From contig DATJZY010000118.1 in the NCBI GenBank assembly GCA_035577985.1, positions 1 through 64,000 on the forward strand: a stretch of 64,000 nucleotides of DNA, written 5' to 3'. The position numbers were made by a program, and so were the translations under genes. The DNA comes from Candidatus Eisenbacteria bacterium. GTDB lineage: Bacteria; Desulfobacterota; Binatia; DP-6. This document shows, one piece after another, positions 1 to 64,000 of this stretch. The first letter of the stretch is position 1. Every line of letters begins with the position of its first letter. The notes under the pieces are model-generated. The model was not told the origin of the DNA and did no database searches. It saw nothing but the letters and a program-made list of their open reading frames with translations.

Positions 1-28
1 CCAAACCCAACCAGATCATGCTTTTCAT
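1..28 (-). CDS. Start of an unidentified gene running off the left edge
   Basis: On the minus strand an ATG at 28 opens a frame reading MKSMIWLGL before the window ends. A strong Shine-Dalgarno stretch (GGAGGAG, near 35-41) sits about seven bases upstream. The basic-then-hydrophobic opening resembles a signal peptide or membrane anchor. Only nine codons are visible, so no function can be given. The good ribosome site is the main reason to believe it is a real start. Confidence 0.45.
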
Positions 29-288
29 GGCCGGCTCCTCCGTATGCGGCTCTAGCCGCGGGTGGCGAGACTCCCGAGACTAATCCGCGAACGTGCGGAT
101 GTGAGCCGGCCGTTCATTTGGTCTTAGTTCGCCGCGCGGCGTCCGGGACGCGTCGAGCGTCGCAACGACGGAACGCCGCGCGGCTCAAGGGCGCTCCGCC
201 CTCGCCACCCGCCCCGCGCATCGCCGCCGCATTCATCACCTACGCTATTGGCGGGTGCGATCGTGACGGCGAGGCGGCGGCGTCGCGT
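29..288. other. Intergenic region, no credible gene
   Basis: This stretch would hold the promoter of the gene leaving the left edge. Short frames exist on both strands, but they are low-complexity Arg/Ala/Pro translations of GC-rich DNA without good ribosome sites. It contains a 12-bp inverted repeat at 131-184 and a small hairpin at 188-202 (AGGGCG, loop CTC, CGCCCT). I saw no convincing -35/-10 or -24/-12 promoter. Confidence 0.5.
131..184. repeat. 12-bp inverted repeat with 30-bp spacer
   Basis: GCCGCGCGGCGT at 131-142 is matched exactly by its reverse complement at 173-184. The arms can form a long stem. No second copy was found in the window, so it may simply be local structure in GC-rich DNA. 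Confidence 0.5.
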
Positions 289-411
289 CGCGAGGTTGGG
301 GGCAGGGCGGAGGCGCCTGCGAAGCGGCGCGACGGAATGTCTGGGCCGTGGCGCCCTGCATGTTTTCCCGCGCGGCGGAGCCGAAGCCGAAGCCCTGCCC
401 CCAACCTCGCG
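289..411. repeat. Long hairpin intergenic element, copy A
   Basis: A perfect 20-bp stem (289-308 pairing with 392-411) encloses an 83-base loop that contains the internal palindrome AGGCGCCT. The same architecture, with the same 20-bp stem and 83-base loop lengths and clear loop similarity, recurs inverted at 26215-26337. The two stems differ at several positions, yet each difference is matched on the opposite arm. The element lies 14 bases beyond the stop codon of the pyrophosphatase gene and could act as its terminator, or be a non-autonomous mobile repeat. Confidence 0.85.
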
Positions 412-425
412 GCACCGAGCTAGAC

Positions 426-1046
426 TCAGCGGCTCGAGAACCCCGCCTCGTAGTCAGCGATCGAAGCCCCGATGACCTCGTGCGCCGCTGCCACCCCATA
501 GACGTGGGTGATCTCGCAGCGCCTCGGGGCGCTCGGGTCGGGGATGTCCTTGTAGGTGAGGAAGTAGTGCCGCAGCCGGTCGACGAGCGCCGACGGCACG
601 TCGGGCAGGTCGCGGAAGCCGCCGTACGCAGCGTCGTCGGCGAGCACGGCGAGGATCTTGTCGTCGGCCTCGCCGCGATCGAGCAGCAGGAACCCGCCGA
701 TGGGGCGGGCGCGGACCAGAATCGCGCCGTGCGTGATCGGGCGCTCGGTCAGCACGCAGATGTCGAGCGGGTCGCCGTCGCCGACGATGCCGCTGCGGCC
801 GGTACGCCGCGAGGCGAGCGCGCCGACGCGCTCCTTGCACCACGTCCGCGGCACGAAGCCGTACGGCGCCGGGCAGACGTTCGAGAACTGCTGCGGGCGA
901 TCGAGCTTCAGGTGTCCCGTCGCCTTGTCGATCTCGTACTTGACCGTGTCCGAGGGCACGATCTCGATGAACACGTTCATGATCGCCGGCGCCTCGTCGC
1001 CACGCGAGATGCCGTGCCACGGATGGGCCTGGAGCCGTAGCGTCAT
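426..1046 (-). CDS. ppa: Inorganic pyrophosphatase (soluble family I)
   Basis: The 206-residue product hydrolyses pyrophosphate to phosphate in the cytoplasm, pulling biosynthetic reactions forward. It begins LQAHPWHGIS followed by a beta-strand IEIVPSDTVKYEID, typical of the family I N-terminus, and carries the metal-binding signature DGDPLDICVL around residues 90-99. A methionine 22 codons downstream is possible, but the HPWHG segment belongs to the family, so the first start is kept. It is divergent from the metal ATPase gene with about 50 bp between starts. A structured repeat lies just past its stop. Confidence 0.93.
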   Translation of the reverse strand: MTLRLQAHPWHGISRGDEAPAIMNVFIEIVPSDTVKYEIDKATGHLKLDRPQQFSNVCPAPYGFVPRTWCKERVGALASRRTGRSGIVGDGDPLDICVLTERPITHGAILVRARPIGGFLLLDRGEADDKILAVLADDAAYGGFRDLPDVPSALVDRLRHYFLTYKDIPDPSAPRRCEITHVYGVAAAHEVIGASIADYEAGFSSR

Positions 1047-1095
1047 GCTCGGCCCGAGCTAGCACGGTCGCGGCACGCGGTGTAGTGACGGCGAG

Positions 1096-3375
1096 ATGCG
1101 GGAAGAAGCCGCGTGGTCGGCGCGCGATCCGGTGTGCGGGATGCGCGTCGACCCGGCGAGGGCGCCCGCGACCGTATCGCACGGCGGGACGCGATACTAT
1201 TTTTGCGCTCCGCACTGCGCGGAGCGGTTCCGTGCCGAGCCGGCACGCTATCTCGGAGGGGCGGTCGCCCCGGCACCGCCGGCCAGCGCGGACGCGATCT
1301 ACACCTGCCCGATGCATCCAGAGGTCCGCCAGGGCGGACCAGGGAGCTGTCCCATCTGCGGCATGGCGCTGGAGCCGCTCTCCGCCACGGCGGCCGAGGA
1401 CGACGGCGAGCTACGCGATCTCACGCGTCGCTTCTGGGTGAGCCTCGCTCTCACGGTGCCGGTCGTGCTCCTCGGCATGGGCGAGATGTTCGGCCTGCAT
1501 CCGCGTCCGCTCGTGCAGCTCGTGCTGGCGACGCCGGTCGTCGCGTGGGGCGCGGCCCCGTTCTTCGCCCGTGGCTGGGCGTCGATCGTGCGGCGCCAGA
1601 CGAACATGTTCACGCTGATCGCGATCGGCACGGGGACGGCCTACGTCCACAGCGTGCTCGCGACGCTGGCGCCGCAGCTCTTCCCGGAATCGTTCCGCGG
1701 CCACGGCGGTGTGGTGCCGGTCTACTTCGAGGCGGCAGCCGTCATCACGACGCTCGTGCTCCTGGGCCAGGTGCTCGAGCTGCGTGCGCGGCGGCGGACG
1801 GGCGGCGCCATCCGGGCGCTGCTGGATCTCCGGCCGCCGACGGCGCGGCGCCTCGGCGACGGCGGCGAGCGAGAGGTTCCGCTCGACGCGGTCGCGGTCG
1901 GCGACCTGCTGCGCGTGCGGCCGGGCGAGAAGGTCCCCGTCGACGGGGTCGTGGTCGAGGGGACGAGCGCCGTCGACGAGTCGATGGTGACGGGCGAGGC
2001 CATGCCGATCGCGAAGGTCTCCGGCTCGCGCGTGATCGGCGCGACCGTGAACGGGACCGGGAGCTTCGTCATGCGGGCCGAGCGGGTGGGCGAGGAGACG
2101 CTGCTCGCGCAGATCGTGCGCGTCGTCGGCGAGGCGCAGCGCAGCCGCGCGCCGGTCCAGGACCTGGCCGACCGGGTGGCGGCGCGCTTCGTTCCCGCCG
2201 TGCTCGTGATCGCGGCCGCGACGTTCGTCGTATGGGCGGCGGTCGGACCCGCGCCCCGCCTGGCGTACGCCCTGGTCGCCGCCGTCGCGGTGCTCATCAT
2301 CGCCTGTCCGTGCGCGCTCGGCCTCGCGACGCCGATGTCGATCATGGTCGCGACCGGACGCGGGGCGCAGGCGGGAGTCCTTGTCCGAAACGCCGAGGCG
2401 CTCGAGCGCCTCGCCGCCGTCGACACGCTCGTGCTCGACAAGACCGGCACCCTCACGGTCGGGCGGCCGGAGGTGGTCGGGGTCGAGGTGCGGCGTCCCG
2501 ACGACGCCGACACGGTCCTGCGCCTCGCCGCCAGCATCGAGCAGCAGAGCGAGCATCCGCTCGCCGGCGCGATCGTGCGGGCGGCCGAGTCACGCGGCCT
2601 TCCGCCCGCGCACGCCCTCGAGTTCGCGGCGGTGCCGGGCAAGGGCGCGAGCGGCCGCGTCGGTGCGGCGCGCGTCGTCGTCGGCACGGCGGCATTCCTC
2701 GCCGAGCGTGGCATCGATCCCGCGCCGCTCGAGGCGCAAGCGCGGGTGCGGCGCGAGCGGGGCGAGACCGTCGTGCTGGTCGGCGTCGACGGCGCAGCGG
2801 CCGGCGTCGTGGCGCTCGCCGATCCCGTGAAGCCGACCACGCCCGACGCGCTGGCCCGCCTGCGCGCCGACGGCCTCCGCATCGTGATGCTGACCGGCGA
2901 CGCCGAGGCGACGGCGAGGAACGTCGCCGCGCGACTCGGCATCACGGAGGTCATCGCGGGTGTTCTTCCCGACGGGAAGGCCGAGGCGATCCGGCGCCTG
3001 GCGGCCGACGGGCGGACGGTCGCCATGGCGGGCGACGGAATCAACGACGCGCCGGCGCTCGCCGCCGCCGCCGTCGGCATCGCCATGGGCACCGGCACCG
3101 ACGTCGCGATCGAGAGCGCCGGGGTGACGCTCGTGCACGGCGATCTCCTCGGGATCGTGCGCGCCCGGCGCCTGGCCCAAGCGACCATGCGGAACATCCG
3201 CCAGAACCTCACGTTCGCGTTCGGCTACAACGCGCTCGCGATTCCGCTCGCGGCGGGTGTGCTGTATCCGCTGGTCGGGTGGCTCCTCTCCCCGATGATC
3301 GCGAGCGCCACCATGAGCCTGTCGTCGGTGTCGGTCATCGCGAACGCGCTGCGGCTGCGGCGAGTTGACCTTTGA
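1096..3375 (+). CDS. Copper-type P1B ATPase with YHS and heavy-metal-binding domains
   Basis: This 759-residue inner-membrane pump should export Cu(I) or a similar soft metal. In order: a YHS domain (about 10-53, [10 protein letters not shown] and YYFCAPHC), a short metal-binding domain (about 69-95, YTCPMHPEV and [10 protein letters not shown]), membrane helices, the actuator TGEA motif, the transport motif CPC (403-405) inside [11 protein letters not shown], the phosphorylation motif DKTGTLT (from residue 448), the HP motif of the nucleotide domain and [10 protein letters not shown]. The N-terminal YHS plus CPMHP pair replaces the usual ferredoxin-like HMA domain. The gene is complete. It is followed after 27 bp by hisS, probably by chance. 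Confidence 0.93.
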
Positions 3376-3402
3376 GCCGGAGTACCTGAACTAGGCGGTC
3401 CC

Positions 3403-4752
3403 ATGGCCAAGCTCGCCGCCCCGAGCGGGTTCCGCGACTTCCTGCCGGACCAGTTCCGCAAGCGGCAGGAGCTCGTCCGGCGCATCCGCGAAACCTACGA
3501 GTCGTTCGGGTTCGAGGGCATGGACACGCCGGCGATGGAGAGCCTGCGCGTCTTCCTCGGCAAGGCCGGCGGCGAGAACGAGAAGCTCATGTTCCACGTC
3601 TTGAAGCGCGGCGCGGAGCTGGAGCGCGCGCTCGCGAAGGGTGGCGAGGAGCTCTCGGACATGGCGCTCCGCTTCGACCTCACGGTGCCGCTCGCCCGCT
3701 ACTACGCGACCCACCGCGGCGAGCTGCCCGCGGTCTTCAAGCGCTACCAGTGCGGGCCGGTGTGGCGCGCCGAGCGCGCCCAGCACGGCCGCTTTCGCGA
3801 GTTCGTCCAGTGCGACGTCGACGTGCTCGGCTCGTCGTCGATGGCGGTCGAGGCCGAGGTCGTCCTCGCGACCACGACCGCGCTCGCCGCGCTCGGCTTC
3901 TCGGGTCTCACGGTGCGCCTCAACTCGCGCCCGCTCCTCTCGCTCCTCGTACGCAGCGCCGGGGTGGGGGACGAGCATCTCGGCGCCGCCGTCATCGGGA
4001 TCGACAAGCTCGACAAGGAGAGCCCGGCGGCGGTGAAGGAGGAGCTGACCGGCAAGGGCATTTCCGAGAAGGTCGCGTCGAGCCTGCTCGACCTGCACGC
4101 GCGCTCGCGGGGCGGGAGGGACGAGGCCTTGCTCGCAGACGTCGAGGCGCGCGCCGGCAAGGCGGCGGCGCCGCACGTGGCACAGCTCCGCGAGATCCTC
4201 GCGCTGACGCCGCCGCTCCCTGCCGGTCGGCTCGCGTTCGATCCATTCCTGGCGCGCGGCATGGACTACTACACCGGCCCCATCTTCGAGGTCGCGGCCG
4301 AGGGCGTTCCCTTCAGCCTCGCGGGCGGCGGCCGCTTCGACGATCTGATCGAGCGCCTGGCGGGGGCGAAGGTGCCGGCGTGCGGCTTCTCGATCGGCTT
4401 CGAGCGCGTCTTCATGCTCATGGAGGAGCGCGGGATGTTCGGCGGCGGGAGCCGTGGCGCCGACGTGCTCGTCGTCGTGCCCGCGGCGGAGGCGACCGCC
4501 GGGGCCATCCGTCTGGGAGCCGAGCTCCGGCAGGCGGGGCTTCGCGTCGACGTGTTTCCGCACGCGGCGAAGCTCGGCGCGCAGTTCGAGCTGGCGGAGA
4601 AGAAGGGCATCCCACTCGCCGTGGTGGCCGACGCGGCGAAGCTCGGGAGCGGGACGCTCGAGGTGCGCGACCTCGCAACCCGCACCAGCACGCCCGTCGC
4701 GCGCGCCGAGCTCGCCGGGTGGATCCGGGCGCGTCGCGCGACGCACGCGTAG
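3403..4752 (+). CDS. hisS: Histidyl-tRNA synthetase
   Basis: The 449-residue class II synthetase charges tRNA-His. It has motif 2 (FKRYQCGPVWRAER, followed by GRFREFVQCDVDVLG), the histidine-specific motif RGMDYYTGPIFE and a C-terminal anticodon-binding domain from about residue 350. The catalytic HisA motif argues against the HisZ paralogue. The FREFVQCDVD wording is closer to the archaeal/eukaryotic-like HisRS branch than to the common bacterial form. That is my recollection of the family, not a search result. Start ATG at 3403. Confidence 0.92.
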   Translation: MAKLAAPSGFRDFLPDQFRKRQELVRRIRETYESFGFEGMDTPAMESLRVFLGKAGGENEKLMFHVLKRGAELERALAKGGEELSDMALRFDLTVPLARYYATHRGELPAVFKRYQCGPVWRAERAQHGRFREFVQCDVDVLGSSSMAVEAEVVLATTTALAALGFSGLTVRLNSRPLLSLLVRSAGVGDEHLGAAVIGIDKLDKESPAAVKEELTGKGISEKVASSLLDLHARSRGGRDEALLADVEARAGKAAAPHVAQLREILALTPPLPAGRLAFDPFLARGMDYYTGPIFEVAAEGVPFSLAGGGRFDDLIERLAGAKVPACGFSIGFERVFMLMEERGMFGGGSRGADVLVVVPAAEATAGAIRLGAELRQAGLRVDVFPHAAKLGAQFELAEKKGIPLAVVADAAKLGSGTLEVRDLATRTSTPVARAELAGWIRARRATHA

Positions 4753-4832
4753 CCTCGGTTCACGGGTTGCCCGACCTGCGACCCTCCGCCACGATGACGC
4801 CGACCATGCCGCATCGCAAGGGAGGGATCCTG

Positions 4833-5060
4833 ATGCTTCGTACACTGGTGGCGGGCGCCGCGGGACTGTTGCTCGGGGCCGCGATCGCAGGACAGGCGGC
4901 CGACCCGGAGGCCGGCCCCAAGGTCTGCAAGAAGTGGGGCGTCATCTCCACGTGGGCGAACGGGCCCGACTGGAAGGTCGACTTCCAGGGCGCCGAGCCC
5001 TTCGCCGTGGCGACGGTCGGCGGCTCGACGCGCGTCTTCGCCCGCGCCTGCGCCGACTAG
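4833..5060 (+). CDS. Small exported protein of unknown function
   Basis: A 75-residue product preceded by a strong ribosome site, GGAGGG at 4821-4826. Residues 1-23 form a signal peptide (MLRTLVAGAAGLLLGAAIAG) with a likely cleavage after GQA. The mature part is about 52 residues with two cysteines and a tryptophan-rich centre (WGVISTWANGPDW). I do not recognise the family. An in-frame ATG at 4806 is possible but has no ribosome site. The gene stands alone and is convergent with the patatin gene. Confidence 0.7.
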   Translation: MLRTLVAGAAGLLLGAAIAGQAADPEAGPKVCKKWGVISTWANGPDWKVDFQGAEPFAVATVGGSTRVFARACAD

Positions 5061-5063
5061 GTT

Positions 5064-5091
5064 GCGAAGGCCCGGGTCTTCAACCCTTCGC
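5064..5091. terminator. Hairpin between convergent genes
   Basis: GCGAAGG at 5064-5070 pairs with CCTTCGC at 5085-5091. It lies between the end of the small exported protein gene and the stop of the patatin gene, which it overlaps. No T-tract follows, so it is a weak candidate for a bidirectional terminator. Confidence 0.4.
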
Positions 5092-6045
5092 GCGTAGCTC
5101 GTGTGCCGCGCCGGCTTTGCCGGCCGCGGCATACCGGTCGCGCGTGCCCCCGACGCCCGACTCTCGGTCCCGGCCCAAGACGTAGTCTTGGGCCGGCATG
5201 AGGCGGCGCTGGTCGGCGAGCACGCGCTTCGCGTCACGATAGCCGTGCGCCATGAGCGTCTGGTTCTTGCGGGGGTACGCCTGGAAGACGGCGAGCGGCC
5301 CGAAGCCGCTCCACTGCTCGGTCGGCTCGATGACCGTCACCGGGACGCCGTGGAACCTGCCGTTCTCCATGAGCGCGTAGAGGTAGCCCATGTTCCCGAT
5401 CGTCCGCCACATGACGTCGAGGACGCGCTGCAGGAAGTCGAGGAACGAGCTGAAGCGCGCCTTGTACGGAAGCTGGCTCGCGATCGGCGCCAGCAGGAAG
5501 ATCTCCGTCGCCCCCATCTGGATCGCGCGCTCGAGCGGGATGTTCCACGCGAAGCCGCCGTCGACGTACCAGTCGCCGCGGTACTGGATGGGCGGGAACA
5601 GCATGGGAATGGCGTAGCCCGCGCGCGTGAGCGAGCGCAGCTCCCGCCAGTCGATGCACGAGCTCTTGGCGTGCATCTCGCCGCGTCCGCGCGACAGGTT
5701 CAGCACCACGAACTCCATGTCGAGCGGGCTCGCGAACACCTCGGGGAAGTCGATGTACTCCTCGAGGGCCGACGTGAGGCGATCCATCGAGAAGAGCGAC
5801 AGGCCGAAGATGGGGTTGTGCCACAGGCTCGGTGAGACGATGCGCGGGATCGACCGGAAGTGCATCCACGCGTCTTCCAGACGCGGGATGCCGCCCGACG
5901 CGTAGACGCAGGCGTTGAGGACGCCGATCGAGCTCGCGACGAACGCGTCCGGCGTGATGCCCTGCTCGGCGAGGTACTTCATCGCACCCACCTGATGGGC
6001 GCCGAGCGCCGCGCCGCCGCCGAGGATGAAGACGCGCTTCGCCAT
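5080..6045 (-). CDS. Patatin-like phospholipase with a repeat-derived tail
   Basis: A 321-residue predicted lipid acyl hydrolase. The oxyanion loop reads GGGAALGAHQVG (9-20), the nucleophile serine is S39 in ASSIG, and the catalytic Asp is D162 in VDGG, giving the patatin Ser-Asp dyad. It starts two bases after the stop of the upstream CoA transferase, so the two are probably one transcript. The last 38 or so residues (after M283) are encoded by the CCAAGAC hairpin element at 5103-5194. They are Gly/Arg/Ala-rich and unlike the rest, so the ancestral C-terminus was probably close to residue 283. Confidence 0.88.
   Translation of the reverse strand: MAKRVFILGGGAALGAHQVGAMKYLAEQGITPDAFVASSIGVLNACVYASGGIPRLEDAWMHFRSIPRIVSPSLWHNPIFGLSLFSMDRLTSALEEYIDFPEVFASPLDMEFVVLNLSRGRGEMHAKSSCIDWRELRSLTRAGYAIPMLFPPIQYRGDWYVDGGFAWNIPLERAIQMGATEIFLLAPIASQLPYKARFSSFLDFLQRVLDVMWRTIGNMGYLYALMENGRFHGVPVTVIEPTEQWSGFGPLAVFQAYPRKNQTLMAHGYRDAKRVLADQRRLMPAQDYVLGRDRESGVGGTRDRYAAAGKAGAAHELRAKG
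5103..5194 (-). repeat. CCAAGAC double-hairpin element, copy inside the patatin 3' end
   Basis: Two hairpins are visible. The first is CCGGCCCAAGAC, loop GTA, GTCTTGGGCCGG (5168-5194), a perfect 12-bp stem. The second is GCCGCG-CCGGC, loop TTT, GCCGG-C-CGCGGC (5103-5128) with one bulged base. The same two-part layout, including the GCGCGACCG segment between, occurs at 40462-40572. The order matches when this copy is read on the minus strand. The first stems differ by one compensated pair (G-C here, A-T there). Confidence 0.85.
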
Positions 6046-6047
6046 GG

Positions 6048-7253
6048 TCAGGAGATCACCCCGGCGTCCTTGAGGCGCCCGATCTCCGCCCAGTCGCAGC
6101 CGAGCTCGAGCAGCACCTCCTCGGTGTGCGCGCCGGCATCGGGCGCGGCACTGCGCACCCGCGGCGGCTCGCCGCCGAACTGGACGGGATTCGCGCACAG
6201 GCGCACGGGCCCCTCGGAGGTCTCGACCTCGAGGAGATAGCCGTTCGCCTGCACCTGCGGGTCGTCGGCGAGATCGGCGGGCGTCTGGAACGGTCCCCAG
6301 ATGCATTCGGACGCGCGCAGGATCGTCTCCCACTCGGCGCGGGGCCTGGTGGCGAACGTCTCCGACAGCTCGACGCGGATGGCGGTCGCCTGCTCGGCGC
6401 GGGCGGCGGCCGTCGGATAGCGCTCGAGGAGGTCCTGCCGGCCGATCGTGGCGGCGAACAGCGGCCAGAAGCGCTCGGCCTGGAGCATCATCAGGACCAG
6501 GGCCTTGCCGTCGGCACACGGGTAGGTACCGACGAGGGGATTCGGCGGCGCCGGCATCTCGCCGGCCGTCGGCAGCATCCGGCCGTACATGTAGGTGGCG
6601 GTGATGTCGGGCGAGAGCACCCACATCGCCGTCCCGAGCAGCGAGACGTCCACCTCGATGCCCTCGCCGGTGCGCTCGCGCTGGAACAGCGCGGCGGCGA
6701 TGCCGCCGGCGATCGACATGCCGCCGATGAAGTCGCCGAACGCCGGTCGTTGCTGGACCGGCGGTCGCCCGGGCGTGGAGAGGCGGTCGGCGATCCCGCC
6801 GCGTGCCCAGAACGAGACGCCGTCGTAGCCGCCACGCCGCGCGTCCGGACCGCGGCGCCCCTGGCCGTTGCCGCGCGCGTAGACGATGCGGGGATTCACG
6901 CGGCGCACGTCGTCGTAGGTGATGCGCAGCCGCTCGCGCGCGTCGTCGAGGAAGCTCGTCAGGAAGACGTCGGCGGTCGGGAGCAGGCGATCGAGCAGCG
7001 CCCGACCGTCGGCGTGCGCGAGGTCGATGCCGACGCTGCGCTTGTTGCGACCCAGGTGCTCGACGAGGAAGTTGCGTCCCGACGCGCCAGGCACGAGCCC
7101 CGCGGTGATGAGCCCGCGGATCGGATCGCCGAAGCGCGGGTGCTCCACCTTGATGATCTCCGCACCCCAGTCGCCGAGCACGGTCGCCGCCGAGGGCACG
7201 AAGCCCCAGTCGGCCACCTCGAGGACGCGCACCCCCGACAGCACGTCGCGCAC
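6048..7253 (-). CDS. CaiB/BaiF (family III) CoA-transferase
   Basis: The 401-residue cytoplasmic enzyme should move CoA between acyl-CoA and a carboxylic acid through an aspartyl-anhydride intermediate. The N-terminus reads LSGVRVLEVADWGFVPSA and AEIIKVEHPRFGDP, the standard opening of the family, followed by NKRSVGIDL and a typical IGGMSIAGGI region. The substrate cannot be predicted. It is followed after two bases by the patatin-like gene. Confidence 0.92.
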   Translation of the reverse strand: MRDVLSGVRVLEVADWGFVPSAATVLGDWGAEIIKVEHPRFGDPIRGLITAGLVPGASGRNFLVEHLGRNKRSVGIDLAHADGRALLDRLLPTADVFLTSFLDDARERLRITYDDVRRVNPRIVYARGNGQGRRGPDARRGGYDGVSFWARGGIADRLSTPGRPPVQQRPAFGDFIGGMSIAGGIAAALFQRERTGEGIEVDVSLLGTAMWVLSPDITATYMYGRMLPTAGEMPAPPNPLVGTYPCADGKALVLMMLQAERFWPLFAATIGRQDLLERYPTAAARAEQATAIRVELSETFATRPRAEWETILRASECIWGPFQTPADLADDPQVQANGYLLEVETSEGPVRLCANPVQFGGEPPRVRSAAPDAGAHTEEVLLELGCDWAEIGRLKDAGVIS

Positions 7254-7295
7254 GGCGCGACACTAGGCGACGCGACCGGCAACCCGCAAGCGGCG

Positions 7296-8495
7296 CTAGG
7301 GGAGGGGCAGGACGACCGAGAGCTGCGCGCCGTGGTCGGAGGTGAGGGTGACGCGGCCGCCGAGGGCGCGCACGCGCTCCCGGATGCTGACGAGACCGAG
7401 GCCGGGCCCGCCGGGGCGGGCGCCGTTGCGCGGGTAGCCGATGCCGTTGTCGCTGACGTCGAGGTGGATGCCGTCGGTCTCGTGCGTGAGCGACACGCGG
7501 ACGCTGGTCGCGCGCGCGTGCTTGGCGACGTTCGTCAACGCCTCCTGCACGATGCGATACACGGCGGTCTCGACCTCCGTCGGTAGCCGCGGCATCTCGT
7601 TCGCGACGAACCGCACGTCGAGGTCGCGATGGGTCTTGAACGACTTCACCTGCGCTTCGAGCGACGGCACGAGCCCCCAGTCGTCGAGCAGCGAAGGACG
7701 CAGGAGCTGTGACAGCTCGCGGATCTCGGCCAGCGTCTTGGCCGCGAGCCCGCGCGCCTCCGCGACCTCGGTCCGCACGGCGCCGTCTTCCTCGGGCAGA
7801 TGGCGCTCGATCGCCCGCAGATACGCCACGACGGCCGTCAGCTCCTGGCCCACGCCGTCGTGCAGCTCGCGCGAGAGCCGGCGCCGCTCCTCCTCCTGCA
7901 CGGACATGAGACGGTTCGAAAGGCCTTCGAGCTCCCGCTCGCGCCGCTCGATGCCCGAGCGCGCCGCTTCCATGATGTTGGCGCACAGCGCCGCGATGAT
8001 GGTGGCGAAGAGCAGGACGCCGTTCGAGAACACGAACCGCTCCTCGCCGAGATCTTGCCGGTGCGTGAGAAGTCCCACCAGCAGGAACCCGAGCGCGAAC
8101 AGACTGCCGACGGCGGCGGTGCGGCGTGGGCTCCACGAGCAGATCACTGCGGCGCCGAAGAGGAGCAACGAGAGGACGTTCGAGACGAGCGGGGGATAGC
8201 CGGACGTGGCGGCGAAGTAGGCGAGGAGGTTCCCGCCCATGGCGATCACCATCAGCAGCGCGCAGGTGTCCGCCCAGCGCCGCGCCGATGGCAGGTAGCT
8301 GACGAGCAGGCCGACCAGCGCGATCGCGGCGTGCGTCGTGTGGGCCACGATCCGGTGCGCGAAGTGCGGGTCGTTGTCATAGTAGAGGTACTGGAACGGC
8401 AGGAAGAGGGTCGCCACCACGAGCGCCAGAAGCGAGCCCAGGCGGAGCATCCGCGGGCTCATACGGGATTGGGCGCTCGGCCGATCGCTCGCCAC
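7296..8495 (-). CDS. Membrane sensor histidine kinase, NarX/DesK (HisKA_3) type
   Basis: A 399-residue kinase with about six hydrophobic segments in residues 16-175 and no large periplasmic domain, as in sensors that read membrane or intramembrane signals. A coiled linker leads to the HisKA_3 box SRELHDGVGQELTAVVAYLR with H212 as phosphate acceptor, then a HATPase domain (VSDNGIGYP and GPGLGLVSIRERV). The usual LuxR-type response regulator is not adjacent, so its partner lies elsewhere. Methionines at residues 12 and 16 are alternative starts. Confidence 0.9.
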   Translation of the reverse strand: MASDRPSAQSRMSPRMLRLGSLLALVVATLFLPFQYLYYDNDPHFAHRIVAHTTHAAIALVGLLVSYLPSARRWADTCALLMVIAMGGNLLAYFAATSGYPPLVSNVLSLLLFGAAVICSWSPRRTAAVGSLFALGFLLVGLLTHRQDLGEERFVFSNGVLLFATIIAALCANIMEAARSGIERRERELEGLSNRLMSVQEEERRRLSRELHDGVGQELTAVVAYLRAIERHLPEEDGAVRTEVAEARGLAAKTLAEIRELSQLLRPSLLDDWGLVPSLEAQVKSFKTHRDLDVRFVANEMPRLPTEVETAVYRIVQEALTNVAKHARATSVRVSLTHETDGIHLDVSDNGIGYPRNGARPGGPGLGLVSIRERVRALGGRVTLTSDHGAQLSVVLPLP

Positions 8496-8572
8496 CGCGC
8501 CCGGAGGCTAACGCCGCGCCGGGTGGCCGACAACCCTTGCAGGTGCCGTCGCGTGCGGGTTAGGAGCGGCCG

Positions 8573-10939
8573 ATGGCGAGCGGTCCCCTGGCCCACCTGC
8601 GTGTCGTCGACCTGACCGACATCCGGGGGGCGATGGCGGCGCGCCTGCTCGGCGACCTCGGCGCCGACGTGGTGAAGGTGGAGCCGCCCGAGGGCGATCC
8701 GGGACGGGGGCGCGGCCCGTTCGCGGGCGACGTGCCCGATCCGGACCGCGCGCTCGCATTCCTGTATCGCAACGCGAACAAGCGCGGCCTGCGGCTCGAT
8801 CTCGCGACGCCGGCGGGACGCCGCGAGCTCGGAGCCCTGTGCACGAACGCGGACGTGCTGATCGAGAACCTGGGTGCCGACGGCGAGGCGCGGCTCGGCC
8901 TCACGCCCGATCGCGTGCACGCGGAGCATCCGCATCTCGTGCATGTCGCGATCGCCGACTGCGGGCTCTCCGGTCCGCGCGCGTCGTGGCGCCTCGAGGC
9001 GCTGCCCGCGTTCGCGGCGTCGGGCGCGCTCTTCGCGTCGGGATTCCCCGAGCTGCCGCCGTGCTGGCTGCCGGGCTACCTCGCCCACGACAGCGCCTCG
9101 TTGTTCGCGGTCGTGGGGGCGCTCGCAGCCGTGCTCGACCGCGCGCGCCACGGGCGCGGGCAGACGGTCGAGGTGTCGGTGCAGGAGGCCGGGATCAACG
9201 CGCTCCATCCGTGGTCGATCCCGACCGCGGACTACGCGCGCGTCTATCCGAGCCTGCCGCGCCTCAGCGTGCGCAACGGCGCCGGCGCCTACACGGTGCT
9301 GCCGGCCGCCGACGGCTACATCCGGGCGCTGCCCGCGAGCCCGCGGCAGTGGCGCGCGTTCGTCGAGCTGGTCGGCGTCGATGCGCTGGCAGGACCCGAA
9401 TGGGAGCGGTCCGTCTATCGGCTCGCGAACGCGGACGTGATCCGGCTCCTCACCGAGGACGCGCTCCGCGGCGAGACCCGCGCCCAGGTCCACGCACGCG
9501 CGCGGGAGCTCGACGTCCCGCTGGTGCCGCTCAACCGCCCCGAAGAGTTCGTCCTCGAGCAGCAGACGCGCCATCGCCGGTACTTTCGCCCCTCCGGGTT
9601 TCCCCATCTGGGCGACGCGCCGTTCGCGTCGCCGCCCTTCAACCTCTCCGCCACGCCGGCCTCGGTGCGGCGGCCCGCGCCGGTCGCCGGCGCGGCGGAG
9701 GGCGGCTTCGCGCCCCGCACGGCGGAGCCATCCGCCGGCGGCACGGGGCCCGCGCTCGCCGGTCTGCGCGTCGTCGACCTCGGCGTCGGGGTCGCGGGGC
9801 CCGAGGTCGGCTATCTCCTCGCCGAGCTCGGCGCGGAGGTCGTGAAGATCGAGTCGCGCGCCAACGTCGACTTCCTTCGCCGCGTGACGGTCGAGGCGGA
9901 CGCGCCGGATCGCTCGTGGACGTTCAACGATGCGTCGCGCGGCCAGCGCAGCGTCTGCCTCGATCTGCGGACCCCGCGCGGCCGTGCCCTGGCGCTCGAA
10001 ATCTGCGCGCGGGCCGACGTGGTCATCGAGAACAATCGCGGCGGCGTCGCCGCGCGCTGGGGGCTCGACTACGAGGACGTGCGCGCGCGCCGGCCGGACG
10101 TCATCTACTACGCGTCACAGGCGTTCGGACGCGGCGGACCGCTCGGCGAGGCGTCGGCCTTCGGCCCGCTCAACTCGGCGTTCTCCGGCGTCACCTGGCT
10201 CTGGAACCACCCGAACGCGCCGTATCCCGCCGGCTGCGCCTTGAATCATCCCGATCACACGGCAGCGAAGCTCGCGACCGGCGTCATCCTGGCGGCGCTC
10301 GAGCACCGGCGCCGCACCGGCGAGGGCCAGCGCATCGAGATGTCGCAGGCGGAATCGGCGGCCTACTTGATGGGCGAGGTCTACCTCCAGGAGGCGTGCA
10401 CCGGACGGCGGATGGAGCAGGTGGGAAACGCCGCGCCGTACGCGGCGCCGCACGGTGTCTACCCGTGCGCGGGGACGGATCGCTGGGTGGCGATCGCGAT
10501 CGTGTCGGACGACGAATGGCGGCGCCTCCGGGCGGCACTCGGCTGGAGCGACGAGCCGGTGCTGCGCACGCTCGAGGGGCGCTCGGCGGCGCGTGCGACG
10601 CTCGACGAGCGCCTGGCCGCGTGGACGCGCGAGCGGTCCGCCGAGGACGCCGCCGCGCATCTGCAGGCGGCGGGCGTCTCGGCGATGCCCGTGCAGAACG
10701 GCGACGATCACCGCGCCGACGTGCACCTCGCCGCGCGCGGCGCGATCGTGACCGTCGAGCATCCGGAGATCGGATCGGAGCGCCACAGCGGCAACCCGAT
10801 CCGGCCGTCGCTCACGCCGCTCACGCCCGCAGGGCGCGCGCCGCTCCTCGGCGAGCACACCGAGGACGTGCTCGTCCGCTGGCTCGCGCTTTCGCCGGAC
10901 GAAGCGCGCGCGCTCGTCGCCGAGGCCGTCTGCCGCTGA
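8573..10939 (+). CDS. Fused tandem CaiB/BaiF CoA-transferase
   Basis: The 788-residue protein contains two complete family III transferase units. Unit 1 (1 to about 370) opens LRVVDLTDIRGAMAARLLGD and ADVVKVEPPEGDPG. Unit 2 (about 395-788) opens LRVVDLGVGVAGPEVGYLLA and AEVVKIESRANVDF. A Pro/Ala-rich linker (about 365-395) joins them. Family III enzymes normally work as interlocked dimers of about 400-residue chains, so this is a covalent pseudo-heterodimer. Unit 2 keeps the more canonical sequence. The gene is divergent from the sensor kinase. The substrate is unknown. Confidence 0.9.
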   Translation: MASGPLAHLRVVDLTDIRGAMAARLLGDLGADVVKVEPPEGDPGRGRGPFAGDVPDPDRALAFLYRNANKRGLRLDLATPAGRRELGALCTNADVLIENLGADGEARLGLTPDRVHAEHPHLVHVAIADCGLSGPRASWRLEALPAFAASGALFASGFPELPPCWLPGYLAHDSASLFAVVGALAAVLDRARHGRGQTVEVSVQEAGINALHPWSIPTADYARVYPSLPRLSVRNGAGAYTVLPAADGYIRALPASPRQWRAFVELVGVDALAGPEWERSVYRLANADVIRLLTEDALRGETRAQVHARARELDVPLVPLNRPEEFVLEQQTRHRRYFRPSGFPHLGDAPFASPPFNLSATPASVRRPAPVAGAAEGGFAPRTAEPSAGGTGPALAGLRVVDLGVGVAGPEVGYLLAELGAEVVKIESRANVDFLRRVTVEADAPDRSWTFNDASRGQRSVCLDLRTPRGRALALEICARADVVIENNRGGVAARWGLDYEDVRARRPDVIYYASQAFGRGGPLGEASAFGPLNSAFSGVTWLWNHPNAPYPAGCALNHPDHTAAKLATGVILAALEHRRRTGEGQRIEMSQAESAAYLMGEVYLQEACTGRRMEQVGNAAPYAAPHGVYPCAGTDRWVAIAIVSDDEWRRLRAALGWSDEPVLRTLEGRSAARATLDERLAAWTRERSAEDAAAHLQAAGVSAMPVQNGDDHRADVHLAARGAIVTVEHPEIGSERHSGNPIRPSLTPLTPAGRAPLLGEHTEDVLVRWLALSPDEARALVAEAVCR

Positions 10940-12052
10940 TCAGGACAGGCCGTAGAGGGCGGCGGCGTTCCCGCCCGTGATGAGGGCCCGCTCGTCGGCC
11001 GGGACGTCCTTGAAGTGGTTGGCCAACGCCTCGCGCGACTTCGGCCAGGTGCTGTCCGAGTGCGGGTAGTCCGTCGACCACATGATGTTGCGCAGCCCGG
11101 CGCGATGACGCTCGGCGACGCCGGCCAGATCCTGGATGAACGTCGCGTAGCCCTGCCGGTACCAGTACGTGCTCGGCTTCTCGGTGATGACCGACTTCGT
11201 CCAGAAGCGGTGCTTGTTGAACGTCTGGTCCATGCGCTCGAGGAAGTAGGGGATCCAGCCGATCCCGCACTCGACCAGCACGAAGCGCAGCTTCGGGTGG
11301 CGGGCCAGGATGCCGGTGAAGATGAGCGTCGAGACGGTCTCGCAGATGGAGATCGGCGCGATCGCGATGAAGGTCTCCTTGATGCCGGGCGTCGGGTTCG
11401 CAAACGTCTCGGTGACGTTCGCCTTGCGCGGCCCGACGATGTGGAAGCTCATCGGCAGGCCCGTCTCCTCGACGAGCGACCAGAACGGCTCGTAGGCGCT
11501 GTCCCACAGCGGCTTGCCCCCGCGCTCGTCCGGGAACGGATCGAGGTGGAAGCCGCGCAGGCCCATCTTGGCGACGCGCCGGAGCTCGCGCTGCGCCTCG
11601 TCGAGGTCGAGCAGCGGGATGTGGGCGAGCCCCACGAGCCGCGTCGGCGCCGCCTTCGACAGCTCGACCATCCAGTCATTGTAGCGCTGGACGACGTACG
11701 TGCGCAGCGCAGGGTCGGCGGCCTGCTGCGTGACGGGACCGCCGAAGTACAGCACCTCGGCGTCGACGCCGTCGACGTCCATGTCCTCGAGGCGCGCCTT
11801 GGGGTCGTACGCGCCCGGCCGCATCTCCTTATACGTGAGTCCCGTCGGCTTGAAGTCCTCTGGCTTGCGGCCGGCGGACGAATCGAGGCCGATCGCGCCC
11901 GTGATCTGCTGATCGGTCACCCAGAAGTCGCCCATCGGCCCGGACTCGACGCGCGGCGCGCGATCCTTGAACTGGGCGGGGCAGTCGCGCAGCCACAGGT
12001 CTCGCGGCGGGTTCACGTGCGAGTCGGCCGAGACGATGCGGTCGGTTGCCAT
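10940..12052 (-). CDS. Amidohydrolase-2 family metal-dependent hydrolase
   Basis: The 370-residue TIM-barrel protein resembles 2-amino-3-carboxymuconate-semialdehyde decarboxylase relatives. It starts MATDRIVSADSHVNPP, giving the metal-binding DSHxN, and ends with STDYPHSDSTWP and GNAAALYGL, both typical of this family. Such proteins hydrolyse or decarboxylate small acids in degradation routes. Proximity to CoA-transferases suggests catabolism of an organic acid (inference). A longer frame to 12184 would add a low-complexity extension reaching into the neighbouring gene. The start chosen has an AGGAGG ribosome site just upstream. Confidence 0.9.
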   Translation of the reverse strand: MATDRIVSADSHVNPPRDLWLRDCPAQFKDRAPRVESGPMGDFWVTDQQITGAIGLDSSAGRKPEDFKPTGLTYKEMRPGAYDPKARLEDMDVDGVDAEVLYFGGPVTQQAADPALRTYVVQRYNDWMVELSKAAPTRLVGLAHIPLLDLDEAQRELRRVAKMGLRGFHLDPFPDERGGKPLWDSAYEPFWSLVEETGLPMSFHIVGPRKANVTETFANPTPGIKETFIAIAPISICETVSTLIFTGILARHPKLRFVLVECGIGWIPYFLERMDQTFNKHRFWTKSVITEKPSTYWYRQGYATFIQDLAGVAERHRAGLRNIMWSTDYPHSDSTWPKSREALANHFKDVPADERALITGGNAAALYGLS

Positions 12053-12096
12053 CGATCGTCCTCCTGGACGTTCGTCTAGCCGAGGATCACGCCAAT

Positions 12097-12116
12097 AATC
12101 AAGCGTTCGTTCGATT
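12097..12116. promoter_or_regulatory. Palindrome resembling a TetR-family operator
   Basis: AATCAAGCG and CGTTCGATT form an imperfect inverted repeat separated by two bases, about 45 bp upstream of the amidohydrolase start. AT-rich palindromes of this CAAGCG/CGTTCG style are common operators of TetR-type regulators of acyl-CoA and xenobiotic catabolism. No tetR gene is visible. The coordinates may be off by a base. Confidence 0.35.
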
Positions 12117-12119
12117 GCG

Positions 12120-14702
12120 TCAGCCGCCGCGCTGCAGCGTGAGGATCGGGGGCAGCAGGCCCTGCAGGCCTTGGGCGATCGCATCCGCCGCGATCGAGGT
12201 GATCTTCTTCCCCCGCTGCTTGGCGACCAGTGAGATGAGCTTGCCGATCTGCTTCTGCGCCGCCTTGAGCGCCTTCTTGGCGCGACGCGTGGAACCCGAG
12301 CCGAGCTGGATCTTCGACTCGACGACGCCGAGCGCCTTCAGGATCTTGGTGCGCAGCGGCGGGGCAATGTCGGTCACCGCCGCGCCGGCGACCGTGCTGC
12401 GGATCCCGGCGATCCGGCACATGAGGAGCGGGACCGTGGGCTTGGGGACGTTCGAGCAGCCGGTCGCCGGGTCGCACGAGTCGTCGGTGCAGGCGTCGCC
12501 GTCGTCGCAGTCGAGGGCCGGGCCGCTCTTGCAGCCGACCGCCGGGTCGCACACCTCGAAGCCCGTGCAGGCGTCGTTGTCGTCGCACACGGGCGGGTCG
12601 ATCGGCGTGCACACGCCGGCGTCGCACGCCGCCGGACCACAGGCGCCGAGCGGATCGCAGTCGGTGGTCGCCGCGCAGGGAATGCAGGGATCGGTCGAGC
12701 CCGACGAGCAGAAGGGGCCGGGACGACACACGTCCGGCAGGCAGTGGCCGCCGGGGGCGCCGTTCCGTGCGCCGTCGTCGCATTCCTCGCCGCAGTCGAC
12801 GACGCCGTTGCCGCACGCCTCGAAGTGGCAGGTGGGCGAGCAGCCGTCGCAGCCCACGGTGTTGAGGTCGTCGCAGTCCTCGCCCGGATCGACCTTGCCG
12901 TTGCCGCAGCCCTCGTTCCGGCACTGGTGCGAGCACCCGTCGCCGTCGTTGGTGTTGCCGTCGTCGCACTCCTCGCCGGGATCGAGCGTGTGGTTGCCGC
13001 ATCCCGGCGGCTTCAGGATGCACTCCGTGGTGCAGCCCGTCGCCGCGCTCGGCGGATCGCACTCCTCGTCGCACTCGACCCGCCCGTTGCCGCACGCCTC
13101 GAGCTGGCAGGTCGACGAGCAGTGCGTGGCATCGCACCGCGTGACGTTGGAATCGTCGCACTGCTCGAGCGCGTCGGTGATCCCGTCGCCGCACACGTTG
13201 TCGAGCCGCGAGCAGTCGCCGTGGCAGGTGTCGCCGCTCACGGTGTTGCCGTCGTCGCACTGCTCGTTGCAGTCGATGCGGTTGTTGCCGCAGGTCTCGA
13301 TCTGGCAGACGGATGAGCAGCCGTCGCACGACGTCGTGTTGTGGTCGTCGCACTCCTCGTCCGGATCGAGGTTGCCGTCGCCGCACGATGCCGACGGGCG
13401 GCCGCCGCACGGCGTGAGGGCCGCGTTCTGCTCCACCACCAGCTCGGGAAGGAACGTGCCGCCCGACGTCACCGGCGGCAGCTCGAGGTACTGGAGCAGG
13501 TTCCGCTCGCCCGCGCTGAGCGTGCCCACGGCCGTGAGCTGCCGTCCCGACTGCAGGATGATCTCACCCTTGGCGCCTTCGGCGTTGATCCCGATCCCCG
13601 ACGGCACGGTGACGTCGCACCACGCGGCCGCCTGCACGCCGCCCCCTTCGACGCCGGGGTCGGCGCCGCCGTGGACGTCGATCGCGCCGACGGTGAGCGT
13701 GCGGTGCGCCTCGAACTCGACGTTGCCGCCGTCGCTTTCGGCGCCGCGGCCCTGGCCCTGGATCGTGCCGGTCTGGACGGTGTCGAGCATCGACATGAAG
13801 AAGACGTCGCCGCCGAGCCCGTCGGGCGGCGCGCCGCTGATCTCGAAGTCGCCCGCGAGCGTCAGGTTCGCACCCGAGAAGACGTTGAGATCCCCGCCGC
13901 TGCCGCCGCCCTCGAGATCGGTGCCCTCGTCACCCTGCATGAAGATCTTGCCGCCGAGCGTGACCGAGCCGTCGAGCGTGAACACCGTGAAGAGCCCGCC
14001 GTCGCCGCCGGCCGCCGTGGCGCGGATGTCGATCCGGCCGGTGGTCGTGATGGGACCGTCGGCCTCGAGATCGAGGGTGCCGCCGCTGCCGCCCGAGGCG
14101 TCGATCGTGCCCGACATGACGATGCCGGCGGTCGCGTCGAGGGAGACGGGGCCGCCGCCGCCGAGGTTGCCGCCGCTCCCGAGCACGTCGCCCGCGACGA
14201 GGATGTTGCTGCCCTTGAGGTCGATGCTGCCGCCGATGCCGTCGGCATTCGTGCCGCGTGCGTCGACCACGCCGTCGATCTGGATCGCGCCGCTGCCGGC
14301 GTCGAGCTCGATGCGATCCGCCGATGCGGGATCGGCGACGTCGATGCGTGCGCGCGTGTTGCCCTGGCGCAGCACGGCGATCGTCCCCTGGGTGTGGACG
14401 ACCACGGCGCCCCCGGGTCCGAGAAGACCCGACCCGGGGCGGAGCTCGACGCTGCCCGCGAGGATCGTCATCGTGCCCGTGCCGACGTCGAGCGTGCTGT
14501 GGCTGAGGACGACCGCGCGCGTCCCGAAGTCGAGCGTCGTGCCGGCGACCACGGGGCAATCCTTGCCGTCGATCACGCACGGGTCGGCCGCCGCACCGCA
14601 GAGGTCGTTCGGGCTCGTCACCGGGGCGCAGGCAGCGAGGGCGCGCTGCGCGCAGAGCGCGAGCGCGAGGCCGGCGGCGAAGCCCGCGAGGCGGAGAGAC
14701 AT
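12120..14702 (-). CDS. Giant secreted beta-helix / cysteine-rich repeat protein with Cys-Arg C-terminal domain
   Basis: An 860-residue exported protein. The signal peptide ends QRALA-AC, a sequence that could also serve as a lipobox. Residues about 30-420 are Gly-rich short-strand repeats (GTTLDFGTR, TLDVGTGTMTILAGSVELRP) suggesting a right-handed beta-helix like filamentous-haemagglutinin shafts. Residues about 425-650 hold seven myxococcal-type disulfide repeats (CGDGNLDPDEECDD, CGNGKVDPGEDCDD). Residues about 660-760 hold CDDxDxCT repeats. The last 99 residues (from CRIAGIRS) are helical and Lys/Ala-rich, similar to the ends of the 14884 and 30556 proteins. A TTG start at 14720 is possible. 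The function is unknown, presumably cell surface or matrix. Confidence 0.85.
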   Translation of the reverse strand: MSLRLAGFAAGLALALCAQRALAACAPVTSPNDLCGAAADPCVIDGKDCPVVAGTTLDFGTRAVVLSHSTLDVGTGTMTILAGSVELRPGSGLLGPGGAVVVHTQGTIAVLRQGNTRARIDVADPASADRIELDAGSGAIQIDGVVDARGTNADGIGGSIDLKGSNILVAGDVLGSGGNLGGGGPVSLDATAGIVMSGTIDASGGSGGTLDLEADGPITTTGRIDIRATAAGGDGGLFTVFTLDGSVTLGGKIFMQGDEGTDLEGGGSGGDLNVFSGANLTLAGDFEISGAPPDGLGGDVFFMSMLDTVQTGTIQGQGRGAESDGGNVEFEAHRTLTVGAIDVHGGADPGVEGGGVQAAAWCDVTVPSGIGINAEGAKGEIILQSGRQLTAVGTLSAGERNLLQYLELPPVTSGGTFLPELVVEQNAALTPCGGRPSASCGDGNLDPDEECDDHNTTSCDGCSSVCQIETCGNNRIDCNEQCDDGNTVSGDTCHGDCSRLDNVCGDGITDALEQCDDSNVTRCDATHCSSTCQLEACGNGRVECDEECDPPSAATGCTTECILKPPGCGNHTLDPGEECDDGNTNDGDGCSHQCRNEGCGNGKVDPGEDCDDLNTVGCDGCSPTCHFEACGNGVVDCGEECDDGARNGAPGGHCLPDVCRPGPFCSSGSTDPCIPCAATTDCDPLGACGPAACDAGVCTPIDPPVCDDNDACTGFEVCDPAVGCKSGPALDCDDGDACTDDSCDPATGCSNVPKPTVPLLMCRIAGIRSTVAGAAVTDIAPPLRTKILKALGVVESKIQLGSGSTRRAKKALKAAQKQIGKLISLVAKQRGKKITSIAADAIAQGLQGLLPPILTLQRGG

Positions 14703-14883
14703 CGGTCTTCTCGGCAGCAACGGCTATGCCGTGCCAACCACTCCCGGGCAGCCAAAACCGTTGCCATGCCGCGGAGATACGTGCCCCGACCCCGCCCGCC
14801 GTCCCTGCGCGGCCGCGTCCTTCGCGCACCGGCGCACGGGGCTCCGACGAAGGTCGCGAGACAAACGCACGTCGAGGCTCACG

Positions 14884-17800
14884 TCAGCAGCCAAGGCCGA
14901 GCTTCGTCTCGTCGCACTTGGAAGCGGCTTCGCCGGCCCGCTGCGCGAGCGCAGTCGCGAGCGCCGGACTCAGCTGGCGGCCGGCCAGTCGGTTCGCCGT
15001 TCGCTGGAGGCTGCGCAGCTGCTTTGCGGCCGCGGTGAGGAGGCGCTTCGCCTTGGCGCACTTCGAGCCCGCCGCCGATTGCGCGAGGCCGACCTTGGCG
15101 GAGAGCTTCTCGAGCTTCTTCTGCATGCGCGTGCGGGCGCGCGGATTCGTGCCACCCGTGGTGTCGGCCAGGACCTTCGCGTGCATGTCCTCGAGGCGGC
15201 AGAGGATGGACGGGAAGCCGCTCTTCTGGTCGTTCTTGCAGCCGTCGGCGTCGGCGCAGGTGTCGTCGGTGCAGACGTCGCCGTCGTCGCAGTCGAGGAC
15301 GGGCTGCACCTGACACGTACCGGCGACGCACTGCTCGGCGCCGTTGCAGGCCTGGCCGTCGTCGCAGCCCGCCACGCCCGTCCCGTTCTTCGGCGTGTGC
15401 GTGCATCCCGACGCCTGGTCGCACGTATCGTCCGTGCACGGGTTGTTGTCGTCACAGTTGGGAACGACGTCCTGGCAGCGGCCGGCGACGCACGCCGTCG
15501 AGCAGCGCGGACCGCATTCGAACGGATCCGTGCCGGAGCACGGCGTGCAGGTCGGGTCGGGGACCGGATGATCGCAGCCGTTGCGATCGAGATCGCAGGC
15601 GTCGGCGGTGCAGACGTCGTTGTCGTTGCACTGGCTGCTCGAGAGGCAGCAGTCGGTGATCGGCGTGTGGGTACAACCCTGCTCGTCGCTGCAGAGGTCG
15701 GTCGTGCACGGGTTGTTGTCGGTGCAGTCGGTCGGCGCGTCCGGCACGCACGTCGAGCCCGTCGAGCCCTGGCAGGTGGCCGGATTGCACGTCGTGCCAC
15801 AGGCGGCGCCGGGGCTCGGCGTGGGCCCGCCGCAGCGGCGCGTAGCCAGGTCGCACGGCCCGTTCGTCGTGCACGGGTTGTGATCGATGTCGGTGCAGTC
15901 GTTGTTGTCGCTGCAGCAGTTGCCGGAGGCGACGTTCGTGCAGCGGTTGCCGACGCAGGCGTCGTCCGTGCACGGATTGTTGTCGTTGCAGGTCGAGGCG
16001 TCCGTGCAGCAGGTCGGATCCGCGACGTGCTGGCACCCGAGCTGCGAATCGCACACGTCGTTCGTGCACACGTCGTTGTCGACGCACGCGATCGCCACGT
16101 GCGTGCACGCGTGCGCGCTGCAGCCGTCGGTCGTGCAGGCGTCACCGTCGTTGCAGGCGGCGGGCGTGTTGCAGCAGCCGGGAACCGGCGACGCCTCGCA
16201 GAGACCGGTCGACGGATTGCAGGAGTCGGTGGTGCAGACGTCGTTGTCGTTGCAGACGACGGGCGTCGCCGGCTGGCACACGCCACCCTGGCACGCGCGG
16301 ACGCCGTTGCAGAGGTCACCGTCGTCGCAGTTCGCACCGTTCGTCTTCGGCGGGTTGCTGCACACCACGTTGCACACGTCGTCTGTGCAGGGGTTGTTGT
16401 CGTCACATTCGGCGGCGCTCTGGCAGGCGCCGGCACCCTCGCACTGCCCGTTGGCGGGGTTGCACACCAGCGGCTGCTGGCAGGTCACGAGCGTTCCCGC
16501 CTGGCACGCAGTGCCGACGCACCTCTCCGCACCCGTGCAGGGATTTCCGTCATCGCAGCCGGGAACTCCGAATCCATTGCCGGGCACCGGGCTGTGGAAA
16601 CACCCCGTCACGTCGTTGCAGCCATCGACCGTGCACGGGTTTCCATCCGATCCGCAGTTCGGTATCGAGCCCGGCGTCGGGACGCAGAGGCCGGCCTGGC
16701 ACGCTTCGAGGCCGTTGCAGACCGTGTTGTCGTTGCACGCGAAGCCGTTCGGCTTGTAGGCGATGGTGCACCCGACGGCCGGGTCGCAGGCGTTGTCGGA
16801 GCACGGGTTCGTGTCCGTGCAGTGATGGATCCGGCAGCGGTCGTCGCAGAAGTCGCTGCCGCTGCAGAACGGGCCGCCCGCGCCGACGTCGCACGTCTCG
16901 GGGAACTGGACCTGGTTGTCGCCGCACTGCGGGCACGGGTCGAGGCATCCGGGCGGCGAGTTCTCCCCCGTGCAGGGCGCGCGGACGCAGCCGTTCGCAG
17001 TGATGGTGCCGTCCGTGCAGGCCCCGGCGCTGCGTGCGGGCACGAACGTGCCCTGGGCGAGCGACGGGGTGCTTCCTTCTGGGAACGTGAGCACGTTGGC
17101 GCCCGAGGCGCGGAGCTGGCCGGCGATAGCGAGGCCCGTCCTGGCGGTGACGACGTTGGTGCTGCCGGTGTCGCCGGTGACGTCGATCGACGAGCCGCTC
17201 GCGATGTTGACCGTGCAGCCGTCGATCGCCACCTGGGCGCCCCCGAACTGGCCGTGGCCGTTGGCGTTGATCGTGCCCTGGAGCGTGAAGTCGCCGGCGA
17301 CCCGTGCGATCCCGAACTCGTCGATGCCGGCCCGCAGGACGATCGTGCCGCCGACGCCCTCGGGGCTGCCGTTCGCGATCAGCTCGGCGCTGGGCCCGAT
17401 CGTGAGATTGCGGCCCGCCTCGACGTCGATGCCACCGGCGCTCGAAGCGTCGGCGCCCGAGGTGTTGAACGAGACGTCGCCCTGGATGGCGATGGCGCCA
17501 CCGGCCGTGACCGTGATGCTGCCACCGTCGGCGTCGAGACCACCCTTGCTCTCGACGTTGCCCTCGATCGTGACGTCGCCGCCGGCGTCGATGCCGATGT
17601 CCTCGGCGGAGTAGACGTCGCTCGCGACGATCGCCTTGGTGACGTGGACGTCGCCGTCGGCGGCGATCGAGACCTCGCCGGCGCCGCTGTCGAGGATGCC
17701 CGTCGTCGAGATCTTCTTCGAGATGGTGAGGTCCCCCGCCGACGCGATGTCGACGGTGGAGCCGCTCGCGTCGATGGGGGAGTCCATCGTGAGCGTACCG

Positions 17801-18744
17801 TCCGGGATGCGGGATTCGGTGGTGAGGCTGACGCTCCCGCCGACGCCCACCGTGAGACCCTCGGAGAGCCGCTGCAGCGTCATGGGACCGTTGCTCGCAG
17901 TGAGGTCGATCGATCCGAAGTCGTCGCCGGCGCGGAGCTCGCCGAGGACGCTCAGGCTGCCCGTGATCATCGTGATGTCACCGCCGAGGTTCGACTGCAC
18001 GACGGAGCCGTCGGCGAACGACGCGAGGAGGGGCACGTTCACGCTGATCGATCCGAGGTCGGCCGTGAGGCGACCGCTGCCGCCCAGCGTGAAGTTGCCT
18101 GGGCCGCGGAACGACATCTCGCCGCCGCGCGTGCCGGCGGGCGGGAGCGTGCCCTGGTTGGCCGAGAGCGCGATCTGGACGTTGATGTCGCCGGCGGTCG
18201 TGGAGACGTCGATGACGCCGCCAGCCGCCGCGGGGCCCCCGCTCGCCGTGACGCTCCCCTTGCTGAATGCGACGGGGCCGTCGGCCCGGATGGTTATGCG
18301 GCCGCCGGCACCGGCCGTGCTCGATGCGTTGATGATCGCGCTGTTCCCACCCTGCTGGCTGTAGGCGAGGCCGGTGAGGCCCGTCGTCACGATCGTGACG
18401 TTGCCCGCGGCCGCGCCGCCCGGCCCGCGCACGTCGATGAGACCCGTCAGCGTGACGCTCTTCGCCATGAGGGTGATGGTGCGCCCCTGGGCGGCGACGG
18501 TGCCGCTGATGGTCAGGTTGCGGGTGCCGAAGTCGAAGGTGCAGGTGGGCCCGGTGACGGTGAGCGTGTCGATCGTGCAGCCCGCCACCGTACAGCAGGA
18601 GGGGTTCGAGATCAGCGCACTCGCATCGCAGCCCGACACGTTGCATGCCGCGTCGGCGCGGGCCGCGAGCGCGGAGAGAAGAAGGAGGGTGGCGGTGGAT
18701 GAAAGGATGCGGCGGAAGAGGGTGACGTCACGAACTCGCAGCAC
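14884..18744 (-). CDS. Giant secreted beta-helix / CDDNNxCT repeat protein with Cys-Arg C-terminal domain
   Basis: A 1286-residue protein. I start it at GTG 18744 because GGAGG (18750-18754) lies five bases upstream and the signal peptide RRILSSTATLLLLSALAARA follows. The frame is open to 18810. After the signal come cysteines (CNVSGCDAS), a long Gly/Ser-rich beta-helix (to about residue 600) with the paralogue motif FDFGTRNLTI, then a dense array of CNDNxxCTxDxC units, and a final 105-residue helical domain starting CRLEDMHAKV. The architecture matches the neighbouring 12120 protein, so the pair looks like a diverged tandem duplication. No sigma-54 site was seen upstream. Confidence 0.85.
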   Translation of the reverse strand: MLRVRDVTLFRRILSSTATLLLLSALAARADAACNVSGCDASALISNPSCCTVAGCTIDTLTVTGPTCTFDFGTRNLTISGTVAAQGRTITLMAKSVTLTGLIDVRGPGGAAAGNVTIVTTGLTGLAYSQQGGNSAIINASSTAGAGGRITIRADGPVAFSKGSVTASGGPAAAGGVIDVSTTAGDINVQIALSANQGTLPPAGTRGGEMSFRGPGNFTLGGSGRLTADLGSISVNVPLLASFADGSVVQSNLGGDITMITGSLSVLGELRAGDDFGSIDLTASNGPMTLQRLSEGLTVGVGGSVSLTTESRIPDGTLTMDSPIDASGSTVDIASAGDLTISKKISTTGILDSGAGEVSIAADGDVHVTKAIVASDVYSAEDIGIDAGGDVTIEGNVESKGGLDADGGSITVTAGGAIAIQGDVSFNTSGADASSAGGIDVEAGRNLTIGPSAELIANGSPEGVGGTIVLRAGIDEFGIARVAGDFTLQGTINANGHGQFGGAQVAIDGCTVNIASGSSIDVTGDTGSTNVVTARTGLAIAGQLRASGANVLTFPEGSTPSLAQGTFVPARSAGACTDGTITANGCVRAPCTGENSPPGCLDPCPQCGDNQVQFPETCDVGAGGPFCSGSDFCDDRCRIHHCTDTNPCSDNACDPAVGCTIAYKPNGFACNDNTVCNGLEACQAGLCVPTPGSIPNCGSDGNPCTVDGCNDVTGCFHSPVPGNGFGVPGCDDGNPCTGAERCVGTACQAGTLVTCQQPLVCNPANGQCEGAGACQSAAECDDNNPCTDDVCNVVCSNPPKTNGANCDDGDLCNGVRACQGGVCQPATPVVCNDNDVCTTDSCNPSTGLCEASPVPGCCNTPAACNDGDACTTDGCSAHACTHVAIACVDNDVCTNDVCDSQLGCQHVADPTCCTDASTCNDNNPCTDDACVGNRCTNVASGNCCSDNNDCTDIDHNPCTTNGPCDLATRRCGGPTPSPGAACGTTCNPATCQGSTGSTCVPDAPTDCTDNNPCTTDLCSDEQGCTHTPITDCCLSSSQCNDNDVCTADACDLDRNGCDHPVPDPTCTPCSGTDPFECGPRCSTACVAGRCQDVVPNCDDNNPCTDDTCDQASGCTHTPKNGTGVAGCDDGQACNGAEQCVAGTCQVQPVLDCDDGDVCTDDTCADADGCKNDQKSGFPSILCRLEDMHAKVLADTTGGTNPRARTRMQKKLEKLSAKVGLAQSAAGSKCAKAKRLLTAAAKQLRSLQRTANRLAGRQLSPALATALAQRAGEAASKCDETKLGLGC

Positions 18745-18904
18745 GCGGACCTCCGGTTCCAGCGTCGAGGTATATCGGGGGTGATCGAAGCCGTAAATCG
18801 TGGTTCGCATAGCAAACGCCGGGAAAATGCGTCATCGTACGGACGTCCTGACAGGATTGCGTCGATGTCGGTCGAAAGGTGCTCGGATCTGCACGGCCGG
18901 GGCG

Positions 18905-18920
18905 TGGCACCCCCCTTGCA
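18905..18920 (+). promoter_or_regulatory. Sigma-54 promoter of the pilin-like gene
   Basis: TGGCAC-CCCCC-TTGCA matches the -24/-12 consensus with the required GG-N10-GC spacing. Transcription should begin about 12 bases past the -12 C, near 18931, only about five bases before the ATG at 18936. A small palindrome TCCTGACAGGA lies at 18846-18856 upstream. Confidence 0.85.
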
Positions 18921-18935
18921 CCTGCCATCCCGCGA

Positions 18936-19292
18936 ATGCGCTCGAGTCGAAACCGTGGCTTTACGCTGATCGAGCTTCTGGTGGTGGTCGCCATCGTCGC
19001 GATTCTCGCGGCGATCGCCATCCCGCAGTTCAACTACCAGCAGCGAGCCTTCGACGCCCGGACGGTGTCGGACCTGAAGAACGCGGCGACCGGTCAGGAG
19101 ACCTACTTCGCCGACAACTTCACCTACTCGAGCAACTGCCTGACCCTCCCCGGCTTCAACGTGTCGGCTGGCGTCGTGTTCTCGGTGTGCAACGGGACGG
19201 CCACCGGGTTCGTGATGACCGCCACGAACACGTCCGGGACCAAGACCTGCACCTGGGACAGCAGCGCGAGCCCGCCCCTCAGCTGCATCTGA
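18936..19292 (+). CDS. Type IV pilin-like protein
   Basis: A 118-residue prepilin. The short leader MRSSRNRG ends at the prepilin peptidase site before FTLIELLVVVAIVAILAAIA, with Glu at position +5 of the mature protein and a hydrophobic helix that anchors the pilin. The globular part contains four cysteines. The mature size (about 110) is small for a major pilin. No pilus assembly genes are nearby, so the machinery must be elsewhere. The perfect sigma-54 site upstream parallels the PilS/PilR control of pilA known in other bacteria. No ribosome site precedes the only possible ATG. Confidence 0.9.
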   Translation: MRSSRNRGFTLIELLVVVAIVAILAAIAIPQFNYQQRAFDARTVSDLKNAATGQETYFADNFTYSSNCLTLPGFNVSAGVVFSVCNGTATGFVMTATNTSGTKTCTWDSSASPPLSCI

Positions 19293-19353
19293 GCAACGGC
19301 GCGTAGAGCTCCAGCGCTTGCGCCAGCTCGCCCCCGCGTGTACCCAGCGGCGG

Positions 19354-19578
19354 ATGGTGAGCACCGAGATGGTGCGCGGCCGCATAGAGCAGGCCCTCGC
19401 GGGTGCTCGTGCCGAGGTCGTGGATACGACCGGCGCGGGCGACCATTTCGAGGTGAGCGTGACGGCGCCCGCGTTCCGCAACCTCGGGCTCGTCGACCAG
19501 CACCGCCTCGTCTACGAGGCCCTGGGCGACCTCATGAGCACCATCCACGCCCTGTCCCTGCGGACGAGCGTGCCGTGA
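19354..19578 (+). CDS. BolA family protein
   Basis: A 74-residue protein with the BolA fold: MVRGRIEQALAGARAEVVD, then GDHFEVSVTAPAF and the conserved VDQHRLVYEALGDLM. BolA proteins partner with monothiol glutaredoxins to bind or transfer [2Fe-2S] clusters. Here the partner gene follows after 30 bp, which supports the pairing. The upstream frame to 19318 is open but reads unlike the family, so I begin at 19354. Confidence 0.9.
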   Translation: MVSTEMVRGRIEQALAGARAEVVDTTGAGDHFEVSVTAPAFRNLGLVDQHRLVYEALGDLMSTIHALSLRTSVP

Positions 19579-19608
19579 GGGATCGACGATCAGAGGGGAG
19601 ACCGTGCG

Positions 19609-19938
19609 ATGAGTGACGTACTGGACGAGATCGACCGCGAGGTGAAGGACCATCCGGTGGTCGTCTACATGAAGGGGACGCCCCGCTTCCCGATGTGCGG
19701 GTTCTCGGCTGCCACGGTCGAGGTGCTGAACGAGCTCGGTGTGCCGTACAAGGCCGTCGACATCCTGGCCGAAGGCGCGAAGCGCGAGGGCATCAAGGCG
19801 TACACGAAGTGGCCCACGATTCCCCAGGTGTTCGTCGGCGGGAAGTTCGTCGGCGGCTGCGACATCGTGCGCGAGATGCACGCGAAGGGCGAGCTCGCGC
19901 CGCTCGTGAAGGCCGCAACCGCCGCCAAGGCATCCTAG
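19609..19938 (+). CDS. grxD: Monothiol glutaredoxin (Grx4 type)
   Basis: A 109-residue protein with the monothiol CGFS active site (C30), the preceding KGTPRFPM, and the glutathione-binding segments WPTIPQVFVGGKFVGGCDI. The family holds a glutathione-ligated [2Fe-2S] cluster for delivery to target proteins. It sits directly behind bolA. Its TAG stop interlocks with the stop of the opposite-strand gene in a shared CTAG. Confidence 0.95.
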   Translation: MSDVLDEIDREVKDHPVVVYMKGTPRFPMCGFSAATVEVLNELGVPYKAVDILAEGAKREGIKAYTKWPTIPQVFVGGKFVGGCDIVREMHAKGELAPLVKAATAAKAS

Positions 19939-20591
19939 CCTGCGCGGCGGCGGAGGCCGCCACAGGATTGCAGGGTCCAGCGCTCGTGCAGCCAGTGGTT
20001 GGCGAGCTTCTGCCACTCGCTCGCCACGATCTTGGCGTCGCGCCGCACGCGGTACCAGCGCGGTCCCGCGAACGTGTCGGTGGTGCTCGGCTGGACGCTG
20101 ACCGCCACCCGGGGGCCGAGCGCGCGGCGCAGGATCAGCCGCGCGCGGCGCGTGTGGGACGGCGACGTGACGACGACGAGCTGATGCACGCCGGTCGTGC
20201 ACGCCCAGCGCGCGATCGTTCGTGCCTCGCCGGCGGTCGAGGGCGCGCGACGCCGCAGCGTCACGATCGCGCTCGCCGGCACGCCGAGACCCTCGAGCGC
20301 CGTCCGCGCGAGCGCATCGGAGTCGGGGAGGGCGACGCCCGCCTTGCGGAGCGCCACGTCGCCCGGCGGCAGCGCCTCACGCGTCACCACGACGCGTGGC
20401 GCGAGCCCCTGCCGGTAGAGCGTCGCGGCCTCGAGCGTCCGGTCGCGCACCGAGCCTGCGAGCACCACGATGGCATCGGCCGTGGGCGGCAGCGGATCTG
20501 CGACCACGAGGAAGCTTCCGAGCGCCGGCACGAGCCACAGCCAACCGACCCCCGCGAGCACGAGGGCGCCCGCCACGAGCCGCGCGCGCAT
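19935..20591 (-). CDS. ElyC/SanA/YdcF (DUF218) family membrane protein
   Basis: A 218-residue protein with one N-terminal hydrophobic segment (LVAGALVLAGVGWLWLVPAL) and a DUF218 domain: ADAIVVLAGS, then PSTAGEART and VVVTSPSHTRRA. Relatives act in envelope and peptidoglycan-lipid homeostasis, but the reaction is unsettled. The start at 20591 places the hydrophobic segment at the N-terminus. The open frame to 20672 runs over the divergent phosphotriesterase start. Confidence 0.88.
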   Translation of the reverse strand: MRARLVAGALVLAGVGWLWLVPALGSFLVVADPLPPTADAIVVLAGSVRDRTLEAATLYRQGLAPRVVVTREALPPGDVALRKAGVALPDSDALARTALEGLGVPASAIVTLRRRAPSTAGEARTIARWACTTGVHQLVVVTSPSHTRRARLILRRALGPRVAVSVQPSTTDTFAGPRWYRVRRDAKIVASEWQKLANHWLHERWTLQSCGGLRRRAG

Positions 20592-20670
20592 CGGGGGCGA
20601 GGCTACGGAGGGCCACCGCGCCCTGCAAGCGACGGTTGACGCGGGATGGGGCGGCGCGCTCTCTATCGGC

Positions 20671-21636
20671 ATGCGCTCGGTTCAGACGGTGACGGGCTCC
20701 GTCACGGCGGACACACTCGGCACGACGCTCATGCACGAGCACCTGCTGATCGGCTGGCCCGGCTGGGAGGCCGACGCGGCGGCCGACGGCGGCTCGCGGC
20801 GCGAATACGTGGCGCAGTGCGTGGAGCGCATGCAGGAGCTGAAGGGACACGGCCTGCGCACGCTCGTCGACCCATGCCCGATAGACCTCGGGCGCGACGT
20901 GGAGCTCATGGCGGAGGTCGCCCAGAAGAGCGGCGTGCACATCGTCTGCGCGACCGGCCTCTACAAGGAGGACGAAGGGGCGCCCGTGTACTTCAAGTTC
21001 CGCACCCACTGGGGGGACGCGCTCGCCGAGATGACCGAGCTGTTCGTGCGCGAGCTGACGCAGGGCGTGGGCGAGACCGGCATCCGCGCCGGCGTCATCA
21101 AGGTCGCGACCGGCGTCGGGCGCATCACGGCGTACGAGGAGATGGTGCTGCGTGCGGCCGCGCGGGCGCACGAGGAGACGGGGGCGCCGATCACGACCCA
21201 CACCGACCAGGGCACGATGGGTCCCGAGCAGCTCGACATCCTGCTCGGCGAGGGCGTACCGCCGCAGGCGATCGTCGTCGGGCACTCGTGCGGACAGAGC
21301 GACGTCCACTACCACCTCCAGATGCTCGATCGTGGTGCGACCCTCGGCTTCGACCGCTTCGGGCTCGACATCCTGCATCCGGATCGCGAGCGGCTCGCCG
21401 TCCTGATTGGTCTCCTCGGCCTCGGCTTCGAGCGCCAGCTCGTGCTGTCGCACGACACCGTGTGGTGCTGGCGCGGTCGCGCACCGAAGCTGCCTCCGGA
21501 CACGCTGACCCACTGGAAGCCGACCTACGTCTTCGAGACCATCGTTCCCCGCCTGCGCGCTGCCGGCGTGGCCGACGGCAAGATCAAGACGATGCTGGTC
21601 GACAACCCCCGCCGCTACTTCGCGGGCGCCGCCTAG
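20671..21636 (+). CDS. Phosphotriesterase-like (PTE/PLL) metal hydrolase
   Basis: A 321-residue TIM-barrel protein of the phosphotriesterase/lactonase branch. The metal site is visible as HEHLL near the start, the bridging lysine in GVIKVATG, and the later histidines in TTHTDQGTMG and GHSCGQSD, with SHDTVWCW near the end. Members hydrolyse lactones, phosphotriesters or related esters. The substrate here is unknown. The ATG at 20671 matches the family start (MRSVQTVTGSV), whereas the long upstream frame is a shadow. Its TAG stop interlocks with the opposing thiolase stop. Confidence 0.9.
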   Translation: MRSVQTVTGSVTADTLGTTLMHEHLLIGWPGWEADAAADGGSRREYVAQCVERMQELKGHGLRTLVDPCPIDLGRDVELMAEVAQKSGVHIVCATGLYKEDEGAPVYFKFRTHWGDALAEMTELFVRELTQGVGETGIRAGVIKVATGVGRITAYEEMVLRAAARAHEETGAPITTHTDQGTMGPEQLDILLGEGVPPQAIVVGHSCGQSDVHYHLQMLDRGATLGFDRFGLDILHPDRERLAVLIGLLGLGFERQLVLSHDTVWCWRGRAPKLPPDTLTHWKPTYVFETIVPRLRAAGVADGKIKTMLVDNPRRYFAGAA

Positions 21637-22769
21637 CGGGCGAGGATCGCGACGCAGGCGTTGGCGCCACGTCCAACCGTGTGCGCGAGGCCGACGCGCG
21701 CGCTCGGCACCTGACGCGGGCCGCACGCGCCGCGGAGCTGCCAGACGAGCTCCACCACCTGGCCGAGCGCGGACGCGCCGAGCGGCTCCCCCTTGGAGAG
21801 GAGGCCGCCGCTCGGGTTCACGGGACGGCGCGAGCGCATCTCGCCGCCGCCGTCGCGGACCCACTTGCCGCCGCCGCCGCGCGGGCAGAGGCCGAGCTCC
21901 TCGGCGGAGAGGATCTCCCGCGCGGCGTCCGTGTCCTGCAGCTCGACTACGTCGATCCCGTCGGGGCCGATGCCGGCTTCCGCGTATGCTGCCTGCGCGG
22001 CCATGGTCGTGGGCGGCGTGACGTCGTCGTCCGCGATCCCGCAGAGCGGCGTGTGCTCGCCGAGGACGTTTCCCGCGAGGTGCGAGCGGAGCTGCACCGC
22101 CGCCACACGGATCGCGGGACCCGCCGCGGGTGGCGTGGCGGAGAGGACCACGGCGGCGGCACCTTCGTTCGGCGAGCACAGCATGAGCAGGCGCAGCGGC
22201 TCGCACACGAGCGGCGATGCCAGGACCTCCTCGGCGGTGATCGCCTTGCGATACATCGCGTTCGGATTGTGGACGCCCTGGAGGTGGTTCTTCACCGACA
22301 CCTGCGCGAGATCCTGCGGCGTCACATCGCTCTCGAACATCAGGCGCTGCGCGCGGAGCGCGAAGTAGCCGGGCGTCGCGGCCAGGCCCGCCTCCTCCCG
22401 CCACGGTTCGAAGAACGACGACCGGATCATGCCGCGCGGCATCTTCTCGAGGCCGAACACGAGCACGGTATCGTACACGCCCGCCGCGATTTGGGTGGCG
22501 CCGAGCGACAGCGCCGCGCCGCCGCTCGCGCAGCCGGCCTCGAGATTGACCATGGGGACGCCCGAGAGCCCGAGGGCGGTCAGCACCTTGTGACCCGACG
22601 CGACGCCGCCGTAGACGCAGCCGCAGAACGCCGCCTGGAAGCCGCCGCGCTGCACACCCGCCTCGGCGAGCGCGGCGCGTACGGCGCCGGCGCCGATCGC
22701 GGTGAGGCTCTCGTCGGGGAATCGCCCGAACGGATGCAGGCCCGTGCCGGCGACGTAGACGGGTCTCAC
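21633..22769 (-). CDS. SCP2/lipid-transfer type thiolase
   Basis: A 378-residue thiolase-fold protein starting at GTG 22769, overlapping the upstream DUF35 stop in GTGA. The acyl-accepting cysteine is in LEAGCASGGAAL and the C-terminal part reads PSGGLLSKGEPLGASALG and GRGANACVAILAR. The SCP2-type group often needs a DUF35 partner for activity, as in steroid side-chain shortening. The pair here fits that arrangement (family knowledge plus gene context). Longer frames upstream are shadows of the DUF35 gene. Confidence 0.9.
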   Translation of the reverse strand: MRPVYVAGTGLHPFGRFPDESLTAIGAGAVRAALAEAGVQRGGFQAAFCGCVYGGVASGHKVLTALGLSGVPMVNLEAGCASGGAALSLGATQIAAGVYDTVLVFGLEKMPRGMIRSSFFEPWREEAGLAATPGYFALRAQRLMFESDVTPQDLAQVSVKNHLQGVHNPNAMYRKAITAEEVLASPLVCEPLRLLMLCSPNEGAAAVVLSATPPAAGPAIRVAAVQLRSHLAGNVLGEHTPLCGIADDDVTPPTTMAAQAAYAEAGIGPDGIDVVELQDTDAAREILSAEELGLCPRGGGGKWVRDGGGEMRSRRPVNPSGGLLSKGEPLGASALGQVVELVWQLRGACGPRQVPSARVGLAHTVGRGANACVAILAR

Positions 22770-23206
22770 GCCGGCGCCCCGGGCGCGAACGCATACGACA
22801 AGACGGGCGTCCCGTCGTCGTCGGTGAACAGCGGCTCGATGACGAGCCGCATCGCCTGGCCCCGCCACAGCCGCGCGGCGTCGGGCTCGGTTAGACGCGT
22901 GACGACGCGCAGCCCCTCGCGCAGCTCGACGACCCCGAACCCGTACGGCAGCGGTCCGCGGTAGCCGGGCGGTGCGCTCTTCACCACCGTATAGAGGAAG
23001 AGCTGCCCCGTTCCCGCGAGCGCCGTCTCGTGGCAGGACGCCCCACCGCAGTAGGGACATGAATCGCTGGCGGGGAAGTGGAGCTTCCCACATCCGTCGC
23101 AGCGCCCGGCGAGCAGACGCGGGCCTTCCGGCGTGACGCGAAACAGGCCGTCGGCGATGGGACGCGGCTCCGGCACGGGCGCGGACCCTACGGGACCGCC
23201 CATCAA
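22766..23206 (-). CDS. DUF35 zinc-ribbon / OB-fold acyl-CoA-associated protein
   Basis: A 146-residue protein. Four cysteines (C36, C39, C50, C53 in GRCDGCG and SCPYCGG) form the zinc ribbon, followed by an OB-fold (GQLFLYTVV, YGFGVVEL). It is translationally coupled to the thiolase behind it by a GTGA overlap and probably forms a complex with it. Starts a few codons downstream of 23206 cannot be excluded. Confidence 0.93.
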   Translation of the reverse strand: MMGGPVGSAPVPEPRPIADGLFRVTPEGPRLLAGRCDGCGKLHFPASDSCPYCGGASCHETALAGTGQLFLYTVVKSAPPGYRGPLPYGFGVVELREGLRVVTRLTEPDAARLWRGQAMRLVIEPLFTDDDGTPVLSYAFAPGAPA

Positions 23207-23288
23207 GGCGTCAAGCTACGACCAAAGTCGCAGCGCGTGTCGAATTTTTTTCTCGCCCGGCTCTGGATCGGATGGTAGAGAAACCCGG

Positions 23289-26198
23289 ATGCGATCCAGG
23301 ACGGATCTCCGCGCGATCGGAGCGATCGTGCTCGTGCTGCTCATGAAGGCGGCGACTGCACGCGCGACGGTTGCCACCGATCTCTGCACCCCCACGGCGG
23401 ATCCGTGCGTGGTGAACACGACGATTCCGGTCACGACCGGCTCGACGATCGACCTCGGCACGCGCGCGCTCGAAATCGGCGCGCAAGGTACGCTCGACGT
23501 CGGATCGGGCACGGTCCTCATCCAGGCGGGCACGGTTCGTCTCCTCCCGGGCTCCAAGATCCTCGGTCGCAATACGACGGCCGGCGGCTCCATCACGATC
23601 GTCGCGAGCGGCTCGATCGACATCCAGGCGAGTGGTCCCAGCAAGGGGCGGATCGACGTCACGAGCGAAGGCGACGACGGCGTCATCACGCTGCAGGCGG
23701 CGGGCGACGTCACGGTAGCGGGCCAGCTCCTCGCCGTCGGAGCCGACCAGTTCGCGAGCGGAGGCGGCGTCACCATTCTCGCCGGCGGCTCGATCCTCGT
23801 CACGCCGTCCGGGGACGTCAGCGTCGCGGGGGGAAGCCAGGCCGAGGGCGGCGACATCCTGCTCGACGCCGGGGGCGGGATCGATCTGCAGAACATCATC
23901 GATGCCTCGGGCGGCGACTTCGGCGGCGGCACCGTCGATCTCTCGGCGGACGGCGGCGACGTGATCGTCCGGCAGCAGCTGAACGTTCCGGGCGGCGGAT
24001 TCTCGGGCGACGGCGGCGAGGTGACGATCGACGCCGGCGGATCGGTCCAGGTGCTCGCGGCGATCGACGGCCACGCGGCGGGCGATAGCGAGGACGGTTC
24101 GGGATCGGGCGGCGACGTCGACATCCGCGCGCAGCAGTCGATCACGATCTCGGGCACGCTCTCGCTCACGGCCGCGCCGCCGGACGGCGAGGGCGGCAGC
24201 GTGTCGCTCGAGGCCGGGACCACCATCACGGTCGGTGCAGCGCTCCTGGTCGAAGGGCAGGGGATCGACGGGTGCGGTGGCTCGATCATGGTGAACGCGG
24301 GCGCAGCGGTGACGCTCGACCGCATCACTGCCAACGGCGGGTCGTGCGGCGGTGGCGACGTGACCGTGCAGGCGCTCGGCGATCTCGCCGTGCCGCAGAT
24401 CATCAACGCGGACGGCGCGAGCTTCGGCCCCGGAGGCACGATCGTTCTCGACGGGCGCAACGTGCAGGTCTCGAGCACGGTCCGCGCGGCGTCGAGCGAC
24501 GCCGACGGCGGGAGCATCCTCGTCGAGGGGTGCAACGTCGGTATCGGCGGGGCGGCCGAGCTGCGGACGATCGGCATCGGCGGGAGCAACGCGATCCACG
24601 CCAGCGGGCAGGCGACGATCAACGGAGATCTGCTATCGTCGGTGGGATCCGTCCCCGGCACGAATCGCATCGCCTATCGCAACATCGCGCTACCACCCAT
24701 CGTCGCGGGGGCGACGATCTCCCCGCCCGCGCTGCAGGCGGTCGACGCGATGCTGCCGCCCTGTCCGGCGGCGGGGGCGGTCTGCGGCGACGGCACGGTG
24801 GACGCGGGCGAGCAATGCGACGACGGCAACAACGTCGCGTGCGACGGCTGCTCCTCCGCCTGTCGCAGTGAAGGGTGCGGGAACGCCCACCTCGAGTGCG
24901 GCGAGCAGTGCGACAACGGGCCGGCCAACGGCACGCCGGGCAACGCGTGCGCGGCCGACTGCACCATCATTCCGACGGCTGGCGGCGTGCAGTCGATCCC
25001 CGGCGGACACGGCACGACGGCATGTCAGGTGGAATGGGAGGTCACGAACCCGGGCGGCGAGGTGATCGACGGGTTCCCGTCGACCGAGCAGCGGTGCATC
25101 GACGGCGATCCGGGTTGCGATCGCGACGAGGCCGACGACGGCACGTGCACGTTCGACGTCGCCGTCTGCCTGGCGGCGAACGACACGCGGATCGGGGGCT
25201 GCCAGCCGACCGGGCTCCAGTACTTCACCCTGCAGAAGCCGAACCTGCTGACGGCGACCGATCCGATCGACGTCGCGAGCGGGACGCGGATTCGCGACGC
25301 CGTCGCCGCGCTCGGCGTCCAGGTGCGCGTCGGCTCCAACGTCATCGTGCCGGGCGCGCCGATCGCCGGGCGCGATCTCTGCACGGCGCCGCTGGCCATC
25401 GCCGTCCCGCACGGCGCGGGCGTCGTGGGAAGTCGCCGCATCGAAGCGGCGTCGCGCGACCTCGCGGGCAGCCGCATGCGCCGCAACACGGTCGACCTCA
25501 TCTGCGCGCCGAATCCGTCGGTGTGCGGCAACGGCATCGTCGAGATCGCGGAGCAGTGTGACGACGGGAACAACGTGTCCTGCGACGGCTGCACGCCCAC
25601 CTGCCGGCGCGAGGTCTGCGGCGACGGCATCGTCGAGTGCGGCGAGCAGTGTGACGAAGGCCCCTCGAACGGGACGCCGGAGAGCCAGTGCACGGCGACG
25701 TGCACCGAGAAGGTGCCGCCGCTTCGCATCGCCGGAGGCGGATCGCCGGCGCTCGACTGCCTGGTCGAGTACGCCCTCAACACGACGGCGCCGACCCTCG
25801 ATCGCGCCGGCCGGCCGTCGAAGAAGCAGGACTGCGTCGACAACGATCCCGCCTGCGACCTCGATCCGACCGTCGGCAGCTGCCGGTTCAAGGGCTGGGT
25901 CTGCGTCGGCGGCGCCGATCCGCGCATCGCGTGCCCCGCCCAGACCGTCGCCTCGCTCGAGCTGATGAAGCCGAGCCTCCGCGACGTGGGCCCGCTGGCG
26001 GCGCTGCGCACGGCGGCGCAGCAGCGGCTTTCCGCGATCGCACTCCCCGCCGCCGGCGGCGAGGTCTGCACGCAACGCATCGACATCAGCATGCCCGCGG
26101 GTCGCCGCCCCCTGACTCTTTCGGTCAAAGGCCGCGACCTCCTCGGCAAATCCGATCGCGACACGCTGAAGGTCCGCTGCCTCGCGCCGCCGACGTAA
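23289..26198 (+). CDS. Giant secreted beta-helix / disulfide-repeat protein with a duplicated C-terminal domain
   Basis: A 969-residue exported protein. After the signal peptide comes an N-terminal segment paralogous to the 12120 protein (GSTIDLGTRALEIG, TLDVGSGTVLIQAGTVRLLP), then a Gly/Asp-rich beta-helix to about residue 490. Two blocks of disulfide repeats (CGDGTVDAGEQCDDGN, CGNGIVEIAEQCDDGN) each precede one copy of a 150-165 residue domain. Copy 1 spans about residues 577-738 (CQVEWEV to DLICAP) and copy 2 about 823-969 (CLVEYAL to VRCLAPP). Both share Cys-x-Val-Glu, DPxCDxD, a KPxL segment and a final Arg-Asp-Leu region. It ends 16 bp before the hairpin element at 26215. Confidence 0.86.
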   Translation: MRSRTDLRAIGAIVLVLLMKAATARATVATDLCTPTADPCVVNTTIPVTTGSTIDLGTRALEIGAQGTLDVGSGTVLIQAGTVRLLPGSKILGRNTTAGGSITIVASGSIDIQASGPSKGRIDVTSEGDDGVITLQAAGDVTVAGQLLAVGADQFASGGGVTILAGGSILVTPSGDVSVAGGSQAEGGDILLDAGGGIDLQNIIDASGGDFGGGTVDLSADGGDVIVRQQLNVPGGGFSGDGGEVTIDAGGSVQVLAAIDGHAAGDSEDGSGSGGDVDIRAQQSITISGTLSLTAAPPDGEGGSVSLEAGTTITVGAALLVEGQGIDGCGGSIMVNAGAAVTLDRITANGGSCGGGDVTVQALGDLAVPQIINADGASFGPGGTIVLDGRNVQVSSTVRAASSDADGGSILVEGCNVGIGGAAELRTIGIGGSNAIHASGQATINGDLLSSVGSVPGTNRIAYRNIALPPIVAGATISPPALQAVDAMLPPCPAAGAVCGDGTVDAGEQCDDGNNVACDGCSSACRSEGCGNAHLECGEQCDNGPANGTPGNACAADCTIIPTAGGVQSIPGGHGTTACQVEWEVTNPGGEVIDGFPSTEQRCIDGDPGCDRDEADDGTCTFDVAVCLAANDTRIGGCQPTGLQYFTLQKPNLLTATDPIDVASGTRIRDAVAALGVQVRVGSNVIVPGAPIAGRDLCTAPLAIAVPHGAGVVGSRRIEAASRDLAGSRMRRNTVDLICAPNPSVCGNGIVEIAEQCDDGNNVSCDGCTPTCRREVCGDGIVECGEQCDEGPSNGTPESQCTATCTEKVPPLRIAGGGSPALDCLVEYALNTTAPTLDRAGRPSKKQDCVDNDPACDLDPTVGSCRFKGWVCVGGADPRIACPAQTVASLELMKPSLRDVGPLAALRTAAQQRLSAIALPAAGGEVCTQRIDISMPAGRRPLTLSVKGRDLLGKSDRDTLKVRCLAPPT

Positions 26199-26214
26199 CG
26201 GCGCGCGTCGGGGC

Positions 26215-26337
26215 CGCGAGGTCGGGGGCGCGGTTTCGGCTTCGGCTCCGCCCGCGCGACAACACACGCCGCGCGTCACGGTCCCACATCTCGTCGCGCC
26301 GCTTCGGAGGCGCCTCCACCGCGCCCCCGACCTCGCG
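26215..26337. repeat. Long hairpin intergenic element, copy B
   Basis: A perfect 20-bp stem (26215-26234 with 26318-26337) surrounds an 83-base loop. Read on the minus strand it aligns along its whole length with 289-411. Shared blocks include GGAGGCGCCT, CGAAGCGGCGCGACG and CGGAGCCGAAGCCGAA. The stem bases that differ from copy A do so in pairs. It fills most of the gap between two convergent genes. Confidence 0.88.
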
Positions 26338-26363
26338 ACGCGACGACGTGGTCGTTGGCGGTC

Positions 26364-27020
26364 CTAGCGCTTCAGCGGGGTGCCGTATTGGTCGAGGAAC
26401 GCGACGTCTTCGAGGGGGCGGCGGCGGGTGGGGCCGAAGCGGTCTTGGGGGTGGCCGAGCGGGACCAGAGCGACGGGCTCGAGCGTGTCGGGCAGGGCGA
26501 GCAGTGCCCGGAGATCGCTCTCGAAGGCTCGATGCAGCGTCGTGAGCGTCGTGCCGAGGCCGAGGGCGCGTGCCGCGAGGAGGAGGTTCTGCACGGCCGG
26601 GAAGATCGACGCGTAGGCTGCGGCCGGCGATCTGAGGCCACCGGCGCCGTCGGCGATGGGGCCGAGGCGGGTATGATCGAGACAGCAGACGATCAGCACC
26701 GGTGCGACGCCGATCGTGCGCGAGAGCTCGGCGGCGCCGCGCATCATGCGGGCGTAGTGCGGTGTGTGCTTGAGGTCGCGGTCGGCGTCCGCCTGCGCGG
26801 TGAACCGCTCGGCGGCCTCCCACGCCTGGCGATAGTGCCGCCCGATCGCGGCGCGTAGCTCCGGCTTCCGGACCACGACGAAGGCCCATGGCTCGGCTCC
26901 GCGCGCCGACGGGGCGCGCGTGGCGGCGGCGAGGACGCGCTCGACGAGATCGTCGGAGACCGGGTCGGGTCGCAGGCGCCGGATGGCGCGCTGCGTGTCG
27001 ACGACGTCGAAGAAGTCCAC
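26364..27020 (-). CDS. Nitroreductase-family flavoprotein
   Basis: A 218-residue protein with the FMN-binding opening TQRAIRRLRPDPVSDDLV and ATRAPSARGAEPWAFVVV, and the dimer-region LLLAARALGLGTTLTTL. These FMN enzymes reduce nitro groups, quinones or enones with NAD(P)H, or dehalogenate. The substrate is not predictable. The thiolase gene lies ten bases upstream in the same direction, so they may share a transcript. Confidence 0.9.
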   Translation of the reverse strand: MDFFDVVDTQRAIRRLRPDPVSDDLVERVLAAATRAPSARGAEPWAFVVVRKPELRAAIGRHYRQAWEAAERFTAQADADRDLKHTPHYARMMRGAAELSRTIGVAPVLIVCCLDHTRLGPIADGAGGLRSPAAAYASIFPAVQNLLLAARALGLGTTLTTLHRAFESDLRALLALPDTLEPVALVPLGHPQDRFGPTRRRPLEDVAFLDQYGTPLKR

Positions 27021-27029
27021 CGTGGCTCC

Positions 27030-28244
27030 CTACGGGCGTTCGAGGATCGTCGTGGCGCCCTGGCCCATGCCTCCGCAGATGGTCGCGAGGCCCCAGCGGC
27101 CGCCGCGGCGCCGGAGCTCGAGCGCGGTCGTACCGACGAGCCGCGCGCCCGACGCGCCGACGGGATGTCCGAGCGCGCACGCACCGCCATTGGGGTTCAC
27201 CCGCTCCGCGTCGGCGACGTCGAAGGCGCGCATCAGGGCGAGCGGCGCGCAGGCGAACGCCTCGTTCACCTCGATGACGCTCATGTCGGCGATGCGGAGG
27301 CCAGAGCGATCGAGAGCGCGCTGCGTCGCGGGGATTGCGGAGTAGATGAGGTCGGTCGGCGCGCAGGCGCCGGTCGCGATCGTGTGGATGCGGGCGAGGG
27401 GGCGCAGCCCGCGCCGCGCGGCGGCTTCGGCCGACATGAGCAGGCAGACGGCGGCGCCGTCGGCCTGGCCGGACGAGGTGGCGGCGGTGATCTTGCCGTC
27501 GTCCTTGTAGACCGGCGCGAGCGCCGCGATCTTCTCGTAGCTGGTGTCGGCGCGCGGTCCCTGGTCGTCCCGGACGGTGATCCGCGTACCCGCCGGATCG
27601 AGACCGTCCACGGGGACGATCTCCTCGCGCAACCGCTCGCGCGCGGCGATCGCGCGCTGGTGGCTGCGTAGCGCCCAGCGATCCATGTCCTCGCGCGAGA
27701 TGCCGAAGCGGTCGGCCAGCCGCTCGGCCCCCTGGCCGCCGTTCAGCTCGATCGGGTTCACCAGGTCGAAGAGCTTCGGGTTCGGGTTCATGGTGGCGAG
27801 CATGTGCCCGCCCTCCTTGATGACCGCGTCCATGTCCATGCCGTCGCGGATGGTCGGGATGCGGAAGTGGGTCATGCTGTCGAGCCCGCCGGCGATGTAG
27901 ACGTCACCGAGACCGCACTGGATCTGCATGGTGGCGATGTGGACCGACATCATCGCTGTCGTGCAGGCGCGCTCCACGCTGAGCCCCACCACGTGCTCGG
28001 GAAACCCGGCGAGGTAGGGGATGGCCGTTCCAGGGTGTGCCTGCTCCCCGAGCATCTCGACCGCACCGAGCACGATCCCGTCGACGTCGCCGGCCGCGAC
28101 GCCCGTGCGGCGCAGGATCTCGCGCAGGACGACGACCGCGAGATCGTCCGAGCGCACCTGCCGCAGCACGCCGCGCCGCGGATCGGCGCGTCCGAACGGC
28201 GTCCGCGCGTAGCCGACCAGGACGGCGTCGCGGAGCGCTGGCAT
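27030..28244 (-). CDS. Acetyl-CoA acyltransferase (degradative-type thiolase)
   Basis: A 404-residue thiolase with the full catalytic set: the acyl cysteine in VERACTTAMMSV, EVNEAFA, NPNGGACALGHPVGASGAR with the histidine, and the proton-relay cysteine in TICGGMGQG. It should cleave 3-ketoacyl-CoA or run the reverse condensation. No enoyl-CoA hydratase or dehydrogenase is beside it. The nitroreductase gene follows closely. Confidence 0.94.
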   Translation of the reverse strand: MPALRDAVLVGYARTPFGRADPRRGVLRQVRSDDLAVVVLREILRRTGVAAGDVDGIVLGAVEMLGEQAHPGTAIPYLAGFPEHVVGLSVERACTTAMMSVHIATMQIQCGLGDVYIAGGLDSMTHFRIPTIRDGMDMDAVIKEGGHMLATMNPNPKLFDLVNPIELNGGQGAERLADRFGISREDMDRWALRSHQRAIAARERLREEIVPVDGLDPAGTRITVRDDQGPRADTSYEKIAALAPVYKDDGKITAATSSGQADGAAVCLLMSAEAAARRGLRPLARIHTIATGACAPTDLIYSAIPATQRALDRSGLRIADMSVIEVNEAFACAPLALMRAFDVADAERVNPNGGACALGHPVGASGARLVGTTALELRRRGGRWGLATICGGMGQGATTILERP

Positions 28245-28270
28245 CCGCGACGCCTATCGTAGCCGCGCGC

Positions 28271-30079
28271 CTACTGGCAAACGCCGTTGAAGCAGACGAG
28301 CTGGACCGGAGTCGGCGGGCTGCAAGGCGTCAGGTTCGGCACCTGGGTGTGCGTGCAATCCGCCGTCTGCGATCCGAGCGGACCCACCGGCGTGCAGGTG
28401 TCCGTCGTGCACGGGTTGGAGTCGTTGCAGAGCTGGGCCCCGCGCGGCACGCAGGTGCCGTTGCTGCACACGTCGAGTGCCGTGCACGGGCTCGTGCCCG
28501 CGCAGGAGATGCCGTTCGTGACCGGCAGGTGCTGGCAACCGATCAGCGGATCGCAGCTGTCGACGGTGCACGGGTCGAGGTCGTCGCACCCGGCGGGCGC
28601 GCCGCCGATGCAATGACCGCGGATGCACACGTCGCCCTCGGTGCAGAGGCTGTTGTCGGAGCACGTGGTGCCGGTCGTGAGGTCGGTGTGGATGCAGCCG
28701 GTCGCCGGATCGCAGGAGTCGGCCGTACAGTCGTTGCCGTCGTTGCACGTCCGGAGCTCGCCCGGCTGGCAGACGCCGCCGAGGCAGGTGTCGGCGCGCG
28801 TGCACTCGTCACCGTCGTCGCAGGTGGAGCCGTCCGTCACGGCGACGTGGACGCAGCCCGTCGCCGGATTGCAGTCGATCGTGCAGGGGTTGTTGTCGCT
28901 GCAGGTGGGCGGGGTGCCGAGCACGCAGTGCCCGCTGTCGCAGGTCTCGACGCCGTTGCACGCATTGCCGTCGTTGCAGTCGGTGTTGGTCGAGCACGAG
29001 CACGTGCACTGGCCGGCCTGGCCGAGCGGGATGCACTCGCCGGGGCACGCCGCGTCGCCGCCCGGCGCCGTCGTGTCGCACACCTCGGTGTTCTGCTTGA
29101 TGCCGTCGCCGCAGCCGCCGGCGAGCTGGACGAGGCTACCCTTCTGGAGCGTGACCTTGGGCCCGATGAGCTGGCCGACCGCGATGGTGCCCTTGCCGAC
29201 GACGATCTTGCCCTTCGCGGAGCGAACGTGCGCCTGCACGAACGCACCCTTGCCGAGCTTCGCTGCGCGGCCGGCGACGCTGATGCGGATGTCACCCGGT
29301 TGCACCGAGCTCAACGGCGTCGGGCCGAGGATGGAATCGCCCGTCAGGCGGAACGCCTCGTCGACGTTGATCACGACCGGGTTGTCGGCGTACAGGCGGC
29401 CGCCGCCGGTCACCTTCAGCGCCGTCACGTCGTAACGCCCGACGCCGGACGCGAAGTTGAGGCCATGCAGCACGAGCGTGCCCTTCGGCTCGACGATGAT
29501 CGTTCCGTAGGCGCCCGGCGCGAGATACTGCGTGTCGCCGAACGTGACGTCGACGTTCGCGCCGCCGCTCGAGCCGGTCGGGAATGCGGGCAGGGTCGGG
29601 AACGAGAGCGGCGGCGTGAACGGAAAGGGTCCGCCGCCGTTCGCGAACGCGCCCGGGAGGACGAGCGCCTCGTTGCAGAACAGGCGGCCCACGTTGCTGC
29701 CCGGCAGCAGACGGCAGCGATCGCCGATCGCTTGGCTCTCTCCGGGGAGCGTGGCGGAGGCCCCGACGTACAGGAATCCGCCCGCGGTCGTGACCGCGAC
29801 GCCGCCGCCGGTCACGTTCGCGTTGGCGCCGACGCGCGCCTGCAGGTCGGCGATGATCGCGAAGTCGCGGTAGTCGTTCGACAGCGTCGCGCACTGACAC
29901 GCCTCGAGGCTCGGCGGATCGATGCAGCGACCGGGGCACGTCGCGTCGCCGTTGGGGGCGCTTTCGTCGCACGCCTCGCCGGCCTGGAGCACGCCGTCGC
30001 CGCACGCAGCGCTGGCCGATTGTACCGCCGCGCCGCCGACACACGTCACCAGCACGAGGAACGACAGGAGCCCCTTCAT
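28271..30079 (-). CDS. Secreted cysteine-rich repeat protein with beta-helix-like core
   Basis: A 602-residue exported protein, signal peptide MKGLLSFLVLVTCVGGAAVQ. A short disulfide motif (CGDGVLQAGEACD) is followed by an all-beta domain (about 45-255, VTTAGGFLYVGASATL and YLAPGAYGTIIVEPKGTL), a second disulfide motif (CGDGIKQNTEVCD), and about eight CNDGNxCxxDxC units to the C-terminus CFNGVCQ. Unlike three paralogues it lacks the helical Cys-Arg domain. A sigma-54 promoter lies immediately upstream (30094-30109) and no ribosome site is evident before the ATG. Divergent from the 30556 gene. Confidence 0.86.
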   Translation of the reverse strand: MKGLLSFLVLVTCVGGAAVQSASAACGDGVLQAGEACDESAPNGDATCPGRCIDPPSLEACQCATLSNDYRDFAIIADLQARVGANANVTGGGVAVTTAGGFLYVGASATLPGESQAIGDRCRLLPGSNVGRLFCNEALVLPGAFANGGGPFPFTPPLSFPTLPAFPTGSSGGANVDVTFGDTQYLAPGAYGTIIVEPKGTLVLHGLNFASGVGRYDVTALKVTGGGRLYADNPVVINVDEAFRLTGDSILGPTPLSSVQPGDIRISVAGRAAKLGKGAFVQAHVRSAKGKIVVGKGTIAVGQLIGPKVTLQKGSLVQLAGGCGDGIKQNTEVCDTTAPGGDAACPGECIPLGQAGQCTCSCSTNTDCNDGNACNGVETCDSGHCVLGTPPTCSDNNPCTIDCNPATGCVHVAVTDGSTCDDGDECTRADTCLGGVCQPGELRTCNDGNDCTADSCDPATGCIHTDLTTGTTCSDNSLCTEGDVCIRGHCIGGAPAGCDDLDPCTVDSCDPLIGCQHLPVTNGISCAGTSPCTALDVCSNGTCVPRGAQLCNDSNPCTTDTCTPVGPLGSQTADCTHTQVPNLTPCSPPTPVQLVCFNGVCQ

Positions 30080-30093
30080 CGCGGCCCGACAGG

Positions 30094-30109
30094 GGCAAGA
30101 CACGTGCCA
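30094..30109 (-). promoter_or_regulatory. Sigma-54 promoter of the 28271-30079 gene
   Basis: Read on the minus strand: TGGCAC-GTGTC-TTGCC, with GG-N10-GC spacing. The -12 C is at 30095, so +1 is expected near 30083, about four bases before the ATG at 30079. Confidence 0.8.
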
Positions 30110-30524
30110 TGCCGAGGGTCGGGAATCGCTGCTGTCCCCCCGAGTTCTGAATGTTTTTTCGCGGTCGGTGGCCCGGCGCGTGGCGCGCTGTCGCATGGTC
30201 GCGCGCGTTCGCACGATCCGCTCTGACTTCTGGTCCCTTCGAACGGGCCGTCGAGCCCACCGGACGGCGATCGCGACGCGGGCTACTCGTGCGGTCGCGG
30301 CGACGTGCGGCCATGCAAGCAAGTCGCCCGCTCGGACGTGCAATCGCGCAGCCGGACACCGCGTCGTCGCGCGACCGAGTGCTCTTGCAGAGCCGCACTC
30401 GTGCTGCGCTGCTGTAAGATTCCACCCTTTGGTCTTACGCGAACGCCCCCTCGTCGTAGTACCCGAACGGGGCAAAAGCCGCGGGTTGTTCGCGAGTTGG
30501 ATATCAAAAGCTGCGAGCCGGCCG
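30110..30524. other. Divergent intergenic region between two cysteine-rich protein genes
   Basis: About 415 bp with no believable gene. It should carry the activator sites for the two outward-facing sigma-54 promoters. One candidate is the inverted repeat GTAAGA (30414-30419) with TCTTAC (30433-30438), about 110 bp upstream of the 30525 site, a usual distance for an enhancer. I found no second copy of this motif near the other sigma-54 sites. Confidence 0.5.
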
Positions 30525-30540
30525 TGGCATATTTCGTGCT
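30525..30540 (+). promoter_or_regulatory. Weaker sigma-54 promoter of the 30556 gene
   Basis: TGGCAT-ATTTC-GTGCT keeps GG-N10-GC but departs from consensus at two positions (T for C in the -24 box, G for T in the -12 box). The expected +1 near 30551 lies about five bases before ATG 30556. Confidence 0.5.
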
Positions 30541-30555
30541 GCCCAATGCCGCGCG

Positions 30556-33500
30556 ATGCGCGCTCGTACGCGGAAGACTGTGCTGAGATCGATCCTGGTC
30601 CTCTCGAGCGTCCTGTGGGCTAGCCAAGCCCTCGCGCTGCACGAGGAGTCGCCGCCTGCGACGCGCCTCACGAGCGCCGACAACCACGCCATTCCGCAGG
30701 GCCGGTCGTGGGGCAACTGGCTGATGTTCTCCTCGACCCAGGACCTCGCACAGATCGGGACCGCCCGCGTCCCCGGGCGCCAGCTGTTCGCGTTCAACAT
30801 GGGCTACTTCGACTGCTACAACGGGACGACCAAGGTCTGTCCGCCGGGCCAGAGCCAGAACTGCCAGACCACGCCCTGTCCCCCGGCCGGGACCCCGTTC
30901 CTGCGGCAGGTGACCAACGGCCCCGGCGACCCCGACAATCCGGCGTTGGGGCTCGCGCCCGACGTCGACATCTGCGTCGGCGGACCGAACGCCGACGCTC
31001 TGTGCACGCAGGACTCGCAGTGTCCGCTCGGTGAGTGCTCGCGCAACAAGCCGTGGCTGCTGCACCACAAGCAGTGGTTCGCGTTCGATGCGCTCGGCGT
31101 GTTCAACGGCAACACCGGCGCCGCGGCGACCCACCGCCAGGTCTTCCTGAAGAACCTCGGCACCGGCGAGATCCGCCAGGTGACCGCCTCGACCGGCGGC
31201 GACAGCACGCTCCCGAGCGTGAACGAGCGCGGTGGCATCATCTCGTTCCAGTCGACCGCGGCCCTCGACGGATTCGCGAATCCCGCCGGCGTGTCGCAAG
31301 TGTACCTCTTCCAGCGCGACACGGGCGTCCTGCGGCGCGTGAGCATCGGACGCCCGCCGGTGAACGCCGTGGGCCTCGGGCCCAGCACGAACGCGACCGC
31401 GACGCTCGACGGCTCCGGGGTCGTGTTCGAGTCGACGGCGGACCTGCTGGGCGACGGGCACGACACCGGGATCTCGCAGATCTTCCTCGCGCGCTTCGAC
31501 AAGCGGCTGCACTTGATCACCGATCTCTTCCAGGCGACCCACGGCAACGGCGACAGCCGCAACCCGTTCCACGGCGACTCGCCGGGCAACATCGCGCAGA
31601 AGGTGATCGTCTTCGACTCGGTCGCCACGGATCTGCCGGGCACCGCGCTCTCGCCCGGCAGGCAGATCTACGAGGTGACGCTGGACAGCGCGACGGGTGA
31701 GCCGAGTCCCAACATCTCGCAGATCACGTCGCAGGCGATCTTCGGCGACTGCCAGGCGCCGCGGCTCGATCCGACCGGCAACCGGTTGGGCTTCATCTGC
31801 ACCGGCGATCCGCTGCTGAACACCACGACCGGGAACCGGATGTTCATCCTCGATCGCCCCTCGACGACGCTCTACCAGCTCACCGGCGCGGGCGACGTGC
31901 AGCCGCCGTTCAGCCAAAACCTCGGGCAGTGGTTCGCCGCCATCTCGACGACGAGCGACCTCACCGGGAACGGGGTGTGCGGCTATCAGATCTACGTCAT
32001 CGATTACACGGCCGGTAAATGGGCGGCGGCGACCGCCATCGGCCAGCTACCGCCCGACGTCCTGGGTCAGGGGCTCAACTCGGTGATCGGTCTTCGCACC
32101 TTCGAGTTCCTGCCGGGCGACGCCACCGCCACCAGCACGGGGAGCCAGGTCGCCGTCGCGACCACCGACGGTGTCGTCACCGCCGGAATCGTGCCGACCC
32201 CGACGCAGCCGGGCCGCATCGGTCTCAACATCGGAGCCCCCGACGAGTTCACGGGCGAAGCGAACATCACCGTCGATGCGAACCGCTTCAAGTTCCCGCC
32301 GACGGTCGTCCCGGGGATCGGCGCGCTCTGCATCGAGGCGTCGGCGCCGGGCCAGGGCACCATCGACTGCAACGGCGGCAAGACCGGCGGCGACGTCGAC
32401 GTCTCCCAGGACCACAACACCGACGACGCCGACTTCTACTGTCAGAACGGCTGCCGCGAGAACGCACCTTGTCCGGGCCTGCTCGGCGGCCCGCACCTGA
32501 GCGACTGCCCGCGCTGCAGCGCCGCCGGCGCCTGCACGGGCGGTGCCCTGGACGGCCAGGTGTGCGACCCGGACAGCGAGTGCCCCAGCAACGGTATCTG
32601 CAACGACGGGACGTGCCCCATCGTCTGCACCTCGGGTGCGTGCACGGGTGGTGAGTCGTGCACCGATCCGGATCTCGTCTGCCAGACCGGTCTCGTCTGC
32701 CACCAGGACAAGGAGCCGACGTGCAACGGGCGTCCGGTCAGCACGCAGCTCGGCGTCTACGCGACCGGCGGCACGCGCGTGACGATCCCGGTCCGCGTCA
32801 CCGTCTCGCTCGATCCCGGACCCGACGACATCTACTGCACGGGTGACCCCGGAGAGCAGTTCTCGAACCTGCACGATCTCGAGGGCGTGCTGCGCCTCAC
32901 GACGGGGGCGGCGACCAGCACCCTCGCCGACGCGGACAACACGCTCGGGACGAACCTCACCGCGACCGAGGCGGGCGGGATCATCGACTGCGCGCTCGCG
33001 CGCACGGGGGACCTCACGGGCGCGCGCTTCGTCGCGACCCTGACGCTCCTCGACGCCAACGTGCTGCCGGGCGTTCGGGACATGCTGGTGAGCCTGCGCC
33101 TCAACGCCCGTCCGGGCGTGCTGAGCTCGTGCAGCCCCACCTGCAACGTCGCGGGCGACTGCGACGACAACAACATCTGCAACGGCACCGAGACGTGCAC
33201 CAACGGCCATTGCGCCGGGGGGACGCCGACGGTGTGCTCCGACAACGACGCGTGCAACGGCGTCGAGACCTGCGACCCGGTGGCCGGCTGCCAACCCGCC
33301 ACGCCGCCCGACTGCGACGACAACAACGTGTGCACGACCGACAGCTGCGATCCGGCCCTCGGATGCCAGCACGTGGCCGTGGCCGGGACGTGCGACGACT
33401 TCGACCTCTGTACGACCGGCGACACGTGCGCGGCCGGTGCGTGCGTCGGGACGCCGACCGTGTGCACCGACAACGATGCGTGCAACGGACTCGAGACGTG

Positions 33501-35097
33501 CAACCTCGCCACTGGGGCGTGCGATCCGGGGGTGCCGCTCGTCTGCGACGACAACAACGTTTGTACGACCGACACCTGCGATCCGACGCTCGGCTGCGTC
33601 CATACGAACAACACCGACCCGTGTGACGACAACAACCTGTGCACCGACACCGACACCTGCGCCGGCGGGGTGTGTGCCGGAACGCTCACCGCGGCCGCGG
33701 TCGCCTGCAACGCGGGCAACGGAACCGTGTGCGACGGCCTCGAGATGTGCAATCCGGCGACGGGCGCCTGCGATCCGGGCGTGCCGCTCGCCTGCGACGA
33801 CAACAACGTCTGCACCGACGATTCCTGCGATCCCGTCCTCGGATGCCAGCACGTGAACAACACCGGGACCTGCGACGACGGAACCGCCTGCACGACGGGT
33901 GACACCTGCACGGCCGGGGCCTGCGTCGGCGTGCCCGTCATCTGCGACAACGGCACGGTCTGCGACGGTCTCGAGACCTGCGACGCCGTGCTCGGTTGCC
34001 AGGCGGGGACGCCCCCCGACTGCGACGACCTCAACCCGTGCACCGACGACTCGTGCGACCCGATCCTCGGCTGCCAGCACGTCAACAACACGAACCCCTG
34101 CACGGACGGCACCGAGTGCACCGTGGGCGACGTGTGCACGGGCGGGCTCTGCCTCGGCGTGCCGCTCGTCTGCGACGACGGCGACGCCTGCAACGGCGCG
34201 GAGACGTGCGACGCCTTCCTCGGCTGCCAGCCCGGTACGCCGCCGGCGTGCGACGACAACAACAGCTGCACCGACGACACGTGCGTGTCGCCGGGCGGCT
34301 GCGTGTTCACGAACGACGATACGAACGGGTGCACCGACAACGACCTGTGCACCTCCGCCGACGCGTGCGTCGGCGGCGCGTGCGTCGGCTCGCCGGTCGT
34401 CTGCAGCAACAACGACGCCTGCGACGGCGTCGAGACGTGCAACGCGACGACGGGCCTCTGCGATCCGGGGACGCCGCTCACCTGCGACGACAACAACGCG
34501 TGCACTGACGACAGTTGCGATCCGGGCACCGGATGCGTGAACGCTCCGAACTCGAACCCATGCGACGACGGCTCGGCCTGCACGACCGGCGACACCTGCG
34601 CCGCGAGCGCCTGTGTCGGCACGCCCGTGCCGTGCGACGACAACAACGCGTGCAACGGCGTCGAGACGTGCGATCCGGCGCTCGGCTGCCAGATCGGCAC
34701 GACGCTCGTCTGCAACGACGACGACGAGTGCACGGTGGACTCGTGCGATCCGGACGTCGGGTGCGTGAACGCGCCCTTCCCGAACGTCGCCGTGTGCCGC
34801 ATGATCGCGCTGATCGATTTCCTGAACGCGACCGACGGCGATCTGCTCGGCGGCGCCTCGGCGAAGCGGCGCCTGCTGCGGCGCGCGAACGGCGCCCTGC
34901 GGGCGACCCAGCACTTCTACACCGGCAACCCGCGCCTCGCGCGCAACAATCAGCGGCGAGCGGAGCGGCGACTCAGTAGCTTCGTCCACATCGTCCAGAC
35001 CGGTCTGATTCGCGGGACCATCGACACACCCACGGGGGATCACATCCTCGATCTCGCGACGCAGGCGGCCCTCGACCTGGCGAACGCGCTGCCATGA
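30556..35097 (+). CDS. Giant secreted beta-propeller / cysteine-array protein with Cys-Arg C-terminal domain
   Basis: A 1513-residue protein. The signal peptide ends ASQALA. Residues about 55-560 resemble TolB/WD40-like propeller blades (DSTLPSVNERGGIISFQST, QAPRLDPTGNRLGFIC). A cysteine-rich stretch and a beta-sandwich-like region follow. From about residue 855 to 1410 runs a regular array of three alternating cysteine modules: CNGVETCDPxxGC, CTTDSCDPxLGCQH and CTTGDTCxxGxCVG, repeated some six to eight times. The last 100 residues (CRMIALIDFL onward) are helical and match the ends of the 12120 and 14884 proteins. GTG 30580 is an alternative start with GGAAG upstream. The next gene overlaps by ATGA. 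Confidence 0.86.
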   Translation: MRARTRKTVLRSILVLSSVLWASQALALHEESPPATRLTSADNHAIPQGRSWGNWLMFSSTQDLAQIGTARVPGRQLFAFNMGYFDCYNGTTKVCPPGQSQNCQTTPCPPAGTPFLRQVTNGPGDPDNPALGLAPDVDICVGGPNADALCTQDSQCPLGECSRNKPWLLHHKQWFAFDALGVFNGNTGAAATHRQVFLKNLGTGEIRQVTASTGGDSTLPSVNERGGIISFQSTAALDGFANPAGVSQVYLFQRDTGVLRRVSIGRPPVNAVGLGPSTNATATLDGSGVVFESTADLLGDGHDTGISQIFLARFDKRLHLITDLFQATHGNGDSRNPFHGDSPGNIAQKVIVFDSVATDLPGTALSPGRQIYEVTLDSATGEPSPNISQITSQAIFGDCQAPRLDPTGNRLGFICTGDPLLNTTTGNRMFILDRPSTTLYQLTGAGDVQPPFSQNLGQWFAAISTTSDLTGNGVCGYQIYVIDYTAGKWAAATAIGQLPPDVLGQGLNSVIGLRTFEFLPGDATATSTGSQVAVATTDGVVTAGIVPTPTQPGRIGLNIGAPDEFTGEANITVDANRFKFPPTVVPGIGALCIEASAPGQGTIDCNGGKTGGDVDVSQDHNTDDADFYCQNGCRENAPCPGLLGGPHLSDCPRCSAAGACTGGALDGQVCDPDSECPSNGICNDGTCPIVCTSGACTGGESCTDPDLVCQTGLVCHQDKEPTCNGRPVSTQLGVYATGGTRVTIPVRVTVSLDPGPDDIYCTGDPGEQFSNLHDLEGVLRLTTGAATSTLADADNTLGTNLTATEAGGIIDCALARTGDLTGARFVATLTLLDANVLPGVRDMLVSLRLNARPGVLSSCSPTCNVAGDCDDNNICNGTETCTNGHCAGGTPTVCSDNDACNGVETCDPVAGCQPATPPDCDDNNVCTTDSCDPALGCQHVAVAGTCDDFDLCTTGDTCAAGACVGTPTVCTDNDACNGLETCNLATGACDPGVPLVCDDNNVCTTDTCDPTLGCVHTNNTDPCDDNNLCTDTDTCAGGVCAGTLTAAAVACNAGNGTVCDGLEMCNPATGACDPGVPLACDDNNVCTDDSCDPVLGCQHVNNTGTCDDGTACTTGDTCTAGACVGVPVICDNGTVCDGLETCDAVLGCQAGTPPDCDDLNPCTDDSCDPILGCQHVNNTNPCTDGTECTVGDVCTGGLCLGVPLVCDDGDACNGAETCDAFLGCQPGTPPACDDNNSCTDDTCVSPGGCVFTNDDTNGCTDNDLCTSADACVGGACVGSPVVCSNNDACDGVETCNATTGLCDPGTPLTCDDNNACTDDSCDPGTGCVNAPNSNPCDDGSACTTGDTCAASACVGTPVPCDDNNACNGVETCDPALGCQIGTTLVCNDDDECTVDSCDPDVGCVNAPFPNVAVCRMIALIDFLNATDGDLLGGASAKRRLLRRANGALRATQHFYTGNPRLARNNQRRAERRLSSFVHIVQTGLIRGTIDTPTGDHILDLATQAALDLANALP

Positions 35098-36560
35098 CGA
35101 TCACATCTCGCAGGGGGACGGGCCGCATGATGCTCCATCGATCACTGGCTGTCGTGGCGCTCGGCACGCTGCTGCTGGCCGCCCCGGCGCGGGGGGGCAA
35201 CGTCCACTACGTCGACGACGATGGCATGGACGGGTTCAACTGCGCGGGAGCGCCATTCCGGACGATCAACGATGCGCTCGCGATCTCCGCGAACGGCGAC
35301 GAGATCCGCGTCTGCCCGGGCGTATATCCGGAGCAGCTCGTGCTCAACCAGGACATCCGTCTGACCGGCGAGGCGTTCGGCAGCCGGCGCGCCGTCATTC
35401 GGCCCACGGCGCTGCCCGCGACGCTGCCGAGCCTCGAAGGCGGCAACCCGATCGCGGCAGCCATCCTCATCGACGGGTCGCTCGTCCGCATCACCGACAT
35501 CGACATCGACCTCACCGACAACACCATGACGGCGTGCTCGCCGATGCTCGCCGGCGTGTACTTCCGCAACGCGAGCGGCTCCGCGATGCGGACGCAGATC
35601 CTGAACGCGTGGGTCCCCGGACGGCCCGATTGCGACAGCGGCATCGGCATCTTCGTCGAGAGCGGCGTGACGGACTACGTGCTCGGCCATCCGATCTTCG
35701 GGCGTGCGCGCGTCGTCGTCATCGACGCCGCGTTCGACAACTATCAGAAGGCCGGCCTGGTCGCGCACGGTCCGCGGACGGTGTTGAAGGTGCGCGGCGG
35801 TCACGCGACGGCGGGCGCGCCGGTCGACGGGGCCGCGGTACCGAACGGCTACCAGGTCGGGCTCGGCGCGCGCGGCAAGCTCGTCGACGCGATGTCGACC
35901 GGACACACCACGACGACGGCCGGCAAGCTCGGTGCGGGCATCCTCGCGTGGGATTCGGGCAAGTTCACGTTCCGGCGCGATACGGTCTCGGCGAACCAGG
36001 TGGGTATCTTCGTCGCCGGCAACGACGCGCGCGTGAAGCGCTCGATCCTCCACGATCAGACGTCGGACGGCATCGTGCTGCTCGGCGACTCGAACCTCGT
36101 GTCGGCGACCGAGATCGACGGGACGAGCGTCTCGGGATGTTTCGTCAACGGCGACCGCAATCTCCTGCGCGGCAGCTTCATCACGCATTCGCCGATCGGC
36201 ATCTGGATCATCAACGGCATCGGGAACCTGTTCTTCGGCACGAACTTCGGCGACGTCCCGCTGGAGAGCCGCGGCGTCTACGGCGGCGTGCGGCCGCTGA
36301 CGGAGCAGAACGCGGCCCCGCTGCTCACGAGCTGCAGCGCGACGAGCCTCACCTGCGACGACGGGGACCCGTGCAGCACCGACCTGTGCAACCTGATGAC
36401 GGGCACGTGCAGCCACGGAGTGACCGTGTGCGACGACGCGATCGAGTGCACGACCGACGTCTGCGATCCGGTCGCAGGCTGCGTGTTCACGCCGGTTCCC
36501 GACGGCACCCCGTGCACGACCGGTACGGCGAACGTCTGCACCGGCGGCGTGTGCACCTGA
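35094..36560 (+). CDS. Secreted right-handed beta-helix protein with cysteine tail
   Basis: A 488-residue protein translationally coupled to the preceding giant gene (ATGA). The signal peptide is MMLHRSLAVVALGTLLLAAP, so the in-frame ATG near residue 12 may be the true start. NVHYVDDDGMDGFNC and APFRTINDALAISANGDEIR match the opening of parallel beta-helix (pectate-lyase-like, DUF1565) proteins, followed by repeated NQVGIFVAGNDARVKRS-type coils. The last 75 residues carry CDDGDPCSTDLCN units as in the neighbours. No catalytic residues can be assigned. A strong hairpin follows the stop. Confidence 0.85.
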   Translation: MTITSRRGTGRMMLHRSLAVVALGTLLLAAPARGGNVHYVDDDGMDGFNCAGAPFRTINDALAISANGDEIRVCPGVYPEQLVLNQDIRLTGEAFGSRRAVIRPTALPATLPSLEGGNPIAAAILIDGSLVRITDIDIDLTDNTMTACSPMLAGVYFRNASGSAMRTQILNAWVPGRPDCDSGIGIFVESGVTDYVLGHPIFGRARVVVIDAAFDNYQKAGLVAHGPRTVLKVRGGHATAGAPVDGAAVPNGYQVGLGARGKLVDAMSTGHTTTTAGKLGAGILAWDSGKFTFRRDTVSANQVGIFVAGNDARVKRSILHDQTSDGIVLLGDSNLVSATEIDGTSVSGCFVNGDRNLLRGSFITHSPIGIWIINGIGNLFFGTNFGDVPLESRGVYGGVRPLTEQNAAPLLTSCSATSLTCDDGDPCSTDLCNLMTGTCSHGVTVCDDAIECTTDVCDPVAGCVFTPVPDGTPCTTGTANVCTGGVCT

Positions 36561-36567
36561 GATAGCT

Positions 36568-36599
36568 GCGGGCGACCCCCGGGAAGGGGAGTCGCCCGC
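36568..36599. terminator. Strong hairpin terminator between convergent genes
   Basis: GCGGGCGAC-CCCC, loop GGGAA, GGGG-A-GTCGCCCGC: a 13-bp stem with one unpaired base. It starts seven bases after the stop of the beta-helix gene and faces the end of the lipoprotein gene, so it can serve both strands. There is no T-run. Confidence 0.75.
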
Positions 36600-36631
36600 C
36601 TGTGCTCACACCCGGACGCGCGCGCCGGAGC

Positions 36632-37204
36632 TCAGCTGCCCGGCTCGAGGGTCGCCGTGATCGTCGGCGTCCCGAGGCCGTGCCACTCGTTCCAGTACCC
36701 GCTGTCCTTCTCCTTCAGCTTGAAGCTGCTGCCCAGCAGCGCATCGGGGCTGAACAGCCGGAGTCCCTTGCCCCATCCGCCGATGAACCCCTTCGGCCAC
36801 TCGTAGAAGATCGTTTCGAGGACGCGCGCGCCGGTGCTGCTGTTCGTCATGTCCGGCGACGGCATCGCGCCCACCGCCTCGCATGGGCCGCAGGTGATCT
36901 GTCCCCAGAACCAGTCGTACTCGCTGGTGATCTGCTTGGAAGCGAGCTTGTAGCCCGGCTTTTCCACCTCGACGCGGTAGCTGTTGTCGCGCAGCAGACG
37001 CACGGTCGCCGGCGTGGTGACCTTGCGCTCCTTCTCTTCATCCAGGAAGCTCGGACCGCGCTCCGAGCTCTGCGCCGAGATCGTGGCCGTGGCGCCCGGC
37101 GGATTCGAGTCGATGCGCACGTCCTGGTAGGGACCGTGCACCAAGGTGGCGCAGCCGCCGAGCAGTGCCAGTGCGACCGCAAGGACGAGTGGCTCTCGCT
37201 TCAT
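36632..37204 (-). CDS. Lipoprotein with PEGA-like domain
   Basis: A 190-residue lipoprotein: the lipobox LLGGC puts the lipidated cysteine at residue 19. DVRIDSNPPGATATI and VTTPATVRLLRDNSYRVEV look like a PEGA domain, a surface beta-sandwich. GWGKGLRLFSPDALLG follows near the C-terminus. I chose ATG 37204 because the GGGGG ribosome site is too close to the ATG at 37210. The cellular role is unknown. Confidence 0.8.
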   Translation of the reverse strand: MKREPLVLAVALALLGGCATLVHGPYQDVRIDSNPPGATATISAQSSERGPSFLDEEKERKVTTPATVRLLRDNSYRVEVEKPGYKLASKQITSEYDWFWGQITCGPCEAVGAMPSPDMTNSSTGARVLETIFYEWPKGFIGGWGKGLRLFSPDALLGSSFKLKEKDSGYWNEWHGLGTPTITATLEPGS

Positions 37205-37289
37205 GACCATCCCCCTCTCGTGCCGGGACGCGCGAACGCGATCTCGGCTGTCACGGGAACCAAAACACCGACGTATCGTCGGCCGCAGC

Positions 37290-37571
37290 TCATTTCTTTC
37301 CGAGCACCGACTCCTTGAAGGTCTTCGCGACCGAGAATCCGACCTTCTTCCGCGCGGGGATCTTGATTGCCTCGCCGGTCTGCGGGTTGCGCCCCATGCG
37401 CGCCTTCATCTTGCGCAGGCGGAAGATCCCCAGACCCGGAATCTTCACGCTCTCACCCTTCTTCACGCTCTTGGTGATCGTATCGACGAGGTCGTTCAAC
37501 AGCTCGTCGACCTGCTTGCGGCTGAACCCCGCGCCGTCCGCAAGCTTCGCGACCAGTTGCCCCTTCGTCAT
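37290..37571 (-). CDS. HU/IHF-family DNA-binding protein
   Basis: A 93-residue histone-like protein: MTKGQLVAKLADGAGFSRKQ, the arm region GIFRLRKMKARMGRNPQTGE with the conserved RNP intercalation site, and KVGFSVAKTFKESV. GGAGGTG lies eight bases upstream of ATG 37571, which rules out the longer upstream frame. It bends or compacts DNA and could assist looping at the adjacent sigma-54 promoters, although HU proteins are general. Confidence 0.94.
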   Translation of the reverse strand: MTKGQLVAKLADGAGFSRKQVDELLNDLVDTITKSVKKGESVKIPGLGIFRLRKMKARMGRNPQTGEAIKIPARKKVGFSVAKTFKESVLGKK

Positions 37572-37787
37572 CCCAGCACCTCCGATACGTGCCCACAGTG
37601 GAGGAAAAGCGCGGCGCACCTTACGGCACGTACATGGCGAGTGTCAAGGAAACCCGCATGGCTCTAGGGCGATCGCGGTGTCCGCAAACACTGGCATCGT
37701 CGCGCGACGGTCGTCTGCATTTGCGACGCTTCCGACGAGGGTTTGCCGCAGCCCGCATTGCGGCTGACGTAGACTGAGGCGTCCCAG

Positions 37788-37803
37788 TGGCACCTCGATT
37801 GCA
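37788..37803 (+). promoter_or_regulatory. Sigma-54 promoter of the regulator cassette
   Basis: TGGCAC-CTCGA-TTGCA is a full match to the -24/-12 consensus. The predicted +1 near 37814 is followed by GAGG (37821-37824) and GTG 37830. Since the cassette encodes a sigma-54 activator, autoregulation is likely. An inverted TGGCAC-like sequence (GTGCCA, about 37808-37813) lies directly downstream. Confidence 0.85.
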
Positions 37804-37829
37804 ATTGTGCCAAGTTTCGCGAGGCATTC

Positions 37830-38129
37830 GTGCAAAACGTCGAGACCGGCAGCGTGGACGTGCGCGCACAACTCGAGCGGATCGTCTCCGCGTACACGGA
37901 GATCGATCGTCGCTTCACCGCTGCCGGCGGACTCGGCACGGTGCTGGGTCTCTACGAGCAGATCCGCCACGAGCTCGCGCGCGTATCGTACGACGAGCTC
38001 GATCGCATGACGCGCGAGATCAAGAGCGTCATCGACGCGTTGCTCAAGATGGACTACGAGCTGCGCAAGGTGAACAACCTCAAGGTCGCCTTCGACGCCG
38101 GGACGGTGGGGCCGGGGAGTGCGGGATGA
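37830..38129 (+). CDS. Small helical protein ahead of the two-component genes
   Basis: A 99-residue product from GTG 37830 with GAGG five bases upstream and a sigma-54 promoter just before. It is acidic/basic amphipathic throughout (LERIVSAYTEIDRRF, LYEQIRHELARVSYDELDR, IKSVIDALLKMDYELRKV), predicted as two or three long helices. I do not recognise the family. First in the cassette with the kinase-like and regulator genes, it may be a third signalling component, for example an accessory sensor or anti-activator (inference). Confidence 0.7.
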   Translation: MQNVETGSVDVRAQLERIVSAYTEIDRRFTAAGGLGTVLGLYEQIRHELARVSYDELDRMTREIKSVIDALLKMDYELRKVNNLKVAFDAGTVGPGSAG

Positions 38130-38269
38130 GGCGCGGGAGCGCGAACGCGTCGAGTACGCCTACACCGGACAGGCCGTTTCGGAGCGACGGTGACCACGAT
38201 CTCGGGTGAGGGTCGTCGCCGTCCGGCGACACAGGCGACGCCGTGGCGTCGTCCGGAGCGATAATCGCA

Positions 38270-39019
38270 ATGGCGCACGAACTCGCGGCCACCCGGCGCG
38301 TCCGCAAGGGCGTCTTGCCCAGCCCGACCGCGGCCGGTGAACAGCGTGCGCCCGCGCCCGAAACCCAGCCCGAGTCGCCGGCGACGGCGCCGACCATCGG
38401 CGAGCGGGTCGTTGCGGACGTGCGGCACGAGATCGGAAACTACTTCCACAAGCTCTACTATTGGGCCGATTTCCTGACCGAGAGCCGAGCCGGCCGCGGC
38501 GGGGACGTGACCGCGACGCAGATGCTCGAAGGAACGATCCGCGGCCTGGAGGACCTGCTGCGCGCGACGCTCGAGTACGTGCGCCCGATCGCGGTCACCG
38601 CGATCCGGATGGCGGCGCGCGAGGTGGCGGACGGCATCGTCCGGCAGCTCGCGAGCGCCACGGCCGGGCGCACGATCGTCGTCGACGCGCGCGCCGACCT
38701 CGGCGAACGCAGCGTCCAGGTCGATCCCGGACGGCTGTCGCAGGTGCTCGGCCTGGTGGCGCGTCGCCTCGAGACGTGTACGGCGGAGGGGGCCCGCCTG
38801 CACGCCACGGTCGGCATCGACGCGCGCGCCGGCGGCGAAGTGCTCGTGGTTCGGATCATCGGAGCGGCTGCAGTCGTGTCCCCCGTGAGCTCGACGATGG
38901 CGGAGGTCGAGTGGGCGACGGCCGAGAACGTGGTGCGCACGTTTGGCGGCGAGCTCGTCGTGCAGGACGGTCCGGACGGCGGTACGAGCCTGGCTCTCGT
39001 GCTGCCGATTCGCGCCTGA
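38270..39019 (+). CDS. Histidine-kinase-like protein with eroded ATP-binding domain
   Basis: A 249-residue soluble protein. After a Pro/Ala-rich N-terminus, VRHEIGNYFHKLYYW gives an H-box with H53 and the HExxN phosphatase signature, followed by a second helix. The C-terminal domain keeps strands of a HATPase fold (DPGRLSQVLGLV, GGTSLALVLPI). The N-box asparagines are replaced (GLVARRL) and I find no DxGxG box. It may therefore be a phosphatase or phosphotransfer partner (ChpT-like in concept) rather than an active kinase. GTG 38243 is an alternative start. It probably works with the regulator 16 bp downstream. Confidence 0.78.
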   Translation: MAHELAATRRVRKGVLPSPTAAGEQRAPAPETQPESPATAPTIGERVVADVRHEIGNYFHKLYYWADFLTESRAGRGGDVTATQMLEGTIRGLEDLLRATLEYVRPIAVTAIRMAAREVADGIVRQLASATAGRTIVVDARADLGERSVQVDPGRLSQVLGLVARRLETCTAEGARLHATVGIDARAGGEVLVVRIIGAAAVVSPVSSTMAEVEWATAENVVRTFGGELVVQDGPDGGTSLALVLPIRA

Positions 39020-39034
39020 TCGCAGGGAGTATCG

Positions 39035-40459
39035 ATGGAGACACGCATTCTCATTGTGGATGACGATCCGTTCATCTGCCGGCAGCTCGAGGAGCTCTAC
39101 AGCTCGCAGCGCTACGCGGTGGCGTGCGCGGGAAATTCCACGGAGGGCCTGCGGCTCCTCGGCGAGCAGGATTTCTCCCTCGCGGTCGTCGACCTGAAGA
39201 TCCCCGGGACGGACGGGATCGGTCTCACGCGCGAGATCAAGGATCGTTGGCCCGAGCTCGACGTGATCATGATCACGGGCTACGCGAGCATCAAGGGCGC
39301 CGTCGAGGCGATCAAGCAGGGCGCGAGCGACTACATCACGAAGCCCTTCCAGAAGGAGGAGATCCTCCTCGCCACCGAGAAGATCCTCGAGAAGCGCCGC
39401 CTGCTCGACGAGATCAACTACCTGCGCAGCCAGCTCTCGGACCGCTACTCGTTCGCGAACATGGTGAGCCGCAACCGCGTCATGCACGAGATCTTCGAGA
39501 CGATCAGCGTGCTCGCGCAGAACGACGCCACCGTGCTCATCTACGGCGAATCGGGCACCGGCAAGGAGCTCGCCGCCCGCGCGATCCACTTCCAGGGCAA
39601 GCGGAAGAACGGCCGCTTCGTCGCCATCAACTGCGCCGCCTTTCCCGACACGTTGCTCGAGAGCGAGCTCTTCGGCTACGAGCGCGGCGCGTTCACGGGC
39701 GCGATTCACGACCGGGTGGGGAAGATCGAGCTGTCGAACGGCGGTACGCTCTTCCTGGACGAGATCGAGTCGATCTCGCTCAACATGCAGCTGAAGCTGC
39801 TGCGCATCCTCGAGGAGCGCCAGATCGAGAAGCTGGGCTCGAACCGTCTCATCAAGGTGAACATGCGCATCATCTGCGCGACCAACGTCGATCTGGCGTC
39901 GCTCGTCGCCGAGGGCCGCATGCGCGAGGACTTCTACTACCGCATCAACGTCGTGCCGATGCGGATCCCGCCGCTGCGCGAGCGCATCGAGGACATCCCG
40001 CTGCTGGTGGGCGAGTTCCTGCGCAACAGCGAGATGGCGAAGGACAAGGGGATCAACCGGCTCTCGAACCGCGCGCTCTCGCAGCTCATGAGCTACCAGT
40101 GGCCGGGCAACGTGCGCGAGCTCGGCAACGTCATCGAACGCGCCATCCTGCGCACGAGCGGTGCCGTGATCCGCGAGGTCGACCTGCCGGGCCACGCGAG
40201 CCTCGGCCGCGAAGCCGCCAACGGCAACGGCCGCCAGGCGGGCTACGACTTCGAGGTGCCGCTGAAGGAGTATCTACGGCGCGCCGAGAAGGACTACCTC
40301 GCGCGCGTCCTGCGGAAGTACCGTGGCGGCATCAACTTGTCGGCGAAGCACGCGCTGGTCGACGCCGCGACCTTGCATCGCAAGATGAAGCTCCACGGCC
40401 TGCGTCGCGAGGACTATCGCCACCGCGGCAAGGCCGATCCCGAGAGCCTCGCGAATTAG
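39035..40459 (+). CDS. NtrC-family sigma-54-dependent response regulator
   Basis: A 474-residue activator. The receiver domain has D53 as phosphorylation site (VVDLKIPGTDG) with acidic pocket VDDDP and the conserved K in ITKPF. The AAA+ domain has Walker A GESGTGKE (about 171), the sigma-54 contact loop GAFTGA (about 218), Walker B GTLFLDEIE and the arginine-bearing LRERIEDIP. The C-terminus is a Fis-type helix-turn-helix (GGINLSAKHALVDAATLHRK). It opens closed sigma-54 complexes using ATP. Four strong and one weaker sigma-54 sites lie in the window, including one before this cassette and one before the next operon. It resembles PrsR-type regulators of exopolysaccharide loci. Confidence 0.95.
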   Translation: METRILIVDDDPFICRQLEELYSSQRYAVACAGNSTEGLRLLGEQDFSLAVVDLKIPGTDGIGLTREIKDRWPELDVIMITGYASIKGAVEAIKQGASDYITKPFQKEEILLATEKILEKRRLLDEINYLRSQLSDRYSFANMVSRNRVMHEIFETISVLAQNDATVLIYGESGTGKELAARAIHFQGKRKNGRFVAINCAAFPDTLLESELFGYERGAFTGAIHDRVGKIELSNGGTLFLDEIESISLNMQLKLLRILEERQIEKLGSNRLIKVNMRIICATNVDLASLVAEGRMREDFYYRINVVPMRIPPLRERIEDIPLLVGEFLRNSEMAKDKGINRLSNRALSQLMSYQWPGNVRELGNVIERAILRTSGAVIREVDLPGHASLGREAANGNGRQAGYDFEVPLKEYLRRAEKDYLARVLRKYRGGINLSAKHALVDAATLHRKMKLHGLRREDYRHRGKADPESLAN

Positions 40460-40461
40460 TT

Positions 40462-40572
40462 CCGACCCAAGACTTCGTCTTGGGTCGGGGCGAGGGTGGG
40501 GCGGCGGTGGTACGCGCGACCGAGGTGCCGCGGCCGGCGAAGCCCGGCGAAGCCGGCGGCATACGGGCACGC
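40462..40572 (+). repeat. CCAAGAC double-hairpin element, copy after the regulator gene
   Basis: It starts three bases after the stop of the sigma-54 regulator. The first hairpin is CCGACCCAAGAC, loop TTC, GTCTTGGGTCGG (40462-40488). Then comes the spacer with GCGCGACCG, and a second GC-rich hairpin region in which CCGGCGAAG is partly duplicated (about 40526-40562). Same order and content as 5103-5194 read on the minus strand. The position suggests it could terminate the regulator transcript. Confidence 0.85.
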
Positions 40573-40847
40573 ACAGGGCGCCCTTACGTCGGGGGGCGGG
40601 TGTGGATGCGCCGGCGGTCTGTCTGAGGGCGCGCCCGAAGGGCGGGGTCATGTCGTAGGGCTGCAGGACCGTGCGCGGGCGCGAGATGCTCTGGCGCGAG
40701 TGCGAGGGTCGCAGGGACCTCTGGACCGGCTGCGCGCTTCGCTTCCCGGCTCGCAGGAGCGCGAGAAACAGCGGCCGGACGCGGGCCTCTAGTTGGCGCA
40801 AAACGCCTGGAAAGTTCATTCGATAGCGCCGTCGAGCGTACCGTCCG
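40573..40847. other. Intergenic region upstream of the exopolysaccharide operon
   Basis: About 275 bp without a convincing gene. Short frames on both strands are Arg/Pro-rich and lack ribosome sites. It should hold the enhancer for the sigma-54 promoter at 40848. The small palindrome GGCGCAAAACGCC lies near 40797-40809. I could not identify a motif shared with the other sigma-54 upstream regions. Confidence 0.5.
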
Positions 40848-40863
40848 TGGCACTGAAATTGCA
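40848..40863 (+). promoter_or_regulatory. Sigma-54 promoter of the exopolysaccharide operon
   Basis: TGGCAC-TGAAA-TTGCA, full -24/-12 consensus with GG-N10-GC. The expected +1 is near 40874. The export gene start at 40990 has its own GGAGG ribosome site, giving a leader of about 115 bases. An ATG at 40879 is in the same frame, five bases after +1. Confidence 0.87.
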
Positions 40864-40989
40864 GCCTGGTCCCTCATCATGAGGGGGCTCTCCGTCTGTC
40901 GCTCGCCTGCCGTGCGGTACGCAGTGCGCGATCAGGCTGGGCAGCCGCCTGGGGCCGGAGTAGTGTCTGCCGGCTCGACGGAGGCAGCG

Positions 40990-41769
40990 ATGCGCAGCCA
41001 GGAGAGACAACGCGCGCCCTGGGCGATGGTCTTGATGTTCGCGGTGTGCGCCGCCGCGTGTGCCACGCACCACCCGCAGCCCGTCGACTCCAACGACGTC
41101 GCGACCGAGCCCGCCGCGGACGCTGCGCCGGAAGCAGTCGCCCCGGAGCCCGCCGCCCTGCTGCCGGCGGCGCCGCAGAGCACGACCGAGGACTACCGCA
41201 TCCAGGCGTACGACGAGCTGCACGTGCGGTTCACGTACCAGCCGGAGCTGAACGAGCAGATCCCGGTGCGTCCCGACGGGCGCATCTCGCTCGCGACCAC
41301 GGGCGAGATCGCGGTCATCGGCCTCACGCCCACCGAGCTCGAGCGGCTCGTCGAACGGCGATCGTCGCACCGGCTGCGGAAGCCGGAGGTCGTCGTCGTC
41401 GTCACCAAGGTCGCCGAGCAACGCGCGTACATCGGCGGCGAGGTGCTGCGGCCCGGCTACGTCGTCCTGCAGCGCGATATGACGCCGCTCCAGGCGGTGC
41501 TCCAGTCGGGCGGCTTCCGTCCCACGGCCAAGCTCGACAGCGTCGTCCTGATGACCCCGGGACCCGACGGGAGGTTCACCGCCGCTCGCATGAACATGGA
41601 TCAGGTCGTGAACGACGGCGTGCCGGAGCGCGTGCGCTTGCATCCCGGCGACGTCGTCTACGTGCCCCGCACCTGGATCGCCGATGCGAACATCGTCGTC
41701 GACCAGTACGTGCGCGGCTTGATCCCGGCCCTGCCGCGCGTCGGCGTCGGCTACTCGCTCTCACAGTAA
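40990..41769 (+). CDS. Polysaccharide export lipoprotein (Wza family, Poly_export plus SLBB)
   Basis: A 259-residue probable outer-membrane export protein. The N-terminus ends in CAAAC (C24), a slightly unusual lipobox. The mature part reads YRIQAYDELHVRFTYQPELN and IPVRPDGRISLATTGEI (Poly_export), then EQRAYIGGEVLRPGYVVLQ and LHPGDVVYVPRTW (SLBB). GGAGG precedes ATG 40990. The frame is open to ATG 40879, which would bury the signal peptide. First gene of the operon, ten bases before the chain-length gene. Shorter than Escherichia coli Wza. Confidence 0.92.
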   Translation: MRSQERQRAPWAMVLMFAVCAAACATHHPQPVDSNDVATEPAADAAPEAVAPEPAALLPAAPQSTTEDYRIQAYDELHVRFTYQPELNEQIPVRPDGRISLATTGEIAVIGLTPTELERLVERRSSHRLRKPEVVVVVTKVAEQRAYIGGEVLRPGYVVLQRDMTPLQAVLQSGGFRPTAKLDSVVLMTPGPDGRFTAARMNMDQVVNDGVPERVRLHPGDVVYVPRTWIADANIVVDQYVRGLIPALPRVGVGYSLSQ

Positions 41770-41779
41770 CGGGGTATCG

Positions 41780-43273
41780 ATGGCGACCATCCAGACGGTT
41801 CCCGAGACCACCATCGTGCCGGCGACGGCGATCGAGCGCGGCAGCGCGTCGACGCTGGCGGTCCGGAGCTTCCTGTACGCCGTGTTCAAGCATCAACGCC
41901 TCGTGCTCGGCGTCTTCCTCGTGATCTTCCTCGGGTCGGTCGTGGCCGCGCTCCTGCGCCCGAACCAGTGGCTCGCGTCGTCCAAGGTGCTGGTGAAGCT
42001 CGGCGAGACGGTACAGCTCGCGCCCGCCGAAGCCCCGTCCCGCAGCGTCAACATGCCGCTCAGCCAGGAGGTCGTGAAGACCGAGGCCGACATCGTCCGC
42101 AGCTACCAGGTCGTCGCCGAGGCGGTGAAGCGGCTCGACATGAAGCCGGAGTCGGGTACCGAGGCCGAGCTGATCAGCGGCCTGCAGGCGGGCCTCTCCG
42201 TGGCGCCCACGCCCGGCACGAACACGCTCCAGATCAGCTTCATCGGCAAGAACCCGGAGAAAGTCGCCCGCTTCGTCAACACGATCACGGACGTCTACGT
42301 CGATCACCACAACAAGGTGTACCGGCGGGAGGGCCTCGACGCGTTCTACGGCGAGCAGCTCCGCCTGCTCGAGAGCCAGATGAAGGAGGCGCAGGATCAC
42401 CTGCGGACCTACCTGCGCGACAACAAGATCGTGGACGTGGAGCAGGAGATCCGGCTCCTCAACTCCGACGTGATGGAGCAGGACAAGGGCCTCAAGGCGC
42501 ACCGCGCGAAGATCGCCGCGACCCAGCGCAAGCTCGCGCAGGTCGAAGAGCAGATCAACGCGACGCCGCAGCAGATTCCGTTCGCGCAGGAGTACCTCAC
42601 GAACCCGACGAAGCTGGCATTCAAGAGCAAGCTCGCCGAGCTCGAGGTGGAACGCATCCAGCTCCTGCAGCGCTATCTCCCGGCCGATCGCTCGGTGCAG
42701 GACGTCAGCGAGAAGATCGCGAACCTCAAGGGGCGCACCGACGCCGAGCAGGAGCACATCCTCAACAAGGAAACGATCCGCCACAACGAGCTCTACTCCG
42801 AGCTCGAGCGCAACCGCCTCTCGCTCCAGGCCCTCCTCGCCGACGCGCAGGCGCGCGAGCCCTCGCTCGCGAGCCGGCTCGAGGCGGGCAAGCAGCGCCT
42901 GGCCGACCTCGCCGACAAGCAGTTCACGATCGCGAACCTCCAGCAGGAGGCCGACCAGAAGAAGTACGCGTACGACACGTACTTCAAGAAGCAGGAAGAG
43001 GCGCGCATCACCGAGGCGATGACCGACCAGAGCCTCGTCAACGTCAGCGTCTTCGATCGCGCCGTGCCGCCGATCGAGCCGCAGAACGGGGTCCTCCTGC
43101 CCCTCCTGCTCGGCATCATCGGCGGACTCGCCCTCGCGACCGCGATGGCCGTGGCCGTGGAGTTCCTGTCGCGGCGGCTGCGCTTCGAGGAAGAAGTCGA
43201 ACGCTACCTCGAGCTCCCCGTCCTCGCGGTCATTCCCGACCTCGAGTCGACGCCCGACCTGGCACAGCCCTGA
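41780..43273 (+). CDS. Chain-length determinant / polysaccharide co-polymerase (Wzz/GumC family)
   Basis: A 497-residue inner-membrane protein with the two flanking helices of this family: LVLGVFLVIFLGSVVAALL (about 37-56) and LLPLLLGIIGGLALATAMAV (about 436-455). Between them lies a long periplasmic coiled-coil region rich in Glu, Gln and Lys. The Wzz signature follows the first helix (WLASSKVLVKLGE). It should set polymer length and connect synthesis to the export protein. The tyrosine-kinase domain is on a separate gene just downstream. Confidence 0.93.
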   Translation: MATIQTVPETTIVPATAIERGSASTLAVRSFLYAVFKHQRLVLGVFLVIFLGSVVAALLRPNQWLASSKVLVKLGETVQLAPAEAPSRSVNMPLSQEVVKTEADIVRSYQVVAEAVKRLDMKPESGTEAELISGLQAGLSVAPTPGTNTLQISFIGKNPEKVARFVNTITDVYVDHHNKVYRREGLDAFYGEQLRLLESQMKEAQDHLRTYLRDNKIVDVEQEIRLLNSDVMEQDKGLKAHRAKIAATQRKLAQVEEQINATPQQIPFAQEYLTNPTKLAFKSKLAELEVERIQLLQRYLPADRSVQDVSEKIANLKGRTDAEQEHILNKETIRHNELYSELERNRLSLQALLADAQAREPSLASRLEAGKQRLADLADKQFTIANLQQEADQKKYAYDTYFKKQEEARITEAMTDQSLVNVSVFDRAVPPIEPQNGVLLPLLLGIIGGLALATAMAVAVEFLSRRLRFEEEVERYLELPVLAVIPDLESTPDLAQP

Positions 43274-43292
43274 GATCCGGAGACCCGCTGAG

Positions 43293-44141
43293 ATGAGTCG
43301 CATCTACGACGCGCTGAAGAAGCTCGAAGCCGAGCGCACCGGAGGGGGTGGGGGCAACGGTCATGGCGGCGGGGAGGGCAACGGTCACGGCAACGGCAAT
43401 GGGCACGGCGGCAACGGCGGCGCGCGGCGCCGCTTGTGGCAATGGCTGTTCGGCAACGGACGCACCAAGACGAACGGCGCGCTCAGCCTCAACTTCCAGC
43501 TCGGCCCCGATCTCGAAGAGGCCTACCAGCGGCTCGGGACGAACCTGCTCGTCTCGCCCGGCGCGACGGTCGCGCAGGGGCCGAAGCTCCTCGGCGTCGC
43601 GGCCTCGCGCCACGGCGAAGGCGCGACCACCACGGCGGCCGTCTTCGCGTCGATCCTCACGCGACGGCGCGGCGGACGCGTGTGCGTCGTCGAGGCGAAC
43701 CTCCGATCGCCCAGCTTCGAGCGCGTGTTCGGCGCCCACCCGGAGGGCGGGTTCGCCGAGCTGATCCGCGGCGAGCGCACCCTCGCCGAGGTGACGCAGT
43801 CGACGCAGGTGCCGAACATGTTCGCGATCCCGTGCGGCCAGGCGCCGCTCGGGGCCTCGGCGCTCTTCGACTCGGCCGGGCTCGCCGCGGCCCTCGAGCA
43901 GCTCCGGGGCGCGTTCGACTTCGTGATCTTCGACCTCCCGCCCGTGAACCTCTACGGTGAGGCCTCCATCATCGGCCCCCGGCTCGACGCTGCGCTGATC
44001 GTCATCGAGGCCGATCGCACGCGCATCCCCGAGGTGGAGCGCAGTCGTCGGGCGCTCGAGCGCGTGGGCGTGAAGCTCGTGGGCTCGGTGCTCAATCGCC
44101 GTCGCACCTACATCCCGGCTTTCCTCGAGGAGCTACTCTAG
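43293..44141 (+). CDS. CpsD/CapB-like ATPase lacking the Walker A lysine
   Basis: A 282-residue cytoplasmic partner of the Wzz-like protein, opening MSRIYDALKKLEAE, a segment common in exopolysaccharide tyrosine kinases, then a Gly/Asn/His-rich linker (20-44). The P-loop region reads SRHGEGATTTA (about 104-114) where active enzymes have GEGKS/T, so the catalytic lysine is replaced by alanine. The A' motif is VCVVEANLRSP instead of a DxDLRxP form. The Walker B strand FVIFDLPPVN is retained. No C-terminal tyrosine cluster is seen. It is probably a structural or nucleotide-insensitive regulator of the Wzz protein (inference). Confidence 0.88.
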   Translation: MSRIYDALKKLEAERTGGGGGNGHGGGEGNGHGNGNGHGGNGGARRRLWQWLFGNGRTKTNGALSLNFQLGPDLEEAYQRLGTNLLVSPGATVAQGPKLLGVAASRHGEGATTTAAVFASILTRRRGGRVCVVEANLRSPSFERVFGAHPEGGFAELIRGERTLAEVTQSTQVPNMFAIPCGQAPLGASALFDSAGLAAALEQLRGAFDFVIFDLPPVNLYGEASIIGPRLDAALIVIEADRTRIPEVERSRRALERVGVKLVGSVLNRRRTYIPAFLEELL

Positions 44142-44183
44142 GGCACGCCCGCGCGCCCGAGCCCCTCGCTGCGAGCGTTCCGC

Positions 44184-45656
44184 ATGCCCGTGACCGCGAC
44201 GACCTACGATCGTCCCGAAGGTGCGCCGCTCGTGGTGCGCCTCGCGATCGCGCTCGGCCTGCCCATGGTCGGCGCGATGACCGTCGCGGGCACCTACTTC
44301 GGCAAGGAGATCCTCATCTGCGCCGGGTGGATCGCGCTCTCGGTCGTGGGCTTCCTGTTCGTGCGGCCGGTCGTCGGGATCGCGATGATGACGGCGGCGT
44401 TCCTGCTCGCGGCCTATCCGACGCTGCTCCAGTCGCTCGGCATGCTCACCATCAACAACCTGCTGGGCCTCTGCTTCGTCGTGCTGCTCGCCATGCACGT
44501 CCTCGAGAAGCGCGACTTCTCGTTCCTGCGCAACCGCCAGGTGCAGATCTTCATCGTGATCGGCCTCCTGCTGCTCGCCGGCTCGATGTACGCCGACTGG
44601 ATCTTTCCGACCCTGCGCAAGACGGTCGGCCGCGCGAAGGTCCTCGACAAGACCGAGGACATGTCGCACAACTTCATCGCGCGGCTGGTCTACCTCGTCT
44701 TCTTCATCGTCTTCGTCCGCGATCGGCGCGACATCCGGACGATGTTCCTGACGTTCATGCTGGCCTTGTTCGTGGCGGTGCCGTCGGCGCTCTACAACAT
44801 GGCGACCGGAACGTTGAACCGCGGGTTCCGCATCGCCGCGAGCTTCACCTCGGGCGCCAACCCGAACCGCCTCGCGATGATCTGCCTCATCGAGATCGCG
44901 TGCTGGTGGTTCTGGTCGCGCGCGCGGCCGACGCTCGTGCGCCAGGCGCTCGCGCTCGGTGCGATGGCCGCGTCGACGATGGTGCTGTTCGGGACGGGGT
45001 CGCGCAGCGGGCTCCTCGGCGTCGGCGTGCTGGCGGTGCTCCTGCAGCGCAGCCCAAGGGGATTCCGCATCACGGCGCCGCAGATCGGCCTGCTGGCGGC
45101 CGCCGGTCTGTTCGCCGTCCTCACGATGGTGCCGGCGGAGAGCTGGGAGCGGATGATCAACTTCCTCCCGCAGCGCGGCGAGGTCGGCGCGACGTCGAAC
45201 GTGATGCGCGAGGAGACGATCGAGCGGGCCTGGCAGATCTTCTGGGACTATCCGTTGTTCGGCATCGGGCTCGGGAATTTCCGCGAGGTGTCGCGCCAGA
45301 TCTACCAGGACACGTTCTTCCGTCCGCCGCACAACTCCTATCTGTGGGCGGCCTCGGAGGGCGGCATCCTCGTGGTGATCGGCTACGTGGTGCTGTTCTG
45401 GGTCACGTGGCGAGACCTGCAGGTGATCACGCGGCTTGCCCACCGCGATCCGGAGATCGGGGCCGCGGCCGGCGCCATCCGCGTGATCTTCATCTTGTAC
45501 GCCTTCTTCTCGGCGTTCGCCGACCTGTGGCTGAACCCGATAACCTACGCGATGATCGGCATGATCATCGTCATGCGGCGCTACGTGGAATCGCTGCCGG
45601 AGCCCGTACCGGTGCGCATCGTCGGCCGGCCCGGCATGGGAAGGCTCGCCGCGTGA
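44184..45656 (+). CDS. Wzy/O-antigen ligase-like membrane polymerase
   Basis: A 490-residue protein with about ten to twelve hydrophobic helices and a large late loop carrying RPPHNSYLWAASEGGILVV, the PHNxxL pattern of the O-antigen ligase/polymerase superfamily, preceded by FWDYPLFGIGLGNFREV. It should polymerise or transfer lipid-linked glycan at the periplasmic face. The next gene overlaps it by GTGA. A second protein of this superfamily is fused to a transferase at 53449, so the locus carries two. Confidence 0.88.
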   Translation: MPVTATTYDRPEGAPLVVRLAIALGLPMVGAMTVAGTYFGKEILICAGWIALSVVGFLFVRPVVGIAMMTAAFLLAAYPTLLQSLGMLTINNLLGLCFVVLLAMHVLEKRDFSFLRNRQVQIFIVIGLLLLAGSMYADWIFPTLRKTVGRAKVLDKTEDMSHNFIARLVYLVFFIVFVRDRRDIRTMFLTFMLALFVAVPSALYNMATGTLNRGFRIAASFTSGANPNRLAMICLIEIACWWFWSRARPTLVRQALALGAMAASTMVLFGTGSRSGLLGVGVLAVLLQRSPRGFRITAPQIGLLAAAGLFAVLTMVPAESWERMINFLPQRGEVGATSNVMREETIERAWQIFWDYPLFGIGLGNFREVSRQIYQDTFFRPPHNSYLWAASEGGILVVIGYVVLFWVTWRDLQVITRLAHRDPEIGAAAGAIRVIFILYAFFSAFADLWLNPITYAMIGMIIVMRRYVESLPEPVPVRIVGRPGMGRLAA

Positions 45657-46780
45657 CGCGGGTCGCGTATTTCGCGCCGCTCCTCGCGACCGGCGGGACG
45701 CAACGACACCTGCAGCAGGTGTTGGGGCTCCTCGACCGGAGCCGCTTCACACCGGAGGTGTTCACGCTTCGACCCGGAGGCGAGGTCGAGAGCGAGCTGC
45801 GTCACGCGGGGATCGAAGTCACGACGTTGGACGTCCCCGGCAGCCTCACGACGCCGCGCGCGCTCAGCGCGGTCGTGCGCACGGCCCGCCGGCTCAAGGC
45901 CGAGGGGTGCGAGATCATCCACGGCTACCAATGGCGGCCGGCGCTCGTCGGAGCCCTCATCGGACGGCTCGCGCGAGTCCCGCTTCTGCTCGCGAGCAAG
46001 CGCAGCCTCACGGGCGCCGACGACGGGGCGCGTCGGGCCTGGCGCCGTATCGCGCGGCAGGTCGACACGGTGCTCGTGAACGCCGAAGCCCTCCGCACGG
46101 AGGGCGAGGCCCACGGCATGCGGTGCCGCTGGACGCTTCTCCAGAACGGCATCGACGCGGATGCGTTCCGTGTCGCCGTGGCGACGCCGGCGGCCAAGCG
46201 CGCGCTCGGCCTCGCATCGGACCGGCCCGTGGTCGGCACGGTCGGTCGCCTCGAGCCGCGCAAGGGCCAGGACGTCCTGCTCGCGGCGGTGAAGCGGCTC
46301 CGCCTCCGGCGCGGGGATCGCGCCCAGCTCCTCGTCGTTGGCGACGGTCCGTCGGCGCAGGAGCTGCGCCAACGGGCATCCGAGCTCGGGGTCGCGGGCG
46401 ACGTCACGTTCACGGGCACCCTCGACGATGTGCGCCCGGCGCTCGCGGCGATGGACGTGTTCGCCCTCCCGTCGCGCGAGGAGGGGATGTCGAACGCGCT
46501 CATGGAAGCGATGGCCGCCGGCCGCCCCATCGTAGCGACCGACGTCGGAGGCAACGGCGAGGTGCTCGATCAGGGACGCCTCGGTGCGCTCGTGCCGCCC
46601 GACGATCCCGCCGGCCTCGCGGCCGCCATCGCCTCGATGCTGGACGAGCCCGAGCGCGCCGCACGCTTCGCCGAGGCCGCGCAGGCGGTCGTCGTCGCCC
46701 GCTGGGGCGCCCGCGCCATGGTGTCGCGCCTCGAGGCCTTCTACGACGAACGCCTGGCGGCGAACCGGAGGGCGGCGTGA
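45653..46780 (+). CDS. Glycosyltransferase family 4 (GT-B)
   Basis: A 375-residue cytoplasmic enzyme started at GTG 45653, overlapping the polymerase stop. It has the GT-B opening VAYFAPLLATGGTQRHLQQV, VGTVGRLEPRKGQDVLL at the nucleotide domain, and the EX7E-type signature PSREEGMSNALMEAMAAGRP. The donor and acceptor sugars are unknown. Its stop lies inside a 17-bp sequence that recurs 104 bp downstream at the next gene's start. Confidence 0.92.
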   Translation: MTRVAYFAPLLATGGTQRHLQQVLGLLDRSRFTPEVFTLRPGGEVESELRHAGIEVTTLDVPGSLTTPRALSAVVRTARRLKAEGCEIIHGYQWRPALVGALIGRLARVPLLLASKRSLTGADDGARRAWRRIARQVDTVLVNAEALRTEGEAHGMRCRWTLLQNGIDADAFRVAVATPAAKRALGLASDRPVVGTVGRLEPRKGQDVLLAAVKRLRLRRGDRAQLLVVGDGPSAQELRQRASELGVAGDVTFTGTLDDVRPALAAMDVFALPSREEGMSNALMEAMAAGRPIVATDVGGNGEVLDQGRLGALVPPDDPAGLAAAIASMLDEPERAARFAEAAQAVVVARWGARAMVSRLEAFYDERLAANRRAA

Positions 46781-46886
46781 GCCGCCCGACGCCCATCGGA
46801 GCGCGGCGCGGCGCGCGCCGCGCGGACGGGGGCTCCTGCGCAGGTGCCCTGCGGGCACCTGCTCTCAATCGGAGGGCGGCGTGAGC
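46766..46886. repeat. Duplicated gene junction flanking a hairpin-rich insert
   Basis: CGGAGGGCGGCGTGAGC occurs at 46766-46782 (containing the glycosyltransferase stop) and again at 46870-46886 (containing the GTG start of the phosphodiesterase). The 87 bp between include GC-palindromes around 46801-46824 and the perfect hairpin CAGGTGCCC, loop TGC, GGGCACCTG (46841-46861). It looks like an insert that duplicated its target, splitting a former GTGA overlap. Confidence 0.75.
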
Positions 46887-48566
46887 TCCGCAAACGGCGT
46901 GAGCCGCCAGCGCGTGTTCGTCGTCGGGCTCGACGCGGCGACGTGGGATCTGGTGATGCCCTGGGTCGAGGCCGGCGTGCTGCCGACGCTGCGACGTCTC
47001 ATCGACGCCGGGGTGCACGCGCCGCTGCGCTCGACGCTGCCCGCGCTGACGCCCCCGGGATGGACCTCGGCCGCCACCGGTCGCAATCCGGGCAAGCACA
47101 ACATCTTCAACTTCTATCGTGGCCGTGCGGGGGGACTCTCGCCGGCGCCCGTGACGCCGGGCGACCTGCGCAGCCCGCGGGTCTGGGACATCGTCGCGCA
47201 GCACGGGCGTCGCAGCGTCGTGCTCCGCATGCCGCTCACGTATCCGCCGCAGGAGTCGGTGGGCGTGATGGTGTCGGGCATCATGACGCCGAAGGGCACC
47301 GAGGATTTCGTCGCGCCGGCGGCCTTGAAGGCGCGGCTCGAGGCGCAGATCCCGCGCTACCGGATGGAGGTCGACGCGGAGAACCTGCGCCAGGGCGACC
47401 TCGACACCTTCCGCGCCGACGCCTTCGACCTGCAGCGCGTGCAGACCGAGGAAGCGCTCTACCTCCTCGCGCACGAGGACTGGGACCTCTTCTGGGTCAT
47501 GTCGCACACCCTCGACAAGCTGCAGCATTTCTTCTGGCGCTACATGGACCGCGCCCATCCCGCGTATCCGGGACCGGGACCGTACGAGCACACCATCCGC
47601 GACTTCCACGTCGCCTTCGACCGCGCGCTCGGTCGCTATCTCGACGCGCTGCCGCCGGGCACGAACGTCGTCCTGCTCTCCGACCACGGATCGGCGCCGC
47701 TGCACACCTACTTCTGCGTCATGAACTGGCTCGCCTCCGAAGGCTTCCTGGCGATGCAGGGCGAGGGTGCGGCGCGACGGGGGCTCGCCGCGGTGGGTGT
47801 CGACGCGAAGGACCTCACACGACGCCTGAAGCGCATGGGGCTCAGCTGGGTGACGAAGCTCGTGCCGCGGGCGCTCAAGGGCGCGGTACCGCAATCGCTG
47901 TCGTCCTTCAGCAAGATCGCGAGCCGGATCGACTGGAACCGGACGCGCGCCTACTGCCCATCGGCACCCGGGAGCGGCCTCTGGGTCAACCTCAAGGGAC
48001 GCGAGCCCGAGGGGATCGTCAGCCCGGGCGCGGAGTACGAGCGTGTGATCGCCGAGCTGCGCGAGCGCCTGCTCGCCTACCGCCACCCGAAGACGGGCGA
48101 GCCGATCGTCACGGCCGTGCACCGCCGGGAGGAGATCTACTCGGGTCCCCACGCCGACGGTGGTCCCGACCTGCTGGTCGAGACGGCGCGCACGGTCTGC
48201 ATGGTCGAGGGGCTCGGCCGCACGGCGCTCATGCCGGCGGGGAAGGGGCCGGAGGAGCGCACCGGCAACCACGCGCGCGACGGCATCCTGCTCGCGTACG
48301 GTCCCGACGTGCGCCGGGGCGAAACCCTCCCGCTCGCGGCGATCGAGGACGTCGCGCCGACCGTCCTCTATCTCCTCGGCCTGCCCATCGACGCCGACAT
48401 GGACGGGCGCGTTCTCACCGAGGCGCTCGCTCCGGAACGCGTCGGCGCGCAGCCGATCGCCGTCAACGCCGAGCCGTATGCGCTTCCCGAGAACGGCGCG
48501 TTCCGCTATTCGGCCGATGACGAGCAACGCATCCAGGACATGCTCGAGGGGCTCGGCTACGTATGA
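46881..48566 (+). CDS. AlkP-superfamily phosphodiesterase with LGYV tail
   Basis: A 561-residue enzyme of the type I phosphodiesterase/nucleotide pyrophosphatase group. The metal Asp is in VFVVGLDAATWD, the nucleophile is T57 in LTPPGWTSAATG, and the second metal site is LSDHGSAPLH; further histidines follow. It probably adds or removes phosphodiester-linked groups on polysaccharide or lipid precursors (inference). It ends SADDEQRIQDMLEGLGYV, a motif repeated in the 43-residue protein at 63453. The start is GTG 46881 (or GTG 46899) inside the duplicated junction. It overlaps the next gene by ATGA. Confidence 0.88.
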   Translation: MSSANGVSRQRVFVVGLDAATWDLVMPWVEAGVLPTLRRLIDAGVHAPLRSTLPALTPPGWTSAATGRNPGKHNIFNFYRGRAGGLSPAPVTPGDLRSPRVWDIVAQHGRRSVVLRMPLTYPPQESVGVMVSGIMTPKGTEDFVAPAALKARLEAQIPRYRMEVDAENLRQGDLDTFRADAFDLQRVQTEEALYLLAHEDWDLFWVMSHTLDKLQHFFWRYMDRAHPAYPGPGPYEHTIRDFHVAFDRALGRYLDALPPGTNVVLLSDHGSAPLHTYFCVMNWLASEGFLAMQGEGAARRGLAAVGVDAKDLTRRLKRMGLSWVTKLVPRALKGAVPQSLSSFSKIASRIDWNRTRAYCPSAPGSGLWVNLKGREPEGIVSPGAEYERVIAELRERLLAYRHPKTGEPIVTAVHRREEIYSGPHADGGPDLLVETARTVCMVEGLGRTALMPAGKGPEERTGNHARDGILLAYGPDVRRGETLPLAAIEDVAPTVLYLLGLPIDADMDGRVLTEALAPERVGAQPIAVNAEPYALPENGAFRYSADDEQRIQDMLEGLGYV

Positions 48567-49351
48567 GGGCGCGCGCGGCAGTCTTCTGCTTCCACGACAT
48601 CGTTCCCGCGGACCGGGTCGATCGCGTGCCCACGACGCACCGCCCGTACGTGCTGACGCCCGATGAGTTTCGCGCCCTCATGGTGGAAGCGCGCGCGTCG
48701 GCACGCCGCGCGATCCCGGTGGGGCAGGTCCCCTCGGAGCTCGGCGGCGCCTTCTACAGCCTCACCTTCGACGACGGTGCGGCGAGCGACTACGAGATCG
48801 CGTTTCCCACCCTGCGCGAGCTCGGGCTGCGCGCGACGTTCTTCGTCGTACCGACGCTCGTCGACACGCCCGGGTACGCCACGTGGGCGCAGCTCCGCGA
48901 GATGGTTGCCGCGGGGATGGAGGTCGGCAGTCACTCGCTGACGCACCCCTTCGTGCACGAGCTCGATCGCGCCGGCGTCGAGCGGGAGTTCGGCGAGTCG
49001 AAGCGCTTGCTGGAAGAGCGACTCGGCGTGGCGGTCCGCAGCGCTTCCCTGCCGCGCGGGTGGGAGTCGCCCGCGCTGCGCGGGGTCCTCGCGGAGCTCG
49101 GGTACAAGGCCTTCTGCACGAGTCGCGTCGCCTGGTGGTACGTGGGCGGCGATGCGCTCGCGATCCCGCGCGTGGCGGTGCGCCGCGGCATGCTGGTCGA
49201 CGACTTCGGGGCGATCGTGAACGCCACGCCGCGCGCCCTCTGGCGCATGCAGGCGATCGAGGCGGCGAAGAACGCCGCGAAGGCGTGCCTCGGCTTGCAG
49301 GGCTGGCAACGCCTGCGTGAGCCGCTGCTGGCGCTCCGGGAGCGGGCCTGA
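48563..49351 (+). CDS. Polysaccharide deacetylase (NodB-like), first copy
   Basis: A 262-residue carbohydrate esterase 4 fold: the catalytic segment SLTFDDGAASDY, metal histidines in VGSHSLTHPFVHEL, and SLPRGWESP in place of the usual arginine motif. It removes N- or O-acetyl groups from glycans using zinc. No signal peptide is seen, so it may act on cytoplasmic lipid-linked precursors. It overlaps both neighbours (ATGA upstream, TGATG downstream). Confidence 0.92.
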   Translation: MRARAAVFCFHDIVPADRVDRVPTTHRPYVLTPDEFRALMVEARASARRAIPVGQVPSELGGAFYSLTFDDGAASDYEIAFPTLRELGLRATFFVVPTLVDTPGYATWAQLREMVAAGMEVGSHSLTHPFVHELDRAGVEREFGESKRLLEERLGVAVRSASLPRGWESPALRGVLAELGYKAFCTSRVAWWYVGGDALAIPRVAVRRGMLVDDFGAIVNATPRALWRMQAIEAAKNAAKACLGLQGWQRLREPLLALRERA

Positions 49352-50490
49352 TGGCGCTCGCGCTCTTCGTCGCCGCGCTCGCCATCATCGTGTGGGTGTA
49401 TGTCGGCTATCCGCTCCTCCTGTGGGCGATGGCGCTCCTGCGGCGGAAACCCGTCCGCCGCGCGCCGGTCGCACCCACCGTGTCGCTCGTCATCTGCGCC
49501 TACAACGAGGAGCGCGACATCCGCCGCAAGCTCCAGGAGTGCGTCGCCGCCGACTACCCGCCCGACCGCCTGGAGATCGTCGTGGCGTCGGATGGCTCGA
49601 CCGATCGGACCGACGACATCGTGCGCGAGTTCGCGCCGCGGGTCCGGCTCCTGCGGGTCGAGGGGCGCGGCGGCAAGACGGTTGCGCAGAACGCCGCCGT
49701 CGCCGAGGCCCGGGGCGACATCCTCGTCTTCTCCGACGTCACGACGGTGTACACCCCCACCACCATCCGGGAAATGGTGGCGAACTTCGCCGACCCGGCC
49801 GTCGGCTGCGTCGGCGGCGATCTCCACTACGAGAAGGAGCCCCGCAACACGTCGGCCGAGGGTCGGGCGCTCTTCTGGGGGTTCGAGCGGCAGCTCCGCG
49901 TGTGGGAGAGCCAGGTGCACTCGATCGTCGGCGTCGCCGGCTGCGTGTACGCGATGCGCCGTGCGCTCTACGTCCCACTCGACGCGGCCGCCATCAGCGA
50001 CTTCGTCCAGCCGGGTCGCGTGACGGAGCGCGGCCACCGCACGGTGCTCGAGCCGAGAGCGCTCGCGTTCGAAGCGGCCGAGAGCCGGTCGCTCGGCGAG
50101 GAGCTGCACCGCCGGGCGCGCGTCATCACGCGCGGGCTGCGCGGCGCGTTCACGATGCCGGCCCTGCTGAATCCGCTCCGCCACCCGTGGTTCGCGACCC
50201 TGCTGTGGTCGCATCGCGTGCTGCGCTGGCTCGTGCCGGTCTTCCTCCTGGTCCTGCTGGCGGCGAGCGTCGCGCTCGCGCCGCGCGGGCCCTTCTTCCA
50301 GCTCGTGCTCGCGGCCCAGCTCGCCATGTACGGCTCGGGCCTGGTCGCCTACACGCTGGAGCGGCTGCGCGTGCGGCCGCCCGGGCTCTTCATTCCGCTC
50401 TACTTCTGCGTGCTGAACCTGGCACCGCTGCTCGCGCTCGCGTGGCTTGTCCGCGGCGAGAAGAAGGTCGCGTGGGAGACGGGGCGGTGA
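49351..50490 (+). CDS. Membrane-bound family 2 glycosyltransferase
   Basis: A 379-residue processive-type GT2 with an N-terminal helix, the GT-A domain VSLVICAYNEERDIRRKL, VASDGSTDRTDDIV, the DxD-like VFSDVTTVY, and three or more C-terminal helices (VFLLVLLAASVALA). It resembles synthase-type enzymes that polymerise or transfer sugars at the membrane. It is flanked by overlapping deacetylase genes, as in chitooligosaccharide or poly-N-acetylglucosamine systems. Confidence 0.92.
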   Translation: MALALFVAALAIIVWVYVGYPLLLWAMALLRRKPVRRAPVAPTVSLVICAYNEERDIRRKLQECVAADYPPDRLEIVVASDGSTDRTDDIVREFAPRVRLLRVEGRGGKTVAQNAAVAEARGDILVFSDVTTVYTPTTIREMVANFADPAVGCVGGDLHYEKEPRNTSAEGRALFWGFERQLRVWESQVHSIVGVAGCVYAMRRALYVPLDAAAISDFVQPGRVTERGHRTVLEPRALAFEAAESRSLGEELHRRARVITRGLRGAFTMPALLNPLRHPWFATLLWSHRVLRWLVPVFLLVLLAASVALAPRGPFFQLVLAAQLAMYGSGLVAYTLERLRVRPPGLFIPLYFCVLNLAPLLALAWLVRGEKKVAWETGR

Positions 50491-51491
50491 TGGCGCAGGT
50501 CGTGAAGCAGGCGATCTACCACTCGGGACTCCTGCGGCTCGCGCGCCTCGCGCGCGCGCGGGTGCGCGGCATCGTGCTGCGCTACCACGCCCTCACCGAC
50601 GGCGCCGATCCGGTCGTCTACGCCGCGCCCGACATCTGCATGCCGGCGGACGCGTTCCGCGCGCAGATGGCGTTCGTGAAGCGCGCCTACACGGTCGTGC
50701 CCCTCGACGTCCTGGTCGAAGCGGTGGTCCGCGGCGACAAGCTGCCGCCACGCGCGCTCGCGATCACGTTCGACGACGGCTACGCCGACAACCATCGGCT
50801 GGGGCTCCCGATCCTGCGCGCGCTCGGCCTGCCGGCGACGGTGTATCTGACGACGGCCCCCATCGACGGCTCGGCGCCGTTCTGGGTATCTGCCGCGCGC
50901 GCGATCGCGCTCGGTGCGCGCGGTGAGACGCTCGCCGCGCCGGGGCGGGAGCCGCTGCGGATCGGGAGCTCGGCCGAGCGCGAGGCGGCGGCCAAGGCGC
51001 TCACGCGGGCGCTGGTACCGCTCGACGCGTCGGCGCGCCAGGAGCGCCTCGCCGAGCTGGCGCGCGCGACCGGTGTCGATCTCGAGCGCGCGCTCGCCGG
51101 AACGATGCTCACCTGGGCGCAGGTGCGGGAGCTCGCCGCCGCGGGATGGACGATCGGCGCGCACACGGTGACGCACAGCAACGTCGCGCTCATCGGCGCA
51201 GCGGTAGCACGTGACGAGATCGCGGGATCCCGCGATGCCATCGAGGCCGCCACCGGCACACGCGTGTGTCACTTCTGCTATCCCAACAGCGGTGGACGGC
51301 ACACCTACTTCGGCCCGGAGACGGTGAGCGTGCTGCGCGACCTCGGCTTCGCATCGGCGACGACGTCGCGCCCGGGCGCGCTGCGTCCGGGAGCGGATCC
51401 ATTCTTGCTGCCGCGGCTCGGGGTGAGCCCCCGCCTGGCTCCGGTCATGGAGCTGGCCGCGGCCATGGAGCGCCAGCGACTGGCGGCGTAG
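50490..51491 (+). CDS. Polysaccharide deacetylase (NodB-like), second copy
   Basis: A 333-residue protein. The core motifs are GIVLRYHALTDG, AITFDDGYADNH, metal histidines in IGAHTVTHSNVAL and the CYPNSGGRH loop. The insertion between the first two motifs and the end (about 120-220) is Ala-rich and helical. It is the better-conserved deacetylase of the two. It starts in TGATG with the glycosyltransferase and is followed five bases later by asnB. Confidence 0.92.
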   Translation: MAQVVKQAIYHSGLLRLARLARARVRGIVLRYHALTDGADPVVYAAPDICMPADAFRAQMAFVKRAYTVVPLDVLVEAVVRGDKLPPRALAITFDDGYADNHRLGLPILRALGLPATVYLTTAPIDGSAPFWVSAARAIALGARGETLAAPGREPLRIGSSAEREAAAKALTRALVPLDASARQERLAELARATGVDLERALAGTMLTWAQVRELAAAGWTIGAHTVTHSNVALIGAAVARDEIAGSRDAIEAATGTRVCHFCYPNSGGRHTYFGPETVSVLRDLGFASATTSRPGALRPGADPFLLPRLGVSPRLAPVMELAAAMERQRLAA

Positions 51492-51495
51492 GGCT

Positions 51496-53427
51496 ATGTG
51501 CGGCATCGCAGGTGAGCTGAGACTCGTATCCGGCGAGCGCGCCAGCGCCGAGCGGGTGCGCGCCATGTGCGACGTCATGGTGCACCGCGGCCCGGACTCC
51601 TTCGGCGAGTTCGCGCACGCCGAGGCCGCGCTCGGGATGCGCCGGCTCGCGATCGTCGACGTCGCCGGCGGCAAGCAGCCCCTCGGCAACGAGGACGGCA
51701 GCGTGCAGGTCGTCTGCAATGGAGAGATCTACAACGCGCCGGCGCTCATGCGCGAGCTCGAGTCGCGCGGCCACCACCTGCGCACGCGCTCCGACGTCGA
51801 GGTGATCGCCCACCTCTACGAGGAGCACGGCACCGACCTCGCGCGCCACATGGACGGCATGTTCGCGTTCGCCCTCTGGGACACGCGCGCACACCGCCTG
51901 ATCCTCGGCCGCGACCGCATGGGCATCAAGCCGCTCTACGTCGCGCAGCGGGGCGACAGGCTGTTCTGGGGCTCGGAGCCCAAGTGCCTGCTCGCGGCGG
52001 GCGTCGAGCCCGAGCTCGATCCGCAGGCCCTGCACGACTACCTGACGCTCGGGTACGTCCCCGGCCCCGCGTCGATCTTCGCGGGCGTGGCGCAGCTCCC
52101 GCCCGGCGCGATCCTGGTCGCCGAGCCGGGTCGCGGCGCGCCGCGCATCGAACGCTACTGGCGCCTGGACGGGCACGTTCCGACCGACCGGCGCGGGCTG
52201 CCCGAGACCGAAGCCGAATGGGAGGCGGAGCTCCTGCGGACGCTCAAGGGCGCCGTCGAGAGCCACCTCATGGCCGACGTCCCGCTCGGCGTCTTCCTGT
52301 CGGGCGGCGTCGACTCCGGGTCGATCGTCGCGCTCATGCACGAGCTGGGCGTCCACCCGATCCGCACCTTCACGATCGGGTTCGAGGAGAAGGGTTTCAG
52401 CGAGACCGACGGCGCGCGCGAGGTCGCGACCCGCTACGGGACCGAGCACCACGAGCTCATCGTGCGGCCCGACGCGATCAACCTGCTGCCGACGCTCGTG
52501 CGCCACTTCGACGAGCCGTTCGCCGATTCCTCCGCCATCCCCGTCTACCACGTCTCCGAGCTCGCGCGCCGTCACGTGACCGTCGTCCTCTCCGGCGAGG
52601 GCGGCGACGAGATGCTGGCGGGGTACGAGACGTACCGTGCCCGCAAGATCGCGGCCGCCTACGCGCGGCTGCCGCGGATCGTGGGGCAGGGGCTCGTGCC
52701 CGCGGTCGTGCGACGGCTGCCGGTGTCGCACGGCAAGGTGAGCTTCGACTACAAGGCGAAGCGGTTCGTGACCGGCGCCTACCTGCCTCCCGCGGCGGGC
52801 CACCTGTGGTGGAAGTCGATTCTCACCGAGGACATGAAGCGCGGGCTCTACGCGGGCGGCGCGGAGGGCCTGGTGCCGACGGCGCGCCTGTTCGAGTCGC
52901 TCTATGCCGAGAGCGATGGCGGGGAGCTCGATCGCCTGCAGTACGTCGACACGGCGCTCTACCTCGCCGCCGACATCCTGGTGAAGGTCGACCGCATGAG
53001 CATGGCGCACTCGCTCGAGACGCGCGTGCCGTTCCTCGATCGCAGCATGGTCGAGCTGGCGCGCCGCATTCCGCCACGCCTGCGCTTGCACGGCCTCACG
53101 ACCAAGTACCTCTTGAAGAAGGCGATGGCGTCGCGGCTGCCGGCGTCGGTGGTGGGCGGTAAGAAGCGGGGTTTCAACGTGCCGATGCCCGGCTGGCTCG
53201 CCGGCGAGCTGCGCGACTTCACCCGCGACACGCTCTCGCCGGCGCGAGTGCGTGCGCAGGGCCTCTTCGAGCCGCAGGCCGTCACCCGGCTCATCGACGA
53301 GCACGTGCGGCTCGCCGCCGACCACAGCCGGGCACTCTGGACGCTGCTCGTGCTGTCGGTGTGGATGGACGACGTGCTCGGTGCCACCGGGCCGGCCGCG
53401 GCGCGTGCGGCCGGCGCGTGGAGATGA
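51496..53427 (+). CDS. asnB: Asparagine synthase-type amidotransferase
   Basis: A 643-residue two-domain enzyme. The N-terminal glutaminase begins MCGIAGELR with nucleophile C2, RRLAIVD and GEIYN. The C-terminal synthetase holds the PP-loop SGGVDSG and the later SGEGGDEMLAGYETY. AsnB-like proteins in exopolysaccharide loci are thought to amidate uronic acids or other carboxyls on glycans rather than make free asparagine. The location inside this operon favours that (inference). Confidence 0.93.
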   Translation: MCGIAGELRLVSGERASAERVRAMCDVMVHRGPDSFGEFAHAEAALGMRRLAIVDVAGGKQPLGNEDGSVQVVCNGEIYNAPALMRELESRGHHLRTRSDVEVIAHLYEEHGTDLARHMDGMFAFALWDTRAHRLILGRDRMGIKPLYVAQRGDRLFWGSEPKCLLAAGVEPELDPQALHDYLTLGYVPGPASIFAGVAQLPPGAILVAEPGRGAPRIERYWRLDGHVPTDRRGLPETEAEWEAELLRTLKGAVESHLMADVPLGVFLSGGVDSGSIVALMHELGVHPIRTFTIGFEEKGFSETDGAREVATRYGTEHHELIVRPDAINLLPTLVRHFDEPFADSSAIPVYHVSELARRHVTVVLSGEGGDEMLAGYETYRARKIAAAYARLPRIVGQGLVPAVVRRLPVSHGKVSFDYKAKRFVTGAYLPPAAGHLWWKSILTEDMKRGLYAGGAEGLVPTARLFESLYAESDGGELDRLQYVDTALYLAADILVKVDRMSMAHSLETRVPFLDRSMVELARRIPPRLRLHGLTTKYLLKKAMASRLPASVVGGKKRGFNVPMPGWLAGELRDFTRDTLSPARVRAQGLFEPQAVTRLIDEHVRLAADHSRALWTLLVLSVWMDDVLGATGPAAARAAGAWR

Positions 53428-53448
53428 CGTGAAGAAACGGAGACACCC

Positions 53449-55335
53449 GTGATCGCGCTCGACGCCGTCGACGTCAAAGTCGCGCCCCCGATCCGGCGGC
53501 CCGATCTGATCGGGCTCGAGCCGGACGGCAACTGGAGCCGCTGGTGGCAGGTGCTGATCGCCGCCGTGGGCCTGCTCGTCACGCTCCCCATCTCGCTCGC
53601 CGTCGCGCTCGCCACCAAGCTCACGAGCCGCGGCCCCGTCCTCTATCGCGGCACGCGGATCGGCCGGAACATGGAGCCCTTCGGCATCCTCAAGTTCCGC
53701 ACCCTGCTGGTCGACGCCGAGCAGCGGATCGGGGCGCGGCTGCTGACGCCGGGCGACCCGCTCTACACGCCGGTCGGACGGTTCTTGAAGCGCACGAAGC
53801 TCGACGAGATCCCCCAGCTCATCAACGTCGTCAAGGGCGACATGAATCTCGTCGGCCCGCGTCCGATCCGGCCCGTGTTCCTCGCCACCTCGATGCGCGA
53901 GATCGAGAACTACGCCGCGCGCTTCATCGTCCGTCCCGGCATGACGGGTCTGGCCCAGCTACGGGGCGGCTACTTCACGCACCCGCGCGACAAGCTCCGC
54001 TACGACGTCCTCTACATCCGCAACCGCAGCATGCGACTCGACGTGAAGCTGGTCCTCGGCACGTTCGTGAAACTGCTGAACCGCTGGCTGACGCTCGGGC
54101 TGCTGCTGGCGCTCGTCTTCCTGTCCGCGTCGTTCCTGCCCGCCCTGTTCCGCGGGCCGTTCCAGGTCGACCTCGGCGGCTTCCACGTCTCACCGTTCGA
54201 GGCCATCGGCGTGCTGCTGGTCGGCGCCGCGCTCGCCCGGCAGATGCCGGCGCACCGACTCTACCTCTACCGCACGCCGACCAACTGGCCGATGCTGGCG
54301 TTCGTCGTCTTCGCCGTCGCGACGGCGTTCGCGACCGGCGAGGTCGTGCCGCGTCTCCGCGACCTCGCGTACTTCACCGCGTCCGGCTTCCTCCTCTTCT
54401 TCCTGGTCGTCAGCGGCGACATGGACGCGGGCTTCGCGCGCCGCGCGACGCGCGTCGTGGCGCTCGCCGCCGTCGCGGTCGCGTGCGTCGGCATTCTCGA
54501 GCTCATGCTCGAGACGCAGGCGGGCGGCGATCGCATCCCGCGCATCGCCTCGACGCTCGGAAGCCCGGTCGTGCTGGCCGCGTATCTCGTCCTGGGGCTG
54601 CCGCTCGTGCTGGTGGAGCTCGTATGCGCCGAGCAGCGCGAGGAGCGCGACTTCTGGGTCGTGTGCACGACCCTGGTCGTGATCGGCGTCGTGCTGACGC
54701 AGACGCGCACGTCGCTGATCGCATTGTGGCTCGCGGCAGCCGTCTTCACGTGGCGGCTCTCGGGGCGGACGTTCCGGCTCGTGGTGGGATCGGCGCTGGC
54801 CTTCCTCAGCATGCTGGTGCTGGTGGGCGCGCTCGAGCTCTCGCCGTCCGATCTGCGCGCCGACTGGTCGCGCCGCGTCGGCGTGACGACGACGGCCATC
54901 GAGACCGATCTCTGGTCGTCGCGCGGCCTCATCGGCACGGAGCCCGGCAAGGGCGCTGCCAGCGTCGTCGCCGTGCCCGAGGGACCCGGCGGCGAGACGC
55001 ATCGCATGCGCAACGAGAACATGCACCTGACCCTGATGCTCCGGACGGGCCTCGTCGGCTGGGGGCTCATGATGTGGATCGTCGGCGCGGCGCTCGCGGG
55101 CATGTACCGCGGCATGTCGGCCGTGACCGACCGGCGCCTCGCCCTCACGCTGTGGGCGGCGTTCTCGTCGGCGGTCGGGTTCCTGGTGTCGATGAGCAAC
55201 TTCAACGCGTTCTACAACCCGACGATCCAGATCGTGTTCTGGGGTCTGCTCGGGCTCGGGACCGCGATCGCGACCCATGCCGGCGGGCGGCGCCCGAGCT
55301 TCAACGTCATCTACCGCTTCGGACAGGGCGAGTGA
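53449..55335 (+). CDS. Fusion of a phosphoglycosyltransferase and an O-antigen ligase/polymerase
   Basis: A 628-residue two-part protein. Residues 1 to about 215 are a monotopic phosphoglycosyltransferase (WcaJ/PglC family): one helix (LIAAVGLLVTLPISLAVALA), KFRTLLVDAE with the catalytic Asp-Glu pair (about 81-90), and GDMNLVGPRPIRP. Residues about 225-620 have some ten helices and a late loop RNENMHLTLMLRTGLVGWG resembling the ligase/polymerase motif. So one chain may both load the first sugar phosphate on the lipid and polymerise or ligate the product. No frameshift or internal start is obvious at the junction. Confidence 0.87.
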   Translation: MIALDAVDVKVAPPIRRPDLIGLEPDGNWSRWWQVLIAAVGLLVTLPISLAVALATKLTSRGPVLYRGTRIGRNMEPFGILKFRTLLVDAEQRIGARLLTPGDPLYTPVGRFLKRTKLDEIPQLINVVKGDMNLVGPRPIRPVFLATSMREIENYAARFIVRPGMTGLAQLRGGYFTHPRDKLRYDVLYIRNRSMRLDVKLVLGTFVKLLNRWLTLGLLLALVFLSASFLPALFRGPFQVDLGGFHVSPFEAIGVLLVGAALARQMPAHRLYLYRTPTNWPMLAFVVFAVATAFATGEVVPRLRDLAYFTASGFLLFFLVVSGDMDAGFARRATRVVALAAVAVACVGILELMLETQAGGDRIPRIASTLGSPVVLAAYLVLGLPLVLVELVCAEQREERDFWVVCTTLVVIGVVLTQTRTSLIALWLAAAVFTWRLSGRTFRLVVGSALAFLSMLVLVGALELSPSDLRADWSRRVGVTTTAIETDLWSSRGLIGTEPGKGAASVVAVPEGPGGETHRMRNENMHLTLMLRTGLVGWGLMMWIVGAALAGMYRGMSAVTDRRLALTLWAAFSSAVGFLVSMSNFNAFYNPTIQIVFWGLLGLGTAIATHAGGRRPSFNVIYRFGQGE

Positions 55336-55345
55336 TCGCGATCCC

Positions 55346-57322
55346 ATGACGTCGCGACTCACAGGGGCGGTGCGTGGCGTCGCGCTCGGCATGGTCGCGG
55401 GGCTCGTGTGGGCGGTGGTCGAGGCGGCGCTCGCCTGGTCGAGCGGCAGCTTCGTCGCCGGCGACGTGGCGATCCGGCTCCTGGCGCTCGACGTGCTCGT
55501 CGCGGCCGTCGCCGGTCTGGTGTGCGGCGCCGTCGCGCCTGCGGCGCGACGCCTCGCGGTCGCGCTCGTCCTGGTCGGGATCTACGGGCTCCTGCGGGTC
55601 TACGCGCCGCCCGGCTTCGGCGCCGAGGCCGGATACGTCGCGCTCTTCGCCGCCGTGGCCGCGCTCGCGCTGCGCCTGGTGCGCGACGACGTCGGGGCCA
55701 TCGGTTTCCTCCAGGTGACGGCGCTCGGCGCGCTCGGCGTCCTCTACGGCGACGCGTGGGCCAGCGAGCATCATGCCGCGGCGCTCCGGGGCGCGTGGCT
55801 GCCGCTCGTCGTCGCCGGGCTCGCGTGGCTCCCGATCGCAGTCGACGGGCTCGTCGCCATGGCGATCGGTCGGCGCGGCGTGCGGGCCGGGCTCGAGCTC
55901 GCGTGCGGGCTCGCGGCGCTGGTGGCGACGGCGCATCCGCTGTCGACCGCGCCGTTCGTCGAGGACGTCGTGACGGCCGTGCCGCCCGCCGCGGGCACGC
56001 CCGACGTGATCCTCGTGTCGCTCGATACGACGCGCGCCGATCACCTGTCGACGTACGGCTACGGGCGCGAGACGTCCCCCAACCTGACCGCGTTCGCGGG
56101 CGACGCGCTCCTGTTCACCCAGGCGCGGAGCCCGGCGGGATGGACGCTGCCCGGACACGCCTCCATGCTGACGGGGCTCTATCCGAGCCGGCACGGCGCC
56201 CAGCTCGCCGGCACCTGGCAGGAGGGCGAGTCGATCGACGGGCGGCGCAACGTCGCCTACCCGCTCGCCGCGGATCGCACGACGCTGGCCGAGGCGCTGC
56301 GCGATCACGGCTATCGGACGGCGGGTTTCGTCGCGAACTTCTCGTACCTCTACCGCGACTACGGCATCGCGCAGGGATTTGGACACTACGAGGACGCGCC
56401 GGGTCTCCTCCTCCGCGTGCACCCGCCGGTCATCCGGCTCGCCCGCGCGTTCTCGCCGAGCTTCTGTCTCAAGCCGTATCGCCACGCGCGCGACATCAAC
56501 GCGGCCGCCCTCGCGTGGCTGGACCAGGCGCCGGCCGGCCGGCCGGTCTTCATGTTCCTCAACTACATGGAGCCGCACCAGCCGTGGATGGCCGACGCGC
56601 CGTACGACCGCTGGGCGTGGGAGCAGCCGGGTGCGTCCGCGCTCGCGCAGCGCGACCTCTACACCCACGAGGTGCGCCGGTTCGCGCCGGACGAGCTCGG
56701 CTTCATCGTCGCCTCGTACGACGGGCAGCTCGCGGCCATGGACGCCGCTCTGGGCGAGCTGATGGCGGCGCTCAAGTCCCGCGGGCGATACGAGGACGCG
56801 CTCGTCATCGTGACCGCGGACCATGGCGAGCTCCTGGGCGAGCACGGCAGCGTCGGGCACATGGGGCGCATGCTCTACGAGCCCCTGGTGCACGTCCCGC
56901 TGGTCGTGAAGTTCCCGGGTGCGGGACGCGCGCGCGGCCGGGACGACACGGCGGTGCAGCTGGTCGACATCGTTCCGACCGCCGTCCAGGTGGCCGGGGC
57001 GCGTACCATCGCGGGCGTCCAGGGCCAGGCACTGCCCCACGTGACGCACGCCATCCTCGCCGAGGAGGGGATCAACCCCTTCCTCGTCTCGTCGTACGGC
57101 CCGACGTACGATCGCGCCGTCCGCGTCCTGTACGACGGCACGGACAAGCTCATCACGACCTCGCGCGGCGACCGCATGTTGTTTGATCTGGCGCGCGATC
57201 CGGAAGAAGCAGACAATCTGGCGGCACGAGAACCCGAGCGCACGGCCGAGCTCTCGCGTCGCATGGAGGCCGCCTTCGGCACGACCGTGGCGGCCGCCAC
57301 GACGGACAAGCAGGTGAACTGA
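55346..57322 (+). CDS. Membrane AlkP-superfamily (sulfatase-fold) transferase with threonine nucleophile
   Basis: A 658-residue protein. Five or six N-terminal helices (to about residue 215) precede a sulfatase-like domain: VILVSLDTTRADHLSTYGY, then GWTLPGHASMLTG where sulfatases have C/S-x-P-x-R, and VTADHGELLGEHG. The threonine (about 266) instead of cysteine or serine means no formylglycine. The helices-plus-domain layout is LtaS/phosphoethanolamine-transferase-like. I infer a phospho-group transferase or hydrolase acting on envelope glycans. ATG 55346 fits the first helix. Confidence 0.85.
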   Translation: MTSRLTGAVRGVALGMVAGLVWAVVEAALAWSSGSFVAGDVAIRLLALDVLVAAVAGLVCGAVAPAARRLAVALVLVGIYGLLRVYAPPGFGAEAGYVALFAAVAALALRLVRDDVGAIGFLQVTALGALGVLYGDAWASEHHAAALRGAWLPLVVAGLAWLPIAVDGLVAMAIGRRGVRAGLELACGLAALVATAHPLSTAPFVEDVVTAVPPAAGTPDVILVSLDTTRADHLSTYGYGRETSPNLTAFAGDALLFTQARSPAGWTLPGHASMLTGLYPSRHGAQLAGTWQEGESIDGRRNVAYPLAADRTTLAEALRDHGYRTAGFVANFSYLYRDYGIAQGFGHYEDAPGLLLRVHPPVIRLARAFSPSFCLKPYRHARDINAAALAWLDQAPAGRPVFMFLNYMEPHQPWMADAPYDRWAWEQPGASALAQRDLYTHEVRRFAPDELGFIVASYDGQLAAMDAALGELMAALKSRGRYEDALVIVTADHGELLGEHGSVGHMGRMLYEPLVHVPLVVKFPGAGRARGRDDTAVQLVDIVPTAVQVAGARTIAGVQGQALPHVTHAILAEEGINPFLVSSYGPTYDRAVRVLYDGTDKLITTSRGDRMLFDLARDPEEADNLAAREPERTAELSRRMEAAFGTTVAAATTDKQVN

Positions 57323-57323
57323 G

Positions 57324-58418
57324 ATGCGTCCGAACCCCGACCAGACCAAGGCATCGACCCAGGGACGCCCGAACCGCGTGACCTCGATGGCGCGCTGGCT
57401 CTCGCGCAAACGCGGCAGCGCGGCGGCGACCGCCCCCAAGGTCTCCGTCGTGATCCCGGTGTACAACGCCGAAACGACCCTGACCGAGTGCCTGACGCGG
57501 CTCTACGAGTCGCGCTTCCAGGACTTCGAGGCGATCGTGGTAGATGACGGCTCCACCGACCAGTCGTCGACGATTGCAGGAACCTTCCCGGTTCGGATCG
57601 TGCCCACGGCCGGCCGGGTCGGCCCCGCCGCGGCGCGCAACCTGGGCGCACGCATGGCGACGGGCGAGGTGCTCTTCTTCATCGATTCGGACGTCATGGT
57701 GCGCCCGGAGACCTTGCCGCTGCTGGCCGAGTCCTTCGAGGCGGGCGACGTCGACGGGCTGTGCGGAGTGCAGGCCGCGCAGATGCGGTACACGAACCTC
57801 GCCAGCCAGTACAAAAACCTCTGGATGCGCTGGACCTACTTGAGGCAGACTGGCGACGTGCCGCTTTTCTATACGACCGCAGCCGCCATCCGGCGGGAGG
57901 CCTTCCTGCGTGTGGGCGGCTTCGACCAGGGGTACGCCACTCCCAACGTCGAGGACACCGCGTTCGGCCAGAAGCTCGCCCGGCTCGGGGTCCGCGTCCG
58001 CGTGCATCCCGACCTCGAGGTCGAGCACGTGAAGCAATACAACCTCTGGAGCATGCTCCGCACCGACTTCATGCGCTCGGTGTCGCTGACGCGGCTCAAG
58101 CTCCGCCATCCGAGCGACCTCGCGCAGAACAACACCTCCGTTCCTTCGAGCTACGTCGCCAGCGTCCCGCTCGCGTGCCTCACGTTGCTCATCGCGCTCG
58201 TCGGGCTCGCCTTCCGGCTGCCCGGCACCGCGGCGCTCGCCGGCGCGGGCGTGGCCGGCGTCATGGGCCTCAACTGGGAGTTCCTGACCGCGATCCGCCG
58301 CGCCGACGGCTGGCTGCGCATGCTGGCGGCCGTGCCGGTGCTGTGGGCCGAGCTGCTGGTCGCCGGCGCCGGCACGGCCGCCGGGATGGCGTCGTACCCG
58401 TTCGGGCGGCGTTACTAG
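57324..58418 (+). CDS. Family 2 glycosyltransferase
   Basis: A 364-residue GT-A enzyme. The first 38 residues are basic and disordered. Then come VSVVIPVYNAETTLTECLTR, IVVDDGSTDQS and FFIDSDVMV (DxD), and GGFDQGYATPNVEDTAFGQK as the acceptor-side motif. Two C-terminal helices (VPLACLTLLIALVGLAFRL) anchor it to the membrane. It begins two bases after the preceding stop. Confidence 0.92.
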   Translation: MRPNPDQTKASTQGRPNRVTSMARWLSRKRGSAAATAPKVSVVIPVYNAETTLTECLTRLYESRFQDFEAIVVDDGSTDQSSTIAGTFPVRIVPTAGRVGPAAARNLGARMATGEVLFFIDSDVMVRPETLPLLAESFEAGDVDGLCGVQAAQMRYTNLASQYKNLWMRWTYLRQTGDVPLFYTTAAAIRREAFLRVGGFDQGYATPNVEDTAFGQKLARLGVRVRVHPDLEVEHVKQYNLWSMLRTDFMRSVSLTRLKLRHPSDLAQNNTSVPSSYVASVPLACLTLLIALVGLAFRLPGTAALAGAGVAGVMGLNWEFLTAIRRADGWLRMLAAVPVLWAELLVAGAGTAAGMASYPFGRRY

Positions 58419-58444
58419 GGTTCCGCACAAGGAGACGACCGTAC

Positions 58445-59668
58445 ATGGGCTACCTCGACTACCTGCAGCACGGCACGAAGCTGTTCCGCAAGAAGGGCCA
58501 GCTCCCCGTGTATCTCGTCTACTTCATCACCGACGCCTGCAACGCGAAGTGCAAGCACTGTCTGCTCGCCGACGGCGCGCATCCCGGATGGGAAGAGCCG
58601 TCGATGACGTACCGCAAGCAGGAGCTCTCGCTCGAGGAGATCGACAAGGTGAGCGCCAGCATGGGGAAGGGGAGTCTGATGTTCCTCCTGCCCACCGGCG
58701 GCGAGCCCTTCCTGCGCAAGGACATCGGCGAGATCGTCAAGATCTTCCACAAGAACACGGGCGTGCGGAACGTCGGCATCCCGACCAACGGCTCGACGAC
58801 GGCGCGCACCGTCTCGATCGTGAAGGACCTGGTCGAGTCGTGCCCGGACCTGGATCTCCACATCGACGTCTCGCTCGACGGCGTGGGCGAGCTGCACGAC
58901 GAGATCCGCGTCTTCCCCGGGCTCTTCAAGCGTTCGATCGAGACCTACAAGGCGCTGCGTGAGGTCGAGAAGCACCACAAGAACTTCAGCGTCCAAGTGG
59001 AGACGACGGTCTCCAAGCACAACGAAGACGTGCTGATCGAGAACTACGAGTGGTTCCGCAAGAACCTCGACGTCGACACGGTCTTCACGTTGCTCACGCG
59101 GGGCTCGCCGAAGGAGCCGCTCACGAAGTTCTTCGACGTGGAGAAGTACCAGGCGTACGCCGACCACATGGAGCGCGAATACAAGAGCGGGTCGCTCAGC
59201 GGCTACGACCACTTCCCGTTCGCGGACTTCATCAACGCGAAGCGCATCCTGCGACACAACTTGATCGCGAAGATCGTCCGCACGAACGAGTACCAGATCC
59301 CGTGCTACGCCGGGAACCTCGGGGGCGCGATGTTCGCCAACGGCGACATCTACCCGTGCGAGCTCCTGATCGACCGCAAGCTCGGCAACATCCGGGACGC
59401 CGGCTACGACTTCAAGAAGATCTGGTTCAGCAAGGAAGCCGAGGCGAGCCGGAAGTTCATCCGCGAATCGAAGTGCTTCTGCACGTACGAGTGCTTCCTC
59501 ACCATCAACATCCTGTTCAACCCCATGATGATGCCCGCGGTGCTGAAGGAGTGGTCGAGCCTCAAGATGCGGAAGCTGTGGCGGCGCCTGTCGGGAAAAC
59601 CCGCGCCCGCGTCCCTCGCGACCTGCGGCGCCAAATCCGCCACCTCGGCCGCCGCCGGCGCGGCCTGA
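58445..59668 (+). CDS. Radical SAM / SPASM-like protein
   Basis: A 407-residue radical SAM enzyme: CNAKCKHC (C32, C36, C39) binds the activating [4Fe-4S] cluster, followed by TGGEPFLRKDI. The C-terminal cysteines (IPCYAGNLGG, DIYPCELL, KCFCTYEC) form a SPASM or twitch-type auxiliary cluster site. AGGAG lies about ten bases before ATG 58445. The substrate is unknown. In this operon it could modify a sugar, a lipid carrier or a peptide. The small protein at 63453 is a speculative candidate. Confidence 0.9.
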   Translation: MGYLDYLQHGTKLFRKKGQLPVYLVYFITDACNAKCKHCLLADGAHPGWEEPSMTYRKQELSLEEIDKVSASMGKGSLMFLLPTGGEPFLRKDIGEIVKIFHKNTGVRNVGIPTNGSTTARTVSIVKDLVESCPDLDLHIDVSLDGVGELHDEIRVFPGLFKRSIETYKALREVEKHHKNFSVQVETTVSKHNEDVLIENYEWFRKNLDVDTVFTLLTRGSPKEPLTKFFDVEKYQAYADHMEREYKSGSLSGYDHFPFADFINAKRILRHNLIAKIVRTNEYQIPCYAGNLGGAMFANGDIYPCELLIDRKLGNIRDAGYDFKKIWFSKEAEASRKFIRESKCFCTYECFLTINILFNPMMMPAVLKEWSSLKMRKLWRRLSGKPAPASLATCGAKSATSAAAGAA

Positions 59669-59699
59669 CGTCGACGACGGCAGAGATCGGAGGCCTCCC

Positions 59700-60473
59700 A
59701 TGTTCCTCGGTAAGCGCATCTCGGTCGTGATTCCGTGCCACAACGAAGAAGAGGGCGTACGTGCGGTCATCGAGCAGATGCCGCCGGTGGTCGACGAGAT
59801 CCTGGTGGTCGACAACGCGTCGACCGACCGGACCTCCGAGGTCGCGCAGTCGCTCGGCGCGCGGGTCGTCTTCGAGGGGCGCAAGGGCTACGGCCGCGCC
59901 TACCGGACGGGCTTCGCGAAGGCGCGCGGCGACGTCATCGTCACGATGGACGGCGATGGGACGTACCCGCCGAACTCGATCCCGCTCCTCGTCCAGGTGC
60001 TGGTCACCGAGAAGCTCGACTTCATGACCGCGCGGCGTTGGCGCTCCAAGAGCGACAAGTCGAAGAGCCCGCTGCGCCTGCTCGGCAACGCCGTCCTCTC
60101 GAGCGCGACGATGGTGCTCTTCCGGCGCTTCCTGGTCGATTCCCAGTCGGGCATGTGGGTGTTCCGGCGCGATGCGCTGCCGCTCTTCCAGCCCGAGAGC
60201 GACACCATGGCGCTCTCGCAGGAAATCAAGATCCTCGCCTTCACGAACCCGAAGGTGCGCTGCCTGGAGATGCCGATCTACTACGGCGAGCGCGTGGGGG
60301 AGAGTAAGCTCAACCTGTGGAAGGACGGCTTCGGAAACCTGTTCCAGCTCTTCAAGCTGCGGATGACGCTCGGCCGCCGGCGGCGGGCGGGCGCGACCGT
60401 GACGCCGCTTCCGGCCGCCGACGACGCGGCGGTGGAGCAGCCGGAGAAGGTTCGGGCATCCCAGAGCAGCTGA
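59700..60473 (+). CDS. Family 2 glycosyltransferase, dolichyl-phosphate-mannose-synthase-like
   Basis: A 257-residue GT2: RISVVIPCHNEEEGVRAVIE, VVDNASTDRTSEVA, and the DGDGTYPPNSI metal motif, with SQSGMWVFRRDALPL. This pattern is typical of enzymes that charge polyprenyl phosphate with a sugar. No membrane helices are present and the tail is Pro/Ala-rich. A ribosome site is poorly defined. It lies 31 bp after the radical SAM gene. Confidence 0.92.
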   Translation: MFLGKRISVVIPCHNEEEGVRAVIEQMPPVVDEILVVDNASTDRTSEVAQSLGARVVFEGRKGYGRAYRTGFAKARGDVIVTMDGDGTYPPNSIPLLVQVLVTEKLDFMTARRWRSKSDKSKSPLRLLGNAVLSSATMVLFRRFLVDSQSGMWVFRRDALPLFQPESDTMALSQEIKILAFTNPKVRCLEMPIYYGERVGESKLNLWKDGFGNLFQLFKLRMTLGRRRRAGATVTPLPAADDAAVEQPEKVRASQSS

Positions 60474-60507
60474 CGCGGCGGGCGGCCTGGCGCCCGGGGA
60501 GCGACGC

Positions 60508-61059
60508 ATGATCGCGGGCGCCGCGTACGTCGTGCTGGTGCTGGCGCTCTTCGTCCGCTTCCGAGATCCGGCGGCGCCGGCGCCGCTCGGCGCGACGCCC
60601 GGGGTCGGAGAGCCGCTGCGGCTGGTCGCCGTCCATCATGCGATCTTCTACGCGCTCCTGCTCGTGGTGTGTCCGGTCGAGGCACTCCTCACCGGCGGCG
60701 CACCGGGCGGACGTCTCATGGGGGGGCTCTTGTTCGCGGCCGGCGTCGCCCTCTATCGCTGGGGGGTGGCGGCGCTCGGCGACGCGCTCTCGCCGCTGGT
60801 CGGCCCGCGGCCGGACGGCCGCCTCGTGACCGAGGGGCCGTACCGGCTGGTTCGCCATCCGATGTATCTGGGGCAGCTCCTGATCGCGTTCGGCGCCCCG
60901 CTGACCCTCGGCTGTCGCTACGCGCTCGCAGTGTCGTCTGCCGCGGCAATCGTGCTGGTCGTTCGCGTTCGATTGGAAGAGAATGCGCTCGCGCATGCGT
61001 ACCCCGAGTATCGACGGTACGCAGGACGCGCATGGCGGCTCATTCCCTTCGTGTTCTGA
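60508..61059 (+). CDS. Isoprenylcysteine-methyltransferase-family membrane methyltransferase
   Basis: A 183-residue protein with four or five helices and the ICMT/PEMT signature near the end: EGPYRLVRHPMYLGQ (SAM-binding), then LEENALAHAYPEYRRYAGR. Bacterial members methylate lipids or unknown small substrates. Those in polysaccharide clusters have no proven role. The start at ATG 60508 is preceded by GGGGAG. Confidence 0.88.
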   Translation: MIAGAAYVVLVLALFVRFRDPAAPAPLGATPGVGEPLRLVAVHHAIFYALLLVVCPVEALLTGGAPGGRLMGGLLFAAGVALYRWGVAALGDALSPLVGPRPDGRLVTEGPYRLVRHPMYLGQLLIAFGAPLTLGCRYALAVSSAAAIVLVVRVRLEENALAHAYPEYRRYAGRAWRLIPFVF

Positions 61060-61117
61060 CGCGTCGAAATTTGCGACCCCCCATGAACTCGGTTAGTCAA
61101 TCACGGTGGCGCTCGGC

Positions 61118-62506
61118 ATGACGTTCCCGAAGCTCCTCGTCATCGGGCTCGACTCGGCGGCGCCGGCCCTCGTGTTCGACCGCTGGCGGGACGAGCTGCC
61201 TACGCTGCGCGCGCTCCGGGAGCGAGGGGCCTGCGGCCGGCTCCTGTCGACCAATCCGCCCATCACCGTGCCGGCGTGGACGGCGATGATGGCGAGCCGC
61301 GATCCGGGCGAGCTCGGCTTCTACGGCTTCCGCAACCGCAAGGACCACTCGTACGACGGCTACGCGTTCGCGAACTCGGCGCTCGTCAAGTACCCGCGCC
61401 TGTGGGACTGGCTCGGGGCCGCGGGCAAGCACTGCGTCGTGCTCGGCGTGCCGCAGACCTACCCGCCGACGCCCATCAACGGCGAGATGGTGACCTGCTT
61501 TCTCACCCCGTCGACGAAGGCACAGTACACCCATCCGCCGGAGCTGAAGGCCGAGGTCGAGGCGGTGACGCACGGCTACGTGCTCGACGTCGACGACTTC
61601 CGGACGCCCGACAAGGAGCGCCTGCTCGCGCGCTGCTACGAGAAGACCGACAAGCACCTCTTGCTCGCCAAGCACCTCATGCGCACGCGGCCGTGGGACT
61701 TCTTCATGCTGGTCGAGATGGGTGTGGACCGGATGCACCACGGGTTCTGGAGCTACATGGACCCGGAGCACCACAAGTACGAGGCGGGCAATCCGTTCGA
61801 GAGCGCGATGCTCGACTACTACCGCCACGTCGATCGCCAGCTCGGAGAGATGCTCGCTCTCTGTCCGCCCGACACGCTCGTGCTCGTCGCCTCCGACCAC
61901 GGCGCGCGCCGGATGGACGGCGGCATCTGCTTCAACGAGTGGCTCATGCGCGAGGGCTACCTCACGCTCGCCGAGCCGGTCACCAAGCCGACGCCCATCG
62001 GCAAGGTGAAGATCGACTGGGCCAGGACGAAGGCGTGGGGCGACGGCGGGTACTACGGCCGCCTCTTCATGAACGTGCGGGGCCGCGAGCCGTCGGGGAC
62101 GATCGATCCCGCCGACTACGAGAAGGTGCGCTCGGACCTCGTCGCCGGCATCGAGGCGATCACGGACCCGCAGGGGCGGAAGATCGGCTCGAAGGCGTAT
62201 CGGCCCGAGGACCTCTACCGAAAGGTGAACGGCGTCGCGCCCGATCTGATCGTCTACTTCGGCAACCTCGGCTGGCGCTCGGTCGGCGCGGTGGGCATGG
62301 GCGGCATCCACACGTTCGAGAACGACACCGGCCCGGACGAGGCCAACCACGACTGGCAGGGGCTCTTCATCCTCACCACCAACGGCGCGCCCGCGCCGCT
62401 GCGCGGCGTGCAGGAGGGCGTGACGATCTACGACGTCGCCCCCACGCTGCTGCGCCTGCTCGGGCAGCCGATTCCGGACGGCCTCGCCGGCCGTTCCATC
62501 GTCTGA
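61118..62506 (+). CDS. AlkP-superfamily phosphodiesterase without tail
   Basis: A 462-residue type I phosphodiesterase-like enzyme: LLVIGLDSAAPALVFDRW (first metal Asp), the nucleophile T50 in PITVPAWTAMMAS, VEMGVDRMHHGFW, and ASDHGARRMDGGICFNEW. It is paralogous to the 46881 enzyme but about 100 residues shorter and ends at GLAGRSIV, without the LGYV tail. GTG 61106 is an alternative start. It is followed by a metal-chaperone-type GTPase and by the 43-residue protein that carries such a tail. Confidence 0.88.
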   Translation: MTFPKLLVIGLDSAAPALVFDRWRDELPTLRALRERGACGRLLSTNPPITVPAWTAMMASRDPGELGFYGFRNRKDHSYDGYAFANSALVKYPRLWDWLGAAGKHCVVLGVPQTYPPTPINGEMVTCFLTPSTKAQYTHPPELKAEVEAVTHGYVLDVDDFRTPDKERLLARCYEKTDKHLLLAKHLMRTRPWDFFMLVEMGVDRMHHGFWSYMDPEHHKYEAGNPFESAMLDYYRHVDRQLGEMLALCPPDTLVLVASDHGARRMDGGICFNEWLMREGYLTLAEPVTKPTPIGKVKIDWARTKAWGDGGYYGRLFMNVRGREPSGTIDPADYEKVRSDLVAGIEAITDPQGRKIGSKAYRPEDLYRKVNGVAPDLIVYFGNLGWRSVGAVGMGGIHTFENDTGPDEANHDWQGLFILTTNGAPAPLRGVQEGVTIYDVAPTLLRLLGQPIPDGLAGRSIV

Positions 62507-62515
62507 GGCGCCGCC

Positions 62516-63460
62516 GTGCCGACCGTCGCCGTCGACATCCTGACCGGGTTTCTCGGAAGCGGAAAGACGACGCTGCTGCGCCACGTGCTCGATCACGGCC
62601 TGCGCGGCAAGCCGGTCGCCGTCATCATGAACGAGATCGGCGAGATCGGGATCGACGGCAAGGTGGTGACCGGCCTCTCTGCGGTCGAGAAGATGGTCGA
62701 GCTCTCGAGCGGCTGCATCTGCTGCACGATCGACGACTACCGGTTCGATCTCGCGATCCAGGAGATCGTCGACACCGTGCGCCCGCACGTGATCATCATC
62801 GAGTCGACGGGGCTCGCCGATCCCGAGCCGCTCGCCTATCGCGTGAAGACGGCCGGGCTCGGGCTCGACGCCGTCATCACGGTCGTGGATGCGGCACACG
62901 TCGATCGCCAGCTCGTCGAGGCCGAAGTGACGGCCGCGCAGATCCAGGCCGCCGACTTCCTGGTCGTGAACAAGCTCGACCTGGTCGACGAGCGTGCGCT
63001 GGGCGCGCTCGAGAAGCGGCTCGCGAAGATGAACCCGCGCGCCGAGCGCTTCCGCAGCGTGCGCGGCGCGATCGACAGCGAGCTCCTGTTCGCGACCGGG
63101 GTCGCGACCTTCCGCGACCGGACCCGCACCAGCTCGGGGCACCTACACGCCGACGGCATCGGGAGCTTCCTCTATCGGACCGCGCTCCCGCTCGATCAGG
63201 AACGCTTCACGCGCCTGCTCGATCGCCTGCCGCGCGAGGTGCTGCGCGCCAAGGGCGTCGTCCGCTTCGCCGGACGCGACTGGCAGGGCCTGTTCAACTT
63301 CACCTGCGGACGACACGAGCTCGCCTGGGTGAAGCTCCCGAACGTCGAGGAGACGCAGGCCGTGTTCATCGGCCGCGATCTCGATCGCCACGAGGCACGC
63401 ATTCGGGCCGCGCTGGCGGCCTGCGAGACGCCGCAGGAGAGGAGCACGAACCATGTCTGA
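62516..63460 (+). CDS. CobW/COG0523-family metal-chaperone GTPase
   Basis: A 314-residue G3E GTPase from GTG 62516: P-loop LTGFLGSGKTT, the metal-binding GCICC (C67, C69, C70), ESTGLADPEP and guanine-specificity VNKLD. The C-terminal CobW_C domain has a histidine-bearing CGRHELAWVKL. COG0523 proteins bind Zn or Co and deliver it to client enzymes. Here it sits behind an AlkP-fold gene, in an operon with three AlkP enzymes and two zinc deacetylases, so these are plausible clients (inference). Confidence 0.93.
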   Translation: MPTVAVDILTGFLGSGKTTLLRHVLDHGLRGKPVAVIMNEIGEIGIDGKVVTGLSAVEKMVELSSGCICCTIDDYRFDLAIQEIVDTVRPHVIIIESTGLADPEPLAYRVKTAGLGLDAVITVVDAAHVDRQLVEAEVTAAQIQAADFLVVNKLDLVDERALGALEKRLAKMNPRAERFRSVRGAIDSELLFATGVATFRDRTRTSSGHLHADGIGSFLYRTALPLDQERFTRLLDRLPREVLRAKGVVRFAGRDWQGLFNFTCGRHELAWVKLPNVEETQAVFIGRDLDRHEARIRAALAACETPQERSTNHV

Positions 63461-63584
63461 GCGTCGTCCCGAGGCGCCGCCGGAGCAGCCGGCCACGCCC
63501 CCATCGCCCGCCGACACGGGCTACACCGAAGAGGAAGAGGCCGAAGTCCAGAAGCGCCTCGAAGATCTCGGCTACGTCGAGTAG
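63453..63584 (+). CDS. 43-residue protein equivalent to a phosphodiesterase tail
   Basis: Starts at ATG 63453, overlapping the last eight bases of the CobW gene, with AGGAGAGGAG upstream (63437-63446). Residues 1-22 are Pro/Glu-rich and disordered. Residues 24-43 read YTEEEEAEVQKRLEDLGYVE. The same pattern ends the phosphodiesterase at 46881 (DDEQRIQDMLEGLGYV) and, from memory, many sulfatase-fold proteins of related bacteria. The neighbouring phosphodiesterase at 61118 lacks it. It may therefore be a detached tail acting in trans. It is too short for most annotation pipelines. Confidence 0.75.
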   Translation: MSERRPEAPPEQPATPPSPADTGYTEEEEAEVQKRLEDLGYVE

Positions 63585-63601
63585 CGAAAGGAATGCCTTC
63601 C

Positions 63602-64000
63602 ATGCAGGACCTGATCGACAAGATTCGGCGGCGCGACGCGCGCTGCGGGGTGATCGGCCTCGGCTACGTCGGGTTGCCGCTCGCGCTCGAGCTCGCGCGC
63701 GCGGGGTTCAAGGTGACCGGCATCGACCTCGACGAGCGCAAGATCAAGGCGATCACCGAGGGCCGGTCGTACATCGTCGACACGAAGGACGAGGAGATCC
63801 GCGAGCAGGTGTCGGCCGGGCGCTTCCGGGCGACGAGCGACTTTTCGATCATCTCGGAGCTCGACACGGTCAACATCTGCGTCCCGACGCCGCTGCGAAA
63901 GACCAAGGACCCCGACCTCACGTACGTCGTCTCGGCTGTGAACGAGATCAAGCAGCACCTGCGGCGCGGGCAGCTCGTGATCCTCGAGAGCACGACGTAT
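63602..64000 (+). CDS. Nucleotide-sugar dehydrogenase (UDP-GlcNAc/UDP-glucose type), cut by window end
   Basis: The first 133 residues of a UDP-sugar 6-dehydrogenase: Rossmann motif CGVIGLGYVGLPLALELARA, VTGIDLDERKIKAI, and NICVPTPLRKTKDPDLTYV, reaching ESTTY at the edge. The wording is closest to WbpA/WecC-type UDP-N-acetylhexosamine dehydrogenases. It would supply uronic-acid donors, consistent with the AsnB-like amidotransferase upstream. ATG 63602 has AAAGGA about ten bases upstream. The in-frame ATG at 63593 is too close to it. Confidence 0.93.
   Translation, partial: MQDLIDKIRRRDARCGVIGLGYVGLPLALELARAGFKVTGIDLDERKIKAITEGRSYIVDTKDEEIREQVSAGRFRATSDFSIISELDTVNICVPTPLRKTKDPDLTYVVSAVNEIKQHLRRGQLVILESTTY

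Follow-up and report, generated by a model that had tools for sequence, protein, structure and literature searches.

The hairpin elements described here lie in a 64,000-nucleotide stretch of DNA, the window, taken from a contig of a Candidatus Eisenbacteria bacterium. Two hairpins of the same type (F1) follow closely on the 3' ends of genes, and the first of them is accompanied by the remnant of a related hairpin (F3) into which other DNA has been inserted. The features concerned are:

1–122, minus strand: end of a multicopy insert; at three sites it splits F3, each time at one and the same base
123–229, minus strand: F3 hairpin remnant, GGAGCGCCCTTGAGCCGCGC...GCGCGGCGAACTAAG, interrupted after CTAAG by the insert
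289–411, plus strand: F1 hairpin copy 1, arms 289–308 and 392–411, covariance model score 152.6 bits for 275–425
309–334 and 369–391: conserved junction blocks of copy 1, GGAGGCGCCTGCGAAGCGGCGCGACG and CGCGCGGCGGAGCCGAAGCCGAA, with the variable terminal loop between them
426–1046, minus strand: gene, stop codon 14 nt from the right end of copy 1, inorganic pyrophosphatase-like by eye
23328–26198, plus strand: gene, stop codon 16 nt from the right end of copy 2
26215–26337, minus strand: F1 hairpin copy 2, arms 26215–26234 and 26318–26337, 137.5 bits, between two convergent genes
26364–27020, minus strand: convergent neighbour gene with its stop codon 26 nt beyond the left end of copy 2; by eye it resembles a nitroreductase

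Both copies measure 123 nt, with perfect stems of 20 bp and loops of 83 nt, at exactly the positions given in the original prediction, and the stop codons listed above agree with its placement of both just beyond gene 3' ends. Compared in the same orientation, the copies are identical at 85 of the 123 positions, and all differences in the stem are matched pairs, as had been claimed. The predicted fold is very stable, at about -85 kcal/mol. An F1 copy on contig C100 probably represents the same site as copy 1, the right flank being common to both. Near-identical F1 cores at contig ends (C100/C118 and C31/C92) were taken as assembly overlaps or chimeras.

Copies, relatives and placement of the hairpin

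The genome to which the window belongs (G000; 5.70 Mb, 191 contigs, a 99.5% complete MAG) contains scattered F1 hairpin repeats of roughly 123 bases each, about 40 of which are found by BLAST with E-values down to 1e-56. The original prediction had proposed a covariance model search of the same and related genomes; in the window's own genome, a model built from 30 copies detects about 57 places, corresponding to about 56 copies, a few of them cut by contig ends, so that the window pair does not stand alone and the repetition goes far past what chance would produce. The order of parts is an outer stem of about 20 bp, GGAGGCGCCTGCGAAGCGGCGCGACG, a variable terminal loop, CGCGCGGCGGAGCCGAAGCCGAA and the other arm of the outer stem. 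The inner blocks are almost invariant, and the outer stem and the terminal loop are variable, with F1 ends that are CGCGAGG/CCTCGCG-like. Even the closest copies differ by 3–13 changes in the loop of about 82 nt, and their stems nearly always differ too, which argues against a recent burst of copying and against identical recent duplicates devoid of covariation. One remnant on contig C132 (L087:1576-1658) has kept an intact stem (CAAGGCGAGGTCGGGGGCAGGGC) and has lost most of its loop.

A second type, F2, surfaced when a divergent match was used for searching. It is present in about 20 copies in G004, a genome from the same bacterial family but a different genus, in a few copies in G003 and G006, and three times in G000. 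Its stems are mostly 21–28 bp long, mostly flawless and unlike one another, with variable, G+C-rich ends. Since the F2 model matches F1 copies with E-values down to 3e-7, the two types are homologous. The third type, F3, occurs at about ten places in G000, several of them cut by contig ends, and has CGAACTAAGC as its 3' junction block. Direct sequence comparison reveals that all three types share a 5' junction AGCGCC or GGCGCC and a 3' junction of the CGAAGC type. F1, F2 and F3 thus form one superfamily with a unit length of 112–126 nt and stems of mostly 20–28 bp.

This superfamily is essentially restricted to one bacterial family, within which the copy number spans about 56 to 0. Among 148 genomes of the class, matches are confined to this family except for one weak match in G100, which is also the only match outside the family in searches of approximately 540 genomes. 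A search of 395 genomes from the phylum returned G000 as the sole match under strict filters that also missed a weak match in G001. An exact-core scan for F1 in 84,980 species genomes gave ten single matches in unrelated organisms, which were judged to be due to chance, and no Rfam family scored over its gathering threshold. The genomes are mostly metagenome-type draft assemblies, and the window's genus is represented by one genome.

For the gene context, genes were called from codon usage with the window as the training set, and the calls look right at both window sites. A gene 3' end lies within 60 nt on the right of F1 in 35 of the 42 copies for which both neighbours were called, and 19 of these 35 also have a gene 3' end on the left. 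For copies with a 3' end nearby on one side only, the right side is used 16 times and the left side twice (two-sided P 0.0013). The distance from the right end to the stop codon is usually 5–40 nt, and on the left it is often 9–50 nt. None of the copies is inside a called gene; 31 of the 42 lie between convergent genes and three between divergent genes, as compared to 6 convergent gaps among the 47 in the window. Most F2 copies in other genera are placed in the same way, with a stop usually 4–39 nt to the right. Where two elements share one convergent gap, they usually take one gene end each (L091, L071, L103, L115). Gene-end placement could reflect the survival of harmless copies rather than targeting, but the orientation bias argues against this.

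Stem pairing and the strand concerned

The covariation noted between the window copies is real across about 50 copies, and a folded form that matters is likewise supported. On an unfitted MAFFT alignment of F1, 12 pairs have changed on both sides, giving 52 double-changed cells against 11.3 in shuffled alignments; no shuffle reached 52, and slid controls gave 2–10 cells. For F2, 18 of the 22 outer pairs have two-sided changes, and the 69 double-changed cells (15.5 in shuffles) exceed every shuffle and slid control. In the outer stems of 53 F1 copies taken together, 1109 pairs are Watson-Crick and 32 are mismatched, of which 14 are G·T, 3 are A·C and 15 are of other kinds; there are also 8 gaps, and 27 of the 53 stems are flawless.

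Several observations bear on how the arms have remained matched. Insertions occur at the same place in both F1 arms (e.g. L010, L061, L067:2808, L078), and in four copies the stem runs into the flanks by at least 5 extra, copy-specific base pairs, against 0.64 copies with re-paired flanks (P 0.0008); the longest of these extensions, taken alone, is not significant (P 0.09). In copy L089, the right half includes 13 nt that repeat the left inner block as its reverse complement. Template switching between hairpin arms is a described mechanism that leaves such footprints (PMC8794818). The matched indels and arm-to-arm copies point to templated correction at the DNA level as part of the cause of the covariation. 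It follows that covariation alone is no proof of selection on the fold, so that of the original claim, that covariation implies selection or a mechanism for the folded form, the covariation and the importance of the fold are supported.

In the orientation used here, the element is complementary in strand to the mRNA of the right-hand gene, which makes it possible to ask which strand bears the constraint. In element orientation, i.e. in the strand opposite the mRNA, the wobble mismatches of F1 comprise 14 G·T and 3 A·C (P 0.013 against equality). Conserved loop columns have the opposite mutational tendency, with 42 changes that would make A·C and 21 that would make G·T, and given this tendency a ratio of 14:3 is far less likely (P 5e-5). 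These counts are low, and because some events are common to related copies, the number of independent cases is lower still. F2 gives 9 against 1 in the same direction, but the stem finder used there penalised G·T less, so F1 provides the cleaner test. Furthermore, judged from the sequence, G·A pairs in tandem could form at the inner junction only in the strand opposite the mRNA. The wobble bias and these possible G·A pairs make it more likely that the constrained fold is that of the strand opposite the mRNA rather than that of an mRNA hairpin.

Possible nature of the elements

REPs occur in two superfamilies, GTAG and CGTC; most of them lie downstream of genes and between convergent or same-direction genes, and insertion sequences use them as targets (PMC3733652, PMC1525189). 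With REPs and REPINs that are associated with a RAYT, the present elements share the dispersed palindromes downstream of genes, the occurrence of several families per lineage, inverted pairs and the targeting by insertion sequences. However, REPs of the GTAG type are 20–40 nt long with stems of 5–13 bp, whereas here the units are 112–126 nt with stems of about 20 bp, and an invariant GTAG-type tetranucleotide outside the stem is lacking. The original prediction had also suggested a repeat of the REP/RAYT kind, with a Y1-type transposase gene to be sought elsewhere. No match to the Y1 transposase family (PF01797) was found in G000 at E ≤ 1, while E. coli and other controls do match, and relatives with 7–12 Y1 matches (G002, G005, G006) carry one or two elements each at the most. 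A RAYT as the mobiliser is therefore not supported, and neither is, in its strict sense, this part of the prediction. The CGTC-tagged REPs resemble the present elements in that no dedicated transposase is known and in the T directly before the stem of about half of the F1 copies, often reading CGT ahead of the stem and C as its first base; they differ by their 8–9-bp stems and 4–5-nt loops, the tag being far from invariant here.

ERIC and similar sequences are intergenic palindromes or MITEs of about 120 bp that are lineage-restricted and non-autonomous. The likeness thus extends to size, intergenic position, palindromic nature, restriction to a lineage and non-autonomy. No target duplication was visible by eye in the flanks, no conserved terminal repeat was seen, and no autonomous partner emerged in the course of the analysis. 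The elements differ from this group because the sequence of the outer stem varies while pairing is kept, and because their orientation after stops is strict. F1–F3 look like a new REP-like family with unusually large repeats. We have not filed them as REPs, since the ecology is common to both but size, tags and transposase differ.

We consider it about evenly balanced that F1–F3 are non-autonomous REP/ERIC-like hairpin repeats which have spread in one fixed orientation to positions a few nucleotides beyond stop codons, with little activity in recent times. The DNA strand that is complementary to the mRNA of the upstream gene would, when single, fold into a long hairpin, and this folded strand may be the form that is recognised during copying of the element, by analogy with REP and IS200/IS605-type systems. 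Recognition would then depend on the conserved inner blocks, and the outer stem would require pairing but no particular sequence; template switching between the arms during replication would, along with selection for the fold, keep the arms matched. An inserted hairpin may in addition form a barrier at transcript 3' ends or a two-way terminator between convergent genes. Movement of the elements is something that we infer, as no target-site duplication (none was visible by eye in the F1 flanks), no near-identical copies and no empty site were seen, with one genome available for the genus, and no candidate for the mobilising enzyme was found. A more specific version, in which the folded strand opposite the mRNA is recognised by a structure-specific enzyme other than Y1 that places new copies at gene 3' ends in fixed orientation and needs a paired stem of any sequence as well as the conserved internal junction, appears rather unlikely.

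It is possible, though on balance we doubt it, that the hairpins are primarily cis-acting RNA elements, i.e. large terminators without U-tract or 3'-end stabilisers, often working in two directions, which are kept by selection and copied by ordinary recombination. The very stable predicted fold, the stops mostly 6–43 nt to the right and often 9–50 nt to the left, the position of 31 out of 42 copies between convergent genes, and the pairs of elements that usually divide the two gene ends of one gap among them would all suit such a function, and a strong GC hairpin shortly after a stop codon is what intrinsic terminators have as well. However, about 1% of the genes have an element and other convergent pairs in the window lack one; the window copies carry no U-tract, and their 83-nt loops contain conserved blocks. 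A search for terminator-like sites at the element ends in the window gave none, and one short internal match was found in copy 2. Moreover, if read on the mRNA strand, the mismatches would be 14 A·C and 3 G·U, the opposite of what selection on RNA would leave, and the possible tandem G·A junction pairs occur only in the other strand. Of the terminator reading in the original prediction, the position at gene ends thus fits, and the missing U-tract and the wobble bias do not. A terminator or 3'-end role, possibly alongside a mobile-repeat nature, is plausible.

The matched stems might also be mainly mutational in origin, with arms homogenised by replication template switching under little or no selection, in which case the elements would be old, inert relics. 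Such switching is described for hairpins (PMC8794818) and would explain the matched indels, the multi-base matched changes and the stems that differ even between the closest copies. We nevertheless regard this as improbable, because junction blocks that are nearly invariant over about 50 copies and recognisable across F1–F3 need constraint, and because the wobble asymmetry is strand-specific. Finally, folded attC-like sites after stops, moved in fixed orientation by an integron-type tyrosine recombinase, would resemble the elements in their orientation, in the conservation of structure over sequence and in the folding of the strand opposite the coding strand, and within one F3 copy there is an insert that resembles a cassette, with GTTGGAC and an end similar to attC. 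But F1 and F2 ends lack the core sites RYYYAAC/GTTRRRY, arrays are absent, the neighbours are mostly convergent genes, and the element-richest genomes, G000 and G004, have no integron integrase over the family cut-off, such integrases being found in the relatives G001, G002 and G005. This possibility is disfavoured and seems highly improbable.

About 75 related hairpins are available in which the stem sequence is free but its pairing is not, and which combine a strand-specific wobble signature with fixed placement after stops. They make testable how arms are matched in long palindromes and how palindromic repeats lacking a RAYT spread to gene ends.

Pairs with F1 and insertions into F3

F3 is nearly always found 60–250 nt to the left of F1 and inverted relative to it (contigs C118, C126, C45, C136, C181, C176 and C133), with spacers that are unrelated from site to site. 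A composite F1-F3 element was rejected in view of these spacers, and because at least one pair consists of hairpins that each serve the end of a different convergent gene.

The insert at window positions 1–122 splits F3 after CTAAG, and the same base was hit on contigs C136 and C133. It contains a reading frame that starts with MKSMIWLGL and resembles the N-terminus of an IS110-type transposase, an assignment that is putative. IS110 elements target REP palindromes (PMC1525189). An IS110 copy on contig C75 was considered as the source and rejected, as it does not carry the insert sequence. At another site, L004 on contig C176 (approximately 1815-2430), an insert of 567 bp, which has the hallmarks of an integron cassette and two small open frames, interrupts F3; it has GTTGGAC at one end and GTCTAACCCGCGCTTGCAGCGGAC..GCCGCTGAACCGCC at the other, and it entered F3 at G^TTCGCC.
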